From assembly GCA_902526075.1 (NCBI GenBank), contig CABZJM010000001.1, forward strand, positions 66,829-130,828: a DNA stretch of 64,000 nucleotides, read 5' to 3'. Each line of letters opens with the position of its first letter. Position 1 is the first letter of the stretch. The DNA is from an uncultured Bacteroidota bacterium. GTDB lineage: Bacteria; Bacteroidota; Bacteroidia; Flavobacteriales; Flavobacteriaceae. The translations under genes and the position numbers were made by a program. Positions 1-64,000 of this stretch are shown piece after piece. Under the pieces are notes generated by a model that was given only the letters and a program-made list of their open reading frames with translations, ran no database searches and was not told where the DNA came from.

Positions 1-251
1 TTATTGGGAATCCCAAAGACTATTATAGAATTTATTTTGTTGTCAATTAGTTCATTGCAAAATTCTATTGCGCGATCAATTGAATATCTAAATTGTCCCT
101 GCATGGATTTAATAGGTTCTTTTATGTTTTGGCCTTCGGTTATAAATACTGGACATATCAGGTCTGCAGCATTAATGCTTACATCTTCAATCATATTCCT
201 CAGAATTTTATTATACCTAAGTCTTCTCAATCTATTTACTGGAAATTTCAT
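1..251 (-). CDS. hemB: Porphobilinogen synthase, N-terminal part (cut by window edge)
   Basis: Only the first 83 codons are inside the window. The translation opens MKFPVNRLRRLRYNKILRNM and continues with DLICPVFITEG, the family signature at the start of delta-aminolevulinate dehydratase, which condenses two 5-aminolevulinates to porphobilinogen. The catalytic lysines and metal site lie beyond the edge. The ATG overlaps the TGA of the upstream hemC/hemD gene (ATGA, 4 nt), so it is translationally coupled and is the third gene of a hemA-hemCD-hemB operon. Identity is secure despite truncation; no other family shares this opening. Confidence 0.9.
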   Translation of the reverse strand, partial: MKFPVNRLRRLRYNKILRNMIEDVSINAADLICPVFITEGQNIKEPIKSMQGQFRYSIDRAIEFCNELIDNKINSIIVFGIPN

Positions 252-1846
252 TTTTGATAGAAATATTTAATTAATGATTCTGAAATACCTTCATATGATT
301 GCATCTTTGAGGTTAGCATACAATCAAAACCTTTACTATTGACATAGTCAGTTGTAGTCTTTCCAATACTTATTATTTTAGTGTACTTAGGATTATAAAA
401 TTGAACAAATGAGTCAAATGCTGATGGACTGGTAAAAACAGTATATGTATCTTTGGTTTCAATAAGTTTTAATAATTCTTTGTTTACTTTTCTCTTTAAA
501 TTAGTCTCGTAAACATTCACTCTCTCTACTGCGCAAAAGCCTTGAAGTTTTATTTTAAAATCATCTTTCGCAATTTTACCTTGAATTAGAAGGGTTTTTT
601 TTCCGTTCAGCAACTTATTATTTTTGAGTTCTTCAGCCATAATATTAGAATAGTTTCTTTTTGAAATATAAGCTGACTCATATCCATATTCATTTAAAGT
701 TTGGTTTGTTTTATTCCCAATGCAAATAAATTTTATTGCTGAAGAAACTTTAACCCTATTGAAAAAATTCTTTATTCCATTTTTTGAGGTAAAAATTACA
801 TAATCATAGTTATCAATATTATTCACAGTAAAATCTAGTGGACTAATCTCGATTAACGGAAAATGATGGGTAACTATGTCACTTTTGGATAGTTCTTTAA
901 AACCACTAATATCACCCTCATTAGTCAAAATTATTTGAACCGGTATTTTGTCAGAAATTTTAGACATTAATGTTTTTGCTAGTTTCACCCCAATGTCAAT
1001 TTGATTGCCGATTTCCTTAGTCATTTTTCCATAAATGTATTTTTTCTCTTTTGCGTCAAATACTTTGCCCTCAATCACAATCTTATCACCATTTAATATG
1101 CATAATACAGCATCAGGGGATGAGCATCCTCCACCTACGGTTTTTAAAAATTTTCTTTCTTCATTAATACAAATTTGAGTTGATTTGTCTAGTATTTTTT
1201 TTAGAATTGAAATTGTTTTTTTATCATCCTTTCTGAATTCAACAGCTAAAGCTCCCTGGCCTGCTGCAGGAATTATTTCGTCTGATTTGAAATATTTGGA
1301 AATTCTTTGTTCTAAACCTAATCTTTTCAAACCAGCAGCAGCAAGTATAATTCCTTCAAGCTTACCATCGTCAAGTTTTTTAATTCTAGTCTCCACATTT
1401 CCTCTTATACTTTTTACCTCAACCCCATTGTAAATTTTTTGAATTTGCTCCTTTCTTCTTATTGATGAGGTTCCGATTAATTTTATATCATGTATTTTTT
1501 TATACTTAAGTCCTTTTTTTAAAACAAGCACATCCATGGGTTCTTCTCTTTTAGTTACAGTAAAAGAGCTAAGATTATTATTTCCTTCAGATGGCAAATC
1601 TTTTAAACTGTGAATAGCAAAATCAATAGTTTTTTTTTCTAATTCATTTTGAATTTCAGAAACAAAAAAACCTTTATCTAAAATTTTAGTCAGGTCTTTA
1701 TTCAATAAAATATCACCTTTAGTTTTGATTTTTTTTATGATAAATTCCGTTGAAGGGTTTTTTTCTTTTAATTTTTTGATAACATAATTTGTTTGGGTAA
1801 TCGCAAGTTTACTCGACCTGGTACCAACAATTAACTTATTAATCAT
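248..1846 (-). CDS. hemC: Fused hydroxymethylbilane synthase / uroporphyrinogen-III synthase
   Basis: A 532-residue protein about as long as HemC (about 300) plus HemD (about 220). Residues 1-300 are hydroxymethylbilane synthase: opening KLIVGTRSSKLAITQT, the AIHSLKDLP motif, GTSSIRR, and Cys241 in GGGCSSPDAV, the expected attachment point of the dipyrromethane cofactor. From about residue 305 it reads as uroporphyrinogen-III synthase, with VIFTSKNGIKNFF, FTSPSAFDSF and ISIGKTTTDYV. Together the domains make and close the tetrapyrrole to uroporphyrinogen III. The reading frame is continuous with no stop or internal start at the junction. It overlaps hemA by 8 nt and hemB by 4 nt. Fusions exist in some bacteria; many flavobacteria keep the genes separate (recalled). 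Confidence 0.92.
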   Translation of the reverse strand: MINKLIVGTRSSKLAITQTNYVIKKLKEKNPSTEFIIKKIKTKGDILLNKDLTKILDKGFFVSEIQNELEKKTIDFAIHSLKDLPSEGNNNLSSFTVTKREEPMDVLVLKKGLKYKKIHDIKLIGTSSIRRKEQIQKIYNGVEVKSIRGNVETRIKKLDDGKLEGIILAAAGLKRLGLEQRISKYFKSDEIIPAAGQGALAVEFRKDDKKTISILKKILDKSTQICINEERKFLKTVGGGCSSPDAVLCILNGDKIVIEGKVFDAKEKKYIYGKMTKEIGNQIDIGVKLAKTLMSKISDKIPVQIILTNEGDISGFKELSKSDIVTHHFPLIEISPLDFTVNNIDNYDYVIFTSKNGIKNFFNRVKVSSAIKFICIGNKTNQTLNEYGYESAYISKRNYSNIMAEELKNNKLLNGKKTLLIQGKIAKDDFKIKLQGFCAVERVNVYETNLKRKVNKELLKLIETKDTYTVFTSPSAFDSFVQFYNPKYTKIISIGKTTTDYVNSKGFDCMLTSKMQSYEGISESLIKYFYQK

Positions 1847-3062
1847 CAGTGAAAATTTTATTTATAATTTTTAAAGCATCAGTGTTCTTCCCGTTCTCAC
1901 TGACACTAATGATCTTTTTTACTAATCTGTCTGAAAACTTATCATAGATTTCCTGTATTTCTGTATTATTATTTTCCAAATTTTCGGCATCAGACATTAA
2001 GTTTTTAATTTCCTTTTTTATAGAAATTATACTTGGTCTTAATTCTCTAGAATCTAACCATTGGTTATATTCAATGACATATTTTTCAATAAGCTTTTTA
2101 GCTTTTTTAACCTCTGAGATTCTTTTGTTGTAATTTTCGTTTACCTTATCCTTTAGTTTATCAAGATCAACCAATTCTACATTACTGTAGTTGTTATTTA
2201 TGATAATATTTCTCGGAACAGATAAATCAACCAATATTATTTTTTTATTTCTTTTCGAATCAATATGCAAAAGGTCCTTATCAGTTAATAGGGGTTTTTT
2301 GGATGAGGTGCTAAAAATAATAATGTCAACAGATTCTAATTTGCTTTTCCATTCGGTGAATTTTACCAGATTTAGGTCAAACTTTTCAACTAGGTGAGTG
2401 GTGTTGGCTTCAGTTCTATTTGTTATAGATATTTTTCCAAAATTTTTTGAGAAAAGTTGTTTTATAGAAAGCTTTGATGTTCTACCTGCCCCAACACATA
2501 ATATCGATAATTCTTCTGAGTTATTAATATTTCCTATTTGGTCAATGGCAGCTGAGCTCACAGAAATTCCACCTTTGTCAATTTCGGTATTAGTTCTTAT
2601 AAATTTACTGGCCTCTAACGACTTTTGAATCATTCTTTCAATGGCTGGGCTTAACATTTTGTTGTCTTTGCAAATATTGTAAGAAGTTTTTATTTGATCA
2701 ACAATTTGGAATTCACCAATTATCATCGATTCAAGTCCACTAGATAGTCTGAACAGGTGTTCTGAAATTTCAAAAGACCCCTGTTTTTTCTTAATATATG
2801 GTCTCAATCCGTCATTAAACTTTTTAAGCTTGCTTAGAGTCATAATAACTGAGTGGAATGTTTTATTATGGCTGGCTTGATTTTCAGCTGTTTCAAAATA
2901 AAGCTCTGTTCTATTACATGTAGAGATGATAAAGAGTCCTTTCAGAGTTACTCTATTATTAATTTCATTAAATATTATTCGATATTCCTCTGTATATATG
3001 TAAAAGAGTTCGCGGATTTTTACCGGTGCTATTTTATAATTTAAGCTTATTAATCCTAACAT
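1839..3062 (-). CDS. hemA: Glutamyl-tRNA reductase
   Basis: Catalyses NADPH-dependent reduction of glutamyl-tRNA to glutamate-1-semialdehyde, the first committed step of C5 haem synthesis. From the ATG at 3062 it opens MLGLISLNYKIAPVKIRE, and Cys49 in IISTCNRTELY is the catalytic thiol. A Rossmann segment (ILCVGAGRTSKL) and a C-terminal dimerisation helix follow; total 407 residues, normal for the family. A longer TTG-started version (from 3095) would contain the -7 promoter element inside its own coding sequence, so the ATG at 3062 is preferred. First gene of the hem operon. Upstream is a 44-nt element shared with the hmuR-like gene. Confidence 0.94.
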   Translation of the reverse strand: MLGLISLNYKIAPVKIRELFYIYTEEYRIIFNEINNRVTLKGLFIISTCNRTELYFETAENQASHNKTFHSVIMTLSKLKKFNDGLRPYIKKKQGSFEISEHLFRLSSGLESMIIGEFQIVDQIKTSYNICKDNKMLSPAIERMIQKSLEASKFIRTNTEIDKGGISVSSAAIDQIGNINNSEELSILCVGAGRTSKLSIKQLFSKNFGKISITNRTEANTTHLVEKFDLNLVKFTEWKSKLESVDIIIFSTSSKKPLLTDKDLLHIDSKRNKKIILVDLSVPRNIIINNNYSNVELVDLDKLKDKVNENYNKRISEVKKAKKLIEKYVIEYNQWLDSRELRPSIISIKKEIKNLMSDAENLENNNTEIQEIYDKFSDRLVKKIISVSENGKNTDALKIINKIFTDD

Positions 3063-3080
3063 ATCATCTTTATGAATTTG

Positions 3081-3088
3081 CAAAGATA
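3081..3088 (-). promoter_or_regulatory. -7 promoter element of hemA
   Basis: Minus strand reads TATCTTTG, a perfect match to the Bacteroidota -7 consensus TAnnTTTG, 18 nt before the hemA ATG. I see no good TTG (-33) element at the expected distance, so activation from the upstream 44-nt element is plausible. Confidence 0.6.
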
Positions 3089-3110
3089 AATGCAAATTTT
3101 ATATTTAAAG

Positions 3111-3154
3111 TAACGCTAGAAGTTCTTTTATTTTGTTATGAGTTCAATCTGTTA
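3111..3154 (-). promoter_or_regulatory. 44-nt upstream element, copy 1 (hemA)
   Basis: Matches 12674-12717 at 35 of 44 positions without gaps. On the plus strand the blocks AGTTCTTTTA and AGTTCAATCTGTTA are invariant (24 nt) and separated by 10 variable bases; AGTTC recurs 20 nt apart, two helical turns. It ends 48 nt before the hemA ATG, the same orientation and almost the same distance as copy 2 before the hmuR-like gene. Probably a regulator binding site for haem genes (inference). Confidence 0.55.
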
Positions 3155-3238
3155 ATTGATTTTGATTCTAAATAATATATCGTTTACAGATATATTTGTA
3201 ACACACACTAAATTTTTTTCTTTTTTTCTTAATTTTTA

Positions 3239-3255
3239 TTTAGATTGAATCTAAA
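3239..3255. promoter_or_regulatory. Perfect 17-nt palindrome, probable metal-responsive operator
   Basis: TTTAGATTGAATCTAAA: two 8-nt arms around a central G. It overlaps a possible TTG -33 element (3245-3247) and sits 8 nt upstream of the -7 element of the DUF4856-imelysin-TonB operon, the position of a repressor site. TTAG-type half-sites are known for DtxR/MntR-family iron or manganese regulators; assignment to that family is inference. Confidence 0.5.
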
Positions 3256-3263
3256 CTAATGTA

Positions 3264-3271
3264 TATATTTG
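3264..3271 (+). promoter_or_regulatory. -7 promoter element of the iron-uptake operon
   Basis: TATATTTG matches TAnnTTTG. It lies 29 nt before the start codon of the DUF4856 gene, with a TTG 16 nt upstream inside the palindrome. Confidence 0.6.
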
Positions 3272-3300
3272 CACTTGAAATTTAAAAATTTAATCAAATT

Positions 3301-4530
3301 ATGAAAAACTTAATATACAAGTCATTGATTTTATCATTGGCAATTTTTGTTTATTCTTGTGACAATGATGATAACGATAATGATAATGGAGGCAACAATA
3401 TAGTCGCTCCAACCTCATATGAGTTTACAAGAAATGGAGAGTCAACTGTAAGTTTCTCTGGTCAAACAACAAGACTTACCCAAGCTGAAGAATTATATGC
3501 TGCACTGAATTCTAGTGAAGCTACTGAAAGTGGTTTAGACTTAATGTTCAATGGAGATGCTAATGGTTCAGCTGGTTTTGCGGATGCTTCTTTAAATGGT
3601 ACATCAAAAATTATTGGCAGTAAGACAGCAGCATCCACTTTAGCTGGTAGTGCCACTACAAAGCAAATGTTTGACGATATGATCGCAGATTATGCTAACA
3701 ATGTAGTACCAAACTGGGGAAGCGATGCAGGACCAGGTCAACCAGGTGCAATTTCTACACCTGATGGTGCTTCAACTTATCACCTAAACGCTGAAGGTCA
3801 AGAACTTGATCAGTTATTCTTTAAAGGATTAATAGGTGCATTTACTCTAGACCAAATTGTGAACAACTACATTCACCCAAATCAGTTAGATTCTGGAACT
3901 AGAATTGAGGACAACGACAACGATGTTCTTTCAGGTGACAATAATTACACTGATATGGAGCATAAGTGGGACGAAGGTTTTGGATACTTATATGGTCTTG
4001 ATGGTGATAATTTAGCTAATGCTGGAGCTAGTCCTTCTGGGTCTGGTAGTTTATTAATGAAATATTTCAAGAAAATAAATGATGAAGGTGGATACGAACC
4101 CGGAATCGGTCAAGTTGTATATGATGCATTCATTATGGGTAGAACAGCTATTGTCAATAAAGATTACGATCTTAGAGATCAGCAAGCTGCCATTATAAAG
4201 GTTGAATTATCCAAAGTTATTGGTTATTATGCAATTCACTACATGAATGACTACGTAGCCAAGTTAGAAGCTGGCAATATAGCTAAGGCACACCATTCTC
4301 TTTCAGAGGGATGGGGATTCCTTTTGAGTTTACAGTTTACTAACAATGGAAATGATGAGCCATTTATGGACAAAGCTACTGTGGAGTACTTTTTAGCCAA
4401 CTATATGGGTGATTTCCATAACATGAACCCAGCTGTGTTGACTGCACCTGCATCTTCACAGTATCCTGGAATGATTGCTTTAGTAAAACAAGCATTCGAG
4501 GCTAATGGTGTTACTTTAAACATTGACTAA
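3301..4530 (+). CDS. DUF4856 family surface lipoprotein
   Basis: A 409-residue lipoprotein. Residues 1-20 form a signal peptide ending in a lipobox (FVYSC). The cysteine is followed by a run of Asp/Asn (DNDDNDNDNGG), the acidic lipoprotein-export signal that sends Bacteroidota lipoproteins to the cell surface. The mature part has features I associate with DUF4856, such as YTDMEHKWDEGFGYLYG and AHHSLSEGWGF. The biochemical function is not established. It is first in an operon with an imelysin, an HTTM protein, a TonB receptor and a DCC protein, behind a palindromic operator, so a role in iron acquisition at the outer membrane is likely (inference). Confidence 0.75.
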   Translation: MKNLIYKSLILSLAIFVYSCDNDDNDNDNGGNNIVAPTSYEFTRNGESTVSFSGQTTRLTQAEELYAALNSSEATESGLDLMFNGDANGSAGFADASLNGTSKIIGSKTAASTLAGSATTKQMFDDMIADYANNVVPNWGSDAGPGQPGAISTPDGASTYHLNAEGQELDQLFFKGLIGAFTLDQIVNNYIHPNQLDSGTRIEDNDNDVLSGDNNYTDMEHKWDEGFGYLYGLDGDNLANAGASPSGSGSLLMKYFKKINDEGGYEPGIGQVVYDAFIMGRTAIVNKDYDLRDQQAAIIKVELSKVIGYYAIHYMNDYVAKLEAGNIAKAHHSLSEGWGFLLSLQFTNNGNDEPFMDKATVEYFLANYMGDFHNMNPAVLTAPASSQYPGMIALVKQAFEANGVTLNID

Positions 4531-4540
4531 AAACTTGATG

Positions 4541-4573
4541 AATTGGTATATGATTTACCAATTTATTTTTTTT
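4541..4573 (+). terminator. Intrinsic terminator or attenuator inside the iron operon
   Basis: Perfect 8-bp stem AATTGGTA / TACCAATT with a 7-nt loop, followed by eight T (4566-4573). It lies 10 nt after the DUF4856 stop codon, so it probably lowers transcription of the downstream imelysin and receptor genes relative to DUF4856. Confidence 0.65.
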
Positions 4574-4587
4574 GTTTTCTAAATTTT

Positions 4588-4623
4588 GAGAGGGAAGTAG
4601 TGGTCAACACTATTTCCCCTCTC
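4588..4623 (+). other. Second, GC-richer hairpin upstream of the imelysin gene
   Basis: GAGAGGGAAGTAGTG (4588-4602) pairs with CACTATTTCCCCTCTC (4608-4623) with a 5-nt loop and one bulge. No T-tract follows. It may protect the 5' end of a processed imelysin mRNA or be part of an attenuator with the preceding hairpin. No -7 element is visible between here and 4659. Confidence 0.5.
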
Positions 4624-4658
4624 TGTTTAGCTTAATATTTACTTATATTTACATTATC

Positions 4659-5777
4659 ATGAAAAAATTTAAACTATTTTTTTTATTTACCTTTTTTATT
4701 ATCCTGTCATGTTCAGAAAATGAAAATAATTCATCAACTGATGGTTATGACAGGTCATTACTACTTAGTAATGTAGTTGATAATATAATGATTCCAGCAC
4801 ATCAAAATTTTGATAATGAATTAGAGCTATTCGAATCAGCTGTAAATTCATTTGGTCAGGATAGATCCATATCAAATTTAGAAATGATGCAAAATCAATT
4901 TATAGAAGCCTACAAAGCATGGCAACATATCGAAATGTTTAATATTGGTTACGCTGAAGAGATATTTTACGCATCAAAAATGAATATTTATCCAGCTAAT
5001 ATCACAAGAATAACGCAAAACATTAATTCTGACAATGTAGATTTGGATGGTAATTCAAACCAGTACTCAGCCCAAGGTTTTCCTGCAGTTGATTACTTAT
5101 TGTGTGGATTAGGAGAAACAAACGATCAAATTCTAAATGTATATATAACTGATAATAACATGACTTTTGGATATTTAAACCTTTTGGTTTCAAAGATGGT
5201 AAATAATACAGATTCCGTTATTAGTTATTGGAATACAAACAAAGAGACTTTTATAAACTCGACAGCAAACACTTCAACATCAAGTTTAAATAAGCTTGCT
5301 AATGATTTTGTTTACTATTATGAAAAGGGTCTTAGGGCTAATAAAATTGGAATACCTGCAGGCGTGTGGTCAGGTCAACTACCACAAAATGTTGAAGCTT
5401 ACTATAAATCCGATATTTCAAAAATGTTAGCTGTTGAAGCATTACAAGCAAGTGCAGATTTTTTTAATGGTATTCACTTTGGAGAATCTCAAACAAATGG
5501 TGAAGGTCTTTATGATTACTTGGCTTATTTAGACGACACAAATTACTCGGATTCCTCAATGTTCCTTGGACTTCAAGATGATATTGTCGAATCATTTGAT
5601 AACTCGATGGTTAAAATCAATTTGTTAAATGACAACTTTGCTTTACAAGTTCAATCAGATAATATGAAAATGCTTGAAGCTTATGATGCGATTCAACAAG
5701 GGGTGGTAAGACTTAAAACAAATATGTTATCCATTCTTGGTATTGCTGTCGATTATTATGATGCGGACGGAGACTAG
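4659..5777 (+). CDS. Imelysin family lipoprotein (iron-regulated)
   Basis: A 372-residue lipoprotein: signal peptide with lipobox ILSC at about residues 15-18, then an acidic linker (SENENN). The body is helical and imelysin-like: a helix pair around residues 60-85 containing YKAWQHIEMF, and GFPAVDYLLCG near residue 143, where imelysin peptidase-like proteins often have this GFPALDYLL form rather than a GxHxxE motif. Imelysin-like proteins are periplasmic or surface proteins tied to iron uptake (IrpA-like); catalysis is not proven. It is separated from DUF4856 by two hairpins and followed 11 nt later by the HTTM gene. Confidence 0.85.
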   Translation: MKKFKLFFLFTFFIILSCSENENNSSTDGYDRSLLLSNVVDNIMIPAHQNFDNELELFESAVNSFGQDRSISNLEMMQNQFIEAYKAWQHIEMFNIGYAEEIFYASKMNIYPANITRITQNINSDNVDLDGNSNQYSAQGFPAVDYLLCGLGETNDQILNVYITDNNMTFGYLNLLVSKMVNNTDSVISYWNTNKETFINSTANTSTSSLNKLANDFVYYYEKGLRANKIGIPAGVWSGQLPQNVEAYYKSDISKMLAVEALQASADFFNGIHFGESQTNGEGLYDYLAYLDDTNYSDSSMFLGLQDDIVESFDNSMVKINLLNDNFALQVQSDNMKMLEAYDAIQQGVVRLKTNMLSILGIAVDYYDADGD

Positions 5778-5788
5778 AGAAAGATAAG

Positions 5789-7147
5789 ATGATAAATAAT
5801 TTTTCGAGGTATTTTAAACAAGAATCTCTACCTCATTCACTTGCATTATACAGAATTGGTTTTGGTATTCTTATAATGTTTAGCCTGGCTAGATTTGCGC
5901 TAAATGGATGGATTGAGTCTTTATATTTAGAACCAGACTTTCATTTTTCTTATTATGGATTTTCATGGGTAAAACCAATTGGCGTTTATACTTATCTAAT
6001 TTTTATGATATGCTTTTTTTCAGCACTATTTGTTACAATTGGATATAAATACAGGATTTCCATAATATTACTTTTTTTAAGTTTTACTTATATCGAATTG
6101 ATGGATAAGACAACTTATTTAAATCATTATTATCTAGTAAGCTGCATCTCCTTTTTAATGATCTTCTTACCCTGTTCAACCTATTTTGCTGTAGACAGTG
6201 GAAAGAATATTAAAATTCCTCAATGGACGATTGACTCATTAAAATTTTTAATAATAATAGTGTATATATATGCTGGTCTTGCAAAAATTAATTCTGATTG
6301 GTTAATTCATGCCCAGCCTTTAAAAATCTGGTTAAGAGCAAAATATACAATCCCTATAATTGGTGAAACTTTGCTGCAAAAAAACTTTTCATACTATTTA
6401 TTTAGTTGGGGTGGAATGCTGTATGATTGCATCATTCCTTTTTTACTCATTTTCAAAAAAACTCGAAACTTTGCGTTTTTTATGGTAATAGTATTTCATG
6501 TAATGACAAGAATTTTATTTCCACCGATTGGAATGTTCCCTTACATAATGATATTTAGCTGTATAATATTTTTTGACAGTGGTTTACATAAAAAAATTCT
6601 CGATTTTATCAGATCTATTTTTAGATTAAAAATTACAAATAATGAAAAATTTATTTCTGACCCTATGAGCTTCATGAGAAAAAAGGTTGTTATTCCAATA
6701 TTATTAGTATTTTTTATCGTTCAGATTTTATCTCCATTAAGAAGTATTTTATATCCTGGTGAATTATTTTGGACTGAACAAGGATATAGATTTTCTTGGA
6801 GGGTTATGCTTATTGAGAAAGCAGGTTATACAACCTTCAAGGTTGTAGATAATAGTACAAATAAATTTCAGCTAATAGACAATATGGAATTTCTTACTCC
6901 TTTTCAAGAAAAGCAGATGAGTTTTCAACCTGATATGATTTTGGAGTATGCACATTATCTTGGAGATTCATTTAAAAAAAGAGGTTTTAATGATGTCTCT
7001 GTTTATGCTGATAGTTATGTAACCCTTAATGGTAGACCGAGTAAAAGATTTATTGATCCTGAAGTTGATTTATATAAACAAAAAAATGATTTAAAACATA
7101 AAATATGGATTATTCCAATAAAAGATGAAATCAAAAGTCTACTTTAA
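5789..7147 (+). CDS. HTTM-domain membrane protein, vitamin K-dependent carboxylase-like
   Basis: A 452-residue integral membrane protein. Residues 15-290 hold several hydrophobic helices of the HTTM type, including DKTTYLNHYYLVS, and a segment reading YIYAGLAKINSDWL. After a last helix (about 303-320), the soluble C-terminal part carries YPGELFWTEQGYRFSWRVML, a motif seen in bacterial relatives of vitamin K-dependent gamma-glutamyl carboxylase. The true bacterial substrate is unknown. It is locked between imelysin and a TonB receptor, overlapping the receptor start by 23 nt, which suggests coupling and a shared job in metal uptake. Family call is solid, activity uncertain. Confidence 0.8.
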   Translation: MINNFSRYFKQESLPHSLALYRIGFGILIMFSLARFALNGWIESLYLEPDFHFSYYGFSWVKPIGVYTYLIFMICFFSALFVTIGYKYRISIILLFLSFTYIELMDKTTYLNHYYLVSCISFLMIFLPCSTYFAVDSGKNIKIPQWTIDSLKFLIIIVYIYAGLAKINSDWLIHAQPLKIWLRAKYTIPIIGETLLQKNFSYYLFSWGGMLYDCIIPFLLIFKKTRNFAFFMVIVFHVMTRILFPPIGMFPYIMIFSCIIFFDSGLHKKILDFIRSIFRLKITNNEKFISDPMSFMRKKVVIPILLVFFIVQILSPLRSILYPGELFWTEQGYRFSWRVMLIEKAGYTTFKVVDNSTNKFQLIDNMEFLTPFQEKQMSFQPDMILEYAHYLGDSFKKRGFNDVSVYADSYVTLNGRPSKRFIDPEVDLYKQKNDLKHKIWIIPIKDEIKSLL

Positions 7148-9539
7148 AATATTAATTATTTTTCTGTTCTTTTCGGAGACAATTATATCTCAGCAAATTT
7201 TTTCAGGGTATATAATTGATGAAGAGACCAATGAAGCCATCGGTGGAGTAAAAATATACTCTAAATCTGATGGTCTTTTGGAAATTTCAGATGAAAAAGG
7301 GTTTTATTCATTTGAAGCTTATAAGAATGAATTAATCAGTTTTTATTTGGAAAATTATGAGTTAAATGAAAAAAAAATAGATCAAAATGAGACCATATAT
7401 CTCAAACCACTTGTGGAAAATTTAGATGAAATTGAAATTATTGTTAGAAATGAAAAGATTTTTTCACTACAGAGATTAAATGCAGTTGAAGGTACTAGTA
7501 TATTCGAAGGAAAGAAAAGTGAAGTTGTATTAGTTGATCAAAGTATGGCAAACTTAGCGAGTAATAATTCGAGACAGATTTACTCACAGGTGGCTGGTTT
7601 AAATATTTTTCAAAATGATGATGCGGGTTTACAACTAAACATTGGCGGTAGAGGCTTGGACCCAAATAGAACATCAAATTTCAATACTAGACAAAATGGA
7701 TATGATATAAGCGCTGATGTTTTGGGGTATCCTGAAAGCTACTACACTCCACCTTCTGAGGGTCTGAGTAATATACAAATCGTAAGGGGTGCAGCTTCTT
7801 TGCAATATGGTACACAGTTTGGTGGATTAGTTAATTTTGTGATGAAAGAGCCAAAAAAAAATCAAAGACAAGAAATTATAACAAGAAACTCTTTCGGTAG
7901 TAATAATTTATTCACAAATTTTACAAGTTATAAAGGTTCTAAAAATAAATTTAGATATTATGCATATTTTAATTTTAAGCAAGGAGATGGTTTCAGAGAT
8001 AACTCTTATTTTAATTCGAAAAACTTTTTTATTAAAACTATTTATGATATTAATCAGGAATCAAAATTATCATTTGACCTAACCTATTTTACATACCTTA
8101 CACAACAAGCAGGAGGATTAAACGATCAAATGTTTTCAAACAATCCTTTTCAAAGTAATAGAGCGAGAAATTGGTTCAATGTTGATTGGCTATTATATAA
8201 TTTAAGATATGATCATGAATTTGATATAAAAAAATCATTATCTGTTAGTTTCTTTGGACTGAACGCAGTAAGAAATGCACTTGGCTTTAGAGTAAACAGA
8301 GTTGATCAAGTTGATAGTAATGGCCCACGTGACTTGATAAGTGGAGATTTTAATAATTTTGGCTTGGAGGCTAAGTTTTTAAATAATTATAAGCTATTTA
8401 ACAAAGAATCAATTTTTGTATTAGGTTCAAAATTATATTTTGCTACTAATTATAGTAGACAAGGTCCAGGATCAGACTTTTCTGATGCAGATTTTGATTT
8501 TTATAATGATAGTTTTCCTGCATATTCAAACCAATCAAACTACAAGTATCCAAATAAGAATATTTCCTTTTTCGCCGAAAATATAATTAATATCAATGAT
8601 GGGCTTACAATAACACCAGGATTCAGATTAGAATATATAAATACTCAAGCTCGAGGTCAATTTGAGAGAATCGTTCTCGATGCAGCACAAAATGTTATTC
8701 AGCATGATACTATTTTGGAAAATAGAAAGAATGAAAGATTGTTTTTGTTGACCGGAGTTGGTGTTTCTCAAAAACTAGAAAATGATGTAGAATTGTATGC
8801 TAATTACTCCCAGAATTATCGTTCTGTCACCTTTGCTGACATTAGTACTGTTAACCCAGCATACGCTATAGACCCCGAGATATCAGATGAAGAAGGCTAT
8901 ACTATAGACTTGGGTTTAAGGGGTAACTATGATAATTTATTTAGTTTTGATGCTAACATCTTTCACCTTGCTTACAATAACAGAATTGGCTTTGTTCAAA
9001 GGTTATTTGATGATGGTAATGTTAAGGCATATAGAACAAACACTGGTGATGCTAATATTTATGGTTTGGAAAGTTTACTGGATATTAATCTAAAAAAAGT
9101 TTTACAGCTTAATTCTGCATACATATTTAATACATTTTTGAACCTTTCAATCATCGAATCCAAATACATAAAATCAGATGAACCTGGGGTAAAGGGTAAG
9201 GAGGTAGAATTTGTACCTAAATATAACATCAAGTATGGAATCAAATTTGGATATAAAAACTTCACATCATACCTTCAATATTCATATTTAGCAAGTCAGT
9301 TCTCAGATTCTTCAAATTCAGTAGAGTCAAATTTAAGTGGTGTAATAGGCCAAATTCCAGCTTATGATATACTAGACATTTCAGTAAATTATAAATTGGG
9401 TAAAATTAAGCTTGAAACGGGTGTAAATAATATTTTAAATACTTCTTATTTCACTAGAAGGGCTACAGGATATCCAGGACCTGGAATAATTCCCTCACCA
9501 CCGAGAAACTATTATCTAACTTTGCAATATAAATTTTAG
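7125..9539 (+). CDS. TonB-dependent outer-membrane receptor (FecA-like)
   Basis: An 804-residue protein: signal peptide (1-21), an N-terminal carboxypeptidase-regulatory-like beta-sandwich (about 25-95, IFSGYIIDEETNEAIGGVKIYS), a plug domain (about 120-240, with NIQIVRGAASLQYG and FGGLVNFVMK), then a long beta-barrel ending in YYLTLQYKF with a terminal aromatic. Plug and barrel resemble ferric-citrate/siderophore receptors. The substrate cannot be read from sequence, but the imelysin and HTTM partners point to iron. It starts inside the end of the HTTM gene and is followed after 1 nt by the DCC gene. Confidence 0.88.
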   Translation: MKSKVYFKILIIFLFFSETIISQQIFSGYIIDEETNEAIGGVKIYSKSDGLLEISDEKGFYSFEAYKNELISFYLENYELNEKKIDQNETIYLKPLVENLDEIEIIVRNEKIFSLQRLNAVEGTSIFEGKKSEVVLVDQSMANLASNNSRQIYSQVAGLNIFQNDDAGLQLNIGGRGLDPNRTSNFNTRQNGYDISADVLGYPESYYTPPSEGLSNIQIVRGAASLQYGTQFGGLVNFVMKEPKKNQRQEIITRNSFGSNNLFTNFTSYKGSKNKFRYYAYFNFKQGDGFRDNSYFNSKNFFIKTIYDINQESKLSFDLTYFTYLTQQAGGLNDQMFSNNPFQSNRARNWFNVDWLLYNLRYDHEFDIKKSLSVSFFGLNAVRNALGFRVNRVDQVDSNGPRDLISGDFNNFGLEAKFLNNYKLFNKESIFVLGSKLYFATNYSRQGPGSDFSDADFDFYNDSFPAYSNQSNYKYPNKNISFFAENIININDGLTITPGFRLEYINTQARGQFERIVLDAAQNVIQHDTILENRKNERLFLLTGVGVSQKLENDVELYANYSQNYRSVTFADISTVNPAYAIDPEISDEEGYTIDLGLRGNYDNLFSFDANIFHLAYNNRIGFVQRLFDDGNVKAYRTNTGDANIYGLESLLDINLKKVLQLNSAYIFNTFLNLSIIESKYIKSDEPGVKGKEVEFVPKYNIKYGIKFGYKNFTSYLQYSYLASQFSDSSNSVESNLSGVIGQIPAYDILDISVNYKLGKIKLETGVNNILNTSYFTRRATGYPGPGIIPSPPRNYYLTLQYKF

Positions 9540-9540
9540 A

Positions 9541-9930
9541 ATGGAAAAAATAATAATTGTTTTTGATGGTTTTTGTGTTTTATGTAATAATTATGTAAGG
9601 TGGGTATCAAAAAGAAACCCTAACAAAAACATTTATTTTACCAATTTTGATAGTGATTATATAAAAAATAATTACCCAAAGTTAAATTTAGGTGATACCG
9701 TATTCATCATAACAGAAGGTGATCAAATTTTGGAACGGTCTCAGGCAATCAAGTATTGTTTAAAACATGTCAAGCTTAACTATTTTTTGAAAACTATAAT
9801 TAAGTTATCACCAAACTTTTTATTAGATATATTTTACCGACTTATAGCGAAGAATAGATATTTTTTATTTGGTAAACTGGACGTTTGTTCCATCCCTGAT
9901 GATGTAAATCAAGAAAACATCTTGTTTTAA
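9541..9930 (+). CDS. DCC family thiol-disulfide oxidoreductase-like protein (DUF393)
   Basis: A 129-residue cytoplasmic protein with the DUF393 N-terminal motif as DGFCVLC (residues 9-15), giving a CxxC redox pair, and YRLIAKNRYFLFG near residues 100-112, typical of the family. DCC proteins are annotated as thiol-disulfide oxidoreductases but their substrates are unknown. It is the last gene of the iron operon, and HTTM and DCC domains often neighbour each other or are fused (recalled), which fits this operon. Its end overlaps the end of the convergent hmuY-like gene by 4 nt. Confidence 0.8.
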   Translation: MEKIIIVFDGFCVLCNNYVRWVSKRNPNKNIYFTNFDSDYIKNNYPKLNLGDTVFIITEGDQILERSQAIKYCLKHVKLNYFLKTIIKLSPNFLLDIFYRLIAKNRYFLFGKLDVCSIPDDVNQENILF

Positions 9931-10550
9931 TCAAATGTTGTAGCTCCTTGGTTTGGTTGATACACATAATTAAATGTGTAATACCTGCTTTGATCAGTAA
10001 AGGCATCAGGACTTTCAGGAGCACCTAAATAATAACTTAAAATTTCTGCTTTTGCATACCTGTTGTCATGAGTTCTAAATACCAAGATTTTTCCAGGGGT
10101 TGGACTAATTAGAAAAGTTGGGGAACCTGAGTAAGTATACCACCCATTTCCACTTCCAGTTGGAATAGCATAGCCACTCTCCGAATCTTGTGTTAATAAG
10201 GAGGTGTCAACAATTTGCATTTCATCCATTGTTCCCTCAAAAATATAGGCAGCTGCATTACCATTTCTTTCTGGCTCATCATCTGTTCCTAACGAAACAC
10301 CTCCATTAACAATAATTGATGTTCCTCTGAATCCGATATCCCAATTAGTTTCACTTTCCGTTTGAACTCCATCTTCAAAATTAAATTTTGTGAATGGTCC
10401 AGAAATTGATTGACCCTGACTTCCTTCTTGTGGCGCATAAAGGTCTTCAACAGTGATGCTAACAGAGTCAATTCCAATACTATTATCATCTTCACAGCTA
10501 AAAGAGAACAATAATATAATACAAGTAGTAAAAAATTTGATTTTTTTCAT
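9927..10550 (-). CDS. HmuY-like haem-binding lipoprotein
   Basis: A 207-residue lipoprotein with lipobox FSFSC and acidic EDD right after the cysteine, indicating surface export. The mature domain reads WDIGFRGTSIIVNGG (about 82-96) and ILVFRTHDNRYAKAEILSYY followed by YYTFNYVYQPN, the characteristic strands of HmuY haemophores. Porphyromonas HmuY ligates haem with two His; here the mature chain has a single His (in RTHDN), so ligation must differ, perhaps through Met as in some Bacteroides relatives. It is transcribed with the TonB receptor 5 nt upstream, the usual hmuR-hmuY arrangement. Confidence 0.82.
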   Translation of the reverse strand: MKKIKFFTTCIILLFSFSCEDDNSIGIDSVSITVEDLYAPQEGSQGQSISGPFTKFNFEDGVQTESETNWDIGFRGTSIIVNGGVSLGTDDEPERNGNAAAYIFEGTMDEMQIVDTSLLTQDSESGYAIPTGSGNGWYTYSGSPTFLISPTPGKILVFRTHDNRYAKAEILSYYLGAPESPDAFTDQSRYYTFNYVYQPNQGATTFD

Positions 10551-10555
10551 AATTG

Positions 10556-12628
10556 CTAATTTATATTATAACCAACTCGGCAAAAGTAAATTCTTCCACT
10601 TAAATTTGAAATATTTTCTGAATCTAAATAATTAAAAATATTTTCTATTCCTGCCGACAAAGTTAATTTCGAATTTATAATCTTGTTTATATTTACATTT
10701 CCAGTAAGATGTCCATTTACAAACTTGTCATATTTATCTAAATAGTTGTTCGAATTACTATCATACAAACCATATTTACTTCTGTATTTAAATCTAAGGT
10801 TTGTGCTGAAATTTTTGTCAAGATTATTGTAATTAATTTTAATTATACCCATATGTCTTGATCTGTTATATAAACCAAAATAGTCTTTTTTATTCAGTCT
10901 GAAAGCAGGAGATGTAGGTGTTAACCTTGCATATACTTCACCATTTTCAAATGCTTTTCTAGCGTCTAGGTCATACGCATATAGTAGCTGATATCCAACA
11001 GAAAAGCTAAAATAGTTATCAGCTTTATATTTTGTATTAATATCAAAACCAAATGTTGAAACATTATTTACATTATAGTATGAAAATACATTTTGACCAT
11101 TTGTTTTATTTGCAATTACACGATAATCAATTAGGTTTTTGGCTGAATTACTAAAAAGATTGGTGTATAAACTAATTTTCTCATCTAAATCTCTGTCATA
11201 TCCAATATTTACTCCAAAAGAACTTTCTGGACTTAGTGGATCTTCAAATTCATCAATAGGAACAATAATATTTGCAATTTGACCCTCACTAATCAGCTGA
11301 TTTAAGACATCATCAACTACGTTATAGCCAATTACGGTGTAGCCAACTGTTGAGTTGGAGAAATTGAAATATAGTTGTCTAAAGTCAGGTGTTTTATAAC
11401 CATATCCTGTGGAAATCTTTATAGATTCGTTATTTTGTATTTTGTAAATACCTGAGAATTTTGGACTAACCTGTGATTTATATTCTTTGTATTTGTCAAA
11501 TCTTCCACCTAATATTAAGTTAACCTTTTCATTCGGATTATAATCGTATTGAAAATAAATAAATGGTGAGTTTTGTTTTGGTTCTATTTCAAAATATGTC
11601 CTGTTTAAAGTTTCATATTCATTACCCAAACCAAAGACAAATTCCTTTTTATTACTAATCTTGTAAACTGTCTTAATTTCGGGTTTTAAAAATATCTGAT
11701 CATAAAAACTTTCACTGAATCTATTACCTTGTTCATCATCTAAAAATTCATCTCCAAAATAAGATGTAAAATATACTTCAAAATCAGTTCTAATTTTGTC
11801 TGCTTGGTGACTTATTATAAAATTTATATTGTCCTCAGATGTAAACGTTTCTCCACTTAATGAGTTGGGGGCTATATTATCAATTAATTGAGTATAGTAT
11901 CTCGCATTAATTTTAATTTTTAAACTTTCACCTAAATTTTGTCCTAACTTAATTTGAATAGTATTCGTTTTGAATTTATTCACCGTATTTAACCCATCAC
12001 CTTCAATTAAATCATATCCATCACTAGAATAATTATTAAAAAAAACTGAGCTATAAAAATTATTCTTTTTGTAGCTAAACAGTACATTGTTATCAGAAGA
12101 ATTGTGTGTCTCGTAAGAAGATGAAAAATTACCTTTTAATCCGGTTTTAGGTTTTTCCGTAATTATATTTACAACACCAGCAAATGCATTATTTCCGTAA
12201 AGACTTGATGATGGCCCTCGAACAATTTCTATTTGCTTTATATTTCCAACTGAAATTCTATTTAAGTCTAAAGTGCCAGCTGTTCTGCCAATCAGAGGTT
12301 GATTATCAATAAGAATTAAAGTATATTCTGAATCAAGGCCTTGCATCTGGATTCCTTCACCACCACCAAAATCAGAAACAGTTATTAAACCTAGTTCTTC
12401 GTTAATAACGTCAGATAACCTAGTTGCGTTTATTTTTTCTATTTCATCTTTTTTTATGATAGATGCATTAAGTGGAAGTGATGAAAGAACTCTTTCTGTT
12501 TTTGTCGCAGTTATGATAACTTCGTCAAGATTATTATTTGTGGAATCAATTTTAAAGTTAGATGGTTGACCCAAGACAAATTTTGAGAAAAGAATTAAAA
12601 TAAAATAAATAGTCGATTTCTTAATCAA
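10556..12628 (-). CDS. TonB-dependent receptor, HmuR-like haem receptor
   Basis: A 690-residue receptor with signal peptide, TonB-box-like region near NNNLDEVIITATKTERVLSS, plug domain (IKQIEIVRGPSSSLYGNNAFAGVVNIIT, given here as consecutive short motifs IEIVRGPSSSLYGNNAF and GVVNIIT) and a beta-barrel to the C-terminus. Coupling to the HmuY-like gene points to haem or haemoprotein uptake. The start is TTG at 12628: an in-frame TAG lies 6 nt upstream and there is no Met in the signal peptide to use instead. An upstream 44-nt element is shared with hemA. Confidence 0.82.
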   Translation of the reverse strand: MIKKSTIYFILILFSKFVLGQPSNFKIDSTNNNLDEVIITATKTERVLSSLPLNASIIKKDEIEKINATRLSDVINEELGLITVSDFGGGEGIQMQGLDSEYTLILIDNQPLIGRTAGTLDLNRISVGNIKQIEIVRGPSSSLYGNNAFAGVVNIITEKPKTGLKGNFSSSYETHNSSDNNVLFSYKKNNFYSSVFFNNYSSDGYDLIEGDGLNTVNKFKTNTIQIKLGQNLGESLKIKINARYYTQLIDNIAPNSLSGETFTSEDNINFIISHQADKIRTDFEVYFTSYFGDEFLDDEQGNRFSESFYDQIFLKPEIKTVYKISNKKEFVFGLGNEYETLNRTYFEIEPKQNSPFIYFQYDYNPNEKVNLILGGRFDKYKEYKSQVSPKFSGIYKIQNNESIKISTGYGYKTPDFRQLYFNFSNSTVGYTVIGYNVVDDVLNQLISEGQIANIIVPIDEFEDPLSPESSFGVNIGYDRDLDEKISLYTNLFSNSAKNLIDYRVIANKTNGQNVFSYYNVNNVSTFGFDINTKYKADNYFSFSVGYQLLYAYDLDARKAFENGEVYARLTPTSPAFRLNKKDYFGLYNRSRHMGIIKINYNNLDKNFSTNLRFKYRSKYGLYDSNSNNYLDKYDKFVNGHLTGNVNINKIINSKLTLSAGIENIFNYLDSENISNLSGRIYFCRVGYNIN

Positions 12629-12673
12629 AATCTAAATTTTAAATAAATATAATTACCATAATTTAATTAATAA

Positions 12674-12717
12674 TAACGATTAAAGTTCTTTTATATAGTA
12701 TAAAGTTCAATCTGTTA
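12674..12717 (-). promoter_or_regulatory. 44-nt upstream element, copy 2 (hmuR-like gene)
   Basis: Ungapped match to 3111-3154 at 35 of 44 positions, with the invariant blocks AGTTCTTTTA and AGTTCAATCTGTTA at identical spacing. It ends 45 nt before the TTG start of the receptor gene. Between element and gene I see only an imperfect -7 (TATATTTA on the minus strand). Confidence 0.55.
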
Positions 12718-12767
12718 TTTAATGGAGGAAGGCGATAAAGTATCGATAAAAGTTGGATAAAAAAAAG

Positions 12768-12840
12768 TGACCTGGCTGGGGCTCGAACCCAGGACCCTCT
12801 CCTTAAAAGGGAGATGCTCTACCAACTGAGCTACCAGGTC
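12768..12840 (-). tRNA. tRNA-Lys (anticodon TTT)
   Basis: 73 nt on the minus strand. The acceptor stem GACCTGG pairs with CCAGGTC, discriminator A. D-arm GCTCAGTTGGTAGAGC; anticodon loop CTTTTAA gives TTT (Lys AAA/AAG); T-arm CTGGGTTCGAGCCCCAG. CCA is not encoded. A run of eight T follows the 3' end, consistent with termination. Confidence 0.96.
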
Positions 12841-12862
12841 AAATTTAATTACTTTGAGGCTG

Positions 12863-12870
12863 CAAATATA
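12863..12870 (-). promoter_or_regulatory. -7 promoter element of tRNA-Lys
   Basis: Minus strand TATATTTG, 22 nt upstream of the mature tRNA 5' end, a perfect TAnnTTTG. Confidence 0.55.
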
Positions 12871-12911
12871 AAATGTTTAATTTATATTACAATGCTTTTA
12901 AGAAAGAATTA

Positions 12912-13430
12912 ATGAATATTGTTTTAATCGGATATATGGGGTCTGGAAAATCTTTAATAGGGTCTCATCTGGCTAAAAAAATGAAATATAAATTTATTGA
13001 TTTAGATAAATATATAGAAACAAACGAGGGCTGTTCCATTTCTAAAATATTTAATGATTCAGGAGATATATATTTCAGAAAGATAGAAACTAAGTATTTA
13101 ATTAAATGTCTTTTAGAAAACAATAATATTGTTCTTTCATTAGGAGGTGGTACACCATGTTATAATGAAAATTTAAAGTATATTAACTCAACTAATAACT
13201 TATCTATATATCTAAAAAATAATAATGTCGAGCTTTCTAAAAGACTCTTTAAAAATAATAATAATAGACCTCTTATTTCATCAATAAAATCTGAAAAAAA
13301 AATGATTGAATTTGTATCAAAACATCTTTTTGAACGTGAGGTGTTTTATAGCAAGGCTAGTATCACCATTGATTGTTATAAAAAGGATATTTATGCTATT
13401 TGTGATTTGATAATTTCAAATCTAAACTAA
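12912..13430 (+). CDS. aroK: Shikimate kinase
   Basis: Phosphorylates shikimate at the 3-hydroxyl in the chorismate pathway. From the ATG at 12912 it opens MNIVLIGYMGSGKS, with the Walker A loop at residues 7-14; the acidic substrate motif FIDLDKYIE, the LSLGGG motif near residue 75, and a lid Arg region (NNNRPL) follow. The length of 172 residues is standard. An upstream in-frame ATG at 12873 would add 13 residues that the family lacks. It converges on the phosphoribosyltransferase gene with a 9-nt overlap at the 3' ends. Confidence 0.94.
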   Translation: MNIVLIGYMGSGKSLIGSHLAKKMKYKFIDLDKYIETNEGCSISKIFNDSGDIYFRKIETKYLIKCLLENNNIVLSLGGGTPCYNENLKYINSTNNLSIYLKNNNVELSKRLFKNNNNRPLISSIKSEKKMIEFVSKHLFEREVFYSKASITIDCYKKDIYAICDLIISNLN

Positions 13431-13919
13431 GAAAGCTTCAATTTTTTTTTCGTCTATAGCTACCTCAACTTTATTTTGAATAGAAGTTGAAAGTGATAAT
13501 CCTTTGAAATCTACCTTGATAGGATATTTTTTATGATTTCTATCTACCAAAACAGCCGTTTTTAAAGCTTTAATTTTGGTGTTTAAAAAATATTTTACCG
13601 AATACATTAATGTAGCTCCAGAATTTAAAACATCATCAACTACAACTACATATTTGTTTTGGTATTCATCAAAACTTATTGATGTTGTGATATCATTTAG
13701 TGGGTTTTTTTTATCAATTTTTATTTTACATAGTTTGATATTGCTATTCGAAATTTCGCTTATTTCCTGAGATATTTTCTTCGCAATAATAAATCCATTT
13801 ACCTCAACACCAGCAATAATTATTTCATCTTGACCATTGTTTGATTCAATTATTTGAAGAGAAATCCTTCTAATCTTTTTTTTAATTGATTCAAAATCTA
13901 AAATTTTTTCCTTGTCCAT
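13422..13919 (-). CDS. Phosphoribosyltransferase family protein
   Basis: A 165-residue type I phosphoribosyltransferase with the PRPP-binding motif VVVVDDVLNSGATLM (about 91-105) and an upstream loop IAGVEVNGFIIAKKI. Closest in feel to PyrR-like or hypoxanthine-type enzymes, but the flexible hood is too divergent to name a base. Its position beside aroK is common in flavobacteria (recalled). It is divergent from the FKBP lipoprotein, with promoter elements for both genes lying within 20 nt of each other. Confidence 0.82.
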   Translation of the reverse strand: MDKEKILDFESIKKKIRRISLQIIESNNGQDEIIIAGVEVNGFIIAKKISQEISEISNSNIKLCKIKIDKKNPLNDITTSISFDEYQNKYVVVVDDVLNSGATLMYSVKYFLNTKIKALKTAVLVDRNHKKYPIKVDFKGLSLSTSIQNKVEVAIDEKKIEAFLV

Positions 13920-13959
13920 AAAAGATTGTTAAATAAATAAAATATGTTCTTTATAATTG

Positions 13960-13979
13960 TATTTTTGCTGACAAAGTTA
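13960..13979. promoter_or_regulatory. Closely packed divergent -7 elements
   Basis: Plus-strand TATTTTTG at 13960-13967 (21 nt before the FKBP ATG) and minus-strand TAACTTTG at 13972-13979 (upstream of the phosphoribosyltransferase). The polymerases would compete. The plus-strand element also shows that the FKBP start is 13989, not an upstream in-frame ATG at 13944. Confidence 0.45.
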
Positions 13980-13988
13980 AGTCAATCT

Positions 13989-14969
13989 ATGAAATTTAAA
14001 GTATATTTTTTTCTAATCACAATTTTGTTAGTAGGTTTTTCCTGCGGAGATGATGATGACGATGGTATTATTGAGGTTCCTGAAGCTGATAGAACGGAAC
14101 AGCAGGTCATAGATAATGATTCACTTGTAAGCTTTTTGCAGTCTAATTATGTTGATGCGTCAATTTTGACAAACAATCCTACAATTTCTTTTACTGAAAT
14201 TGAGATTAATCAATTACCTGATGACGGAGAATTACCAAACCCAGATCAAAACTCTTTACTTATTGATGTCGTTGAGACCTTGACAACAACATATTTCGAT
14301 GTAGAATATGAATATTATATTCTAAAAATTAATCAAGGTGGTTCAGAAAATTCACCTAATTTTTCGGATAAAGTAAGGGTTTCATACGAGGGCACTTTAA
14401 TGGATAACACAGTATTTGATAGTTCATCTACACCTGTAGATTTTGACCTTACATCAACAATCGCTGGTTGGGGTAGGGTATTACCTGAGTTTAATATTGC
14501 TGAGGATTTTGTAATCAATTCCGACGGAACAGTTACATATAATAACCCTGGAATTGGTATAATGTTCTTGCCTTCAGGGCTAGGATACTACTCCGCTGCT
14601 GCTGGAACAGTTCCTGTATATTCAAATTTAATTTTTAAATTTAAAGTATTTCAATCTGAATTAAATGATCATGATTTTGATAATGTACCATCTCATTTAG
14701 AGGATATTAATGGAGATTATGATCTTACAAACGATAACTCAGATGATGATACTTTTGCTGATTTTGTTGATTCTGATGATGATAATGATGGAACTTTGAC
14801 AATTGACGAGGATTTAGAACCTGACATTGATTTAACAGTGGATAGGGACGGAGATGGTGACCCAACAAATGACATTGGAGATGGTGACCCAACAAATGAT
14901 GATACTGACGGAGATGGTACTCCTAACTATCTAGATCCAGATGACACAGCGTCAAGAGACGACGACTAA
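13989..14969 (+). CDS. FKBP-type peptidyl-prolyl isomerase lipoprotein with acidic repeat tail
   Basis: A 326-residue lipoprotein: signal peptide with lipobox VGFSC, then GDDDDDG, a strong surface-export acidic signal. Residues about 115-215 form an FKBP domain (VRVSYEGTLMDNTVFDSS, IAGWGRVLPEF, GIMFLPSGLGYY), a proline isomerase fold for envelope protein folding. The C-terminal about 100 residues are almost pure Asp/Asn/Gly/Thr repeats (DSDDDNDGT, DGDGDPTND), resembling thrombospondin type 3 calcium-binding loops. The catalytic pocket is partly degenerate, so isomerase activity is likely but not certain. It is monocistronic and convergent with the transketolase genes. Confidence 0.85.
   Translation: MKFKVYFFLITILLVGFSCGDDDDDGIIEVPEADRTEQQVIDNDSLVSFLQSNYVDASILTNNPTISFTEIEINQLPDDGELPNPDQNSLLIDVVETLTTTYFDVEYEYYILKINQGGSENSPNFSDKVRVSYEGTLMDNTVFDSSSTPVDFDLTSTIAGWGRVLPEFNIAEDFVINSDGTVTYNNPGIGIMFLPSGLGYYSAAAGTVPVYSNLIFKFKVFQSELNDHDFDNVPSHLEDINGDYDLTNDNSDDDTFADFVDSDDDNDGTLTIDEDLEPDIDLTVDRDGDGDPTNDIGDGDPTNDDTDGDGTPNYLDPDDTASRDDD
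14850..14899 (+). repeat. 27-nt tandem repeat in the FKBP tail
   Basis: The unit begins GGAGATGGTGACCCAACAAA and recurs exactly 27 nt later for 23 nt, encoding GDGDPTND twice. Nucleotide-level identity implies recent duplication of a calcium-loop-like unit, so tail length probably varies between strains. Confidence 0.8.
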
Positions 14970-14971
14970 GA

Positions 14972-15925
14972 CTATTTCCTAGACATAACTTTTTTAGCCT
15001 TGTCTACAATTGAACTAGCGTTCAAACCATATTTTTCCATTAATTGTTCTGGTGTTCCAGACTCACCAAAAGTATCTTTTGTCGAAATAAATTCTTGAGG
15101 CAGAGGTAAATTTTTTGATAAAACTCTGGATATACTTTCGCCTAAACCACCAAGAAAATTGTGTTCTTCAGCTGAAACAACACATCTAGTTTTTTCAACA
15201 GATTCCAGTATTATTTTTTTATCCAAAGGTTTAATTGTATGAATATTTATTACTTCAGCACTAATTCCCGATTTATTTAAAACTTTAGCAGCTTCCAAAG
15301 ATTCCCAAACAAGATGACCTGTTGAAACAATAGTTACATCAGTTCCATCAATCAATTTAATTCCTTTTCCTATTTCAAATTTTTGGGTTGGATCGGTGAA
15401 TACGGGAACTTTTGGTCTACCGAACCTTAAATAAACTGGTCCTTTGTGATCAGCAACAGCAATTGTGGCAGCTTTTGTTTGATTGTAATCACATGTATTT
15501 ATAACAGTCATGCCTGGAAGCATCTTCATCATACCAATATCTTCAAGGATTTGATGTGTTGCACCATCTTCACCTAGAGTTATTCCAGCGTGTGAAGCAC
15601 AAATTTTTACATTTTTTCCGGAATATGCTATTGATTGCCGTATTTGATCATAAACTCTTCCAGTTGAAAAATTAGCAAAAGTTCCTGTAAAGGGGATTTT
15701 TCCACCAATTGTTAAACCTGCAGCTATACCCATCATATTTGCTTCGGCAATTCCTACTTGAAAAAACCTACTTGGATGATTATTTTTAAACTCATTCATT
15801 TTAAGGGAACCGGTCAGGTCTGCACATAAAGCCACTACATCTTTATTTTTTAGTCCCAGTTCAGTAAGACCATCTCCGAAGCCACTTCTTGTATCTTTTT
15901 TTTCTGTGTACGTATAATCTTTCAT
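14972..15925 (-). CDS. Transketolase, C-terminal subunit
   Basis: A 317-residue protein holding the pyrimidine-binding and C-terminal domains of transketolase: RSGFGDGLTELG, ALCADLTGSLK, FFQVGIAEANMMGIAAGLT (the catalytic Glu region), ICASHAGITLGEDGATHQ and the C-terminal domain VTIVSTGHLV. The start was set at the ATG at 15925, which gives the family opening MKDYTYTEKKDTRSGFG; a GTG at 15937 would add four residues and overlap the upstream gene. It forms one enzyme with the N-terminal subunit encoded 1 nt upstream, acting in the non-oxidative pentose phosphate pathway. Confidence 0.92.
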   Translation of the reverse strand: MKDYTYTEKKDTRSGFGDGLTELGLKNKDVVALCADLTGSLKMNEFKNNHPSRFFQVGIAEANMMGIAAGLTIGGKIPFTGTFANFSTGRVYDQIRQSIAYSGKNVKICASHAGITLGEDGATHQILEDIGMMKMLPGMTVINTCDYNQTKAATIAVADHKGPVYLRFGRPKVPVFTDPTQKFEIGKGIKLIDGTDVTIVSTGHLVWESLEAAKVLNKSGISAEVINIHTIKPLDKKIILESVEKTRCVVSAEEHNFLGGLGESISRVLSKNLPLPQEFISTKDTFGESGTPEQLMEKYGLNASSIVDKAKKVMSRK

Positions 15926-15926
15926 C

Positions 15927-16769
15927 TTAGTAGTCACCTAGAGTTTCTTTATTTTGACTTAAACCAATCTCTAGTTGTTCATCATTTGGGGCTTTTCCAT
16001 GCCATTCATGAGTATGCATCATAAAATCAACTCCGTTACCCATGACTGTTTTTAACAAAATACATATTGGCTTTCCATTATAGCAACTCATTTTAGCTGA
16101 TTGTAGTTTGTCTTTAATTTCAGTAATATTATTGCCATCTGCACATTCGATTACATCCCAGCCAAAAGCGTTAAACTTTTCTTTGATGTTTCCTAAGTTT
16201 AATACATCTTCAGTAGACCCATCAATTTGTTGACCATTTAAATCAACAGTGGCTATAATATTATCAACCTTATTGGATGAAGCATACATTATAGCTTCCC
16301 AATTTTGTCCTTCCTGCAACTCACCATCCCCCATAAGGCAATAAACTAAGTTGTTATCATAATTTAATTTTTTTGATAATGCAGCCCCTATTGCTACAGA
16401 TAAGCCTTGACCCAATGAGCCAGATGCGATCCTCACTCCAGGCAGACCTTCGTGTGTAGTTGGGTGTCCTTGGAGTCTTGAATTGATTAGTCTAAATGTA
16501 TTAAGTTCATTTATATCAAAGTATCCACACCTAGCCAAAACACTATAAAATACCGGAGATATATGACCATTACTTAAAAAAAATAAATCTTCGTCAACCC
16601 CATCCATTGAAAAGTTTTTATTTCTTTTCATTTCAGAATTAAAAAGTGTAACCATAAACTCTGCACAGCCTAGAGAACCACCAGGATGACCTGAGTTTAC
16701 TTTGTGAACCATTCTAAGTACATCTCTTCTAGTTTGGGTAACTATTTTTTCTAGTGATTTTAAATCCAC
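15927..16769 (-). CDS. Transketolase, N-terminal (thiamine diphosphate-binding) subunit
   Basis: A 280-residue protein with HKVNSGHPGGSLGCAEF near the N-terminus, the ThDP motif GDGELQEGQNWEA (about 146-158) and DLNGQQIDG. This is the pyrophosphate-binding half of transketolase; the other half is the next gene. Split transketolases are common in Bacteroidota and archaea. The start is GTG at 16769; no ATG is available upstream. No -7 element was found in the divergent gap to tgt on this strand. Confidence 0.92.
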   Translation of the reverse strand: MDLKSLEKIVTQTRRDVLRMVHKVNSGHPGGSLGCAEFMVTLFNSEMKRNKNFSMDGVDEDLFFLSNGHISPVFYSVLARCGYFDINELNTFRLINSRLQGHPTTHEGLPGVRIASGSLGQGLSVAIGAALSKKLNYDNNLVYCLMGDGELQEGQNWEAIMYASSNKVDNIIATVDLNGQQIDGSTEDVLNLGNIKEKFNAFGWDVIECADGNNITEIKDKLQSAKMSCYNGKPICILLKTVMGNGVDFMMHTHEWHGKAPNDEQLEIGLSQNKETLGDY

Positions 16770-16893
16770 AACAGAAATTTACTTTGTATTAGCAATTTAA
16801 TTTAATGTAGTTCATTAATAAAATTATTTAATATGCATTTATTAACAATTAGACTTTTTTAGTAACATGAATCTTTTGTGAAACTATCTTAAT

Positions 16894-16901
16894 TATATTT
16901 G
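16894..16901 (+). promoter_or_regulatory. -7 promoter element of tgt
   Basis: TATATTTG with the final G 7 nt before the tgt ATG. The transcript would have a very short or no leader. Confidence 0.55.
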
Positions 16902-16908
16902 TTAATAT

Positions 16909-18045
16909 ATGAATCCGACTTTTAAATTAGAATATAAAGATAATTTATCAAAAGCAAGAGCTTGTAAAATTAAAACAAGTCATGGTGAGATTAACACACC
17001 TATTTTTATGCCTGTTGGTACTCAAGGAACAGTAAAAGGAGTACATCAAAAAGAGCTTAAAGATGAGATAAAGGCTGACATCATTCTAGGAAATACATAT
17101 CATCTTTATTTGAGGCCTGGAATAGAAATTATTGAAAAAGCAGGTGGTATCCATAAATTTATTAATTGGAAAAAAAATATTTTAACAGATTCGGGAGGTT
17201 ATCAGGTTTATTCTTTGGCTTCAAACAGGAAGATAACGGAAGAAGGAGTTCAATTCAAAAGTCATATTGATGGAAGTAAACATTTTTTTTCTCCTGAACA
17301 AGCAATTGATATACAAAAGTCTATTGGAGCTGATATTGTGATGGCTTTTGATGAATGTCCTCCGTTCCCATGTGATTACAGTTATGCAAAAAACTCTATG
17401 AATCTCACACATCGGTGGCTTGATAGGTGTATAACCAGATTTGACAGCACCCCTGAAAAATATAATTATAAACAAATGTTTTTTCCTATTGTTCAAGGAA
17501 GTACATATGGGGATTTAAGAAAAAAATCTGCTGAATATATTTCATCAAAAAATTGCTTTGGAAATGCTATTGGGGGTCTTTCTGTCGGAGAACCGCATGA
17601 TGAAATGTATGAGATTTCTTCAATTGTTTGTGATATTCTTCCTGAAGATAAACCTAGATATTTAATGGGAGTTGGAACACCAGTTAATTTGCTTGAAAAT
17701 ATTGCTTTAGGAATAGACATGTTTGACTGTGTTATGCCAACAAGAAATGGAAGAAATGGTATGTTGTTCTCATCTGAAGGTATAATAAATATTAAAAATA
17801 AAAAATGGGAGTTAGATTTTTCATTATTAGATAAGAATGGGACAACTTGGGTTGATAAAACATATTCAAAATCTTATTTAAGACATTTGTTTTCAGTAAA
17901 CGAAATGCTGGGAAGACAAATTGCATCAATCCATAATTTAGGTTTCTATTGTTTTTTAATGAGTGAAGCAAGAAAAAAAATAATTGAAGGAGATTTTTTA
18001 AATTGGAAAGATAAAATGGTTAAAAAATTAAACAACAGATTATAA
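16909..18045 (+). CDS. tgt: tRNA-guanine transglycosylase (queuosine synthesis)
   Basis: Exchanges the wobble guanine of GUN anticodons for a queuine precursor. 378 residues. It has PIFMPVGTQGTVKGV, ILTDSGGYQVYSLA with the substrate Asp, GGLSVGEP, and FDCVMPTRNGRNG with the nucleophile Asp. In the usual zinc-binding segment the three Cys of CxCxxC are absent: the aligned stretch reads NGTTWVDKTYSKSYLRHL, although the downstream His (SIHNL) remains. I recall other Bacteroidota Tgt having the same change, so this is probably a clade trait rather than damage. First gene of tgt-lptF-EamA. Confidence 0.93.
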   Translation: MNPTFKLEYKDNLSKARACKIKTSHGEINTPIFMPVGTQGTVKGVHQKELKDEIKADIILGNTYHLYLRPGIEIIEKAGGIHKFINWKKNILTDSGGYQVYSLASNRKITEEGVQFKSHIDGSKHFFSPEQAIDIQKSIGADIVMAFDECPPFPCDYSYAKNSMNLTHRWLDRCITRFDSTPEKYNYKQMFFPIVQGSTYGDLRKKSAEYISSKNCFGNAIGGLSVGEPHDEMYEISSIVCDILPEDKPRYLMGVGTPVNLLENIALGIDMFDCVMPTRNGRNGMLFSSEGIINIKNKKWELDFSLLDKNGTTWVDKTYSKSYLRHLFSVNEMLGRQIASIHNLGFYCFLMSEARKKIIEGDFLNWKDKMVKKLNNRL

Positions 18046-19122
18046 TTGAACAAAATTGATAGTTACATATTAAAAAATTTTTTATTAACATATGTGTTAA
18101 TCCAAGCATTATTTGTTCCGATTGCAATTGTTGTAAACTTAGCTGATAATATTGATAAGTTATTAGCTAAGCAGGTTCCGTTAAACGAAATTCTTGATCA
18201 CTATTATAATTTCAGTATTTATTTTTCTTCAAGCTTACTACCTCTTTTTTTATTTCTAGCCATAACCTGGTTTACATCCAAATTATCTTCAAACTCCGAG
18301 ATTATTGCTTTATATTCATCAGGTGTTTCAGTGAGAAGAATTCTTCAACCGTACATGCTAGGATCATTAATTATTGCTTTCATTTCATTATTAACAGGGA
18401 TGTATATTGTTCCTGAGTCAACAAAAAAATATAATGACTTTTCTTATAAATATTTAAAGGGTAATAGGAAAGCAGTTGACAATAAAAATATATTTAGAAA
18501 GATCAATGAAAATGAATATATTTTTTTAACTCAGTTTAATCAAAATAATAATGTTGGAACTAATTTCACCTTAGAAAACTTTAGAGGTGAAAAGTTGAAT
18601 TTTAAAATTAGTTCAACAAGTATTAGATTTATTACTGATGTTAATAAATTTAGATTAAACAACTACACTAAAAGAGTTATTACAGATTCAATTGATATCT
18701 TAGAAAATCGAAGAACTTTTGATACAGTTTTTTCTTTTAACGTTGATGATTTGACTCCCCTAAATTATGTGGCTGAATCTCTAAACTATAATGAGCTTGT
18801 TAATTTCATAGATGTAGAGAAGAGTAGGGGTTCAACTAATATTGAAAGATATTTAGTTGTGAAATATAAAAAATGGAGTATACCTTTTTCAATTTTTATT
18901 TTGACTCTAATTGGATTTTCGGTCGCTGCAGAAAAAAGAAGAGGAGGTACAGGTGTCAATTTAGCTTTTGGAATATGTGTTGCAATGGTTTATGTATTTT
19001 TTGATAAAATTTTTGGCGTATTAGCTCAGCAATCAGATTTATCTCCTTTAATTGCAGTATGGCTTCCTAATATTCTATTTGGAATTTTAGCAATATATCT
19101 AGTTTACAATGCAAAAAAATAA
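18046..19122 (+). CDS. LptF/LptG family lipopolysaccharide export permease
   Basis: A 358-residue YjgP/YjgQ-type inner-membrane permease: transmembrane helices at about 13-33, 60-80 and 100-120, a periplasmic beta-jellyroll domain (about 125-265), then three C-terminal helices (FSIFILTLIGFSVAAEKRRGG and after). It works with LptB to pull lipopolysaccharide out of the inner membrane. Start is TTG at 18046, directly after the tgt TAA; it aligns with the usual start (MNKIDSYILKNFL) and no ATG exists. LptF versus LptG cannot be told from this sequence. Confidence 0.88.
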   Translation: MNKIDSYILKNFLLTYVLIQALFVPIAIVVNLADNIDKLLAKQVPLNEILDHYYNFSIYFSSSLLPLFLFLAITWFTSKLSSNSEIIALYSSGVSVRRILQPYMLGSLIIAFISLLTGMYIVPESTKKYNDFSYKYLKGNRKAVDNKNIFRKINENEYIFLTQFNQNNNVGTNFTLENFRGEKLNFKISSTSIRFITDVNKFRLNNYTKRVITDSIDILENRRTFDTVFSFNVDDLTPLNYVAESLNYNELVNFIDVEKSRGSTNIERYLVVKYKKWSIPFSIFILTLIGFSVAAEKRRGGTGVNLAFGICVAMVYVFFDKIFGVLAQQSDLSPLIAVWLPNILFGILAIYLVYNAKK

Positions 19123-19999
19123 TTTAAAGCATTTCATACACCTTCATTTTTTGGTATTCATCGCTGGTTTTACAGCGATACTGGGAGAACTAATAGTTAA
19201 TTCATCTGAAGTTATTGTTTGGCATAGAATGTTTATTGGCTCAATATTATTAGCTATGTTCATGCTTTTTAGCAAAAGAAGCTTTAAAATCGACTTTAAG
19301 CTTTTTCTTCAATATTCCTTTTTAGGACTTATTATAGCTTTACATTGGATTACATTCTTTGAGGCTATTGAACAATCCAATATTTCAGTCACCTTAGCAA
19401 TGTTTTCTACTGCAGCTTTTTTTACATCATTTATTGAGCCTTTTTTGTTTAAAAGAAAGGTGATTTTTTATGAGGTAATCTTAGGTTTTGTAGTTGTTGG
19501 CGGGGTTTATCTAATATTTAATGCCGAATTTCGCTATATTTCAGGTATCATTCTTGGATTATTATCCGCATTTTTTGCATCTCTTTTTTCAGTATTGAAT
19601 GGTTTAATGATTAAAAAAAATAGTGCTATTTCAATTTCATTTTACGAATTTGTTACTGGAATGTTTTTTATTACAATTTTTCTCATATTTAATGATGATT
19701 TAAACTCTGTAATCATACATGACGTATTTTCCCTTAATTATTTTTATATTTTTATGCTCGGAAGTGTTTGCACTGCATACGCTTTTATGGCATCAATATA
19801 TTTACTTAAATTTATTTCCCCATATTCAGTTGTTTTAACATATAACCTAGAGCCTATATATGGAATATTAATGGCAGTAATTTTTTTTGGTAATAATGAA
19901 AATATGAGCTTTTCATTTTACATTGGTCTTTTTTTAATTTTATTGTCCGTAATATCGAATGTGCACATAAAAAAAAGAAATAATAAAGATTATAATTAG
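19109..19999 (+). CDS. EamA/DMT family membrane transporter
   Basis: A 296-residue protein with ten predicted transmembrane helices in two EamA repeats; the motif LHWITFFEAIEQSNISVTLA is in repeat one and YLLKFISPYSVVLTYNLEPI in repeat two, both typical of drug/metabolite exporters. Substrate unknown. The ATG lies 14 nt inside the end of the lptF/G gene, so translation is coupled. This tgt-lptF-EamA-accA order is a familiar flavobacterial neighbourhood (recalled). Confidence 0.85.
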   Translation: MQKNNLKHFIHLHFLVFIAGFTAILGELIVNSSEVIVWHRMFIGSILLAMFMLFSKRSFKIDFKLFLQYSFLGLIIALHWITFFEAIEQSNISVTLAMFSTAAFFTSFIEPFLFKRKVIFYEVILGFVVVGGVYLIFNAEFRYISGIILGLLSAFFASLFSVLNGLMIKKNSAISISFYEFVTGMFFITIFLIFNDDLNSVIIHDVFSLNYFYIFMLGSVCTAYAFMASIYLLKFISPYSVVLTYNLEPIYGILMAVIFFGNNENMSFSFYIGLFLILLSVISNVHIKKRNNKDYN

Positions 20000-20035
20000 T
20001 AACTTTTTTATATTTATATCATATATATTTATTTG

Positions 20036-20989
20036 ATGAATTATCTTGATTTTGAAGAACCAATCAAAGCCCTTGATATACAGTTAAAGGAGTGTCTTGA
20101 GCTTGGTGAAAAGTCTGAAATTGATGTTACTGAAACCAGCACTAAAATACGTTCAAAATTGAACCAAACTATTAAGGATATTTATAACAATTTAACTCCT
20201 TGGCAAAAAGTTCAAATTTCTAGACATCCGGATAGACCCTACACATTAGATTATATTGATAATATACTTGGTGAATCCTTTTTAGAATTACATGGCGATA
20301 GGACTTACAGAGATGATAAAGCTATGGTAGGTGGTTTGGGGAAGATTGACAATCAAACATTTATGTTTATTGGACAGCAGAAAGGCCATAATACAAAGGA
20401 TAGACAATACAGGAATTTTGGTATGGCTAACCCTGAAGGATACAGAAAAGCTCTGAGACTTATGAAAATGGCTGAAAAGTTTAATATTCCAGTAGTGACA
20501 CTTATTGACACCCCTGGTGCATACCCTGGATTGGAAGCAGAGGAAAGAGGTCAAGGAGAAGCAATTGCAAGAAATATCTTAGAAATGACCAGACTATCTG
20601 TTCCGATAATCACAGTCATTATAGGCGAAGGTGCTTCTGGAGGTGCTTTAGGAATTGGTGTTGGAGATAAAGTTTTAATGTTAGAGAATACATGGTACTC
20701 TGTTATTTCACCCGAATCTTGTTCATCAATTTTGTGGAGAAGTTGGGATTATAAGGAGACAGCTGCTTCAGCTCTTAAGTTAACTGCTAAGGATATGAAA
20801 AAAATGAATCTAGTTGATAAAGTAATTAAAGAGCCTGCGGGTGGTGCTCACAGAAATAAAGACAAGACATTTGAAGCAGTGAAATCTAATATAGTTTCAT
20901 CATACAATGAGCTTAAAGAATATTCTGAAGCAAGTTTAATTAATATTAGAATGGAGAAATACTCAAACATGGGTGTTTATTCATCATAA
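20036..20989 (+). CDS. accA: Acetyl-CoA carboxylase carboxyltransferase subunit alpha
   Basis: 317 residues. Carries the carboxyltransferase domain of Acc[34 protein letters not shown], the CoA-binding [20 protein letters not shown] and [16 protein letters not shown]. With AccD it transfers carboxyl from biotin to acetyl-CoA to give malonyl-CoA for fatty-acid synthesis; fabI is elsewhere in this window. A TTG immediately before the ATG (20033) is in frame, but the ATG at 20036 gives the expected [10 protein letters not shown] opening. Confidence 0.95.
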
Positions 20990-21022
20990 TTTAGCTCTAT
21001 TAACATTTTATTAGTTCTTATT

Positions 21023-21070
21023 AACACCCTTTGTGTTGATTATTAAAAAAAATTAATTGTTAATAATCAA
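21023..21070. other. Nested inverted repeats between accA and dnaB
   Basis: AACAC/GTGTT with a CCTTT loop (21023-21037), followed by an overlapping perfect 11-bp inverted repeat TTGATTATTAA (21036-21046) and TTAATAATCAA (21060-21070) with a 13-nt spacer. The two hairpins share 2 nt and could be alternative structures. Possible accA terminator or dnaB regulatory site; no long T-tract follows. Confidence 0.45.
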
Positions 21071-21094
21071 TCTTATTTATTTACTTTAGATTTA

Positions 21095-22609
21095 ATGAAA
21101 CAATCGGCATCATTTCAAGGTCTAAATATTGATAAAAATTCAATAATAAATTTAGAGAAAGGTAAGTTACCACCCCAGGCTATTGATTTAGAGGAGGTAG
21201 TTTTAGGGGCTATGATGATTGATAAAAAGGGAGTTGATGAAGTTATTGATTTATTAACTGCCGAGGCATTTTATAAAGAAACTCATCAATTTATTTTTCA
21301 AGCAATTTTTGCCTTATTTCAAAAAAGTGAACCAATTGATCTTCTTACTGTATCAAATCAGTTAAAAAAAGATAATAATCATGAAAGAATTGGTGGTGAT
21401 TTTTATTTAATTTCTCTGACTCAAAAGGTTTCATCATCAGCACATATTGAATTTCATGCAAGGATTATACTTCAGAAATTTATTCAAAGAAGTTTGATTA
21501 AAATTTCAAATGAAATTATCACCGATTCGTATGATGAATCCAAAGATGTTTTTGATTTATTAGATAATGCCGAGTCAAAATTATATGATGTTACTCAGGG
21601 AAATATTAAAAAATCATCTGAAACAGCTCAAAGTTTAGTTATTCAAGCTAAAACAAAGATTGAGGCCATATCAAATAAAAAAGGATTAAGCGGAATTCCG
21701 TCAGGATTTAGTAAAATTGATAAACTAACGGCTGGATGGCAAGAAAGTGATCTTGTTATTATAGCGGCGAGACCCGGGATGGGTAAAACCGCTTTAGCTT
21801 TATCAATGACTAGTAACATAGCTGTAGAAAATCAAATACCTATTGCTTTTTTCTCCTTGGAAATGTCTTCAATCCAATTAATAACGAGATTGATTTCATC
21901 AGAAACAGGACTAAATTCTGATAAATTAAGAACTGGTAAACTTGAAAAACACGAATGGGAACAACTTAATGTTAGGGTTAAGAATCTAGAAAAAGCACCC
22001 CTATACATTGACGACACAGCATCTCTTTCAATATTTGATTTGAGAGCAAAAGCGAGAAGATTAGTATCACAAAAAGATGTTAAAATGATCATTGTTGATT
22101 ACTTGCAGCTAATGACTACTGGTGGAAATATAAAAACTGGAAACAGGGAACAAGAAATTTCAACAATTTCAAGAAATCTCAAGGCTTTAGCGAAAGAATT
22201 AAATATACCTGTAATTGCACTTTCACAACTTTCTAGGATGGTCGAGGGAAGAACGTCTAAACGTCCATTATTATCAGACTTAAGAGAGTCTGGTGCAATT
22301 GAGCAAGATGCTGATATAGTATCATTTATATTCAGACCAGAGTATTATAAAATTGATACCTGGGACGACAATGAAAAATCATCCACTGAAGGTGAAGCTG
22401 AATTTATTGTATCAAAACACAGAAACGGTGGATTGGACAATATTAGGCTTAGATTTATCCCAACTCTTGGAAAGTTTGAGGACATTGAGCAATATGACTC
22501 ACCATATGAATTTCATTCTAAAATGAATGCTGCTGCAAATGATGATACCTTCAAGTCTGATTTTGGTAATAAAGATGATTCCAATAATGAGAGTGATTTA
22601 CCTTTTTAG
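21095..22609 (+). CDS. dnaB: Replicative DNA helicase DnaB
   Basis: 504 residues. An N-terminal helical domain (about 22-125, LPPQAIDLEEVVLGAMM) is followed by the RecA-like helicase domain with Walker A ARPGMGKTALA, Walker B IIVDYLQLM, ALSQLSR and SDLRESGAIEQDADIV. It unwinds DNA ahead of the replisome. The acidic C-terminal tail (DDSNNESDLPF) is typical of Bacteroidota. No intein. It converges on rplT with a 3-nt gap. Confidence 0.96.
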   Translation: MKQSASFQGLNIDKNSIINLEKGKLPPQAIDLEEVVLGAMMIDKKGVDEVIDLLTAEAFYKETHQFIFQAIFALFQKSEPIDLLTVSNQLKKDNNHERIGGDFYLISLTQKVSSSAHIEFHARIILQKFIQRSLIKISNEIITDSYDESKDVFDLLDNAESKLYDVTQGNIKKSSETAQSLVIQAKTKIEAISNKKGLSGIPSGFSKIDKLTAGWQESDLVIIAARPGMGKTALALSMTSNIAVENQIPIAFFSLEMSSIQLITRLISSETGLNSDKLRTGKLEKHEWEQLNVRVKNLEKAPLYIDDTASLSIFDLRAKARRLVSQKDVKMIIVDYLQLMTTGGNIKTGNREQEISTISRNLKALAKELNIPVIALSQLSRMVEGRTSKRPLLSDLRESGAIEQDADIVSFIFRPEYYKIDTWDDNEKSSTEGEAEFIVSKHRNGGLDNIRLRFIPTLGKFEDIEQYDSPYEFHSKMNAAANDDTFKSDFGNKDDSNNESDLPF

Positions 22610-22612
22610 AAA

Positions 22613-22957
22613 TTATTTTACTTTTTCAACAATGGCTTTAAATCCATCAGGATTATTTACAGCCAAGTCTGCTAAAACCTTTCTATTTATTTCAATTTTG
22701 TTTGACTTTAGTTTATTAATTAGCTGTGAGTAAGTCATTCCGTGAAGTCTTGCAGCTGCATTGATTCTCATTATCCACAACGATCTAAAGTTTCTCTTTT
22801 TAGTTCTTCTGTCTCTATAGGCATATTGTAACCCCTTTTCCACTGCATTTTTTGCAATTGTCCATACATTTTTTCTTCTTCCAAAGTAACCTTTGGCCTG
22901 TTTTAAGACTTTTTTTCTTCTTGCTTTTTTGGCAACAGAATTTACTGATCTTGGCAT
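22613..22957 (-). CDS. rplT: 50S ribosomal protein L20
   Basis: 114 residues, basic, opening [16 protein letters not shown], with [29 protein letters not shown] and [16 protein letters not shown], all hallmark L20 stretches. It binds 23S rRNA early in 50S assembly. Last gene of the icd-murQ-DUF6095-thrS-infC-rpmI-rplT run. In the 74-nt gap to rpmI the segment ATTTATG-CC-ATAAAT is a small inverted repeat; a feedback site for L20 is possible but not shown. Confidence 0.97.
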
Positions 22958-23031
22958 AGTTTATAATTTTAAATTAGGTGATAAAATATTTACGCTTTTT
23001 TTTACCTAGATTTATGGCATAAATTCTTGTA

Positions 23032-23229
23032 TTATTTCAACCTTAATTGTTGTTTAACACTATTCATATCACTATCATGAACCAAACCTGAATGAGTTAA
23101 TGCTAATTTTCTCTTCTTTGATTTTTTTGTTAGAATATGATTTTTGAAAGCATGCTTTCTTTTAATTTTTCCGGTACCAGTTACTTTGAATCTTTTCTTT
23201 GCACTGGACTTAGTTTTCATTTTTGGCAT
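23032..23229 (-). CDS. rpmI: 50S ribosomal protein L35
   Basis: 65 residues opening [20 protein letters not shown] with [22 protein letters not shown]-like basic stretch and a C-terminal MNSVKQQLR. Standard L35 length. It sits 2 nt after the infC stop in the classic infC-rpmI-rplT cluster. Confidence 0.96.
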
Positions 23230-23231
23230 AA

Positions 23232-23792
23232 TTATTTAGTTTTTTTTGGTGACATAAGCATTATCATTTTTTTGCTTTCAAGCTTGGGAAGCTGTTCAAC
23301 TTTTCCAAATTCCTCTAGCTCTTGAGCTAGTTTCAATAATAATATCTCACCTTGGTCTTTGTAAATGATTGATCTTCCCTTAAAAAAAACAAAAGCTTTA
23401 AGTTTTGCACCGTCTTTTAAAAATTTTTCAGCATGTTTCTTTTTAAACGCATAATCATGTTCATCTGTTTGAGGTCCAAATCTAATTTCCTTAACAACCA
23501 CCTTAGTTGCCTTGGATTTAAGTTGTTTTTCTCTTTTTTTCTGTTCGTAAAGGAATTTTTTATAATCCATTATCTTACAAACAGGTGGAACAGCATTTGG
23601 GGATATTTGAACCAGGTCTAACTCAAGATCATTTGATTTTTCTAATGCTTTTTGAATTTGATAAATACCAATTTCAACATTATTTCCAACTAATCTTACT
23701 TCCGATGCAGTAATTTCACCGTTAATTTGATGTGGATTAGTTTTTTGGACTCTCCATGGTCTTCTTCCTCTACCTGTTCTTCTTATCGCTAT
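23232..23792 (-). CDS. infC: Translation initiation factor IF-3, non-ATG start (ATA)
   Basis: Full-length IF-3 (186 residues) is obtained only by starting at ATA 23792: the frame reads [17 protein letters not shown], then [36 protein letters not shown], and [18 protein letters not shown] in the C-terminal domain. An in-frame TAA lies six codons upstream of the ATA and no ATG, GTG or TTG occurs before the Met in KIMDYKK, which is 78 residues inside the protein. The ATA falls exactly where relatives have the Met of MAIR. IF-3 rejects weak start codons and represses its own unusual start (AUU in E. coli), so this start is expected to be autoregulatory. It lies 21 nt after thrS. Confidence 0.93.
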
Positions 23793-23813
23793 AATTAATT
23801 GTTTTAATTAAAC

Positions 23814-25739
23814 TTATATTTTTGTTTTATCATTTATGATTTTAACAAAATCTTCAACTTTCATATTACCAAAATCGTTTCCACCATGACTTCTAACAGA
23901 GATTAATTTTTGTTTTTTTTCTTGTTCCCCAATTATTATCATATAAGGAATTTTTTCAACTTCAGCATCTCTGATTTTTCTACCAATAGTCTCGCTTCTG
24001 TTATCTATCAGGCCGCGAATTTCGTCATTTTCTAACAAATTTAAAACATTTTCACAGTATTTTTCGTGCTTTTCACTGATTGGGAGAATAATAAATTGGT
24101 TTGGTGTTAACCAAAGTGGTAAATTTCCACCGGTATTTTCAAGTAAAATGGCAATGAACCTTTCAAGACTACCAAATGGGGCACGATGAATCATTACTGG
24201 TCTTTTGGACTCATTATATTTATCAATATAAGTAAGATCAAATCTATCAGGCAAATTGTAGTCTACTTGAATTGTACCAAGCTGCCATTTTCTTCCTAAT
24301 GCATCTTTTACCATAAAATCAAGTTTTGGACCATAAAATGCCGCTTCACCTTCTTCAATTTTATATTCAAGATTTATATCTTTTACAGCCTTAATAATAG
24401 CTTTTTCAGATTTTTCCCAAGCCTTAACATCTCCAATATATTTTTTCATATTTTTTGGATCTCTAATAGAGATTTGAGCGCTGAAATCACTTAATTCTAA
24501 AGATTTGAACACATATAGAGTTAAGTCAATAACATTTTTAAATTCACTGTCAAGCTGGTCTTCGGTACAAAATATATGTGCATCATCTTGTGTAAAACCC
24601 CTGACTCTGGTCAACCCATGTAGCTCACCACTTTGCTCATATCTGTAGACAGTACCAAACTCTGCATATCTCACGGGTAAATCTTTATAACTAAATTTTT
24701 GGGAATTATAAATTTCACAATGATGCGGACAATTCATAGGTTTAAGGTAAAACTCTTCATTTTCTTTTGGGGTTTTGATTGGTTGAAAACTATCATCTCC
24801 ATATTTTTCATAATGACCGGAAGTTACATAAAGTTCCTTATTTCCAATATGAGGAGTAATTACCATCTCATATCCAGCTTTTTTTTGTGCTTTTTTTAAA
24901 AAATCCTCTAGTCTATTTCTTAATTCAACTCCTTTTGGAAGCCAAAGAGGTAATCCTAAACCTACCTTATTGGAAAATGAAAAAAGTTTAAGATTTTTTC
25001 CAATCTTCCGATGGTCTCTAAGTTTTGCTTGCTCGATATTTTCCAAGTATTCTTTTAAGAGCTTTTGTTTTGGAAAAGAAATACCGTAAATTCTTGTAAG
25101 CTGTTTCTTGTTTTGGTCAGCTCTCCAAAATGCGCCTGAAATATTTAAAATTTTAACAGCTTTAATTAAAGATGTATTTGGTATGTGCCCACCTTTACAT
25201 AAATCGGTGAAATTTGAATGATCGCAGAAAGTTATTTCTCCATCATTTAAATCATTAATCAATTCAATTTTGTAATCATTATTCTGCTGTTTATAAAATT
25301 TTAAAGCATCTTTTTTTGAAACAAATCTTAATTTAAAATCGTGTTTTTCTCTACATATTTCAAGCATCCTTATTTCAATTTTTTCAAAATCTGACTCAGA
25401 TATCTTTTGACCACCTAAATCGATATCATAATAAAAGCCACTATTGATAGCAGGTCCTATTGTAAGCTTAGCTTCTGGAAATAATTCTTGTATTGATTGG
25501 GCCATTACATGAGAAGAGGAGTGCCAAAAGGCCTTTTTTCCATCATCATTGTCCCATGTGTAAAATTCTAATTTTCCATCTTCGTTGATAATACTATTTG
25601 TTTCAATAATCTTTTCATTGAACTTTGCAGATATTACATTTCTTGCTAGACCTTCACTGATGTCTTCAGCGATAGATATTACAGAGGTTTCTTCACTGTA
25701 TTTTTTAACAGAACCATCCTTTAATATAATATTTATCAT
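23814..25739 (-). CDS. thrS: Threonine--tRNA ligase
   Basis: 641 residues. TGS domain (1-60), editing domain with the HSSSHVMAQSI His motif (about 73) and CKGGHIPNTS, class II core with KPMNCPHHCEIY, RYAEFGTVYRYEQSGELHGLTRVRGFTQDDAHIF (motif 2 region, quoted as RYEQSGELHGLTRVRG) and VMIHRAPFGSLERFIAILLE, then the anticodon-binding domain. Zinc ligands Cys and His are present. It lies 29 nt after the DUF6095 gene, so thrS seems to belong to the icd operon rather than having its own promoter; no T-box or promoter is visible in the gap. Confidence 0.96.
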   Translation of the reverse strand: MINIILKDGSVKKYSEETSVISIAEDISEGLARNVISAKFNEKIIETNSIINEDGKLEFYTWDNDDGKKAFWHSSSHVMAQSIQELFPEAKLTIGPAINSGFYYDIDLGGQKISESDFEKIEIRMLEICREKHDFKLRFVSKKDALKFYKQQNNDYKIELINDLNDGEITFCDHSNFTDLCKGGHIPNTSLIKAVKILNISGAFWRADQNKKQLTRIYGISFPKQKLLKEYLENIEQAKLRDHRKIGKNLKLFSFSNKVGLGLPLWLPKGVELRNRLEDFLKKAQKKAGYEMVITPHIGNKELYVTSGHYEKYGDDSFQPIKTPKENEEFYLKPMNCPHHCEIYNSQKFSYKDLPVRYAEFGTVYRYEQSGELHGLTRVRGFTQDDAHIFCTEDQLDSEFKNVIDLTLYVFKSLELSDFSAQISIRDPKNMKKYIGDVKAWEKSEKAIIKAVKDINLEYKIEEGEAAFYGPKLDFMVKDALGRKWQLGTIQVDYNLPDRFDLTYIDKYNESKRPVMIHRAPFGSLERFIAILLENTGGNLPLWLTPNQFIILPISEKHEKYCENVLNLLENDEIRGLIDNRSETIGRKIRDAEVEKIPYMIIIGEQEKKQKLISVRSHGGNDFGNMKVEDFVKIINDKTKI

Positions 25740-25768
25740 TGATGAGAATTAATAGATAAAATTATGAA

Positions 25769-25969
25769 TCATTTTTTAAATAGCTCATTTATTATTCCAA
25801 ATAATGACATAAATATCATTACTATAGCCGAAATACAAACTATTACACCAAAAATTGTCAAAATATATGTCTCTTTTAATCCTCCAAAATGAATTAATAT
25901 TGGCCCTATAAATATTGGGATAAAAGATGAAATTAAAAGTTTTATATGATTGATAATTTTTTTATTCAT
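25769..25969 (-). CDS. Small two-helix membrane protein, DUF6095-like
   Basis: 66 residues with two hydrophobic helices (about 10-28 and 34-56) separated by HFGGLKETY; the IPIFIGPILIHFGG...ETYILTIFG arrangement resembles DUF6095 of flavobacteria (from memory). Function unknown. The ATG follows the murQ TAA with no gap (TAAATG), and thrS begins 29 nt later, so it is a genuine operon member and not a chance reading frame. Confidence 0.65.
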   Translation of the reverse strand: MNKKIINHIKLLISSFIPIFIGPILIHFGGLKETYILTIFGVIVCISAIVMIFMSLFGIINELFKK

Positions 25970-26788
25970 TTATTTTTTTTGAAATTTTTTTACAGCAGTT
26001 CTAATATTTTTATGTTCTTCAATCAGTTTTTTTGCAGTTTCTGTTTCTATTTCAAGAATTGTTTTTAAGATTCTAATAGCTCTTTTATAAAGTTTGTTAT
26101 TTGATAATTTCATATCAATCATCTTGTTATCATGAATCCTGCCTAACTTAATCATAACGGTGGTTGATATCATATTAAGAATCATTTTTTGAGCTGTACC
26201 TGCTTTCATTCTTGAGCTGCCTGTAACATATTCAGGTCCAACTATTACTTCAACTGGATAATCTGATTTTTCTGCAATTTTTGTTTGCAAGTTACAAGTT
26301 ATACAACCTGTGGTAATTTTGTTTTTTTTACTCATTTCCAACCCTCCAATTACATAAGGAGTAGATCCCGAAGCAGAAATGCCAATAACCATATCGTTTT
26401 TACTTACATTGTGTTTAGTTAAATCTAACCAAGCTGTGGAGGTAGAATCCTCTGCAAATTCTTGAGAAATTCTAATAGCTTTATCTCCTCCTGCAATTAT
26501 GCCTATGATTTTATCTCCAATACCAAAAGTGGGTAGACATTCAGATGCATCAACAATTCCCAATCTTCCACTTGTTCCAGAACCTATGTAAAAAATTCTT
26601 CCCTTTGAAATAACTAATTCAACAGCCTTAGAAATTAAATCATTAATTTGAGGTAAACAGCTTTTTACAGAATTGGAGATAGTTGAATCCTCTAAATTTA
26701 TTTCAGATAAAATTTCTTGAACTGATTTTTTTTCAAGATTTGAATAGTTAGAATCTTTTTCTGTAGTTTTTATGATATGTAATTTTAT
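25970..26788 (-). CDS. murQ: N-acetylmuramic acid 6-phosphate etherase, apparent ATA start
   Basis: Cleaves the lactyl ether of MurNAc-6-phosphate during cell-wall recycling. The N-terminal part reads TTEKDSNYSNLEKKSVQEIL, EINLEDSTISNSV, GRIFYIGSGTSGRLGIVDAS (SIS domain), then GIIAGGDKAIR, GISASGSTPYVIGGL and GSSRMKAGTAQK. An in-frame TAA lies two codons upstream of the ATA at 26788 and no ATG, GTG or TTG precedes the conserved GTSGRLG, so any conventional start would delete 75 residues and half the SIS fold. The ATA overlaps the icd stop as ATAA, the exact geometry of an ATGA coupling. Predicted length 272, normal for MurQ. Confidence 0.88.
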   Translation of the reverse strand: MKLHIIKTTEKDSNYSNLEKKSVQEILSEINLEDSTISNSVKSCLPQINDLISKAVELVISKGRIFYIGSGTSGRLGIVDASECLPTFGIGDKIIGIIAGGDKAIRISQEFAEDSTSTAWLDLTKHNVSKNDMVIGISASGSTPYVIGGLEMSKKNKITTGCITCNLQTKIAEKSDYPVEVIVGPEYVTGSSRMKAGTAQKMILNMISTTVMIKLGRIHDNKMIDMKLSNNKLYKRAIRILKTILEIETETAKKLIEEHKNIRTAVKKFQKK

Positions 26789-28995
26789 ATATTATTAATG
26801 ATTTCATTAAATAAGATGGATGGCCTCATTATTTGTTTAGTTATTTCATCATTAGTATTATAATATCCTCCCAGATCAACCTTGCAACCCTGAGAAGAAT
26901 CAATCTCAATAATTATTTGATCCTCATTTTTTGAAAGTAGATTATATACTATTTCAAATTCATCTTTTAAATCAATATTTTCATTTTGTTTTGATAAATG
27001 TTCAGCCCAATACAATGCAAGATAAAAATGACTACCTCTATTATCAATCTCACCTACTTTTCTGGATGGAGATTTTTCTTTAGTCAATAACTTTTCAATT
27101 GCTTTTGAAAGGCATTTCGAAAGAATTTTACTTTTAACATTTGTTTTGCCGATATTTTCCAATGCAACAGAAATTGCCAAAAACTCACCCAATGAATCCC
27201 ATCTTAAATGGTTTTCATCAATTAGTTGTTGTACATGTTTGGGTGCAGAACCACCGGCACCTGTTTCAAAAAGATTACCTCCGTTCATTAAAGGAACAAT
27301 TGATAACACTTTAGCACTAGTTCCTAATTCTAAAATTGGAAATAGATCGGTTAAATAATCCCTAAGAACATTACCAGAAACTGAAATTACGTTATTTCCT
27401 TTCTTAATTTCGTTAAGTGTGAATAAAGTTGCTTTATATGGGGAAAGTATTTGGATATTTAACCCGGTAGTATCAATTTTTTTAAGCTCATCTTTTACAA
27501 CTTTTATAAGTTGCTTATCATGAGATCGATTTTCATCTAACCAGAAAACAGTAGGGTATTTTGTAGATCCTGCTCTTTCTACCGCTAATTTTACCCAATC
27601 TTTAGTTGCTTCATTTCTTACAAGGCACATTCTCCAGATATCACCCTTCAAAACATTGTGAGTAAATAAAATTTTACCGTCTTTAGTTTCTACACATATT
27701 TTACCATCTTCTTTAATTCTAAATGTTTTATCATGTGAGCCATACTCTTCAGCCTTTTTAGCCATAAGCCCTACATTTTGAACTGTTCCCATTATAGCAG
27801 GGTCAAATTGTCCATTTTCTCTACAGAAATCTATTGTTGCTTGATATATTGAAGAGTAGCTGCTATCAGGAATTATAGCTTTAGTATCTTTTAGTTCACC
27901 GTTTTTATCCCACATTTTGCCAGAACTTTTTATCATGGCTGGCATCGAGGCGTCTATTATAAAATCACTGGGTATATGAAAATTTGTTATATTTTTCTCA
28001 GGGTTTACCATCGCTATTTCAGGTCCATTTTCAATGTCTAATTCTATTTCACTAGTTAATTTTTCCCTTCTTACATTGTCTAATTGATTTAATTTTTCAA
28101 ATACATTGGATAAACCACTATTAAAATCTACATTAATTTCATCAAGAACTTTATTGTTATTTTTTATAAAATTTTTGAAAAATACCTTCAAAACATGCCC
28201 AAAAATTATTGGATCACTTACTTTCATCATTGATGCCTTTAGATGTAATGATAAAAGCATATTTTTTTCTTTGCATTCTCGAATCTGATTATCAATAAAA
28301 TCTTCCAATGCGGAAATACTCATATAACTGCAATCTATAATAGCTTTCTTATGAACAGTTATATTTTCTTTGAGTATACTTTTCTTTTCATTTTTGTTAT
28401 AGTGATATATGTTTAAAAGTTCATGTTTATCACTGGTCAAGGAGGTTTCATTATTTCTAAAATCACCTCGACTCATAGATGAAACATGAGTTCTCGAATC
28501 TTTAGACCACTTTCCAAGTTTGTGTGGATTGGACTTTATGTAATTTTTTACAGCCTTTGGAACTCTTCTGTCAGAATTACCTTCTCTCAATACTGGATTA
28601 ACTGCGCTACCTTTTATCTTATCATAAATTGATTTGATAATTAAGTCATTGTCGTTTTCCACTTTCTCTGGATAATTCGGAATATTATAGCCTTGACTTT
28701 GAAGTTCGGTTATAGCCTTTTTGAGCTGAGGAATTGATGCACTAATATTTGGTAATTTGATAATATTAGCATTAGGGTCTTTTACAAGCTTACCCAAAAA
28801 TTCTAGATCATTCTCATATTTAATCTTACTACCTAAAAAATCATTAAAAGTAGCCAGGATTCTTGATGATAAGGAAATATCTCTACTTTCAAATTTGACA
28901 CCTGACGATTTAGAAAAAGCTTGTAATATCGGTAACAGTGAGACAGTAGCTAAAGCAGGTGCTTCATCCGTCATTGTATATATTATTTTCGACAT
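26785..28995 (-). CDS. icd: Isocitrate dehydrogenase (NADP), monomeric type
   Basis: 736 residues from ATG 28995. This is the large monomeric IDH family: opening SKIIYTMTDEAPALATVSLLPI, SDRRVPKAVKNYIKSNPHK, HVSSMSRGDFRNNE, GTVQNVGLMAKKAEEYGSHDKT and GAGGSAPKHVQQLIDENHLRWDSLGE. It oxidises isocitrate to 2-oxoglutarate in the TCA cycle with NADP. A TTG one codon earlier is also in frame. It heads the long minus-strand operon reaching rplT and has its own -7 element. Confidence 0.96.
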   Translation of the reverse strand: MSKIIYTMTDEAPALATVSLLPILQAFSKSSGVKFESRDISLSSRILATFNDFLGSKIKYENDLEFLGKLVKDPNANIIKLPNISASIPQLKKAITELQSQGYNIPNYPEKVENDNDLIIKSIYDKIKGSAVNPVLREGNSDRRVPKAVKNYIKSNPHKLGKWSKDSRTHVSSMSRGDFRNNETSLTSDKHELLNIYHYNKNEKKSILKENITVHKKAIIDCSYMSISALEDFIDNQIRECKEKNMLLSLHLKASMMKVSDPIIFGHVLKVFFKNFIKNNNKVLDEINVDFNSGLSNVFEKLNQLDNVRREKLTSEIELDIENGPEIAMVNPEKNITNFHIPSDFIIDASMPAMIKSSGKMWDKNGELKDTKAIIPDSSYSSIYQATIDFCRENGQFDPAIMGTVQNVGLMAKKAEEYGSHDKTFRIKEDGKICVETKDGKILFTHNVLKGDIWRMCLVRNEATKDWVKLAVERAGSTKYPTVFWLDENRSHDKQLIKVVKDELKKIDTTGLNIQILSPYKATLFTLNEIKKGNNVISVSGNVLRDYLTDLFPILELGTSAKVLSIVPLMNGGNLFETGAGGSAPKHVQQLIDENHLRWDSLGEFLAISVALENIGKTNVKSKILSKCLSKAIEKLLTKEKSPSRKVGEIDNRGSHFYLALYWAEHLSKQNENIDLKDEFEIVYNLLSKNEDQIIIEIDSSQGCKVDLGGYYNTNDEITKQIMRPSILFNEIINNI

Positions 28996-29022
28996 CAATT
29001 TTCTACTGAGTAGTTATTGTTT

Positions 29023-29030
29023 CAAATATA
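29023..29030 (-). promoter_or_regulatory. -7 promoter element of icd
   Basis: Minus strand TATATTTG, 27 nt before the icd ATG and about 43 nt downstream of the intrinsic terminator that closes the preceding RNA. Confidence 0.6.
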
Positions 29031-29072
29031 AAAAATGACTATAAAATAAAAGAATAAATGAAGAATAGTTAT

Positions 29073-29120
29073 TAAAAAATGAAAGCCGCACTAAAGTATT
29101 GCTACCTATGTGCGGCTTTC
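29073..29120 (-). terminator. Strong intrinsic terminator
   Basis: Perfect 11-bp GC-rich stem (GAAAGCCGCAC / GTGCGGCTTTC, 29081-29091 with 29110-29120) and an 18-nt loop. On the minus strand it is followed by ATTTTTTAAT; on the plus strand no T-tract follows. It therefore ends a minus-strand transcript coming from the rplS side. Confidence 0.8.
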
Positions 29121-29640
29121 TGAATATCGAATATATTTACTTCCGTTTAAGGTAAGCTTTTTTCCAAGGAATTGAGCTTGCAAACATATTCGCTATTTTC
29201 GGAACCGTTTTGTTACTCAGCTCCTAAGAACTTTTCACATTTTGATTCCTAATTACTTACATTCAATCATTTCTTTCGAAATAATTGTTCCTTCAAGTCA
29301 TTTATTTCACTCCAGGTTACTAATTTCACACTGGGTTACTTTAGTTGCTCTTAGGATTGTCCTTGGGGCTAGGCCTTCAGGACTCAGTGGAGCTAGGCTT
29401 CACTAAGTGAAAGTCTTTTATTTTAAAATTGTGCAGGCACACATTTTAAAATTTAGTTTCTTTCTATTTTTGGCTTAAGTTACCTTATTGCCATGTAAGT
29501 AATTTGTTAAAGAACGTCCTTGAATTTGTTTACACTTAAAAGTGATTCGTTTATCCTTTTGGGATCCACTACAAACAAATCCTTTTGCTAATTTAAAATA
29601 TAAGTTGAGTTTTTTAATAAATTTTAAAAAAAAGATGTTA
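29073..29640 (-). ncRNA. Candidate structured noncoding RNA of unknown family
   Basis: A gap of about 690 nt between rplS and icd has no open frame: every minus-strand frame is broken by many stops. It is markedly more GC-rich in patches than other gaps. Folding elements seen by eye: CAATCATTTC / GAAATAATTG (29264-29273 with 29278-29287, 10 bp, 4-nt loop), an ATTTTAAAAT...GTGC hairpin capped by GC pairs (about 29420-29453), CTTCAC/GTGAAAG (29398-29410), and a 15/19 tandem repeat at 29304-29341. The strong terminator at 29073-29120 fixes the minus strand. I could not recognise tmRNA, RNase P, SRP or 6S signatures. The 5' end is not defined; no perfect -7 element was found. Confidence 0.45.
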
Positions 29641-29661
29641 ACCTGTTGTAAACTAACGATA

Positions 29662-29675
29662 TTAACAATTGTTAA
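29662..29675. repeat. 14-nt perfect palindrome after rplS
   Basis: TTAACAATTGTTAA, 10 nt downstream of the rplS stop. It could be a weak rplS terminator stem or a protein site upstream of the candidate RNA; nothing further supports either. Confidence 0.35.
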
Positions 29676-29685
29676 AAACTATTGA

Positions 29686-30036
29686 TTAATTTCTGATTTC
29701 TTTAATTTTTGCTTTTTTACCTGTAAGATTTCTAAAATAAAAAATACGCGCACGTCTTACTTTACCCTTTTTGTTTACCTCAATTTTTTGAATTGATGGG
29801 GAATTGACGGGGAAAATTCTTTCTACACCTATAGAACCAGACATTTTTCTTATGGTAAATGTCTCAGTCGAACCTGAACCTCTTCTTTGTAAAACAACTC
29901 CTTTAAAAAACTGAGTTCTTGTTTTATCGCCTTCTTTAATTTCATAATAAACGGTTATTGTGTCACCGGAACTGAAGGAGGGTAGATCTTTGCTTTCTAC
30001 AAATTTTTCTTCTACAAATTTAACTAGTGAGCTCAT
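29686..30036 (-). CDS. rplS: 50S ribosomal protein L19
   Basis: 116 residues with [60 protein letters not shown] and [22 protein letters not shown], the full L19 signature at normal length. It bridges the 30S/50S interface. It lies 120 nt downstream of trmD with its own -7 element in the gap. Confidence 0.97.
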
Positions 30037-30105
30037 GTGTGCTATTTTATTTTATTTCTATGCAACGTTAATTACCTTAGCTAAGAGGTTGGATAGAATC
30101 GCGTG

Positions 30106-30113
30106 CAAATATA
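30106..30113 (-). promoter_or_regulatory. -7 promoter element of rplS
   Basis: Minus strand TATATTTG, 69 nt before the rplS ATG, implying a leader of roughly 60 nt that could carry an autoregulatory structure. Confidence 0.5.
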
Positions 30114-30156
30114 ATTAAAAAAATAAATTATATATAATAAAGGGGGAAACTTTAAT

Positions 30157-30828
30157 TTATAGTAGATCAGGTCTTTTTTTCTTGGTTATTTCAATAGATT
30201 TTTCCATGCGCCATTTTTCAATTTTTTTTTGATCTCCTGAAAATAAGATTTCTGGAACATGCCATGATTTATACTTCTTAGGTCTTGTATAGACAGGGTA
30301 AGACAGTAGGTTGTCTTGAAAGGAGTCTGTAAGTGCTGATGTTTCATTGCCAATAGCTCCTGGTATTAGCCGAACTATGCTGTCAGTAAGTATTGCGGCA
30401 GGAAGTTCACCGCCTGAGAGAACATAATCACCAATTGAAATCTCCATTGTAATTAAATTTTCTCTGATCCTATGGTCAATGCCCTTATAGTGTCCACATA
30501 ATATTATTATGTTGGTCATACATGACAATTTATTACTTAGGGATTGATTTAATTTTGATCCATCTGGGGTCATATATATGATTTCATCATAATCTCTCTC
30601 ACTTTTCAGTTTTGAGATACATTTATCAATTGGCTCAATAAGCATTACCATACCTGCTCCGCCACCATATTGATAGTCATCAATAGATTTATATTTATTT
30701 TTTGAGTATTCTCTTAAGTTATGAATGTGTATTTCAGTAATATTTTTTTCAATGCTCTTTCTTATAATTGAAGAGTTGAAGGGACCAGAAAGTAGCTCGG
30801 GTACAGCTGAAATTATATCTATTCGCAT
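30157..30828 (-). CDS. trmD: tRNA (guanine-N1-)-methyltransferase
   Basis: 223 residues. Methylates G37 of tRNAs reading CUN, CCN and CGG. Opens [20 protein letters not shown]; the SPOUT knot motifs are [26 protein letters not shown] and [19 protein letters not shown]. The ATG lies 8 nt after the degP stop, so the two are probably co-transcribed. Confidence 0.95.
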
Positions 30829-30836
30829 TGAAAAAT

Positions 30837-32264
30837 TTATCTAAAGTTAAATCTTTCTAATTTATTCTCTTGGGTTAATATTTCAATACTTATGGGATCA
30901 TAATATTTTCTTGATGTTACAATTTTATCAATATCCGAAATAGTGTTAATGTCTTCGCCGTTTATTTTTCTTATCACATCATTTTCTTTAACACCATAGT
31001 CTTCCCAGTACGATTTATAATCAGAGTTAAACTCAGAAATTTTTACACCATTATCTAAATTTCGTGCCAATAACTCATCAGGACCCATATTTTTAAGAAT
31101 TCCTATTAAATAAAAATTAATCCTTTCATTTTTATTTAATTGTACTCTTACCTTTTTTGAGACATTATCTCTTTTGAGATTTACTTCTACTATATCATCT
31201 GGTCGTTTAGTATTTAGGTAACCTTTTAAATCTGAGAATTTAGAAATTTTAATACCATCAATATCTTTTATTATATCGCCAATTTCTATTCCTGCTGTTT
31301 TGGCTCCAGATTCATTATCAATTCCATTTATAAAAAATCCTTCTGTATCTTCAACTTTTAATTCTTTTGCTCTGAAGCTGTTTAGTGAAGTGCCAGTGAC
31401 TCCTAGAAATCCATATTGTACATTTCCATATTCTAAAATATCTTCAATCACCTTTTTTGCTATATTACTTGGCACAGCAAAGGAATATCCCACATATGAA
31501 CCCGTTTGGGTTTGTATTGCCGTATTTATCCCTATCAATTCACCTTTATCATTAATTAATGCTCCGCCTGAATTTCCTGGGTTGACCGCAGCATCAGTTT
31601 GTATGTATGACTGGGTTGTTCTTCCAGTTGGATCAAGACTTCTTGATTTTGCAGAAATAATTCCAGCCGTTACAGTAGAGGTCAGATTGAAGGGGTTACC
31701 AACCGCTAAAACCCATTCTCCGATTTGTGTGGTATCACTATCACCAAAAACGGCATAAGGTAATTCATCTTGAGTTTCTATTTTAAGAAGTGCAATATCA
31801 TTTTGCTCGTCACTTCCAATAATTGTAGCGTCAAAAGACTGGTTGTTGTTAGTTGTTATTTTTATATCCTCAGCTTTTTCAATTACATGGTAATTAGTTA
31901 CTATGTATCCATCAGATGAAATTACTACTCCTGATCCAGAACCCATCTGAGGTCTTCTTTGTGATCTTCCAAAAATAAAATCTTCAATGCTGTAATCACC
32001 TGCTGATGAAGAACTTTTAACGTGTACAACTGTATTAATGGATTTTTTAGCTATTTCAACAAAGTCAGGTCTTTGAATATCTAAGTAATTAAAATTTGTG
32101 TTTTTTGCCTGACTTTTAAAGCTTTTTAAAACTAAATCTTTGCTTTGTTCTTCTTTTAATTTGCTTATTTCCTCTTGAATATTATTTCTTACAATATTTG
32201 TAACAAGTACAATGGAAAGAATTGAAATTAAAGTAACAAAAAAGTAAAAAATAAATTTTTTCAT
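30837..32264 (-). CDS. DegP/HtrA-type periplasmic serine protease
   Basis: 475 residues from ATG 32264; an upstream ATG (32300) would add 12 residues before the signal anchor. Residues 5-24 are a hydrophobic anchor or signal. The trypsin-like domain has His126 (TNYHVIE), Asp156 (NDIALL) and Ser232 (GNSGGALIN); two PDZ domains follow (about 275-375 with [15 protein letters not shown], and 385-475). It degrades or chaperones misfolded envelope proteins. Followed by trmD. Confidence 0.93.
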
Positions 32265-32357
32265 GGCCAAAATTTTATATTTAAATTTAACTATTATCAA
32301 TTTTCATGCTAATTTTTTTAACTCATATTTAACAATTTAATATGGTCCATTTATTCC

Positions 32358-32365
32358 TATATTTG
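32358..32365 (+). promoter_or_regulatory. -7 promoter element of dapF, abutting the start codon
   Basis: TATATTTG with only 5 nt between its G and the dapF ATG. Since the Bacteroidota transcription start lies a few nt after this element, the mRNA is predicted to be leaderless. Confidence 0.6.
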
Positions 32366-32370
32366 CCCAC

Positions 32371-33171
32371 ATGAAAATTGATTTTTTCAAATATGAGGGT
32401 ACAGGTAATGATTTTGTAATTATTGACAATAGAGGGTTAACTTTTCAAAAAAAAGATAAAACATTAATTCAGAATATTTGCGATAGAAAAAAAGGGGTTG
32501 GATCTGATGGATTAATTCTATTGGAAAATCATGATAAATTAGATTTTTCTATGATATACTTTAATGCTGATGGTTCTGAATCAGGCTTTTGTGGAAACGG
32601 CTCGAGATGTATTACTCATCTAGCAAATAATCTAAATATAATAAATGATAATGCTAAGTTTAATGCTATTGATGGTATCCATGAGTCAAAAATTGCAAAT
32701 GGTAGGATTAGCGTCAAAATGAATGATGTTTTGAAATCTGAGATATTTAAGTATAATGATAAATATAACACCACATTTATCGACACTGGTTCTCCTCATT
32801 TAATTAGAATTTATGAAAATATCGATTCAATTGATATAGTTAAAGAAGCCAGAGAATTAAAATTAAAATATTCAGAATATACTGATGGCTTAAATATAAA
32901 TTTCTGTGAGATTTCAGATTCTAAAATTAAATTAAGGACGTATGAAAGAGGTGTGGAAGATGAAACCTTGTCTTGTGGTACAGGTGCTGTGGCATCTACA
33001 ATTTTTTTAAAAGATTCTGGTTTGGTAAGACATGGTAAATTAGAAATATTAATGAAAGGTGGTTTACTTTGTGTTGAATTAAATAATGAAAAAAATTTAT
33101 TTTCAGATATCTGGCTTTCAGGAGAAGTAAATATGGTGTTTAAGGGGGGTTACAATAAACTTAAATCATGA
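32371..33171 (+). CDS. dapF: Diaminopimelate epimerase
   Basis: 266 residues. Converts LL- to meso-diaminopimelate for lysine and peptidoglycan. The two catalytic cysteines are Cys74 (GFCGNGSRC) and Cys202 (ETLSCGTGAVAS); the opening FFKYEGTGNDFVIIDN and GVGSDGLI are standard. It starts an operon dapF-GNAT-mltG with overlapping genes (ATGA overlap to the acetyltransferase). Confidence 0.96.
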   Translation: MKIDFFKYEGTGNDFVIIDNRGLTFQKKDKTLIQNICDRKKGVGSDGLILLENHDKLDFSMIYFNADGSESGFCGNGSRCITHLANNLNIINDNAKFNAIDGIHESKIANGRISVKMNDVLKSEIFKYNDKYNTTFIDTGSPHLIRIYENIDSIDIVKEARELKLKYSEYTDGLNINFCEISDSKIKLRTYERGVEDETLSCGTGAVASTIFLKDSGLVRHGKLEILMKGGLLCVELNNEKNLFSDIWLSGEVNMVFKGGYNKLKS

Positions 33172-33674
33172 TTTATTTAAGAAAATTAACCATTGATGAT
33201 TTTGATTATTTGAACTATGTTGAAAATAATAAGTCTTTTTGGAAATACTCATTTCAAAATCAACACTATTCAAATGATGAGTTGATTCAGTTTATTTATG
33301 ATTCTCAACTTCCTGTCGAACAAACTAAACAAATCCGATTCGTAATTTGTAAAACTGAAACTGATGAACAATTAGGTTTTGTTGATTTATTTGAAATAGA
33401 TTTAACTAAATCGCAAGCAGGAATTTCAATATTAATTTCAGACACTCATAATAGATCGAAAGGATATGGAAAATTATCTCTGAAAAAAATAATCAAATAT
33501 GCTAGTGAAGAATTGAATATCAAAAATCTATATTGTAATATTTCTATAGACAACACTTTAAGTATAAATTTTTTCAAAACAGTTGGTTTCAAAGAAATTT
33601 CCAAAAATAGCAATCTATATGTATCTTCAACTGCTATTAATTATGAATCCGTAATTCAATTACAATGTATATAA
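33168..33674 (+). CDS. GNAT family N-acetyltransferase
   Basis: 168 residues. Opens MIYLRKLTIDDFDYL; the acetyl-CoA pocket is GISILISDTHNRSKGYGKLSLKKI (motif RSKGYG near residue 104), and ending NTLSINFFKTVGFKEIS is the usual GNAT motif B. Resembles RimJ/SpeG-like enzymes, but the acceptor cannot be named. It overlaps dapF by 4 nt and mltG by 10 nt. Confidence 0.85.
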   Translation: MIYLRKLTIDDFDYLNYVENNKSFWKYSFQNQHYSNDELIQFIYDSQLPVEQTKQIRFVICKTETDEQLGFVDLFEIDLTKSQAGISILISDTHNRSKGYGKLSLKKIIKYASEELNIKNLYCNISIDNTLSINFFKTVGFKEISKNSNLYVSSTAINYESVIQLQCI

Positions 33675-34702
33675 AAAGAATATTAATACTAATAGTAGGA
33701 ATTGGACTTATTTTTATGGGTTCATTTGCTTTTTATGTTTACAAAGTAATGTTTATGTCAAACACTTCTTTTGAAAATGATTACGTACATATATACATCA
33801 AAACTGGTACTACTATAGATCAATTTTTAAATCAAGTTGATTCTTATTTGTTAAATGTTGATGATTTTAACGTATTGATTAAAAGAAAAAAATACAACGT
33901 AAAACCTGGAAAGTACATAATCAATAAAGGCATGAGTAATAATGATATCATAAACTCTTTGAGATCAAATAATATTACTGTTAATGTCACTTTTAATAAC
34001 ATTAATAACTTAAATGATTTGGCTAGAAAAATTTCAAATCAAATTGAAGCTGATAGTATTTCATTTTTAAACTCATTCAAGTCAGATTTTTTCATTGAAA
34101 AAGGTTATGATGAGGAAAATATTTTATCAATGTATATTCCAAATAGCTATAATTTTTTCTGGAATACAAGCGCAGAAGAATTTAATGAAAGAATGTTTGA
34201 AGAATACACCAAATTTTGGCAAAAAAACAACAGGGTTGAAAAGGCCAATAAAATTGGTCTTTCAAAAAAAGAGGTAATGATTCTTGCATCCATTGTATAT
34301 GAGGAGTCCAAAGGAAATATCGAGCTTCATAAAATTGCTGGCGTATACATAAATAGACTTAATAGTAATTGGAAATTACAAGCTGATCCCACTGTCAAAT
34401 TTGCTGCATATCAACTAGATGAATATAAAAATACGGTTATCCGTAGGGTATTGAACAAACATCTAAAAATAAATTCACCTTACAATACATATAAATATTA
34501 TGGTTTACCTCCAGGAATTATTTCTATGCCTTCAATTCAGGCTATTGATGCGGTTATTAATTATGAAAAGCACAACTATTATTTCTTTGCTGCTGACCCG
34601 ACAAACCCAGGCTATCATAGTTTTGCTAGATCGCTTTCAGAACACAAAAGAAACGCAAGAAAGTTTCACAATTATTTAAATAGTAAGGGTATTAAAAAAT
34701 AA
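33665..34702 (+). CDS. mltG: Endolytic murein transglycosylase MltG
   Basis: 345 residues. N-terminal membrane anchor (about 4-27), a LysM-like subdomain (about 40-105), and the YceG domain with MYIPNSYNFFWNTSAEEF, VMILASIVYEESKG (catalytic Glu), IAGVYINRL, LQADPTVKFA and NTYKYYGLPPGIISMPS. It cuts nascent glycan strands and sets their length. It ends 11 nt inside the convergent rsmI-like gene. Confidence 0.93.
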   Translation: MYIKRILILIVGIGLIFMGSFAFYVYKVMFMSNTSFENDYVHIYIKTGTTIDQFLNQVDSYLLNVDDFNVLIKRKKYNVKPGKYIINKGMSNNDIINSLRSNNITVNVTFNNINNLNDLARKISNQIEADSISFLNSFKSDFFIEKGYDEENILSMYIPNSYNFFWNTSAEEFNERMFEEYTKFWQKNNRVEKANKIGLSKKEVMILASIVYEESKGNIELHKIAGVYINRLNSNWKLQADPTVKFAAYQLDEYKNTVIRRVLNKHLKINSPYNTYKYYGLPPGIISMPSIQAIDAVINYEKHNYYFFAADPTNPGYHSFARSLSEHKRNARKFHNYLNSKGIKK

Positions 34703-35399
34703 TTGGTTCTGATTGGAAAATAAATATTGTTGGTTCTTTTTCAATAACTCGTTTATTAGACTTCCAGTCCTTAATCCTCATGGTTTTTATATTTTGATTT
34801 TTAGAACCAATATTTTTAGCAACACATAGGAATGTATTGTTGTTTAAAATTTTTATTAATTCATCAAGCAGTGATTGATTTCTGTATGGAGTTTCGATAA
34901 AGATTTGTGATTGGTTATAATTTTTAGAATGTATTTCTAGTTTTTTAATTTTTTTAGATCTTTCATTATTATCAATTGGTAAATATCCATTAAAGCTAAA
35001 ATTATTTCCATTTAGTCCAGAGCTCATCATTGCTAAAAGAACAGAGGAGGGTCCAACTAATGGAATCACATTAATATTATTTTCATGGGCGTGTAAAATA
35101 AGTTTAGCTCCTGGATCAGCAATATTTGGACATCCTGAATCTGTTAATAGTCCTATATTTTCACCATCAATGCATGGTTCAATCTGCATAGACGTAGCTA
35201 TTGAATCTTTTTCATTCAATAACTCAAAATTCTCATAACTGATTTTTTTTTCTGGACAAATTCGTTTTATAAAACTTAATGAAACTTTGATATTTTCAAC
35301 AATAAAATGATTGATTGATTTTATGATGACTTTATTATTTTCAGGAAAAAGATTTCCTTCACTAATTGAGCTGGGGATTATGTAGAGATTTCCTTTGAT
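34692..35399 (-). CDS. RsmI-like SAM-dependent methyltransferase, apparent ATC start
   Basis: A tetrapyrrole-methylase-fold protein with GLLTDSGCPNIADPGAKLI, VIPLVGPSSVLLAMMSSGLNG and FIETPYRNQSLL, as in RsmI (2'-O-methylation of C1402 in 16S rRNA) and the short flavobacterial paralogue. The frame continues upstream of the first usable TTG (35219) for 60 conserved residues, KGNLYIIPSSI through NHFIVENIKVSLSFIKRI to NFELLN. An in-frame TAA lies 15 codons before GNLY and there is no ATG, GTG or TTG between. ATC at 35399 occupies the place of Met in the usual MKGKLYLIP start. Predicted length 235. It follows dnaA by 11 nt. Confidence 0.84.
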   Translation of the reverse strand: MKGNLYIIPSSISEGNLFPENNKVIIKSINHFIVENIKVSLSFIKRICPEKKISYENFELLNEKDSIATSMQIEPCIDGENIGLLTDSGCPNIADPGAKLILHAHENNINVIPLVGPSSVLLAMMSSGLNGNNFSFNGYLPIDNNERSKKIKKLEIHSKNYNQSQIFIETPYRNQSLLDELIKILNNNTFLCVAKNIGSKNQNIKTMRIKDWKSNKRVIEKEPTIFIFQSEPIIF

Positions 35400-35410
35400 T
35401 TTAAATAGGT

Positions 35411-36838
35411 TTAAACTGATAGTTTTTTACCTAGGTCTTCTACAAATTTTCTGAATTGTTTGTCAGTGGAAGAAAGATTATCAACAGTTTTGCATGCGTG
35501 TAATACAGTTGCATGATCTCTTTTTCCAATTTGAGATCCGATACTAGCTAACGATGCTTTGGTGTATTTTTTTGCAAAGAACATTGCTAATTGCCTTGCT
35601 TGAACAATATGCCTTTTTCTTGTTTTGGACTGAAGTGTTGGGATATCCATTTGGAAATAGTCTGATACTATTTTCTGGATATAATCAATTGATACTTCAC
35701 GTTTGGTATTCTTTACAAACTTTTCAATTATTTCTTTGGCTAGTGAAAGATTAATTTCCTTTCTGTTAAATGAAGCTTGAGCTATTAAAGATATAATTGC
35801 TCCTTCTAGTTCACGAACATTACTTTTAATATTTTTTGCAACATAATGAATGACTTCTTCATTCATTTCAATTCCGTCGCGGTATAATTTATTTTTAAGT
35901 ATTGACACACGTGTTTCAAAATCTGGTTTTTGTAGCTCTGCCGATAATCCCCATTTAAATCTTGAAAGTAGTCTCAGTTCAATGTCTTGCATATCAACCG
36001 GAGGTTTATCACTAGTCAATACTACTTGTTTTCCATTTTGATGTAGATGATTGAATATATGGAAAAAGACATCTTGTGTTCCAGGCTTTCCTGAAAAAAA
36101 CTGAATATCGTCAATAACTAAGACATCTATTATTTGATAAAAATAAATAAAATCATTTCTATTGTTCTTCTTAACAGCTTCGATATATTGCTGGGTGAAC
36201 TTTTCAGCAGTTGTGTAAAGTACCGTTTTTTCAGGATAGCTTTTCTTAATATCAATTCCGATTGCATTTGCTAAATGTGTTTTTCCTAGTCCAACACCTC
36301 CAAAAATTAAAAATGGATTGAAAGAAGTACCCCCTGGTTTATTAGCCACGGCAATTCCAGCATTTCTAGCCAATCTGTTTGAATCACCTTCTAGGAAATT
36401 TTCAAATGTATAATTTGGATTTAGCTGAGATTCAACTTTAACATTTTTAATGCCTGGAATCACAAAAGGGTTTTTTAATTCAGGCACAGATCTGTTAATA
36501 GGTGTTGTTGCATTTTGGGTTAGGATTGACGACGAATTTGAGCTTGGGATCTTTTCGGTAAATGCTTGTGAATTGCCAAATGTATTTTCCATTTTTATTA
36601 TATAAACAAGCTTTGCGTCATCACCTAAAGTTTTTTGAAGAGCAACTTTTAAAATTTTTACGTAATGTTCCTCAAGCCACTCATAAAAGAACTTACTGGG
36701 TACTTCAATGCTAATGACTTTGTCTGCTAACTTAACTGCTTTGATTGGTTCAAACCATGTTTTGTAAGCCTGCGGTTGAATATTGTCTTTAATAAACTTA
36801 AGACAATCAGACCACACAGAATTAGCATTTACATTCAT
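35411..36838 (-). CDS. dnaA: Chromosomal replication initiator protein DnaA
   Basis: 475 residues. Domain I (1-85, VWSDCLKFIKDNIQPQAYKTWF), a linker, AAA+ domain (FLEGDSNRLARNAGIAVA, Walker A FGGVGLGKTHLANAIG, Walker B VLVIDDIQFF) and the C-terminal DnaA-box-binding domain (RKRHIVQARQLAMFF, IGKRDHATVLHACKTV). It opens oriC and starts replication. The 196-nt gap upstream is AT-rich, but I see no cluster of TTATCCACA boxes, so the origin is not placed here. Confidence 0.96.
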   Translation of the reverse strand: MNVNANSVWSDCLKFIKDNIQPQAYKTWFEPIKAVKLADKVISIEVPSKFFYEWLEEHYVKILKVALQKTLGDDAKLVYIIKMENTFGNSQAFTEKIPSSNSSSILTQNATTPINRSVPELKNPFVIPGIKNVKVESQLNPNYTFENFLEGDSNRLARNAGIAVANKPGGTSFNPFLIFGGVGLGKTHLANAIGIDIKKSYPEKTVLYTTAEKFTQQYIEAVKKNNRNDFIYFYQIIDVLVIDDIQFFSGKPGTQDVFFHIFNHLHQNGKQVVLTSDKPPVDMQDIELRLLSRFKWGLSAELQKPDFETRVSILKNKLYRDGIEMNEEVIHYVAKNIKSNVRELEGAIISLIAQASFNRKEINLSLAKEIIEKFVKNTKREVSIDYIQKIVSDYFQMDIPTLQSKTRKRHIVQARQLAMFFAKKYTKASLASIGSQIGKRDHATVLHACKTVDNLSSTDKQFRKFVEDLGKKLSV

Positions 36839-37034
36839 TTATAAAAAAATTAAATTTTCGAAATTAGCCCTATCTTGGTTTAACATTGAATAATATTAAA
36901 CCCAAAACGTGAATAACAAATATGTAAACAAATTTTTTAAAAAAAAAATTAAAAGGGGTTGTTTTTTAATTTTTTTTTTTAGAGGTTTTGTTAGTTGAAA
37001 AATTATTAGTTTTTGATCGATTTTTTTGTGAATT

Positions 37035-37439
37035 ATGAAAACTTTTTCTGTTAAAATTAAAGTACGTTATTGTGAAACAGATCAAATGGGATTAGTTCAT
37101 CATGGAAGTTATGTGAATTATTTTGAAGAGGCGAGAATTGCTTGGATTTCAAATTTAGGATTTTCCTACAGTGAAATGGAAAACTCTGGAATCATACTTC
37201 CTGTTTCAAAACTTAGTGTAAATTATTTGAGGCCTGTATACTTTGACGATAATCTAGTGGTTAACGTAGAACTTGCTGAGGTACCCACTTCAAGATTAAT
37301 TTTTAATTATACTATTAAAAATAAAGACGAAGTTGTTGTAATAGGAACTACGGTTTTGGCCTTTTTAAAAAAAGAAACTAAGAAGCCTGTTAGATGTCCA
37401 GATTACATATTGGAAAAAGTTACACCTTTATTTAAATAG
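37035..37439 (+). CDS. YbgC/FadM-type acyl-CoA thioesterase
   Basis: 134-residue hot-dog protein with VRYCETDQMGLVHHGSYVNYFEEARIAW, given by its key positions: Asp and His in DQMGLVHHGSY form the 4-hydroxybenzoyl-CoA-thioesterase-type active site. It hydrolyses acyl-CoA thioesters; substrate unknown. Its last 37 nt overlap the 3' end of convergent ribD, so both C-termini are encoded on opposite strands of the same DNA. Confidence 0.9.
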   Translation: MKTFSVKIKVRYCETDQMGLVHHGSYVNYFEEARIAWISNLGFSYSEMENSGIILPVSKLSVNYLRPVYFDDNLVVNVELAEVPTSRLIFNYTIKNKDEVVVIGTTVLAFLKKETKKPVRCPDYILEKVTPLFK

Positions 37440-38425
37440 TACTCAAGTTTATTGTTTCCTATATCACATTTCTTTGATGCCTTGTATTTTATATTAGGAC
37501 CATTAATTCCATCTCCTAATTTCTCATGTGTTTTAAATACTCTAATTTCATCCCATACACCAGAATCTATAAAATTCAACAAAGTTTTTGTACCTCCTTC
37601 AACTATAATTGAAAGAATCTTATCGGCATATAATTTTTCGCATATTTGTTTAACAATGTCTTTGTCATAGTCAATTTCTTGGCTATCAAGCATCGTAACT
37701 TTTGAGTCTTGGTTGAAAATTTTATAATCCTTTTGAACACCATTTTTTGACAGTATATATATGTCACAATTTTTTCCTTCCCAATCCCTAGTTGTTAGCC
37801 TTGGATCATCCTCACGAATAGTTTTAGCTCCAACCAAAATAGCCTGTTCTTCACTACGCCATTTGTGAACTAGTTGTCTGGATCTTGTATTTGATATCCA
37901 ATAAGGTTCATTAATATTTTTTTCTTTGGGTGCAATAAATCCGTCATAAGTTTCTGCCCATTTAAGAATTATATACGGTCTTTTATTTATAATGTAGCTT
38001 AGGAATCTTTTGTGATGTTTAATACATTCATTTTTTAAAACACCAGAAATTACTTCAACTCCATTTTCCTTTAGTTTTTCAATACCTTTTCCACAGACAA
38101 TTGGGTTAGGATCTTTAATTCCAATTACCACTTTTTTAATTCCACAAGCTATAATTTTATCTACACATGGTGGTGTTTTACCATGATGACAACATGGTTC
38201 CAGTGTCACATAGATTGTAGATAGTTTTAATAATGATTTGTCTTCAACGGAATTAATAGCATTAGCCTCTGCATGATTTCCTCCAGCTATGGAAGTATAA
38301 CCCTCTCCGATTATTTTATCATCAACAACTAGGCAGCACCCAACACTTGGATTTGGATAGGTATTTCCTATTCCTAATTTACCAAGCACAATGCATCTAC
38401 TAATATATTTTTCGTGTATATTCAC
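37403..38425 (-). CDS. ribD: Bifunctional riboflavin biosynthesis deaminase/reductase RibD
   Basis: 340 residues. The N-terminal zinc deaminase has GNHAEANAI (His-Ala-Glu) and TLEPCCHHGKTPPC; the C-terminal NADPH reductase domain begins near residue 150 (YIILKWAETYDGFIA) with SRQLVHKWRSEEQAILVGAKTI and IIVEGGTKTLLNF. Start is GTG at 38425, which matches the family opening MNIHEKYI; no ATG is available. A perfect -7 element lies 4 nt upstream, predicting a leaderless, GTG-started mRNA. Confidence 0.94.
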   Translation of the reverse strand: MNIHEKYISRCIVLGKLGIGNTYPNPSVGCCLVVDDKIIGEGYTSIAGGNHAEANAINSVEDKSLLKLSTIYVTLEPCCHHGKTPPCVDKIIACGIKKVVIGIKDPNPIVCGKGIEKLKENGVEVISGVLKNECIKHHKRFLSYIINKRPYIILKWAETYDGFIAPKEKNINEPYWISNTRSRQLVHKWRSEEQAILVGAKTIREDDPRLTTRDWEGKNCDIYILSKNGVQKDYKIFNQDSKVTMLDSQEIDYDKDIVKQICEKLYADKILSIIVEGGTKTLLNFIDSGVWDEIRVFKTHEKLGDGINGPNIKYKASKKCDIGNNKLEYYLNKGVTFSNM

Positions 38426-38429
38426 AATA

Positions 38430-38437
38430 CAAAAATA
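38430..38437 (-). promoter_or_regulatory. -7 promoter element of ribD, abutting the GTG start
   Basis: Minus strand TATTTTTG, then TATT, then GTG. The 4-nt gap leaves no room for a leader. Confidence 0.55.
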
Positions 38438-38444
38438 GTATAAA

Positions 38445-38942
38445 ATGCTTCAATATAATGGATATAATATAAGGGTTATTGAGAAGAATGATAACGAGCA
38501 AGTATGTGGCGTTATAAAGGGAGTGTTTTATGAGTTAGGGTTGCCATTAGTTGGAACAGCATATGCCGACAAAGACACCTCAAGTATGTATAAAGCATAC
38601 CAAGACCCAAGATCTATATATTATGTTGTTGAAAAGGAGGGGAGTGTTTTTGGAGGCTGTGGAATTAAACAGCTTAGTGGTACCCATGAAAATATATGTG
38701 AACTACAAAAGTTTTATTTCCACAAATCACTCAGAGGAAAAGGATTAGGGAAGTATCTTTTAAAATTATGTTTAGATTTTGCTAAAGAGGTTAAGTATGA
38801 TATTTGTTATCTTGAATCAACTTCAGATCTTAAAACATCACACCATTTATATAAGATCTTTGGTTTTGAAAATTTAGAAGGACCAATGGGTGACACTCGT
38901 CATCATAATTGTGATGTACACATGACTAAGAAGCTACAATGA
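38445..38942 (+). CDS. GNAT family N-acetyltransferase
   Basis: 165 residues with the acetyl-CoA signature LRGKGLGKYLLKLCLDFAK (about 99-117) after CELQKFYF, and a C-terminal HHLYKIFGFENLEGPMGDTRHHNCD typical of a flavobacterial GNAT often found beside prmC (recalled). Acceptor unknown. Overlaps prmC by 4 nt (ATGA). Its start lies 8 nt from the ribD -7 element, so the two divergent promoters nearly touch. Confidence 0.85.
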   Translation: MLQYNGYNIRVIEKNDNEQVCGVIKGVFYELGLPLVGTAYADKDTSSMYKAYQDPRSIYYVVEKEGSVFGGCGIKQLSGTHENICELQKFYFHKSLRGKGLGKYLLKLCLDFAKEVKYDICYLESTSDLKTSHHLYKIFGFENLEGPMGDTRHHNCDVHMTKKLQ

Positions 38943-39802
38943 CCTTACAAGATTTTAAATTAAAAATGGTTTCAGAGCTTTCATCTATTTATGAAATGGA
39001 TGAGTTGAATTCTATTTTTAATTTACTGTCAGAGGATTATTTAAAAATTCCAAGATCAAAAATTCTATTAGCAGATGAAATTCATTTAGACGAATCAAAT
39101 CAAACACTTTTTCTAAGTGCATTAGAAAGATTAAAAACTCATGAACCAATTCAATATGTTTTAGGAAAGACAACATTCATAGATTTGGAATTTAAGGTTA
39201 ATAGTTCAGTTTTAATTCCTAGACCCGAAACTGAAGAATTAGTAAGATTGATATTAAAAGAAGATTTAGATGGAAAAGAAATTTTTGATATAGGGACGGG
39301 GAGTGGTTGTATTGCAATAAGTCTAGCTAAAAATTTACCTAATGCAAAAGTTAGTGCTTTGGATATTTCAATTGACGCACTTGAAGTTGCTAGGGAAAAT
39401 GCAAAGCTGAATAACGTTAATATTGAATTTATTCATGCAGATATTTTTGAATATCATTTAGATAAAAAATATGATGTTATTGTTTCAAATCCACCATATG
39501 TCACTGAGTCTGAAAAATTAAAAATGAAAAAAAATGTTTTAAATTATGAGCCTGAAATAGCTTTATTTGTAAATGATAGTGATCCTACTAAATACTATGA
39601 GTTTATAATTAATTTTTCAAAAAATCATCTTCATGCAAATGGTCAGATTTATTTAGAAATTAATGAAAATTATAAATATGATTTAAATCTGCTTGCTCAA
39701 AATTATGAATATAAAATAATTGAATTTAAATTAGATACTCATAATAAAATCAGGTTTTTAGTATTATCAGAAGACAATCAATTAGAAAAAAATACACATT
39801 AA
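38939..39802 (+). CDS. prmC: Peptide chain release factor N5-glutamine methyltransferase
   Basis: 287 residues. Methylates the GGQ glutamine of release factors. N-terminal helical recognition domain (1-85), LIPRPETEELV, SAM motif IFDIGTGSGCIAISLAKNLP, and the catalytic VSNPPYV near residue 185. Last intact gene before the restriction-modification remnant; the pseudogene begins 7 nt after its stop. Confidence 0.94.
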   Translation: MTLQDFKLKMVSELSSIYEMDELNSIFNLLSEDYLKIPRSKILLADEIHLDESNQTLFLSALERLKTHEPIQYVLGKTTFIDLEFKVNSSVLIPRPETEELVRLILKEDLDGKEIFDIGTGSGCIAISLAKNLPNAKVSALDISIDALEVARENAKLNNVNIEFIHADIFEYHLDKKYDVIVSNPPYVTESEKLKMKKNVLNYEPEIALFVNDSDPTKYYEFIINFSKNHLHANGQIYLEINENYKYDLNLLAQNYEYKIIEFKLDTHNKIRFLVLSEDNQLEKNTH

Positions 39803-39808
39803 AAATAT

Positions 39809-40135
39809 ATGTCTTTATTTCAAAAATCTGTAATTAATAATAAAATAGAGTCTATTGACGATAATGATATTAAAGTTGAATGGGATAACTTTCAGAGTTA
39901 CAAGTCAATCATAAATAACATTAAAGAATAGAAAGATGAGGAGTTTCAATTTGACTTTCTCAAAATGATATTTAATGATTGTTTGGGATATAAAATTTCT
40001 GATGTTGGTGTAGAACAAAAAAAAGCTATCACAATCAAAACAGAAATTGATAAAATTGATAATGAGATAGACCAAATGGTTTATGAGCTTTATAGTTTAA
40101 CCAAAGAAGAAATAGAAATTGTAGAAAATAGTTAG
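39809..40135 (+). pseudogene. Remnant of an Eco57I-like (type IIG) restriction-modification gene
   Basis: One reading frame of 109 codons with a TAG inside (39929-39931). Before and after the TAG the frame reads MSLFQKSVINNKIESIDD and KDEEFQFDFLKMIFNDCLGYKI, the N-terminal opening of large restriction/methyltransferase fusion proteins. It jumps directly to AITIKTEIDKIDNEIDQMVYELYSLTKEEI, quoted by its core EIDQMVYELYSLTKEE, the usual extreme C-terminus. The central roughly 1,000 residues (nuclease, methylase NPPY, target recognition) are missing. So it is a nonsense mutation plus a large in-frame internal deletion. It follows prmC by 7 nt; 62 nt of nothing recognisable then lead to cutC. Confidence 0.8.
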
Positions 40136-40197
40136 ATGATGGGAAAAGAATGGAAATTACTTTTGTAGTAAGATTCCCAAATTATATGAACAGGTAA

Positions 40198-40827
40198 TCA
40201 TAATAATTTGAAGCCAATTGAATTGATTTCACTCTTGAATGAACCATGAATCTCGTTATACAATTCAAAATTTGTAAGATTATTTTTAGTAATACCACTA
40301 CCAGGCATAATTATAATTCTGTTATTTGAAATATTATTTAATTGTTCAATTAAATCTAGACCATCTATTGCCTTTTCTTCTTGACCTGATGTTAAAACTC
40401 TATCAACTCCTATTTCAATAAGTTTTTCAATTTCTTTTAATGGTTTTGAAACTAATTCAAATGCCCTATGAAATGTAAACTCTAAGGGTCTTGATAATTC
40501 AACTAGTTCTTTTGTTCTTTCAATATCTATTGAATAATCACTATTTAAAACACCCGAAACAATGCCTTCACAGCCCATTTCTTTGAATTTTACTATATCG
40601 CTCTTCATAAATTCAAACTCTTCATTAGAATATATAAAATCACCTTCTCTTGGTCTAATTAATATAAATACAGGGATATTTAGTGAATCAATTGTTCTTT
40701 TAGCAGATTCATAATCAGGGGTAAGACCATCTAAATGTAAATCTTTACAAAGCTCAATTCGATCTGCTCCAGCTTTTTCAGCTTTCAATGCATATTCATA
40801 AGATTCCGCACAGACTTCAATTATCAT
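40198..40827 (-). CDS. cutC: CutC family protein (copper homeostasis)
   Basis: 209 residues forming a TIM-barrel: opening MIIEVCAESYEYALKAEKAGADRIELC (key residues EVC and GADRIELC), LIRPREGDF, GCEGIVSGVL, TFHRAFE and DRVLTSGQ are CutC hallmarks. Somewhat shorter at the C-terminus than the roughly 240-residue norm. Linked to copper tolerance in E. coli, though the molecular role is disputed. ATG overlaps the hexosaminidase stop by 4 nt. Confidence 0.9.
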   Translation of the reverse strand: MIIEVCAESYEYALKAEKAGADRIELCKDLHLDGLTPDYESAKRTIDSLNIPVFILIRPREGDFIYSNEEFEFMKSDIVKFKEMGCEGIVSGVLNSDYSIDIERTKELVELSRPLEFTFHRAFELVSKPLKEIEKLIEIGVDRVLTSGQEEKAIDGLDLIEQLNNISNNRIIIMPGSGITKNNLTNFELYNEIHGSFKSEINSIGFKLL

Positions 40828-42404
40828 TCTTCTAATCTTTCAAGATGTTTAGAGTAATTAATATCCATTTTATCAAGAATGGGATATGTATCAATCACTT
40901 TTTTTTCAAAATCTTCAAAAGAGGGTTTGTTCTTTGCCCATACAACTTCTGATAAAGCAAATATTCTTGGAAAAACCATATACTCAACATGTTTACTTGT
41001 TTTCATATATTCTGTCCAAACATTTCCCTGAGCTCCAATGATATATTTGTGAAGAGACTCGTCTAATTCATCTGGAATTGGTTCGTAATTATATATTTCC
41101 TCAATAGGGGTGTAGCCGCCAATTGCCAATGGTTCATTTTTAGTGTCTTTAGCTTGATAATGGTCAAGATAGCAGGTTGCATTAGGAGTCATTATGACTT
41201 CATGATTCATCTTTGCAGCCTCAAGACCACCTGAAATACCTCTCCATGACATAACAGTTGCATTTGGTGCCAGACCACCTTCTAAAATTTCATCCCAACC
41301 GATTATTTGTTTTCCTTTGGAGTTGATGTATTTCTCCATTCGAGTGATAAAATAGCTCTGCAATTCATGTTCATCTTTTAATCCTTCACGTTTTATCACA
41401 TCTTGACAATTTCCACACGCTTTCCAATTTGTTTTAGGCGCTTCATCACCACCAATATGTATGTATTTACCTGGAAAAAGTTCAACTACTTCGTCAATTA
41501 TGTCCTCTAAAAAATCAAAAGTTTCATTTTTACTACAATAAATCTCCTTAAATACGCCCCATAGTGGAGCGACTCCAACTTGTTCTCCCGTACACCCAAA
41601 TTCTGGGTAAGAGGATACTGCAGCTTGTGAATGACCAGGCATTTCAATCTCTGGAATAACATTAATTCCTCTTTCTTCAGCATATCTAACAACCTCTTTA
41701 ATTTCTTTATTAGTGTAAAAACCTCCATATTTAGTTTTATCAAACTGCCATGGTTTATCTGTATAATGACCAATTAATGTGGAATCTCTGAATGAACCGA
41801 CGTTATTAAGTTCTGGATACTTTTCAATTTCAATTCTCCATCCCTGATCTTCTGTTAAATGCCAATGAAAATTATTGAATTTAAGCATAGCCAATCCATC
41901 TATATATTTTTTAATAAAATCGACTGGATACATATGTCTTCCAACATCTAAGTGCATTCCTCGATATTTAAATCTAGGTGAGTCTTTTATCACTTGATTT
42001 TGAAGTTTGATTACGCCGCTATTGAAATTAAGATTCATTAGTTGATTTAAAGATTGAAAACCATGGATTGCACCATTTTTGGTTGAGGATTGAATGGTGA
42101 TTTCGTCTGAATTAATCTTAAGAATGTACTCTTCATTATTTAACTTTTTGTTCAAAGAAAATATAATTCTATTTTTTGTTTGTTTGTCATAAGCTAATTC
42201 AAGCTTTTTTACTGCATCTTTAAATAGTGTTGCAGCTGAATTAAGTTCGAAGTCAGCTATTATTTCTGGACTATTTTCTATTTCCATGTGGCCACTATTA
42301 ATGGTTTGTTCAATAGGCGTTGGAATAATGTTATTTTTTTGGGAAAAAAGTGTATTTATATGGGAAAAAAATATAAAAAAAACAATTATTTTAAGCGTAT
42401 TCAT
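40824..42404 (-). CDS. Beta-N-acetylhexosaminidase (GH20), secreted
   Basis: 526 residues from ATG 42404 (an earlier TTG at 42413 adds three residues). Signal peptide (about 1-22), GH20b N-terminal domain (25-140), then the GH20 barrel with YRGMHLDVGRHMYPV, NNFHWHLTEDQGWRIEI, EIEMPGHSQAA and the catalytic Asp-Glu in KYIHIGGDEAPKTNW. Releases terminal GlcNAc/GalNAc from chitin oligomers, glycans or peptidoglycan. MurQ elsewhere in the window fits amino-sugar recycling. Operon with cutC. Confidence 0.94.
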   Translation of the reverse strand: MNTLKIIVFFIFFSHINTLFSQKNNIIPTPIEQTINSGHMEIENSPEIIADFELNSAATLFKDAVKKLELAYDKQTKNRIIFSLNKKLNNEEYILKINSDEITIQSSTKNGAIHGFQSLNQLMNLNFNSGVIKLQNQVIKDSPRFKYRGMHLDVGRHMYPVDFIKKYIDGLAMLKFNNFHWHLTEDQGWRIEIEKYPELNNVGSFRDSTLIGHYTDKPWQFDKTKYGGFYTNKEIKEVVRYAEERGINVIPEIEMPGHSQAAVSSYPEFGCTGEQVGVAPLWGVFKEIYCSKNETFDFLEDIIDEVVELFPGKYIHIGGDEAPKTNWKACGNCQDVIKREGLKDEHELQSYFITRMEKYINSKGKQIIGWDEILEGGLAPNATVMSWRGISGGLEAAKMNHEVIMTPNATCYLDHYQAKDTKNEPLAIGGYTPIEEIYNYEPIPDELDESLHKYIIGAQGNVWTEYMKTSKHVEYMVFPRIFALSEVVWAKNKPSFEDFEKKVIDTYPILDKMDINYSKHLERLEE

Positions 42405-42463
42405 GAGCTTCAATTTACTATCTTAGAGTAGTTTTTTTGTTACAGTGTAACTAGATAAATGTA

Positions 42464-44470
42464 ATGAATATATCAGAAAAAATTTTTAGTCTTAGAAAAA
42501 AACTTCACGACCATAACTATAGATATTATGTTCTTGATGATCCGTTAATATCAGATTATGATTTTGATATGATGTTAAAAGAGTTAGAGCATTTAGAAAA
42601 TGAAAATCCTGAATATTTTGATGTTAATTCACCAACTCAACGAATAGGTGGTAGTGTCACCAAGTCATTTATCACTTCTGTACACAGTAAACCTATGTAC
42701 TCTCTTGATAATTCGTATTCTTTAGAGGACTTAAAAGAATGGGAAAAAAGAATAAAAAAGATAATAGACACCCCGTTAGAATATACATGTGAGTTAAAAT
42801 TTGATGGCGTATCGATTAACTTAACATATAAAGATGGAGAACTTATAAGAGCTGTAACAAGAGGTGATGGTATAAAAGGTGATGATGTTACAAGTAATAT
42901 TAAAACAATTCCAACTGTACCATTAAAATTGAGAGAGAATATTACAGGAGAATTTGAAGCTAGAGGTGAGATTGTAATGCCTTTAGATGGGTTCAATCAG
43001 CTAAATAAGAAAAGGACGGAAAATGGTGAGGAGCCTTTTAAGAACCCTAGAAATACTGCATCAGGTAGTCTAAAGCTTCAGGACAGTAAAGAAGTATCGG
43101 GAAGACCTCTAGAATGTCTTTTATACTCTGTAGAGGATCCAAAATTATTTAATAGTCATATCGAGTTTTTAGAGAATGCAAAATCATTCGGCTTTAATAT
43201 TTATGACAATTATAAATGTAGTAACTCATTGGATGAAATATTTGAATTTATTGAATACTGGGAAAAAAACAGATCAAATCTTCCATTTGAAATTGATGGT
43301 GTTGTTTTAAAAGTAAATGATTTTTATCAAAGGGAAGTTCTTGGATTCACTTCAAAATTCCCAAGATGGGCAATGGCATATAAATTTAAGCCAGAAAATA
43401 CAGGAACAAGATTAAATAGTATATCATTTCAGGTCGGTAGGACTGGATCAATTACACCTGTAGCTAATTTAGAGCCTGTGAATTTAGCTGGTACAATCGT
43501 TAAAAGAGCATCTTTACATAATGCTGATTTTATCGAAACGATGGATATTCGGATTGGAGATTATGTATATGTTGAAAAGGGTGGAGATATTATACCAAAA
43601 ATTACAAATGTTGATATTTCAAAGAGAAGCTTGGATTCTGAAAAATTTGATTTTCCTGAATATTGTCCTGAATGTGGTTCTAAACTATATAGAATTGAAG
43701 GTGAGGCAAATCACTATTGTTTAAATTATAATGGATGTAAGCCACAGATTATTGGAAGAATTCAACATTATATTTCAAGAAAAGCATTAGATATTGAAGG
43801 TTTGGGGCACGAAACAGTTGCATTGTTAGTTAATGCTAATTTAATTGAGAATTATTCTGATTTATACGAATTAAAATTTGATCAGATTGTAAGATTGGAA
43901 AGAATGGCTGAAAAAAGTGCTAATAACTTAATAACTGGAATACTAGATTCTAAGAATATTCCATTTGAAAGAGTGTTATATGGCTTAGGTATCAGATATG
44001 TTGGCGAAACAGTAGCAAAAAAGCTTGCAAAGCATTTTGAAAATATAGATAATATTTTGAATTCTGATTTCGATGAGCTAATCTCAGTGGATGAGATAGG
44101 GGAAAAAATCGCTAATAGTATTATTGAATTTTCACAAAACTCTGAAAATATAGAAATTATTAATTCACTTAAAAGTCATAATATTCAATTTGAAATAGAT
44201 GATTCAAACAAAAATGTTTCATCTATTTTACTTGGAAAATCTTTTGTAATCTCTGGGGTTTTCGCAAATTTTTCAAGAGATGAATTAAAGAAATTAATAG
44301 AGTCTAATGGTGGTAAAATATCATCATCTATTTCCTCAAAAACCACTTATCTTGTAGCAGGTTCTAATATGGGACCAAGTAAAAAAGAAAAAGCAGAAAA
44401 ACTAAATATTAAAATAATTACTGAAACTCAATTAAGTAACTTGATATCTGGTCAGAATTTGTTGTTCTAG
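42464..44470 (+). CDS. ligA: NAD-dependent DNA ligase
   Basis: 668 residues. Domain Ia with HNYRYYVLDDPLISDYDFD, adenylation Lys112 in CELKFDGVSI, OB fold, four-cysteine zinc finger (CPECGS ... CLNYNGC), helix-hairpin-helix (IRYVGETVAKKLA) and a C-terminal BRCT domain (LLGKSFVISGVF to about 668). Seals nicks in replication and repair. It converges on the metallophosphatase gene with an 8-nt gap. Confidence 0.96.
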   Translation: MNISEKIFSLRKKLHDHNYRYYVLDDPLISDYDFDMMLKELEHLENENPEYFDVNSPTQRIGGSVTKSFITSVHSKPMYSLDNSYSLEDLKEWEKRIKKIIDTPLEYTCELKFDGVSINLTYKDGELIRAVTRGDGIKGDDVTSNIKTIPTVPLKLRENITGEFEARGEIVMPLDGFNQLNKKRTENGEEPFKNPRNTASGSLKLQDSKEVSGRPLECLLYSVEDPKLFNSHIEFLENAKSFGFNIYDNYKCSNSLDEIFEFIEYWEKNRSNLPFEIDGVVLKVNDFYQREVLGFTSKFPRWAMAYKFKPENTGTRLNSISFQVGRTGSITPVANLEPVNLAGTIVKRASLHNADFIETMDIRIGDYVYVEKGGDIIPKITNVDISKRSLDSEKFDFPEYCPECGSKLYRIEGEANHYCLNYNGCKPQIIGRIQHYISRKALDIEGLGHETVALLVNANLIENYSDLYELKFDQIVRLERMAEKSANNLITGILDSKNIPFERVLYGLGIRYVGETVAKKLAKHFENIDNILNSDFDELISVDEIGEKIANSIIEFSQNSENIEIINSLKSHNIQFEIDDSNKNVSSILLGKSFVISGVFANFSRDELKKLIESNGGKISSSISSKTTYLVAGSNMGPSKKEKAEKLNIKIITETQLSNLISGQNLLF

Positions 44471-44478
44471 AAAATAAT

Positions 44479-45384
44479 TTAAATGATCAAAAGATTTGAA
44501 TTAAAAACTTTGTTGTTATTGCTGTCAAATGAGAAGTCAATTCTTCCAAGATATAGTCCAAAACAACCTACTTGATTAATCAATACATCGTTTCCTACAT
44601 TATTTTTTACAACTACTGGTTTATTCATAAATGTATGAGTATGTCCACCAATTATTAGGTCAATATTTTTTGTTGATTTGGCTAGATTCAAATCAGATAT
44701 TTTATTTGGGAACTTTTCATATTTATAACCAAGATGTGAAAGACAAATAACTATATCACAATTTTCAGTCTCTTTTAATTTCTTGGCAGTATCATTAGCT
44801 ATTTCTATAGGATCTAAATATTTTGTCTCTTTGTACAAGTCTTTGGAAACAAGCCCTTCAAGTTCAATACCTAATCCAAAAACTCCAATTTTGATACCTG
44901 ATTTATTGTAAATTTTAGAATCACTGACTTTTGATTCTAAAATTGTGTTTTTAAAGTCATAGTTAGATGAGATAATATCAAATTTTGCATTAGGTAACTG
45001 CTTATCTAAACCATCCATACCATTATCAAAATCATGATTTCCAATAGTGACAGCATCATATCCAAGCATGCTCATTAATTTAAATTCAATTTCACCACCA
45101 TAGAAGTTAAAGTATGGTGTTCCTTGAAATATATCCCCAGCATCAAAAAGTAAACTATTAGGGTTTTGCCTTCTGATTTCTGAAATTAACGTAGCTCTTC
45201 TTTCAAATCCACCTTTGTTTGGAAATTCTGAGTGATCTTTTGAAAAAGGTTCAATATGGCTATGAACATCATTAGTATGAAGAATGGTAATATTTTTATG
45301 AGAACTACAACTAAAATTATTTAGAGCGAGTCCAACTGCAGCAGACCCGTATATTGAGTTTTTTATGAAGGTTTTTCTATTCAT
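44479..45384 (-). CDS. Exported metallophosphatase (5'-nucleotidase N-terminal half)
   Basis: 301 residues. An N-terminal twin-basic/hydrophobic segment and a Cys (NNFSCSS) suggest export, possibly Tat-like plus lipidation (MNRKTFIKNS). The calcineurin-like motifs are ILHTNDVHSHIEPF, DAGDIFQGTPYFNFYGGE, GNHDFDNGMDGL, CLSHLGYKYE and IGGHTHTF, binding two metals. It equals the catalytic half of UshA-type 5'-nucleotidases; the other half is the gene just upstream, overlapping by 4 nt. Confidence 0.92.
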   Translation of the reverse strand: MNRKTFIKNSIYGSAAVGLALNNFSCSSHKNITILHTNDVHSHIEPFSKDHSEFPNKGGFERRATLISEIRRQNPNSLLFDAGDIFQGTPYFNFYGGEIEFKLMSMLGYDAVTIGNHDFDNGMDGLDKQLPNAKFDIISSNYDFKNTILESKVSDSKIYNKSGIKIGVFGLGIELEGLVSKDLYKETKYLDPIEIANDTAKKLKETENCDIVICLSHLGYKYEKFPNKISDLNLAKSTKNIDLIIGGHTHTFMNKPVVVKNNVGNDVLINQVGCFGLYLGRIDFSFDSNNNKVFNSNLLII

Positions 45385-46133
45385 TTTATTCTGATAAATC
45401 TATTATCCTTTACCAATTTTATTGTATCATTTTTTTTGAAATAGTCCATTAAAACATCTCTCATCTTGTAATTTATATCGATTGTTTTTGTTGTTTCCGC
45501 TAAAAAATACATTTTATCTCCACCGTCCAAAAGATAGTCAGTAGTTGCTACGTAATACTTTTTATTTGGATTTATTTTTTGTCCGTTAATATTTGCGTCA
45601 TTTAAGCTATAATCATCGTTTAGTTTGATTTGCAAACCTCTAATAGGGTGTTGTAATTTGACTATCCTTAAATAATCAATCATTTTGTTTATTGATTTTC
45701 CGCTTAATTCTAGCACAACAATACTATTTTCAAAAGGCATTAGTTCAAACGCGTTTTTTTCACTTATATATCCTTTTGAAATTGTAGAACGTATGCCACC
45801 ATTATTTAATAGAACAATATCAATATTATTTCCAGAAATTTCTTTGAAGCGATCATTTGACATTTCATATGTTGCATCGGCGAACATATTACTTAAGGTA
45901 CTATTTAGTTCTCCATCATTTTTTTTGTAAGTCTCAAGAGAATATGAAATTGGCTTATTCAACAATGATTCTTCAAGATTTTTTTTAAAGGGGAGGTAAA
46001 ATTTAACAATTGAAGAATCAATTAAGATATCTTGATTTATCTCAATATTATCAATATCTGTTTTTAGATTAGCATTTTTTGAACAACCAACGAAGATTAG
46101 TAATAATAAAAGGTTTGCGAATAAAGTTCTCAT
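45381..46133 (-). CDS. 5'-nucleotidase C-terminal (substrate-binding) domain lipoprotein
   Basis: 250-residue lipoprotein (lipobox IFVGC) matching the UshA C-terminal domain: LSNMFADATYEM, DIVLLNNGGIRSTISKGYI, FENSIVVLELSG, and YYVATTDYLLDGGDKMYFL. It supplies nucleotide recognition for the metallophosphatase encoded next. Gene order is reversed relative to domain order in fused UshA. Perfect -7 element 10 nt upstream. Confidence 0.9.
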   Translation of the reverse strand: MRTLFANLLLLLIFVGCSKNANLKTDIDNIEINQDILIDSSIVKFYLPFKKNLEESLLNKPISYSLETYKKNDGELNSTLSNMFADATYEMSNDRFKEISGNNIDIVLLNNGGIRSTISKGYISEKNAFELMPFENSIVVLELSGKSINKMIDYLRIVKLQHPIRGLQIKLNDDYSLNDANINGQKINPNKKYYVATTDYLLDGGDKMYFLAETTKTIDINYKMRDVLMDYFKKNDTIKLVKDNRFIRIK

Positions 46134-46143
46134 ATTGAAAAAA

Positions 46144-46166
46144 CAAAGTTAAATTAGTTATTTTTG
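46144..46166. promoter_or_regulatory. Divergent -7 elements (nucleotidase pair / DUF6913-like gene)
   Basis: Minus-strand TAACTTTG at 46144-46151 (10 nt before the 46133 ATG) and plus-strand TATTTTTG at 46159-46166 (18 nt before the 46185 ATG), only 7 nt apart. Confidence 0.5.
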
Positions 46167-46184
46167 TTTTAACTACACACAACT

Positions 46185-46706
46185 ATGTTTGTAAAATTCT
46201 TTAAAGATAGATCTAATAAAAAGTTTATAAATAAAGCATTAGAGAACAGGTCACTTTCTGTTAATAGCAATAAAATTCAAACTGTAGGTATAATTTTAAA
46301 TATTGGTGAATTTAAAGATTATGATAAGCTCAGAGACATATTCAAGAATTATGGCATTAACGAAAATAAAATCAAATTTATAGCCTTTCTTTCCGAAAAT
46401 GACACAAAATTAAATCATTGGGATTCTTATTTTGAACCCAAAGATTTTGGTTGGAATGGTTTGATAAACAATTTAGATCTCCAGGAATTCATTGAAATGG
46501 AATTCGATGCTTTAATTAGCTATTATAAAAAAGATAATATTCAGCTTAATTATGCGACAGCTTGTTCCAAAGCAAATTTTAAGATTGGATTATCAAATCA
46601 TAATCAAAATTTAAATGATATTATAATAGATATTAATCCAAATTTCATAGATATTTTTGGAAAAGAATTAGAAAAATATTTAACCGGTTTGAATAAGATT
46701 GGTTAA
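46185..46706 (+). CDS. DUF6913-like cytoplasmic protein
   Basis: 173 residues, no signal or membrane segment. A conserved-looking fold with IQTVGIILNIGEFKDYDKL, FLSENDTKLNHWDSYFEPKDFGWNG and DLQEFIEMEFDALISYY; in flavobacteria this protein (DUF6913, from memory) usually stands upstream of dapA and bamD. Function unknown. dapA is absent here; bamD follows after 51 nt. It has its own -7 element. Confidence 0.65.
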   Translation: MFVKFFKDRSNKKFINKALENRSLSVNSNKIQTVGIILNIGEFKDYDKLRDIFKNYGINENKIKFIAFLSENDTKLNHWDSYFEPKDFGWNGLINNLDLQEFIEMEFDALISYYKKDNIQLNYATACSKANFKIGLSNHNQNLNDIIIDINPNFIDIFGKELEKYLTGLNKIG

Positions 46707-46734
46707 GTATGTTTTATTATCCACAATAAATTCA

Positions 46735-46742
46735 TAATTTTG
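46735..46742 (+). promoter_or_regulatory. -7 promoter element of bamD operon
   Basis: TAATTTTG, 15 nt before the bamD ATG at 46758. It overlaps an in-frame TTG at 46740, which argues against that TTG as start. Confidence 0.5.
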
Positions 46743-46757
46743 AACACCAAATTACAC

Positions 46758-47543
46758 ATGAAGAAACTTTTATATTGCATATCAATCTTAATTTTAAATA
46801 GTAGTTGTAGCGAATACCAGAAAGCTCTAAATTCTGACGAAGTTTCCGTTAAATTTAACCTTGGTACTGAACTTTACGATTCAGAAAAATATTCTAAAGC
46901 ATCAAGATTATTTGCCCAAATACTGCCACAATATAGAGGCAAGCCTCAAGCTCAAAAGTTGACTTATATGCAGGCAATGTGTTTTTACAACACTAAGGAT
47001 TACAATAGCTCTTCTTATCAAATGGAAAGGTTTGTTAATTCATATCCAGAAAGTGAAAAGGTTGAGGAAATGGCTTTTCTCGGGGCCAAAAGCTATTATT
47101 TAACGGCGCCAATCTTTTCAAAAGATTCTGAAGACACCAAAATAGCAATTGACAAATTACAGCAGTTTATTAATACTTTTCCCCAATCTGAATTTAATGA
47201 TGATGCCAACGAATTAATATTTGAATTAGATTACAGGCTTGAATTAAAAGAGTTTAATATTGCATTACAATACAATGTACTTACAGATTACCAAGCTGCA
47301 ATAAAATCTTTTGAAAATTTTTTAATTGATTTTCCTGGTTCTGATCTAAGAGAAAAAGCTATGTATTACAGATTTGATTCTGCATATAAACTAGCAATCA
47401 ACAGTGTAGTCTGGAAGCAAAAGGAAAGAATTGAAAATGCGGTTACTTATTTTAACTCATTTAAAAATAGTTACAATGATTCTAAACGTATGGATGAAAT
47501 GGAGTCCAAACTTTCAGAATTATCAGAAATAAATAATATTTAA
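46758..47543 (+). CDS. bamD: Outer membrane protein assembly factor BamD
   Basis: 261 residues from ATG 46758: lipoprotein signal (MKKLLYCISILILNSSC), then tetratricopeptide-like helical repeats: FNLGTELYDSEKYSKASRLF, AQKLTYMQAMCFYNTKDYNSS, FVNSYPESEKVEEMAFLGAKSYY and QFINTFPQSEFNDDA. BamD is an essential partner of BamA in inserting outer-membrane beta-barrels, such as the TonB receptors of this window. Followed by rpoZ after 11 nt. Confidence 0.92.
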   Translation: MKKLLYCISILILNSSCSEYQKALNSDEVSVKFNLGTELYDSEKYSKASRLFAQILPQYRGKPQAQKLTYMQAMCFYNTKDYNSSSYQMERFVNSYPESEKVEEMAFLGAKSYYLTAPIFSKDSEDTKIAIDKLQQFINTFPQSEFNDDANELIFELDYRLELKEFNIALQYNVLTDYQAAIKSFENFLIDFPGSDLREKAMYYRFDSAYKLAINSVVWKQKERIENAVTYFNSFKNSYNDSKRMDEMESKLSELSEINNI

Positions 47544-47554
47544 TTTTAAAAAAA

Positions 47555-47884
47555 ATGGATATCAAAAACACAAATGCTTCTCAAACAACTAAGACTTATA
47601 ACAGGGATGCAATTGAAAATCAAACCGAAAATATATATGAAGCTATTTCTATAATCTCAAAAAGAGCAGAGCAAATAAAAGGTGATGTAAAGAAGGAGTT
47701 AATCGAAAAATTAGAAGAATTTGCTACTTACAACGACAGTCTAGAAGAAATTTTTGAAAATAAAGAACAAATCGAAGTTTCAAAATTTTATGAAAGACTT
47801 CCAAAACCTCACGCTATTGCCATTCAGGAGTGGCTCGAGGATAAAGTTTACCACAGAGATAGTAATGAAGAAATAGAAGAATAA
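47555..47884 (+). CDS. rpoZ: RNA polymerase omega subunit (Bacteroidota type)
   Basis: 109 residues: NTNASQTTKTYNRDAIENQT, ENIYEAISIISKRAEQIKG and the C-terminal KPHAIAIQEWLEDKVYHRD, as in the Bacteroidota omega protein encoded between bamD and coaBC. It helps RNA polymerase assembly. 2 nt before coaBC. Confidence 0.88.
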   Translation: MDIKNTNASQTTKTYNRDAIENQTENIYEAISIISKRAEQIKGDVKKELIEKLEEFATYNDSLEEIFENKEQIEVSKFYERLPKPHAIAIQEWLEDKVYHRDSNEEIEE

Positions 47885-47886
47885 CA

Positions 47887-49089
47887 ATGTCTATTCTAAG
47901 CGGTAAAAAAATACTTGTTGGAATCTCAGGTGGAATTGCTGCTTACAAAACCCCAAATCTAGTTAGATGTCTTATCAAAAGTGGAGCTGAAGTAAAAGTA
48001 GTTATGACGGAATCCGCCAAAGATTTTGTTACACCACTTTCACTTTCAACGGTTTCAAAAAATCCAATATATTCCTCATTTAAATCAGATGATGAAGATG
48101 GGGTTTGGAACAATCATGTTGAGCTAGGATTGTGGGCAGATTTCATGCTAATTTGTCCAGCCACTGCAAATACGTTATTTAAAATGGCAAATGGTAACTG
48201 TGATAATCTTTTGTTGGGGGTATATTTGTCATGTAAGTCACAGGTATTTTTTGCCCCCGCTATGGATTTGGATATGTATAAACACCAATCTACAAAAGAA
48301 TCAATAAACAAGCTAATTTCATATGGAAATATACTTATACCACCTGCTTATGGTGAATTGGCTAGCGGACTTTCAGGTGAGGGTAGACTGCCAGAACCGT
48401 TGGAAATTGTAGATTTTATTGAAAAATTTTATTCCAAAAGTCTTTCTTTAATTGGTAAGAAAGTTCTTATATCAGCAGGACCCACAATTGAAGAGTTAGA
48501 TCCAGTAAGATTTATTTCAAATCATTCTTCTGGTAAAATGGGTTTTGCATTAGCAGAGACTGCATTAAGTTTAGGGGCTGAAGTAAAACTAATTAGTGGT
48601 CCAACCGATCAATTAACAAGTTCAAATAAAATAAATTTGGTAAAAATTAAAACAGGTGTACAAATGCAAAAAGTAATTATGGATGATTATCATGATTCAG
48701 ATATTGTAATTATGGCAGCAGCTGTTTGTGACTACAAACCAAAAGTATTTTCCAAAAAAAAGATCAAAAAAGACAATAAAGAGATTAATATCAAGTTAGA
48801 AAAGACTACTGATATTTTAATGGAGCTAGGAAAAACAAAGAAAAATCAATTTCTAGTTGGTTTTGCCCTTGAAAATGATGACGAGCTTTCAAATGCAAAA
48901 AATAAACTGAAAAAGAAAAATTTAGATTTGATTGTGCTAAATTCATTAAATGACTATGGAGCTGGTTTTAGATATGATACAAACAAGGTTACAGTGATTT
49001 GTAAATCAGGGATAAAAACCCCATACAAACTCAAAGAAAAAACTGAGGTTGCTAATGATATTTTTAAACATATAATCGAATTGATTTGA
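47887..49089 (+). CDS. coaBC: Bifunctional phosphopantothenoylcysteine decarboxylase / phosphopantothenate-cysteine ligase
   Basis: 400 residues. CoaC flavoprotein domain (1-185: LVGISGGIAAYK, HVELGLWADFMLICPATANT, FFAPAMDLDMYKH) and CoaB ligase domain (190-400: VLISAGPTIEELDPVRFISNHSSGKMG, VIMAAAVCDYKP). Two consecutive steps to 4'-phosphopantetheine for coenzyme A; coaE, the final step, is also in this window at 56.6 kb. Overlaps the DUF4835 gene by 4 nt. Confidence 0.96.
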   Translation: MSILSGKKILVGISGGIAAYKTPNLVRCLIKSGAEVKVVMTESAKDFVTPLSLSTVSKNPIYSSFKSDDEDGVWNNHVELGLWADFMLICPATANTLFKMANGNCDNLLLGVYLSCKSQVFFAPAMDLDMYKHQSTKESINKLISYGNILIPPAYGELASGLSGEGRLPEPLEIVDFIEKFYSKSLSLIGKKVLISAGPTIEELDPVRFISNHSSGKMGFALAETALSLGAEVKLISGPTDQLTSSNKINLVKIKTGVQMQKVIMDDYHDSDIVIMAAAVCDYKPKVFSKKKIKKDNKEINIKLEKTTDILMELGKTKKNQFLVGFALENDDELSNAKNKLKKKNLDLIVLNSLNDYGAGFRYDTNKVTVICKSGIKTPYKLKEKTEVANDIFKHIIELI

Positions 49090-49973
49090 AGAGTAAATTT
49101 TTAATATTATTTTTTTTGCTTTCCAATTTTATTTTTTCACAAGAATTGAATTGTGACGTAGTTGTTGAAGCTCGTCAAACGGGTAATGAAAATTTACAGG
49201 TTTTTAAAAATTTGCAATCTCAGCTAACAGAATTTGTAAATAATACAAGTTGGACGAAAAGGACAGTACGGCAAAATGAAAAAATTAACTGTACAATGTT
49301 TATTAATATTAGTTCATTTGAGAACGATGTTTTCCAGGGAACTATTCAAATTCAATCTTCAAGACCAATATTTAATTCCACATACAGTTCTCCAACCTAT
49401 AACTTTAATGACAGAAATTTTTCATTTAGGTACCAAGAATTTCAAAATTTGACTTTTAATGAGAATCAATTTGAAAATAATTTAATTTCTGTGATTGCAT
49501 TTCATATTTATATGATTATTGGGATTGATGCTGATTCATTTAAGCTAAATTCTGGAACAGTTTTTTTTGATCAAGCTCGAAAAATCCTTGATTTTTCTCA
49601 ACAGCAAGGATACAGAGGCTGGGGGGCAGGTGATGGATTACAATCCAGATATTACCTTATAGATAATGTGTTATCAACCACCTTCAAGGAGTATAGAAAT
49701 GTAATGTATGATTATCATATAAAAGGATTGGATATAATGGTAAATGAGCCAAAGGCTGCAAAAGAATCAATTGCAAAATCTATAATGATGCTTGATCAAA
49801 TGAACCGAAGAAGGCCTAATTCATATATATTAAGGGTATTTTTTGATACAAAATCTGATGAAATATTGGATATATTTAGTGGGGGGCCTAATGTCCCTGT
49901 TACCAATCTAATTTCAACTCTCACAAAGATTGCTCCTAATCATTCTGATAAATGGAGAAATATTAGTTTTTAA
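49086..49973 (+). CDS. DUF4835 family exported protein (PorD-like)
   Basis: 295 residues with signal peptide (1-18, LSNFIFSQ) and the DUF4835 features ELNCDVVVEARQTGNENLQVF, FSFRYQEFQNLTFN, DFSQQQGYRGWGAGDGL and NRRPNSYILRVFFDTKSDE-type ending. Some databases call it the type IX secretion protein PorD (recalled); the T9SS cargo encoded at 52.6 kb is consistent. Start TTG at 49086 overlaps the coaBC TGA (TTGA); no ATG is available. Confidence 0.82.
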   Translation: MKSKFLILFFLLSNFIFSQELNCDVVVEARQTGNENLQVFKNLQSQLTEFVNNTSWTKRTVRQNEKINCTMFINISSFENDVFQGTIQIQSSRPIFNSTYSSPTYNFNDRNFSFRYQEFQNLTFNENQFENNLISVIAFHIYMIIGIDADSFKLNSGTVFFDQARKILDFSQQQGYRGWGAGDGLQSRYYLIDNVLSTTFKEYRNVMYDYHIKGLDIMVNEPKAAKESIAKSIMMLDQMNRRRPNSYILRVFFDTKSDEILDIFSGGPNVPVTNLISTLTKIAPNHSDKWRNISF

Positions 49974-50010
49974 TCAAAAACAATTTTATTTTTAAGATAA
50001 TTAGAAAAAA

Positions 50011-51663
50011 TTGCTTAAAAATTTATCCATAAAAAATTATTTACTGATTGATGACCTTTCAGTTTCTTTCAATAATGGTTTCACGGTAATTACAGGTGAG
50101 ACTGGAGCAGGTAAATCGATATTAGTCGGTGGAATTTCTTTAATTTTAGGAAAAAGAGCCGACCTTTCGGTCAATCGTGACAAGTCTAAGAAGTGTATTA
50201 TCGAAGGGATTTTTGATATAGGCTCATTTAATCTGAAATCCGTATTTGACGAAAATAAATTGGATTACGAGACAGAAACTATACTTAGACGTGAAATTTT
50301 AGTTTCTGGTAAATCCAGAGCATTTATTAATGATAGCCCGGTCAATCTGAATCAATTATCTATCATAGGATCTAAAATTATTGATATACATTCTCAACAC
50401 CAAAATATTGAAGTTTTAAATAGCGAATTTCAATTTGAACTACTTGATTTAATCTCAAACAATGAAGAAAACATTCGTTTTTACCAAAGATTATATGATG
50501 ATTATAAACTTAAGTCTAAAGTTTTAGAGGAGTTAATTGAGAGAAAGCAAAGTCTGATTCAGTCAATGGATTACAATAGATATATTTTAGAAGAAATTGA
50601 TAATGCTAATGTATTAGAGGAGGACCTGAGTGAATTGGAAAACTTGCAAAACTCATTATCAAATTTTGAGGAATTTTCTGAAGAGTTAAAACAAAGTTCA
50701 CAAATAATTTCTGATGATGACATAGGATTAATTTCAACCTTATCTAGATTGAAAAATTCAATTGACAAAATTTCAAATAATTCACAAAAATTCAATTTGA
50801 TTTCTAAGAGAATATTATCGATAAAAATTGATTTAGAGGACATTTCAAATGAAATTGATGATTCTTTAAATTCCTTAGAACAAAATCCGGAAAAACTTAA
50901 TACCATTATTAATAAGATTGATAAAATTAATAATCTGCTGAGAAAACATTCTTTAAACTCAGTTAATGAGTTGTCGATATTTAGAAATAAACTAATTGAA
51001 AAGGTTGATACATCTGAGAATATTGATAATGAAATTGAATATCTCCAAAAAGAATGTGAAAATTTAATAATTAAATTGAAAAGTAGTGCAATTAATATCT
51101 ATGAAAAAAGAAAATCTGTAATCTTTGATTTAACCAGTCAAATTGAAAATGTATTAAGTGAATTAGGAATGGTTAATAGTAAATTCAAAATAAATCTGTC
51201 AAAAACTACAAAATTTTATTCGAATGGAATGGATATAATTGATTTTGAGTTTCTTGCAAATAAAGGATATGAATTTAAAAAAATTCAAGATTCAGCTTCT
51301 GGAGGAGAGATGTCAAGAATAATGCTTTCAATAAAATCAATTATGGCTAAGTATAAACAGTTGCCATCAATTATTTTTGATGAAATTGATACCGGAGTTT
51401 CTGGGGAAATTTCCAAAAAAATGGGGCTAATAATGAAGGAACTTGGTACCAAAATACAAACATTTTCTATAACTCATTTGCCTCAAATAGCTGCTATGGG
51501 TGAGTCACATTTTATGATTTACAAAAATGATATTGATGGTTATACAAAAACTAAAATTTCAAGGCTAAATGATAATGAGAGAATAGTTGAAATCGCTAAA
51601 ATGTTAGAAGGGAATAATGCATCTGAATCTGCATATACTCATGCAAAGCAGTTGCTTAATTAA
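50011..51663 (+). CDS. recN: DNA repair protein RecN
   Basis: 550 residues, SMC-like. Walker A VITGETGAGKSILVGGI near residue 30, a coiled-coil middle (about 150-360, Leu/Asn/Ile heptads), ABC signature DSASGGEMSRIMLSIKSI and Walker B LPSIIFDEIDTGVSGE, then THLPQIAAMGESHFMIYK. Acts at double-strand breaks. Start is TTG at 50011 where relatives have the Met of MLxxLxIxNYALI; no ATG exists upstream. Confidence 0.95.
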   Translation: MLKNLSIKNYLLIDDLSVSFNNGFTVITGETGAGKSILVGGISLILGKRADLSVNRDKSKKCIIEGIFDIGSFNLKSVFDENKLDYETETILRREILVSGKSRAFINDSPVNLNQLSIIGSKIIDIHSQHQNIEVLNSEFQFELLDLISNNEENIRFYQRLYDDYKLKSKVLEELIERKQSLIQSMDYNRYILEEIDNANVLEEDLSELENLQNSLSNFEEFSEELKQSSQIISDDDIGLISTLSRLKNSIDKISNNSQKFNLISKRILSIKIDLEDISNEIDDSLNSLEQNPEKLNTIINKIDKINNLLRKHSLNSVNELSIFRNKLIEKVDTSENIDNEIEYLQKECENLIIKLKSSAINIYEKRKSVIFDLTSQIENVLSELGMVNSKFKINLSKTTKFYSNGMDIIDFEFLANKGYEFKKIQDSASGGEMSRIMLSIKSIMAKYKQLPSIIFDEIDTGVSGEISKKMGLIMKELGTKIQTFSITHLPQIAAMGESHFMIYKNDIDGYTKTKISRLNDNERIVEIAKMLEGNNASESAYTHAKQLLN

Positions 51664-51668
51664 AACAC

Positions 51669-51676
51669 TATATTTG
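51669..51676 (+). promoter_or_regulatory. -7 promoter element of fabI
   Basis: TATATTTG, 19 nt before the fabI ATG and immediately downstream of the recN stop. Confidence 0.55.
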
Positions 51677-51695
51677 TTTAACAAAAAAATTAATT

Positions 51696-52511
51696 ATGTC
51701 AAATAATTTACTAAAAGGAAAGAGAGGAATTATTTTTGGTGCATTAGACCCTAATTCAATTGCATGGATCACCGCAGAACGTGTTTTTGAAGAAGGGGGG
51801 ACATTTGTTTTAACAAATGCCCCAGTTGCCATGAGGATGGGTCAAATTAACGTACTAGCCGAGAAAACAAATTCAACCGTGATTCCTGCTGATGCCACCT
51901 CACTTCAAGATTTAGAAAATTTAATAACCAAGTCAATGGAAGTTCTCGGTGGAAAATTAGATTTTGTTCTTCATTCCATAGGAATGTCGGTAAATGTTAG
52001 GAAAGGAAAATTATATACTGATCAAAATTATGATTGGACCCACAAAGGCCTCGATGTTTCTGCGATGTCCTTTCATAAGGTTATGCAAACTTTATATAAA
52101 AATGATGCAATGAATGAGTGGGGTAGTATTGTTGCTCTTTCCTACATGGCTGCTCAGAGAGTTTTCCCAGATTATAACGATATGGCTGATAATAAAGCTT
52201 TCCTTGAAAGTGTAGCAAGAAGTTTTGGATACTTCTTTGGAAAAGATAAAAAGGTTAGAGTAAATACAATTTCCCAATCCCCAACTCCAACTACGGCTGG
52301 AAAAGGGGTAAAAGGCTTTGATGGTTTTATAAAATATGCTGATAAGATGTCTCCTCTTGGTAATGCGACAGCGATGGATTGTGCCAACTATACTATAACA
52401 CTATTTAGTGATTTAACAAAAAGAGTCACTCTTCAAAACCTTTACAATGATGGTGGATTTAGTAATATGGGTGTTAGTGACGGAATAATGGATATAATTG
52501 AAAAATCATAA
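51696..52511 (+). CDS. fabI: Enoyl-[acyl-carrier-protein] reductase FabI
   Basis: 271 residues. NADH-dependent last step of fatty-acid elongation. KGKRGIIFGALDPNSIAWITA is the FabI nucleotide motif; LDFVLHSIGMS and the YNDMADNKA stretch hold the Tyr-x6-Lys pair; SQSPTPTTAGKGVKGFDGF is the flexible substrate loop. Typical length for a Bacteroidota FabI. Confidence 0.95.
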   Translation: MSNNLLKGKRGIIFGALDPNSIAWITAERVFEEGGTFVLTNAPVAMRMGQINVLAEKTNSTVIPADATSLQDLENLITKSMEVLGGKLDFVLHSIGMSVNVRKGKLYTDQNYDWTHKGLDVSAMSFHKVMQTLYKNDAMNEWGSIVALSYMAAQRVFPDYNDMADNKAFLESVARSFGYFFGKDKKVRVNTISQSPTPTTAGKGVKGFDGFIKYADKMSPLGNATAMDCANYTITLFSDLTKRVTLQNLYNDGGFSNMGVSDGIMDIIEKS

Positions 52512-52635
52512 CTAATTTTTATCATATTCTTTAAAACTCAATCGATTATTTAAAATTTTTTTACTTTTAATTCCTCGTTTTTTAATAAATTGGTAAATCC
52601 TCTTTAATTTTAAATATAAATTAAACCATATAAAC

Positions 52636-54573
52636 ATGAAAAAAAATTACTTTTTAACATTAACATTTTTACTTACTTCATTTTTTTCAGTTTCTGCACA
52701 ATGTGATCATACATTTGTAATGAATGATTCTTACGGAGATGGTTGGAATGGTTCAACGGTAGATCTTTCTGTAGACGGAGTTGTTATTGCTGAAGCAATA
52801 ACCGCTATTGACTCAGGAGGAGTTGGAACTCCATCCACAGAAGAATATACATTTAGTGCTCAAGAAGGTTCCTCAATAACACTTTCAAATTGGACAACAG
52901 GAAGTTGGACTGGTGAGGTCTCTTGGTCAATACTTGATGGAACAGGTTTAGAATTGGCATCTGGAGGGCACGGAGTAGATGCTGCCGTTGAAGCTAACTG
53001 TACACCACCATCGTGCCCAGCACCGATAATTACATCTTGGAATATGACTCTAGATGGAGTTTCCTTTGATGGAACAAACCAGGATGATATTTTAAGTTAT
53101 ACAGTTGAATATAGTGAAACTACTTTTACCCCTGGTGATGGTACAGCTAATTCATATACTTTTGATACTTTTCCTAATACAATGACTGGATTGTCAGTTG
53201 GAACAACTTATTATTTTGCAATGTTAGCAACTTGTTCTGATTCATCTTCATCGTACATTGGATCTCCAGATGAATGGACAACTTTAAATTATGGATCCAC
53301 CGGTGATGCACCCATTGTTATCGAAACTCTGCCTTATACCACATCTGATGATACAATTTATTATGGTGATGATTATACAAATACTGCTACTGGCTGTGAA
53401 GGCTCGGGATCATATTTAGGTGGAGATGATGTAGTTTATTTATACCAAGCAACATCCGATATGTCTTTAAATGTTACATTTACGCCTGATGGAACTTGGA
53501 GTGGTATATATGTTTACACAAGTCCTGCAGATATTGGTTCTGCGTGTTGGATTTATAATTCAACAAATTCTGCAGCAGTTGAAAGTATGTTTGAGTTAGC
53601 AGTTACAACTGGAAATGATTACTATTTTGTAATTAGCACATGGCCATCACCTCAAAATGTTTCATATACATTTAGTGTTGAAGAATTACAATGCGGTGCT
53701 CCAACAGGATTATCTGGATCTGCATCATCTAATACAACTGGAATAATATCATGGGATGGTTTAGATGATGGTACCACATATTTATTAGAGTTTGGTGATA
53801 ACGAGCCAGATGATATATCTATTTCGGGTACTTATGTAAATGCATCTACATTTGATGCAACTGATTTAAGCTCCAGTACTACTTACACTGTATGGTTGGC
53901 TGCTGTTTGTCCTGATGGATCTATGAGTGCAACAGTATCAACTTCATTTACAACATTGCTTACTCCTCCTGATTGTGGAGATAGTATTTCATATGATTAT
54001 CCAAATGCAACAAGTGGTGGATATAACTTTGCTACTGATTTCACTGAACCCAATCCAGAAGATTTATTATTTACATCAGTTGCTGGTGATCAAGATGGTG
54101 ATGGTAATATTGATGAAATATCCGTTACACTTTCTGGTACTACAGAAAACAACTATGACTGGATATATATTACTAGTGGTTCTGGTGAGATGTTGTATGG
54201 GCCAGTTTCTGGTGAACAAAGTGGCACTTTCACTTCCAGCGATGGAACGATAAATGTGTATTTGGCTGCTGATACATCAGTTCAAGGTGGACCGGTTAGT
54301 TTTGATATCTCGTGTGCGGGATTATCAATTGGTGATCAAGAACTAATTGATTTAAGAATTTATCCTAATCCTGTAGACAGTGATTTTGTTACTATTTCCT
54401 CATCTGAAAATGGTGATAAATTTATAGAGCTATTTGATATTAATGGAAGAAAAGTTCTTTCTTCAGCAATTATTAATGATTTACTTGATATCTCGAATGT
54501 TGATGCTGGATTTTATTTAACGAAGGTTACAATAAACGGAAAATCATCAATTTCGAAATTAATTATTAAATAA
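52636..54573 (+). CDS. Secreted fibronectin-type III protein with T9SS sorting domain
   Basis: 645 residues with signal peptide ending VSAQ. The mature protein is acidic and Thr/Ser/Gly-rich. A first domain (about 23-125) has MNDSYGDGWNGSTVDL, a motif seen in many flavobacterial adhesin-like proteins; two fibronectin III-like regions follow (CPAPIITSW..., CGAPTGLSGSASS) with an intervening pre-peptidase-like domain. Residues about 570-645 (DLRIYPNPVDSDFVTISS ... GFYLTKVTINGKSSISKLIIK, quoted by its ends) are the type A C-terminal sorting domain that directs export by the type IX system and surface anchoring. Function of the passenger is unknown, adhesion or polymer binding likely. Followed by a terminator. 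Confidence 0.88.
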   Translation: MKKNYFLTLTFLLTSFFSVSAQCDHTFVMNDSYGDGWNGSTVDLSVDGVVIAEAITAIDSGGVGTPSTEEYTFSAQEGSSITLSNWTTGSWTGEVSWSILDGTGLELASGGHGVDAAVEANCTPPSCPAPIITSWNMTLDGVSFDGTNQDDILSYTVEYSETTFTPGDGTANSYTFDTFPNTMTGLSVGTTYYFAMLATCSDSSSSYIGSPDEWTTLNYGSTGDAPIVIETLPYTTSDDTIYYGDDYTNTATGCEGSGSYLGGDDVVYLYQATSDMSLNVTFTPDGTWSGIYVYTSPADIGSACWIYNSTNSAAVESMFELAVTTGNDYYFVISTWPSPQNVSYTFSVEELQCGAPTGLSGSASSNTTGIISWDGLDDGTTYLLEFGDNEPDDISISGTYVNASTFDATDLSSSTTYTVWLAAVCPDGSMSATVSTSFTTLLTPPDCGDSISYDYPNATSGGYNFATDFTEPNPEDLLFTSVAGDQDGDGNIDEISVTLSGTTENNYDWIYITSGSGEMLYGPVSGEQSGTFTSSDGTINVYLAADTSVQGGPVSFDISCAGLSIGDQELIDLRIYPNPVDSDFVTISSSENGDKFIELFDINGRKVLSSAIINDLLDISNVDAGFYLTKVTINGKSSISKLIIK

Positions 54574-54595
54574 ATAAATTAAACAAATAGAAATT

Positions 54596-54631
54596 AAAAA
54601 GGGTTTAGTTAAAAAACTAAGCCCTTTTTTT
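54596..54631 (+). terminator. Intrinsic terminator after the T9SS protein gene
   Basis: GGGTTTAGT / ACTAAGCCC stem (9 bp with one G-T, extended by flanking A and T) with a short A loop, followed by seven T (54625-54631). Confidence 0.85.
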
Positions 54632-54645
54632 CTGTAATTATTTTT

Positions 54646-54653
54646 TAATTTTG
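54646..54653 (+). promoter_or_regulatory. -7 promoter element abutting the glycosyltransferase start
   Basis: TAATTTTG, then AAT, then ATG: only 3 nt separate the element from the start codon, predicting a leaderless mRNA. Confidence 0.55.
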
Positions 54654-54656
54654 AAT

Positions 54657-55664
54657 ATGGATTTAAAAGACATCTCATTTATTATTCCAGTATATAATAG
54701 GCCAGATGAAATTCATGAACTTCTAATGAGTTTTTCATGCCTTGAAGGTGATAAAGACTTTGAGATAGTTGTAATTGAAGATGGTTCTACAAAAAAATGT
54801 GATCATATCGTTAATAGATTTAGTGATTTAAATATCTCATATCATTTAAAAACTAACTCTGGACCTGGTGATTCAAGAAATTATGGTATGAATGTCGCTA
54901 AAGGAAAATATTATATTATACTAGATTCAGATGTTATCCTTCCAGCAAATTACAATAAAGTACTGATTGAGAATTTAATAAATGATTATTCAGATTGCTT
55001 TGGTGGAATTGATGATTCATATAAATCTTTTAGTAATTTTCAAAAAGCAGTTAGTTTTTCAATGACGTCATTTATTACAACTGGACATATCAGGGGAGGT
55101 AGTCAATCAATAGATTTCCAGCCAAGAAGTTTTAATATGGGAATCTCTCGAGAAGCATTCCTTAAAAGTAAGGGGTTCGGTAACATTCATCCTGGTGAAG
55201 ATCCAGATTTATCAATAAGATTAAAGGAACTCGGTTTTAATACAAAACTTTACAATGATTTGAAAGTCTTTCATAAAAGAAGAGTTTCTGTTTTAAGTTT
55301 CTTGGAACAGGTTTATAAGTTTGGTGTAGCCAGGACAATCCTAAACAATCGTTACCCAAGTACTAAAAAAATCATTTATTGGTGTCCTTTACTCTTTTCG
55401 CTAACTTTTTTGATTTCAATATTTTTATTTTTTCTTAACATTAACAGTACATTAATACTAATGTTCACATTTTATTTTATTATCGTTTTTATTCAATCAT
55501 CATTTAAAAATAACTCATTGGTAGGTTTATTATCAATTATGACAACCTTAATTCAATTTGTAGGCTATGGTTATGGATTTTTTAAGTCATTTATATTGAT
55601 TAATATTTTCCCTAATAAAAAAATAGAGAGTATATTTCCTAAAATGTTTTTTAATCACAGTTAA
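54657..55664 (+). CDS. Family 2 glycosyltransferase with C-terminal membrane helices
   Basis: 335 residues from ATG 54657. GT-A fold: FIIPVYNRPDEI, VVIEDGSTKKCDHIV, GPGDSRNYGMNVAKGKYYIILDSDV (metal-binding DSD) and HPGEDPDLSIRLKELGF. Two to three hydrophobic helices (about 245-310) tether it to the membrane. Donor and acceptor unknown. It starts a unit with the YbbR-like gene and coaE (1-nt and 4-nt overlaps). Confidence 0.9.
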   Translation: MDLKDISFIIPVYNRPDEIHELLMSFSCLEGDKDFEIVVIEDGSTKKCDHIVNRFSDLNISYHLKTNSGPGDSRNYGMNVAKGKYYIILDSDVILPANYNKVLIENLINDYSDCFGGIDDSYKSFSNFQKAVSFSMTSFITTGHIRGGSQSIDFQPRSFNMGISREAFLKSKGFGNIHPGEDPDLSIRLKELGFNTKLYNDLKVFHKRRVSVLSFLEQVYKFGVARTILNNRYPSTKKIIYWCPLLFSLTFLISIFLFFLNINSTLILMFTFYFIIVFIQSSFKNNSLVGLLSIMTTLIQFVGYGYGFFKSFILINIFPNKKIESIFPKMFFNHS

Positions 55665-56587
55665 TGAAAATTGATTTAAGTCAAGGTAAGTTTAATGTAT
55701 TCTTAATATTTCTAGTATTAGCTATATCGACATCATTAGTTAGTAAATTAACGTCTACATATGATAAAAATATTGTATTCAAGTTAACTGTGACAGATAT
55801 TCCTGAGGATAAAGTTATATACAAAAAATCTCATGATTCGGTGGAATTAAAAGTAAGAGGTTTTGGATTTAGTTTGGCAAAATATTATTTCAAAACACCT
55901 GAACTTAAAATTTCTGTTAAAAAATTAAAAGAGTTGAATAATTCATTTTTGTGGGAACAGAAACAAAATTTCACAGATACAAAACTTAATTTTGACTCCT
56001 CTACAGAGCTTTTAACGATTTTTGAAGATTCTATAATTTTATATTTTGATCAATATATTTCTGAAAAGAAACTTATAAAAACAAACATATCAATAAATTA
56101 TGAATCAGGATTTGATTCCTTTAAAACCCCATTAATCACAAACGACTCAGTTACAATATTGGGACCAAAAGACATTGTGAGAAAAATTGATTATGTTGAC
56201 ACTGAATTTGTGAAATTAAATAATGTTAATTCAGATATTCAAATAAATTTGAACCTTTTAAAACCAGCTTTTGATGATCTTTCAATTGATTTAAGTATGA
56301 TAGTATATAAATTAGAGGTTGACCAATATACTGAGGAAATAGTCACAGTTCCTGTTAATATTTTAAGTAAAGAAAATATTAAATATAACTATTATCCAAA
56401 AGAGCTTTCGGTTAAATATTTTATAAGCATCGATGATTATAAAAAAACCACACCAATTGATTTTAGAATCGAATGTAAATTAGATAAAATCCAAAGCACA
56501 TTAATTCCATACCTGACCAAAAAACCTGATTTTATAAAGAATGCCAGGCTAAGCTCAAATCAAATTCAAGTAATTATATTAGAATGA
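55664..56587 (+). CDS. YbbR-like protein
   Basis: 307 residues. One N-terminal membrane anchor (about 11-28), then repeated beta-rich YbbR-type domains, e.g. FKLTVTDIPEDKVIYKK, SVTILGPKDIVRKIDYVDTEFV and EEIVTVPVNILSKENIKYNYYPKELSVKYF, cited by its core TVPVNIL. YbbR proteins regulate cyclic-di-AMP synthase in Firmicutes; here no cdaA is adjacent, so the role is open. Translationally coupled to both neighbours. Confidence 0.75.
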   Translation: MKIDLSQGKFNVFLIFLVLAISTSLVSKLTSTYDKNIVFKLTVTDIPEDKVIYKKSHDSVELKVRGFGFSLAKYYFKTPELKISVKKLKELNNSFLWEQKQNFTDTKLNFDSSTELLTIFEDSIILYFDQYISEKKLIKTNISINYESGFDSFKTPLITNDSVTILGPKDIVRKIDYVDTEFVKLNNVNSDIQINLNLLKPAFDDLSIDLSMIVYKLEVDQYTEEIVTVPVNILSKENIKYNYYPKELSVKYFISIDDYKKTTPIDFRIECKLDKIQSTLIPYLTKKPDFIKNARLSSNQIQVIILE

Positions 56588-57159
56588 AAAAAATAGCATT
56601 AACGGGTGTAATAGGAAGCGGAAAAACAACAGCTGCTACTTGTTTCAAAGATTTAGGAATTCCTGTCTTTATCGCAGATGAATGTGCTAAAGATTTAATG
56701 ATTAGTGATCCTAACTTAAAATCCCAGATAATTAATTTGTTAGGGGAATACGCATATATCAATAATGAATTAAATAAAGAATTCATTTCAGAGCAGATAT
56801 TTAATAATAAAAGTCTTCTAGATTCTGTGAATTCTCTAATACATCCAAGAGTACAAAAAGCTTTTGATTTATGGTTAAATAATCAAAATTCAAAATATAT
56901 TATATATGAGGCAGCTTTGATATTTGAAAATAATTCAGAGAAAATTTTTGATAAAATTATTTGTGTAAAAACTCCTCTAAATATAATTCATAAGAGAATA
57001 AGCAATAGAGAAAATTATTCTAAAAAAAGAGTAGAAAAGATTTTAGATTCTCAACTAAGTCAAGATGTAAAGTGCTCAATGTCAGACTTTTGTATTGAAA
57101 ATACGTCTAGAGATAAATTGTCCAGTGAAATTAATAAGATACATTCGTCATTATTATAG
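56584..57159 (+). CDS. coaE: Dephospho-CoA kinase
   Basis: 191 residues, last step of coenzyme A synthesis. Walker A GVIGSGKTTAA at residues 8-18, IPVFIADECAKDLM (substrate Asp), HPRVQKAFDLW, and EAALIFENNSEKIFDKIICV. Slightly shorter than the 200-residue norm. ATG overlaps the YbbR-like stop by 4 nt. Confidence 0.94.
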   Translation: MKKIALTGVIGSGKTTAATCFKDLGIPVFIADECAKDLMISDPNLKSQIINLLGEYAYINNELNKEFISEQIFNNKSLLDSVNSLIHPRVQKAFDLWLNNQNSKYIIYEAALIFENNSEKIFDKIICVKTPLNIIHKRISNRENYSKKRVEKILDSQLSQDVKCSMSDFCIENTSRDKLSSEINKIHSSLL

Positions 57160-57212
57160 TTCATTATTGTTAATCTTTTATTAAATAACAAAATTTGTCT
57201 TTGATTAAATAA

Positions 57213-57220
57213 TAAATTTG
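57213..57220 (+). promoter_or_regulatory. -7 promoter element abutting the histidine kinase start
   Basis: TAAATTTG, then AAGT, then ATG: a 4-nt gap, so a leaderless transcript is predicted. Confidence 0.55.
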
Positions 57221-57224
57221 AAGT

Positions 57225-58835
57225 ATGAGTAAAAGGATATTCATATTACTTATAGTATTAATGAGTGTGTCATTAATTGGAATAATTTTAATTCAATCAT
57301 TCTTCATATTTAAAAATTATGAAGAAAATGATAAACAATTTTCTATAAATGTAAATTATGTCCTAGAAGAAACAGCATCCATTGTTGAGAGAAATGAATT
57401 CAGAAAATATGTTAGAAAGTTTAGGGATCTTATAGCAAATGAATCAAAAGTGGATACTTTAAGTATTCAAAATCTAATTATTATTGATCAAAACCCCGAA
57501 AAAAGGGAAACAATAGTATACAAAAATGGTGTAATTGAGGAAAATATTATTATCCCAAAAACCAAGAGTTACTATGATAATATAATTGATATTATTTCAG
57601 ATCAAGCAAAAACTCCTGAAAACACCCTTGCTATAAAAAGAGTATCAAATCAGCGTGAAGAAAAGGTCTTCTCTAATCAAATAATAGAAGATAATTTAAG
57701 TGCTGAAGAATTTTTATTAAAGGTTGGTAAAATTTCAAAAAGTAAGGAGGTTTTATTTGAAACTGCTTACAATGATCTTTCAAAAAGAAATCCAATTGAG
57801 GATAGAATAGGGGATTTAAATAAATTTGAAGAAGTTTTAGAGGGGAATTTCAACAAAATGGATATTGAATTAGATTTTGAATATGCAATTTTTAACGAAG
57901 AAAATTTAACTAAAATTGCCTCTGAAGGTTTTGAAATTAATGCTCCAAATTATTCATCGCTTATTTTTAAGGATGAAAATGATTCAAGTAATTATTTACT
58001 CAAGGTTAACTTTCCAGGACGAACACCCTTTCTCTTATCTTCATTAATCTCAGTTATTGTTACATCTGTGATTTTTACCTCAATTATAATTATAGCTTAC
58101 ATTACAACAATTCTTCTATTATTAAGACAAAGGCAAATCTCTCAAATAAAAACAGATTTTATTAATAATATGACTCATGAATTCAAAACTCCTATAGCTA
58201 CAATTAATCTTGCATTATCAGCTATAAAAAATCCAAAAACAATAGTCAATAAACAAAAAGTCAAAAAATATCTTCAAATGATAAATGATGAAAATAATAG
58301 AATGCATGATCAAGTTGAAAATGTATTAATGATAAGTCATTTGGAAAGAAATGAACTCAATATAGAAAAATCTAAGCAAGATGTAAATGAAATAATTGAC
58401 CTTGCTATTTCTCATTTAAGTTTAATAATTGAAAATAAAAATGGAAAAATAGTCACTGAAAAGGATGCACTAAATTCAAAAGTAATTGGAAATGAAACAC
58501 ATTTAATAAATGTGTTTGTTAATATTTTAGATAACGCAATAAAATATAATGAAAACTCACCTGAGATCATTGTAAAAACTAAAAATATCAATAATAAGAT
58601 TTTAGTAGAAATTATTGATAATGGTATTGGAATGAGTAAGGCTGTACAGTCCAAAATATTTGATAAATTTTACAGAAAACAAACTGGTGATCTACATGAT
58701 GTAAAGGGACATGGTCTAGGACTGGCATATGTAAGGAAAATTATCAACTTTCACAATGGGAATATCACAGTTGACAGTGTTATAAATAAAGGGAGTACCT
58801 TCACAATTCAATTAAATACAATAATAAATAATTAA
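57225..58835 (+). CDS. Sensor histidine kinase (RprX-like)
   Basis: 536 residues. Two membrane helices (about 7-29 and 268-300) enclose a 235-residue periplasmic sensor with no familiar fold. No HAMP is evident. The kinase core has His318 in MTHEFKTPIATINL, N-box VNILDNAIKYNE, G1 IIDNGIGM, F-box FDKFYRK and G2 GHGLGLAYVRKI. It phosphorylates the response regulator encoded 2 nt downstream. Location after coaE and architecture resemble the Bacteroidota RprX/RprY pair (recalled). The signal is unknown. Confidence 0.92.
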   Translation: MSKRIFILLIVLMSVSLIGIILIQSFFIFKNYEENDKQFSINVNYVLEETASIVERNEFRKYVRKFRDLIANESKVDTLSIQNLIIIDQNPEKRETIVYKNGVIEENIIIPKTKSYYDNIIDIISDQAKTPENTLAIKRVSNQREEKVFSNQIIEDNLSAEEFLLKVGKISKSKEVLFETAYNDLSKRNPIEDRIGDLNKFEEVLEGNFNKMDIELDFEYAIFNEENLTKIASEGFEINAPNYSSLIFKDENDSSNYLLKVNFPGRTPFLLSSLISVIVTSVIFTSIIIIAYITTILLLLRQRQISQIKTDFINNMTHEFKTPIATINLALSAIKNPKTIVNKQKVKKYLQMINDENNRMHDQVENVLMISHLERNELNIEKSKQDVNEIIDLAISHLSLIIENKNGKIVTEKDALNSKVIGNETHLINVFVNILDNAIKYNENSPEIIVKTKNINNKILVEIIDNGIGMSKAVQSKIFDKFYRKQTGDLHDVKGHGLGLAYVRKIINFHNGNITVDSVINKGSTFTIQLNTIINN

Positions 58836-58837
58836 TT

Positions 58838-59536
58838 ATGAGTAATAAAAAGAGAATTTTACTAGTTGAAGATGATCCAAATTTTGGAATAATTTTAAGA
58901 GATTTTTTGAAAATGAACGAATACGATGTCATTTTAGCTAAAAATGGCATGGAAGGTTTTGAAAAGTTTAAAAAATTTGAATTCAATCTATGTATATTAG
59001 ACGTAATGATGCCATATAAGGATGGTTTTACACTAGCTACTGAGATAAAAGTTATATCTCCTGATATGCCAATTATTTTTCTAACCGCAAAGTCAATGAA
59101 AGAGGATGTTCTCAAGGGATATAAGGTGGGAGCTGATGATTATTTAAAAAAACCCTTTGATAGTGATGTTTTATTATTCAAAATTAAAGCTATTTTAAAA
59201 AGAAATAAACTTTCGTCTGTTATTGACACTGAAGAGACTGAATTTAATTTTAGTTCGTTTCATTTTAACTCCAAACTGAGACACTTAAAATTCCAAAATG
59301 AATCAACTGTAAAATTATCACCCAAAGAAAACATGTTGTTAAAGTTATTATTAATTCATATAAATGATTTGATGCCAAGAGAATTAGCATTAACAAGAAT
59401 TTGGCATGATGATAATTACTTTACATCAAGAAGTATGGATGTATACATAGCCAAGCTTAGAAAACAGCTTCAAAAAGACCCGAAAGTCAGTATTAATAAT
59501 ATACACGGAGAGGGTTTTAGGTTAATTGTTGAGTAA
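58838..59536 (+). CDS. OmpR-family response regulator (RprY-like)
   Basis: 232 residues. Receiver domain with acidic pocket Asp12/Asp13 and phospho-acceptor Asp55 (LCILDVMMP), Thr in FLTAKS and Lys in YLKKPFDSD; C-terminal winged helix (about 135-232) with LSPKENMLLKLLL and RSMDVYIAKLRKQL. Partner of the kinase upstream. Its last 20 nt overlap the 3' end of convergent miaA. Confidence 0.94.
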   Translation: MSNKKRILLVEDDPNFGIILRDFLKMNEYDVILAKNGMEGFEKFKKFEFNLCILDVMMPYKDGFTLATEIKVISPDMPIIFLTAKSMKEDVLKGYKVGADDYLKKPFDSDVLLFKIKAILKRNKLSSVIDTEETEFNFSSFHFNSKLRHLKFQNESTVKLSPKENMLLKLLLIHINDLMPRELALTRIWHDDNYFTSRSMDVYIAKLRKQLQKDPKVSINNIHGEGFRLIVE

Positions 59537-60437
59537 TTCTTTTTGACTCTATTAATTTGATGATATTTTTAATTTCATATTGATTTTGAAACCAATTTAT
59601 CTTATTATTCGAATTAAAATAGGTCAATTGTCTTTTTGCGTATCTCCTTGAATTTGTTTTTATTTTTTCTACTGACTCTTCCAAACTTGTTTGATTATTC
59701 AAATAATCAAATATTTCTTTATAACCAATTGTATTTAATGCATTTAACTCTTTAAATTTTTTGAGTGTTTTAACTTCTTCTATTAGACCACATATAATCA
59801 TTTTGTCTACTCTTTTATTTATTAGTGAATGTAATTTATCCCTGTCACAATTTAATCCAATTATTATTTCATTATAATTTGATTGTTTTGCGGAGTTAGT
59901 TAGAAATGAGGAGTAAGGTTTTTTTGATGAAATACTTACCTCAAGAGCTCTAATTATTCTTCTATGGTTACTCAAATCTATATATCTATATGTAGCGGGA
60001 TCAATTTTTTTAAGTTGAGCTAATAAGTTTTTTAATCCGTTATTTTCAAACTCCTCGTTCAATTTTTCTCTCAGAGAGTTTTCTATATTGGGCATTTTAT
60101 CAATTCCATATAAAATAGTATCAATATATAATCCTGACCCTCCAACTAAAATTACAGAATCCTTTGTTTTAAAAAGGTTGTCTATAATTTTTCTGGCATC
60201 AGCTTCAAAGTGTGAAATATCATATTTATCGGTTACTGAAATATTATTAATTAAATGATGTTTAACAGACGATAACTCATCTTTTGAGGGCTTTGCAGTT
60301 CCAATATTTAACTCTCTGTAAAACTGTCTAGAGTCTGCGGAAATAACTTCAGTCTTATATTTTTTTGCCAATTTTATAGCAAGGGATGTTTTTCCTATTG
60401 CAGTTGGACCAACGATTGTAATTAAAAATTTACTCAT
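59517..60437 (-). CDS. miaA: tRNA dimethylallyltransferase
   Basis: 306 residues. Adds the isopentenyl group to A37 of tRNAs reading UNN codons. P-loop VGPTAIGKTSLA (about 9-20), ISADSRQFYRELNIGTAKPS, DISHFEADA, VGGSGLYIDTILYG and RRYAKRQLTYF. Last gene of a minus-strand operon that begins with the Gfo/Idh/MocA oxidoreductase; ATGA overlap with the exonuclease. Confidence 0.95.
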   Translation of the reverse strand: MSKFLITIVGPTAIGKTSLAIKLAKKYKTEVISADSRQFYRELNIGTAKPSKDELSSVKHHLINNISVTDKYDISHFEADARKIIDNLFKTKDSVILVGGSGLYIDTILYGIDKMPNIENSLREKLNEEFENNGLKNLLAQLKKIDPATYRYIDLSNHRRIIRALEVSISSKKPYSSFLTNSAKQSNYNEIIIGLNCDRDKLHSLINKRVDKMIICGLIEEVKTLKKFKELNALNTIGYKEIFDYLNNQTSLEESVEKIKTNSRRYAKRQLTYFNSNNKINWFQNQYEIKNIIKLIESKRITQQLT

Positions 60438-60988
60438 ACTGCTTTTTTGATATACTTATCTAATTCCTTTTGACTGATTTTTGACTTTAATAAAATAAAT
60501 AAATCAAGTGTAGCTTTTGCATCTCCGTCAGCGCGATGTCTATTTTTAATTTTTATTCCAAGATTTGATACCAATTTTCCTAAGCTATAAGATTTCATGT
60601 CAGGAAAAACCTTTTTAGAAAGTTCAATTGTACACAGTAAGTCTCTGTCAAATTTCTTACCAATTTGTGAAAATTCATTTCTGAGGACTCTGAAATCAAA
60701 GTTTACATTATGGGCAACAAAAATACTATTTTTTGTAAAATCGTAAATATCTCCGGCAATCTCTTCAAAGACTGGCTCATTTTTTAGCATAAAATTATTT
60801 AAGCCGGTTAGTCTCTCAACAAATAATTGTATTTTTTTCTTAGGATTAATTAATTGATGATATACAGAAATATTTCCATCATTTTTAATCTTGAAAATTG
60901 CAATTTCAGTTATTTTTTCTTGATTGAATTTGCCTCCGGTTGTCTCTATGTCTACAATAGAATAAATAATATCAGTAGTTTCTATCAC
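60434..60988 (-). CDS. DnaQ-like 3'-5' exonuclease
   Basis: 184 residues, DEDDh type: VDIETTGGKFNQEKITEIAIF (Asp, Glu), FVAHNVNFDFRVL (Asp) and HRADGDAKATLDLF (His, Asp). Resembles the epsilon proofreading exonuclease or a related nuclease such as a UvrC-less DnaQ homologue. No ATG precedes the active site; GTG at 60988 (or TTG at 60991) is the best conventional start, inside the end of yggS. An AUU giving the opening IYSIVDIETTGG as M-YSIVDIETTGG is also conceivable. Confidence 0.9.
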   Translation of the reverse strand: MIETTDIIYSIVDIETTGGKFNQEKITEIAIFKIKNDGNISVYHQLINPKKKIQLFVERLTGLNNFMLKNEPVFEEIAGDIYDFTKNSIFVAHNVNFDFRVLRNEFSQIGKKFDRDLLCTIELSKKVFPDMKSYSLGKLVSNLGIKIKNRHRADGDAKATLDLFILLKSKISQKELDKYIKKAV

Positions 60989-61625
60989 CAAAAATTAAAC
61001 TTCCTATCCTTATCATATTACTACCGCACTCAATTGCCAGGTGATAGTCATTACTCATACCCATGGATAATATTTCAAAATTATTATCCATAGCACTAAT
61101 TTCATCAAAAATATTTTTAGCATATATGAATTCATTTCGAATTATATCTTTATTCTTGGTATTTGTTGCCATTGTCATTATACCACTAATTTTGATATTT
61201 TCCATCTCACAATATTCATTTGAAAAAATAATCTTTTTTAATGCATCGGCTTCTAAACCAAATTTTGACTCTTCTTTAGAAACTTTCAATTGTAGCAAGC
61301 AGTTTAAAATTCGATTATTTTTTTGCCCCTCTTTGTTTATTACTTTAATTGACTTGAATGAATCTACCCCGTGAATTAAATTCACGTATGGTGCCATATA
61401 CTTTATTTTATTGCTCTGCACGTGGCCAACCATGTGCCAAATAATATCCTTTGGCAATTCTTCGAATTTTCTGGACATTTCTTGAATCTTGTTTTCACCA
61501 AATGATCTATGCCCGTTCTCATAAGCCTTCATTACATCTTCATTTGGTTTTGTTTTTGAGATTGCAATTAGCTCAACATAGTCAGGAATATCTGATCGAA
61601 TTTTATTGATATTTTCATCAATCAT
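60972..61625 (-). CDS. yggS: YggS family PLP-binding protein
   Basis: 217 residues from ATG 61625. Type III-fold PLP protein: ELIAISKTKPNEDV carries the PLP lysine, HRSFGENKIQEM, IIWHMVGHVQSNKIKY, ISGIMTMAT and LSMGMSNDYHLAIECGSNMIRIG. Involved in PLP homeostasis rather than a defined reaction. ATGA overlap with the dehydrogenase upstream. Confidence 0.93.
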   Translation of the reverse strand: MIDENINKIRSDIPDYVELIAISKTKPNEDVMKAYENGHRSFGENKIQEMSRKFEELPKDIIWHMVGHVQSNKIKYMAPYVNLIHGVDSFKSIKVINKEGQKNNRILNCLLQLKVSKEESKFGLEADALKKIIFSNEYCEMENIKISGIMTMATNTKNKDIIRNEFIYAKNIFDEISAMDNNFEILSMGMSNDYHLAIECGSNMIRIGSLIFGDRNY

Positions 61626-62509
61626 TGGCAAAATCTTTTTGAAATAAATTCAGCTTTTTTTGAGTTTGCATAATCATAAAACCCTTCACCTGACTTAACA
61701 CCTAATTTTCCTTTGTTTACAAGATCAACGAGTAATTTATTTGGTTTATACTTTTCTTTTTTCAGTCCATTTTGCATCACTTCTAAAATTGATTTACATA
61801 CATCTAAACCTATCAGATCAGCAAGTTGCAGGGGACCCATCGGGTGCCCCATACCTAATTTCATTATTCCGTCAATATTTTTAACATTAGCAACACCTTG
61901 ATCTAATGCTTCAATAGCCTCGTTAATCATAGGCATTAGTATTCTGTTTGAAATGAAACCGGGATAGTCATTTACACTTAATGGTATTTTATTAAGCTTT
62001 TTTGAAAGGTCTAAAATAATGTTGGTTGTTTCTAAACTTGTGTACGTTGAGTTTATAACCTCAACTAACTTCATAATTGGAACAGGATTCATAAAATGCA
62101 TCCCAATCACCTTGTCTTTTCTTTTGGTTACATTAGCTAGTTTTGTAATAGATATTGAAGATGTATTAGATGCTATTATTGTTTTTTTATGGCATTTAGC
62201 ATCCAATTCTTTAAAAATAGATTCTTTAATTTCAAGATTTTCAGTAACAGCTTCAATGACTAAGTCAGAATTAAAAACTTTATTAATATCGTTGGTGTAT
62301 GTGATATTATTGGATGTTTTTTGCAAATCAGAATGGTTGATAACTTCTTTATTTACCATTCTCTCTAAGTTTTTTAGTATAGTTTTTTTGGCATTATCTA
62401 AATTATTTAAGCTTATATCATACAATTTAACATTGAAATCAAATAATGCAAATGTTTGAGCAATACCATTACCCATCGTTCCACAACCAATTACAGAAAT
62501 AATTTTCAT
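61622..62509 (-). CDS. 3-hydroxybutyryl-CoA dehydrogenase family protein
   Basis: 295 residues. NAD-binding ISVIGCGTMGNGIAQTFA at the N-terminus; catalytic His in MHFMNPVPIMKLVEVI; NDYPGFISNRILMPMINEA and GMGHPMGPLQLADLIGLD in the C-terminal helical domain. Oxidises 3-hydroxyacyl-CoA in short-chain acyl metabolism. 1 nt after the Gfo/Idh/MocA gene. Confidence 0.93.
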   Translation of the reverse strand: MKIISVIGCGTMGNGIAQTFALFDFNVKLYDISLNNLDNAKKTILKNLERMVNKEVINHSDLQKTSNNITYTNDINKVFNSDLVIEAVTENLEIKESIFKELDAKCHKKTIIASNTSSISITKLANVTKRKDKVIGMHFMNPVPIMKLVEVINSTYTSLETTNIILDLSKKLNKIPLSVNDYPGFISNRILMPMINEAIEALDQGVANVKNIDGIMKLGMGHPMGPLQLADLIGLDVCKSILEVMQNGLKKEKYKPNKLLVDLVNKGKLGVKSGEGFYDYANSKKAEFISKRFCQ

Positions 62510-62510
62510 T

Positions 62511-63467
62511 TTATTTAAAGTTTTTAATTATTTTAATTGCAACATCCAAAGCATTGTGACCATTATATATATCTACTATGGGTTTTTCATCATTTTTTAT
62601 TGAAAATGCAAAGCTGTTCAATTCGTCAAGTATGGCATTATTCTCAGAAATATCAGGTTTACTATAATAAACTTTCTTTTTATTTCCTTTTGAAGTTTCT
62701 AGAGTCATAATCGGTATGTCAGAATTTTTTTTATCTATTTCTACTATTTGTGACTCACGATTCAAAAAATCAACAGAGATGTATTTACCAGATTGAAAAA
62801 ACCTTGTTTTTCTCATATTCTTTAAAGAAACTCTACTAGCAGTAAGGTTAGCGACACACCCATTTTCAAACTCTATTCTTGCATTAGCAATATCAGGCGT
62901 ATCACTAATAACCGAAACTCCGCTGGATGAAATATCTTTTATCGAAGAATCAATTGAATTTAAAATAATATCTATATCATGAATCATAAGATCAAGAACA
63001 ACAGAAACATCAGTTCCTCTTGGATTGAACTGAGCTAATCTATGGGATTCGATGAACATGGGTTGATTGATATGATTTTGAACAGCTGTAAATGCAGCGT
63101 TAAATCTTTCTACGTGACCAACCTGAATTTTCACATTATTTAATTTTGATTTTTCGATTAAATTAAATGATTCTTCTGTGTTTGAGCAAACAGGCTTTTC
63201 GATAAAAACATGAACTGCTTTTTCAATAGCTTTTAACGCATAGCCATAGTGAGAGGGGGTAGGTGTGACAATATCAAGTACATCAATCTCTTCTATCATT
63301 TTTTCAAAACTTTCATATGATTTGCATCCAGACTCATGAGCGGCTTTTTTAGAAATGTTAATATCATTATCATAAACTCCTAATAAATCAAAACTCTCTG
63401 ATTGATTCAATAGTTTAATATGAATTTTTCCTAAATGACCACATCCTACAACACCTACTTTTAACAT
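62511..63467 (-). CDS. Gfo/Idh/MocA family oxidoreductase
   Basis: 318 residues. Rossmann opening KVGVVGCGHLGKIHIKLL, VDVLDIVTPTPSHYGYALKAI-type segment, VFIEKPVCSN (catalytic Lys of EKP), VGHVERFNAAF and a C-terminal alpha/beta domain with LDLMIHDIDIILN. Substrate is probably a sugar or inositol derivative; not determinable. It leads the operon to miaA, with a -7 element 11 nt upstream. Confidence 0.9.
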   Translation of the reverse strand: MLKVGVVGCGHLGKIHIKLLNQSESFDLLGVYDNDINISKKAAHESGCKSYESFEKMIEEIDVLDIVTPTPSHYGYALKAIEKAVHVFIEKPVCSNTEESFNLIEKSKLNNVKIQVGHVERFNAAFTAVQNHINQPMFIESHRLAQFNPRGTDVSVVLDLMIHDIDIILNSIDSSIKDISSSGVSVISDTPDIANARIEFENGCVANLTASRVSLKNMRKTRFFQSGKYISVDFLNRESQIVEIDKKNSDIPIMTLETSKGNKKKVYYSKPDISENNAILDELNSFAFSIKNDEKPIVDIYNGHNALDVAIKIIKNFK

Positions 63468-63478
63468 ATTTTTTTTTA

Positions 63479-63486
63479 CAAATTTA
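63479..63486 (-). promoter_or_regulatory. -7 promoter element of the Gfo/Idh/MocA-to-miaA operon
   Basis: Minus strand TAAATTTG, 11 nt before the ATG at 63467. Confidence 0.5.
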
Positions 63487-63535
63487 ATATTTTGATACCA
63501 ATATGTTTTAAATTTAAATCTAAATAATTTTAGTC

Positions 63536-64000
63536 ATTGATTCGTTTAAACATAAAGGGTTAAGGAACAAGCTTGTTGCTGAATTAATCAAGAAAGGGAT
63601 TAAAGACTTGTTGGTTTTGGATGCTATTTCTAAAGTGCCAAGGCACATGTTTATGGACTCAAGCTTTATTGATCATGCATATCAGGACAAGGCTTTCCCA
63701 ATTTCATCTGGCCAAACCATATCGCAACCTTATACAGTTGCCTTTCAAAGTCAATTATTACAAATAGAAAAAGGTGACAAAATTCTTGAAATTGGAACCG
63801 GAAGCGGATACCAAGCAGCTGTACTGTGTGAAATGGGAGTGAAGTTATATACTATTGAAAGAATTAGAGAACTTTACAGAAAAACATCAATATTTTTACC
63901 TTCTATCAACTATTATCCAAAGAAAATGATTTATGGTGATGGATACCAGGGTTACTTAGACGAATCCCCATATGATGGGATTATTGTGACTGCGGGTGCT
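63536..64000 (+). CDS. pcm: Protein-L-isoaspartate O-methyltransferase, apparent ATT start (cut by window edge)
   Basis: 155 codons are visible. After the first codon the frame reads DSFKHKGLRNKLVAELIKKG, then VPRHMFMDSSFIDHAYQDKAF, PISSGQTISQPYTVAFQSQL and ILEIGTGSGYQAAVLCEM, the PCMT signature that repairs isoaspartyl residues. An in-frame TAA lies at 63521-63523 and no ATG, GTG or TTG occurs before codon 20. ATT at 63536 aligns with the Met of homologues that open M-x-D-x-F-K-H-x-G-x-R. ATA 63524 and ATT 63527 are weaker alternatives. The C-terminus lies beyond the window. Confidence 0.86.
   Translation, partial: MDSFKHKGLRNKLVAELIKKGIKDLLVLDAISKVPRHMFMDSSFIDHAYQDKAFPISSGQTISQPYTVAFQSQLLQIEKGDKILEIGTGSGYQAAVLCEMGVKLYTIERIRELYRKTSIFLPSINYYPKKMIYGDGYQGYLDESPYDGIIVTAGA

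Follow-up and report, generated by a model that had tools for sequence, protein, structure and literature searches.

A tandem promoter element shared by haem-synthesis and haem-uptake genes in a marine genus of Flavobacteriaceae, and its probable AraC-family regulator

Copies of a single element precede two operons in a flavobacterial genome, one for haem synthesis beginning with hemA and one for haem uptake beginning with an hmuR-like receptor gene. The element is probably a tandem operator at which an AraC-family activator, encoded by a hemA-linked AraC gene, acts; joint control of haem synthesis and haem uptake by a single regulator is well supported. From sequence we infer that the regulator binds, that it activates and does not repress, and that the signal is iron through Fur, with haem or porphyrin as a possible addition. 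Flavobacteriaceae are abundant in the sea and include fish and poultry pathogens. The open-access literature searched yielded no description of the control of haem synthesis in this family, and none of the element. The present analysis names one regulator and its operator and points to a likely Fur-to-AraC-to-hemA chain for haem synthesis in Flavobacteriaceae; it also suggests a naturally rewired regulon, in which one marine genus extended the operator from hemA to its haem-uptake genes.

The element and its two operons

Within the window (the whole 64,000-nt stretch of DNA analysed), a sequence-only reading had reported a 35/44 ungapped match between 3111-3154 and 12674-12717, and this count is exact. 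The two identical blocks at fixed spacing, AGTTCTTTTA-N10-AGTTCAATCTGTTA, have two exact occurrences in the window, against a mean of 0.00 occurrences at up to 3 mismatches in 100 shuffles. In the first 20 kb of the window the two segments are the sole same-strand pair matching at 35/44 or better, with 0 such pairs in each of 8 dinucleotide shuffles. Both copies point the same way, as had been claimed, and the repeats described as 20 nt apart read GAACT-N15-GAACT on the minus (coding) strand, 20 bp from start to start. Distances to the start codons, put at 48 nt for the hemA ATG (3062) and 45 nt for the receptor TTG (12628), were likewise correct. The element is slightly longer than first stated: its most conserved part, CGTTA with a T-rich tail, lies at and beyond the low-coordinate edge, and matches to R1, the model of the genus sites, extend to 3102-3153 (hemA, 54.1 bits) and 12665-12716 (hmuR, 53.7 bits), both sites belonging to the R1 training set.

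3102..3154, minus strand: hemA operator; distal GAACT at 3145-3141, proximal GAACT..CGTTA at 3125-3111
12665..12717, minus strand: hmuR operator; distal GAACT at 12708-12704, proximal GAACT..CGTTA at 12688-12674

Each distal 5-mer start pairs with a proximal one, at 3125-3121 (hemA) and 12688-12684 (hmuR), both GAACT. In the draft genome (1.24 Mb, 62% complete) a search allowing up to 3 mismatches found no further copy, a reversed control pattern gives 0 matches, and the motif is not scattered over unrelated places. A third R1 match in this genome (22.6 bits, E 1e-4; L072:4774-4809) falls inside the crtI reading frame and was rejected as an operator; the crtI stretches of L158-L163 and L165 give no R1 match. 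Looser matches elsewhere in the family (five genomes, 3 mismatches) look like chance, because the reversed pattern also matches 2/199 genomes.

The genes assigned to the two operons hold up:

1839..3062, minus strand: hemA, glutamyl-tRNA reductase, first gene of its operon (TIGR01035, 283.6 bits, cut-off 209.55)
248..1846, minus strand: hemC-hemD fusion (PF01379, PF03900, PF02602)
10556..12628, minus strand: TonB-dependent receptor, hmuR-like (Plug and beta-barrel domains above cut-off)
9927..10550, minus strand: gene for an hmuY-like haem-binding lipoprotein (PF14064, 28.5 bits, just above its cut-off of 27)

Outside the window the hem gene run continues with hemB-hemL-hemE-hemN-hemH-protoporphyrinogen oxidase (PPO). 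For the receptor, the haem receptor model TIGR01785 falls below its cut-off and ties with a B12-receptor model; a haem role is assigned because hmuY is adjacent.

Each operator is followed by a predicted promoter element of the form TAnnTTT(G/A), resembling TAnnTTTG, the flavobacterial -7 consensus (PMC9723704):

3081..3088, minus strand: -7 box of hemA predicted from sequence, TATCTTTG, 22 nt after CGTTA
12644..12651, minus strand: predicted -7 box of hmuR, TATATTTA, 22 nt after CGTTA, its last base off consensus

Conservation within the genus

The element is kept before hemA and hmuR across the genus, conservation in relatives being the other check that had been proposed. The proximal half-site is present in 11/11 readable hemA and 16/16 readable hmuR promoters (the latter excluding L087, L088 and L097, which are cut by contig ends). 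This invariance is partly built in for CGTT, since it belonged to the site-finding strings: genus sites were found by patterns requiring proximal GAAC or AAAC plus CGTT, with L083 added by hand. The distal half is looser, GAAC being absent from one of 10 distinct hemA sites and 3 of 16 hmuR sites (present in 13/16) and the second distal C from 5/16 hmuR sites. R1 was built from 22 of the 26 distinct genus sites, identical or similar rows having been dropped by hand.

Among 26 periods, 20 was the best in the genus hmuR sites (0.651 vs 0.537 for the largest of 60 shuffles), where period 27 also exceeded its shuffles (0.559 vs 0.522). Period 20 was likewise the best in the hemA sites, at 0.594, a signal not above every one of 60 shuffles (mean 0.42, largest 0.624). 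TAnnTTTG follows CGTT(A/G) by 22 nt in 10/10 distinct hemA sites; of the 16 distinct hmuR sites, 10 have an exact TAnnTTTG at a distance of 21-22 nt and 6 have no exact match. With conservation of this kind and a motif that is not scattered, a shared control site of haem-synthesis and haem-uptake operons with tandem half-sites, as the sequence-only reading had proposed, is very probable.

Six relatives without the hem block retain the operator before hmuR. The AraC gene directly follows hmuR-hmuY in three of them (G204, G211, G212), and in two genomes lacking the block (G200, G217) hmuY stands behind an operator, both sites lying outside the R1 training set. The switch seems to stay with haem genes even in strains that have apparently lost haem synthesis; since synthesis is apparently lost there and the operator kept, these strains may rely on haem from other organisms.

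The family-wide form at hemA

Other Flavobacteriaceae show a similar architecture: hemA and an AraC gene diverge, and a repeat of 21 bp lies in the spacer that separates them. Each site was placed where a set 16-base string, with extra weight on CGTT, matched best; this gave 36 distinct sites from 41 family loci, some genomes being present twice. Left out were L040 and L043, of the same family and without CGTT (L040, from G004, is a family spacer with AraC that has AGAGTT in its place), and, from outside the family, L023, L025, L027, L036, L041, L056 and L057; L034 showed no hemA signature. Period 21 was the best of 26 (0.490 vs 0.471 for the largest of 60 shuffles), and 36/36 sites share the distal C and CG, bases that played no part in site finding. 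As in AraC/XylS operators, tandem half-sites lie about 20-21 bp apart, the distal half being degenerate in a few sites. TAnnTTTG is promoter-proximally placed, 21-22 nt from CGTT(A/G), in 41/41 family loci (21 nt in 40 of them) and in 20/26 distinct genus sites.

A family model, R2, was built without this genus from 31 of the 36 distinct sites, similar or identical rows being dropped by hand. Its best match lies 106-249 bp from the AraC gene in 26/30 other family genomes, 10 of these 26 having contributed no row to R2; R2 finds no site in 4 of the 31 family genomes, and 3 of these 4 carry AraC. In the genome studied here the hemA site is the only R2 match at E<=0.01 (E 0.00134), and it is lost under the stricter filters of an order-wide scan. 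Genus and family sites differ in the upstream box (GAACT vs GTTCT) and in spacing (20 vs 21), which leaves architecture and this one weak cross-match as the grounds for their homology. Outside the genus, R1 and R2 found no hmuR or hmuY copies; a family-wide hmuR regulon was considered and rejected, R2 giving beyond hemA-AraC only five weak matches (E 0.008-0.009), though this model lacks sensitivity for the genus form of the element.

The AraC-family regulator

The genome studied here encodes one ortholog of the family AraC protein (50% identity, E 3.7e-88), with a C-terminal AraC-type HTH (PF12833, HTH_18; 66.5 bits):

G000:C1:54634-55476, outside the window: AraC ortholog, 3' of the hem operon

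In the Flavobacteriaceae loci read, hemA and the AraC gene diverge, whereas in this genus the AraC gene is found 3' of the hem genes, so that an HTH_18 protein is linked to the sites, as for AraC/XylS operators; 18/21 HTH_18 loci have a readable frame. Across the order, 79 genomes were scored: 13 carry both the site and the AraC gene, 1 the site only, 13 AraC only and 52 neither (one-sided Fisher p 4.5e-7, relatedness ignored); the 13 of 26 AraC-bearing genomes without a site visible to R2 include the present one. AraC was undetected in 8/21 genus genomes. In six of these the contig ends before the expected place, an explanation that for G203 assumes the gene order of G204; contig ends do not account for G206 and G208. 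The regulator's N-terminal half matched no Pfam family, and solved structures identified through sequence extend over residues 136 to about 287 at most. An invariant Cys-Pro stands just before the DNA-binding domain, and there is an invariant His.

Fur and the iron signal

The flavobacterial Fur box is reported as ATTTAGAATTATTCTAAAT, a 19-bp palindrome, the abstract of that report printing another sequence (PMC5609570). Most of the family spacers read place the AraC gene behind a Fur-type box (40/41 hemA-AraC spacers score at least 13/16), a site separate from the operator and about 120 bp from it. In the window the hemA operator has such a palindrome as a neighbour:

3238..3256, no strand assigned: Fur-type palindrome ATTTAGATTGAATCTAAAC, 15/19 to the Riemerella anatipestifer Fur box; not part of the operator

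This palindrome precedes a divergent DUF4856-imelysin-HTTM-FecA-DCC1 operon. Fur-type matches of at least 15/19 number 8 in the window vs 1-7 in 20 shuffles, a count barely above chance and uninformative. A 14/19 partial match directly adjoins the hemA operator (3155-3173), the two operators themselves contain nothing better than a 13/19 match, and the hmuR promoter of this genome has no convincing Fur box (best match 14/19). Because the AraC gene stands behind a Fur-type box in most family spacers, iron through Fur is at least as well supported a signal as haem, and low iron probably feeds into the circuit from Fur to AraC to hemA.

Proposed mechanism and alternatives

One regulator subunit would occupy each of two half-sites in direct repeat. 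An intact half-site has a C-N6-C(G) core, and the pair is spaced 20 bp in this genus and 21 bp elsewhere in the family. The downstream half-site would abut or overlap the -33 region and help RNA polymerase to start at the TAnnTTTG promoter; AraC at araI1-I2 similarly has its downstream half-site next to the promoter and aids RNA polymerase. The ancestral target was probably hemA alone, and in this genus hmuR (hmuY too in some members) would have come under the AraC regulator, so that haem synthesis and uptake would be switched together. The signal may be iron via Fur, plus possibly haem or porphyrin via the invariant Cys-Pro and His, which make haem sensing testable. That the AraC protein senses haem or porphyrin directly through these residues, jointly setting synthesis and uptake, with the switch kept for uptake alone where synthesis has been lost, is a tentative suggestion and on balance doubtful.

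AraC proteins placed upstream of a -7 box in this way are usually activators. Repression by the same regulator with haem as co-repressor is a less likely reading, though one to be taken seriously: end-product repression of hemA would make sense and the proximal half-site abuts the -33 region, whereas the -7 box stays uncovered, lying 21-22 nt downstream of the site's end. Somewhat less probable again is that another regulator, such as Fur itself or a CRP/FNR-type protein, binds the element and the AraC gene is a mere neighbour. The Fur-type palindromes of the hemA-AraC spacers, the partial match adjoining the hemA operator and the report of hmuR under Fur in R. anatipestifer (PMC5609570) speak for Fur; the poor match inside the operators, the separate position of the family Fur-type box, the direct-repeat rather than palindromic form of the operator and the co-occurrence of site and AraC gene speak against this rival.

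The 35/44 identity, together with hmuR and hmuY copies found by R1 and R2 in this genus only, might reflect recent copying of one promoter segment without shared regulation. This is improbable: similarity of the two copies fades at the operator edges, and both are kept across the genus though flanks differ, four hmuR genes even having a different upstream neighbour. An RNA leader element, which proximity to the start codons could suggest, is hardly credible, since the element lies upstream of the predicted -7 boxes and would not be transcribed; in an Rfam search of the window only a tRNA reaches the gathering threshold, with no RNA family at the element. An AraC-family activator at a tandem operator is our preferred, probable reading.

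Comparison with known systems

The proposed operator resembles AraC at araI1-I2 and other AraC/XylS tandem operators in the spacing of its direct half-sites (about two helical turns), in the position of the downstream half-site beside the promoter's upstream hexamer, and in a regulator with a C-terminal AraC-type HTH (PF12833). It differs in its haem-gene targets and in the regulator's N-terminal half, which lacks a Pfam match. Irr and HbrL are haem-responsive control systems, and their regulator families, like that of HrrSA, are unrelated to the AraC-type regulator proposed here. All three share with the proposed circuit the transcriptional coupling of haem supply, HrrSA being described as haem-responsive control (PMC7337898). 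The hfpR/hfpY haem-uptake operon of Flavobacterium psychrophilum, induced under iron scarcity, shares the pairing of a receptor with an HmuY-like protein; unlike here, Fur is what is discussed, and neither AraC nor hemA is found as a word in the main text (PMC9331221). For R. anatipestifer, with an hmuR reported as Fur-regulated, iron and haem genes in the same family are concerned and the same palindrome recurs in the AraC-hemA spacer, whereas the Fur box ATTTAGAATTATTCTAAAT is a palindrome and the element described here a tandem repeat (PMC5609570). What is new here is the predicted regulon of a known regulator class; to the sequence-only reading the analysis adds the likely AraC regulator and the family-wide form at hemA.

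Putative Operator Copies and Their Target Genes

The stretches upstream of hemA and of the hmuR-like TonB-dependent receptor gene match at exactly the 35 of 44 positions reported by the sequence-only reading, and they form the only same-strand pair with at least 35/44 identities within the first 20 kb of the window (none in eight dinucleotide shuffles). A genome-wide motif search, allowing up to three mismatches over the 1,240,392-base draft genome, found no copy of the N10-gapped core beyond the two exact ones in the window. The repeats said to lie 20 nt apart were likewise found: GAACT occurs twice per copy on the coding strand, 20 bp apart, followed by CGTTA, 22 nt, a -7-like box and a short leader. 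We refer to the distal (GAACT) and proximal (GAACT..CGTTA) half-sites together as the operator.

Window 3111-3154, minus strand: operator copy before hemA
Coding strand, hemA: -7-like box, TATCTTTG
Window 12674-12717, minus strand: operator copy before the hmuR-like receptor gene
Coding strand, receptor (hmuR-like): -7-like box, TATATTTA

A further conserved block resembling GTAAACGATATATTATTTAGAAT lies just upstream of the hemA operator (window ~3155-3195, minus strand) and also in the fetched stretches L013-L016, L021, and L022; it contains another CG motif and half a Fur box (14/19 at 3155-3173) and is possibly a further site. A tRNA-Lys(TTT) gene (window 12767-12840) lies some 50 nt before the hmuR operator, an arrangement shared by 12 of the genus's 16 readable hmuR loci, and transcription conceivably runs on from the tRNA into hmuR.

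The first copy does precede a haem-synthesis operon, as had been claimed, with hemA and a hemC-hemD fusion; outside the window the run continues with hemB, hemL, hemE (score slightly below the family cut-off), hemN, hemH, and protoporphyrinogen oxidase. As for the companion claim of a haem-uptake operon, a TonB-dependent receptor gene and an HmuY-family gene follow the second copy. The receptor falls below the haem-receptor cut-off and scores equally with the haem-receptor and B12-receptor models, so it is hmuY that points to a haem role.

Conservation in the Genus and Family

Scanning the genome collection for the exact core returned three contigs, two at hemA and one at the same receptor, which are not independent of the 21-genome genus set. 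Of these 21 genomes (the source genome included), 11 yielded hemA and 17 a complete or partial receptor gene. Footprinting in these relatives upheld the element, the proximal half-site being present in all readable promoters (11/11 hemA, 16/16 hmuR) and kept too in four hmuR genes (L084, L085, L086, L089) that have a different upstream neighbor and no adjacent tRNA-Lys. Among distinct sites, the distal GAAC is intact in 9 of 10 for hemA and in 13 of 16 for hmuR. A search of 22 genomes, 14 of them from the genus, with the genus site profile (R1) gave 19 matches at E <1e-6, of which 18 were hemA or hmuR promoters and one was new, standing upstream of hmuY in G200, with a similar arrangement in G217.

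Where hemA and an AraC-family gene diverge in the Flavobacteriaceae, ACCnnAAnCGATACTAAAAGTTCTTTTAGCGTTATTTTTTT recurs in the spacer (36 distinct ones), with C, CG, C, and A-N-CGTT at fixed positions in 36/36; site finding favored CGTT, the distal C and CG played no part in it, and one spacer with AGAGTT (L040, from G004) was excluded from the 36. Family half-sites are 21 bp apart, and CGTT(A/G) lies 21 nt from TAnnTTTG in 40 of 41 loci and 22 nt in the other, whereas the genus form has half-sites 20 bp apart and its -7 box 22 nt further on, and therefore holds the distal half-site at an unchanged distance from the promoter. The family profile (R2), built from 31 of the 36 sites with none from the window's genus, had the hemA site as its sole match at E<=0.01 in the window's genome (E 0.00134). 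For 26 of the 30 family genomes other than the source genome, its best match and the AraC gene were separated by 106-249 bp; 10 of these 26 are not represented by a separate row in the profile. No match was obtained in the remaining four, G008, G023, G025, and G033, of which three carry AraC.

The Proposed AraC-Family Regulator

The source genome has one AraC ortholog (C1:54634-55476, 50% identical), which is oriented like the hem operon and separated from the end of hemA by ~13 kb; it lies after a DUF6607 gene and ahead of carotenoid genes. The DUF6607 gene (L072:6123-7908, minus strand) directly precedes the AraC gene in the source genome (G000), G199, and G207 and may have a haem- or iron-related role. 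A survey of 79 genomes of the order found both site and AraC in 13, the site only in one (G223, E 5.6e-4), AraC only in 13, and neither in the other 52 (p 4.5e-7 by one-sided Fisher test, relatedness of genomes ignored); the source genome is counted under AraC only, its site having been dropped by the stricter filters of the order-wide R2 search. Site and gene are within ~200 bp in 11 of the 13 joint cases and ~1.7 kb apart in G127 and G244. No AraC was detected in 8 of 21 genus genomes; in six the contig stops short of where the gene would be expected (for G203, assuming the gene order of G204), which offers an explanation for these but not for G206 and G208.

The anatomy of the site, its conservation, its linkage to and co-occurrence with AraC, and its presence where the hem block is missing are read from the sequences themselves. 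We infer that AraC binds the operator, as we infer activation and the signal, and three things make us slightly less confident of this reading: spacer L040, which was excluded from the set; distal half-sites that are degenerate; and the partial Fur match adjoining the hemA operator. Searches of an open-access library turned up no AraC regulator of hemA in Bacteroidota (literature drawn on: PMC9331221, PMC9723704, PMC5609570); an earlier description is possible outside it, in subscription papers or regulon databases.

Two features are invariant over 49 distinct rows of AraC orthologs: a single Cys-Pro, placed immediately ahead of the DNA-binding domain, and, in the N-terminal half, a Phe-His pair. 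Cys-Pro is a haem-regulatory motif, and as a lead the regulator may sense haem through it. In the complete relative G014, none of the 17 other AraC-type proteins read has Cys-Pro at that place and one of them has it elsewhere, three loci of that survey having given no readable frame.

Genus Members Lacking the hem Block

No hemA match was obtained in 10 of 21 genus genomes and no hemE match in nine (G200, G203, G204, G206, G207, G208, G211, G212, G217), all among the 10; these nine are drafts, 56-84% complete, and incompleteness could account for some absences. In six of the nine (G200, G204, G207, G211, G212, G217) the hem block is absent from continuous sequence across its place (stretches L158-L161, L163, L165). 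Genomes without the block are probably haem auxotrophs within one marine genus. Each of the six retains the operator in front of hmuR, its distal half being degenerate in G200 and G217. Gene order in G204, G211, and G212 is hmuR-hmuY-AraC-carotenoid genes; the operator upstream of hmuY in G200 and G217 adjoins, in G200, the DUF4856 gene that elsewhere flanks hemA. The simplest reading of these arrangements is that such genomes, having lost haem synthesis, retained operator and regulator for haem uptake.

Fur-Type Boxes and a Probable Iron Input

A Fur-type palindrome (window 3238-3256) precedes the DUF4856-imelysin-HTTM-FecA-DCC1 operon divergent from hemA. In the genus, an 18/19 Fur box match was located in L072, L158, and L159, in the spacer separating a transporter operon from the AraC-side genes; the corresponding match is not in L161 or L162 among the genus stretches checked, and no convincing match was seen between hmuY and AraC in L160, L163, and L165. 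The 18/19 match could instead serve the transporter operon. Family hemA-AraC spacers carry a palindrome near TTTAGAATnATTCTAAA in 40 of 41 cases (at least 13/16 matches; shuffles 2%). Because the box is near-universal in the family, but patchy in the genus and possibly serving the transporter there, a chain from Fur through AraC to hemA is likely in the family and less certain in the window's genus.

The distance from palindrome to operator is nearly constant in 37 of 41 family loci (e.g., L038, L100, L111), a closer constraint than a pair of independent promoters would be expected to require; looping or a shared architecture is possible. The results section of PMC5609570 predicts a Riemerella anatipestifer Fur box that the family palindrome matches, and reports that Fur bound promoter fragments carrying that box.
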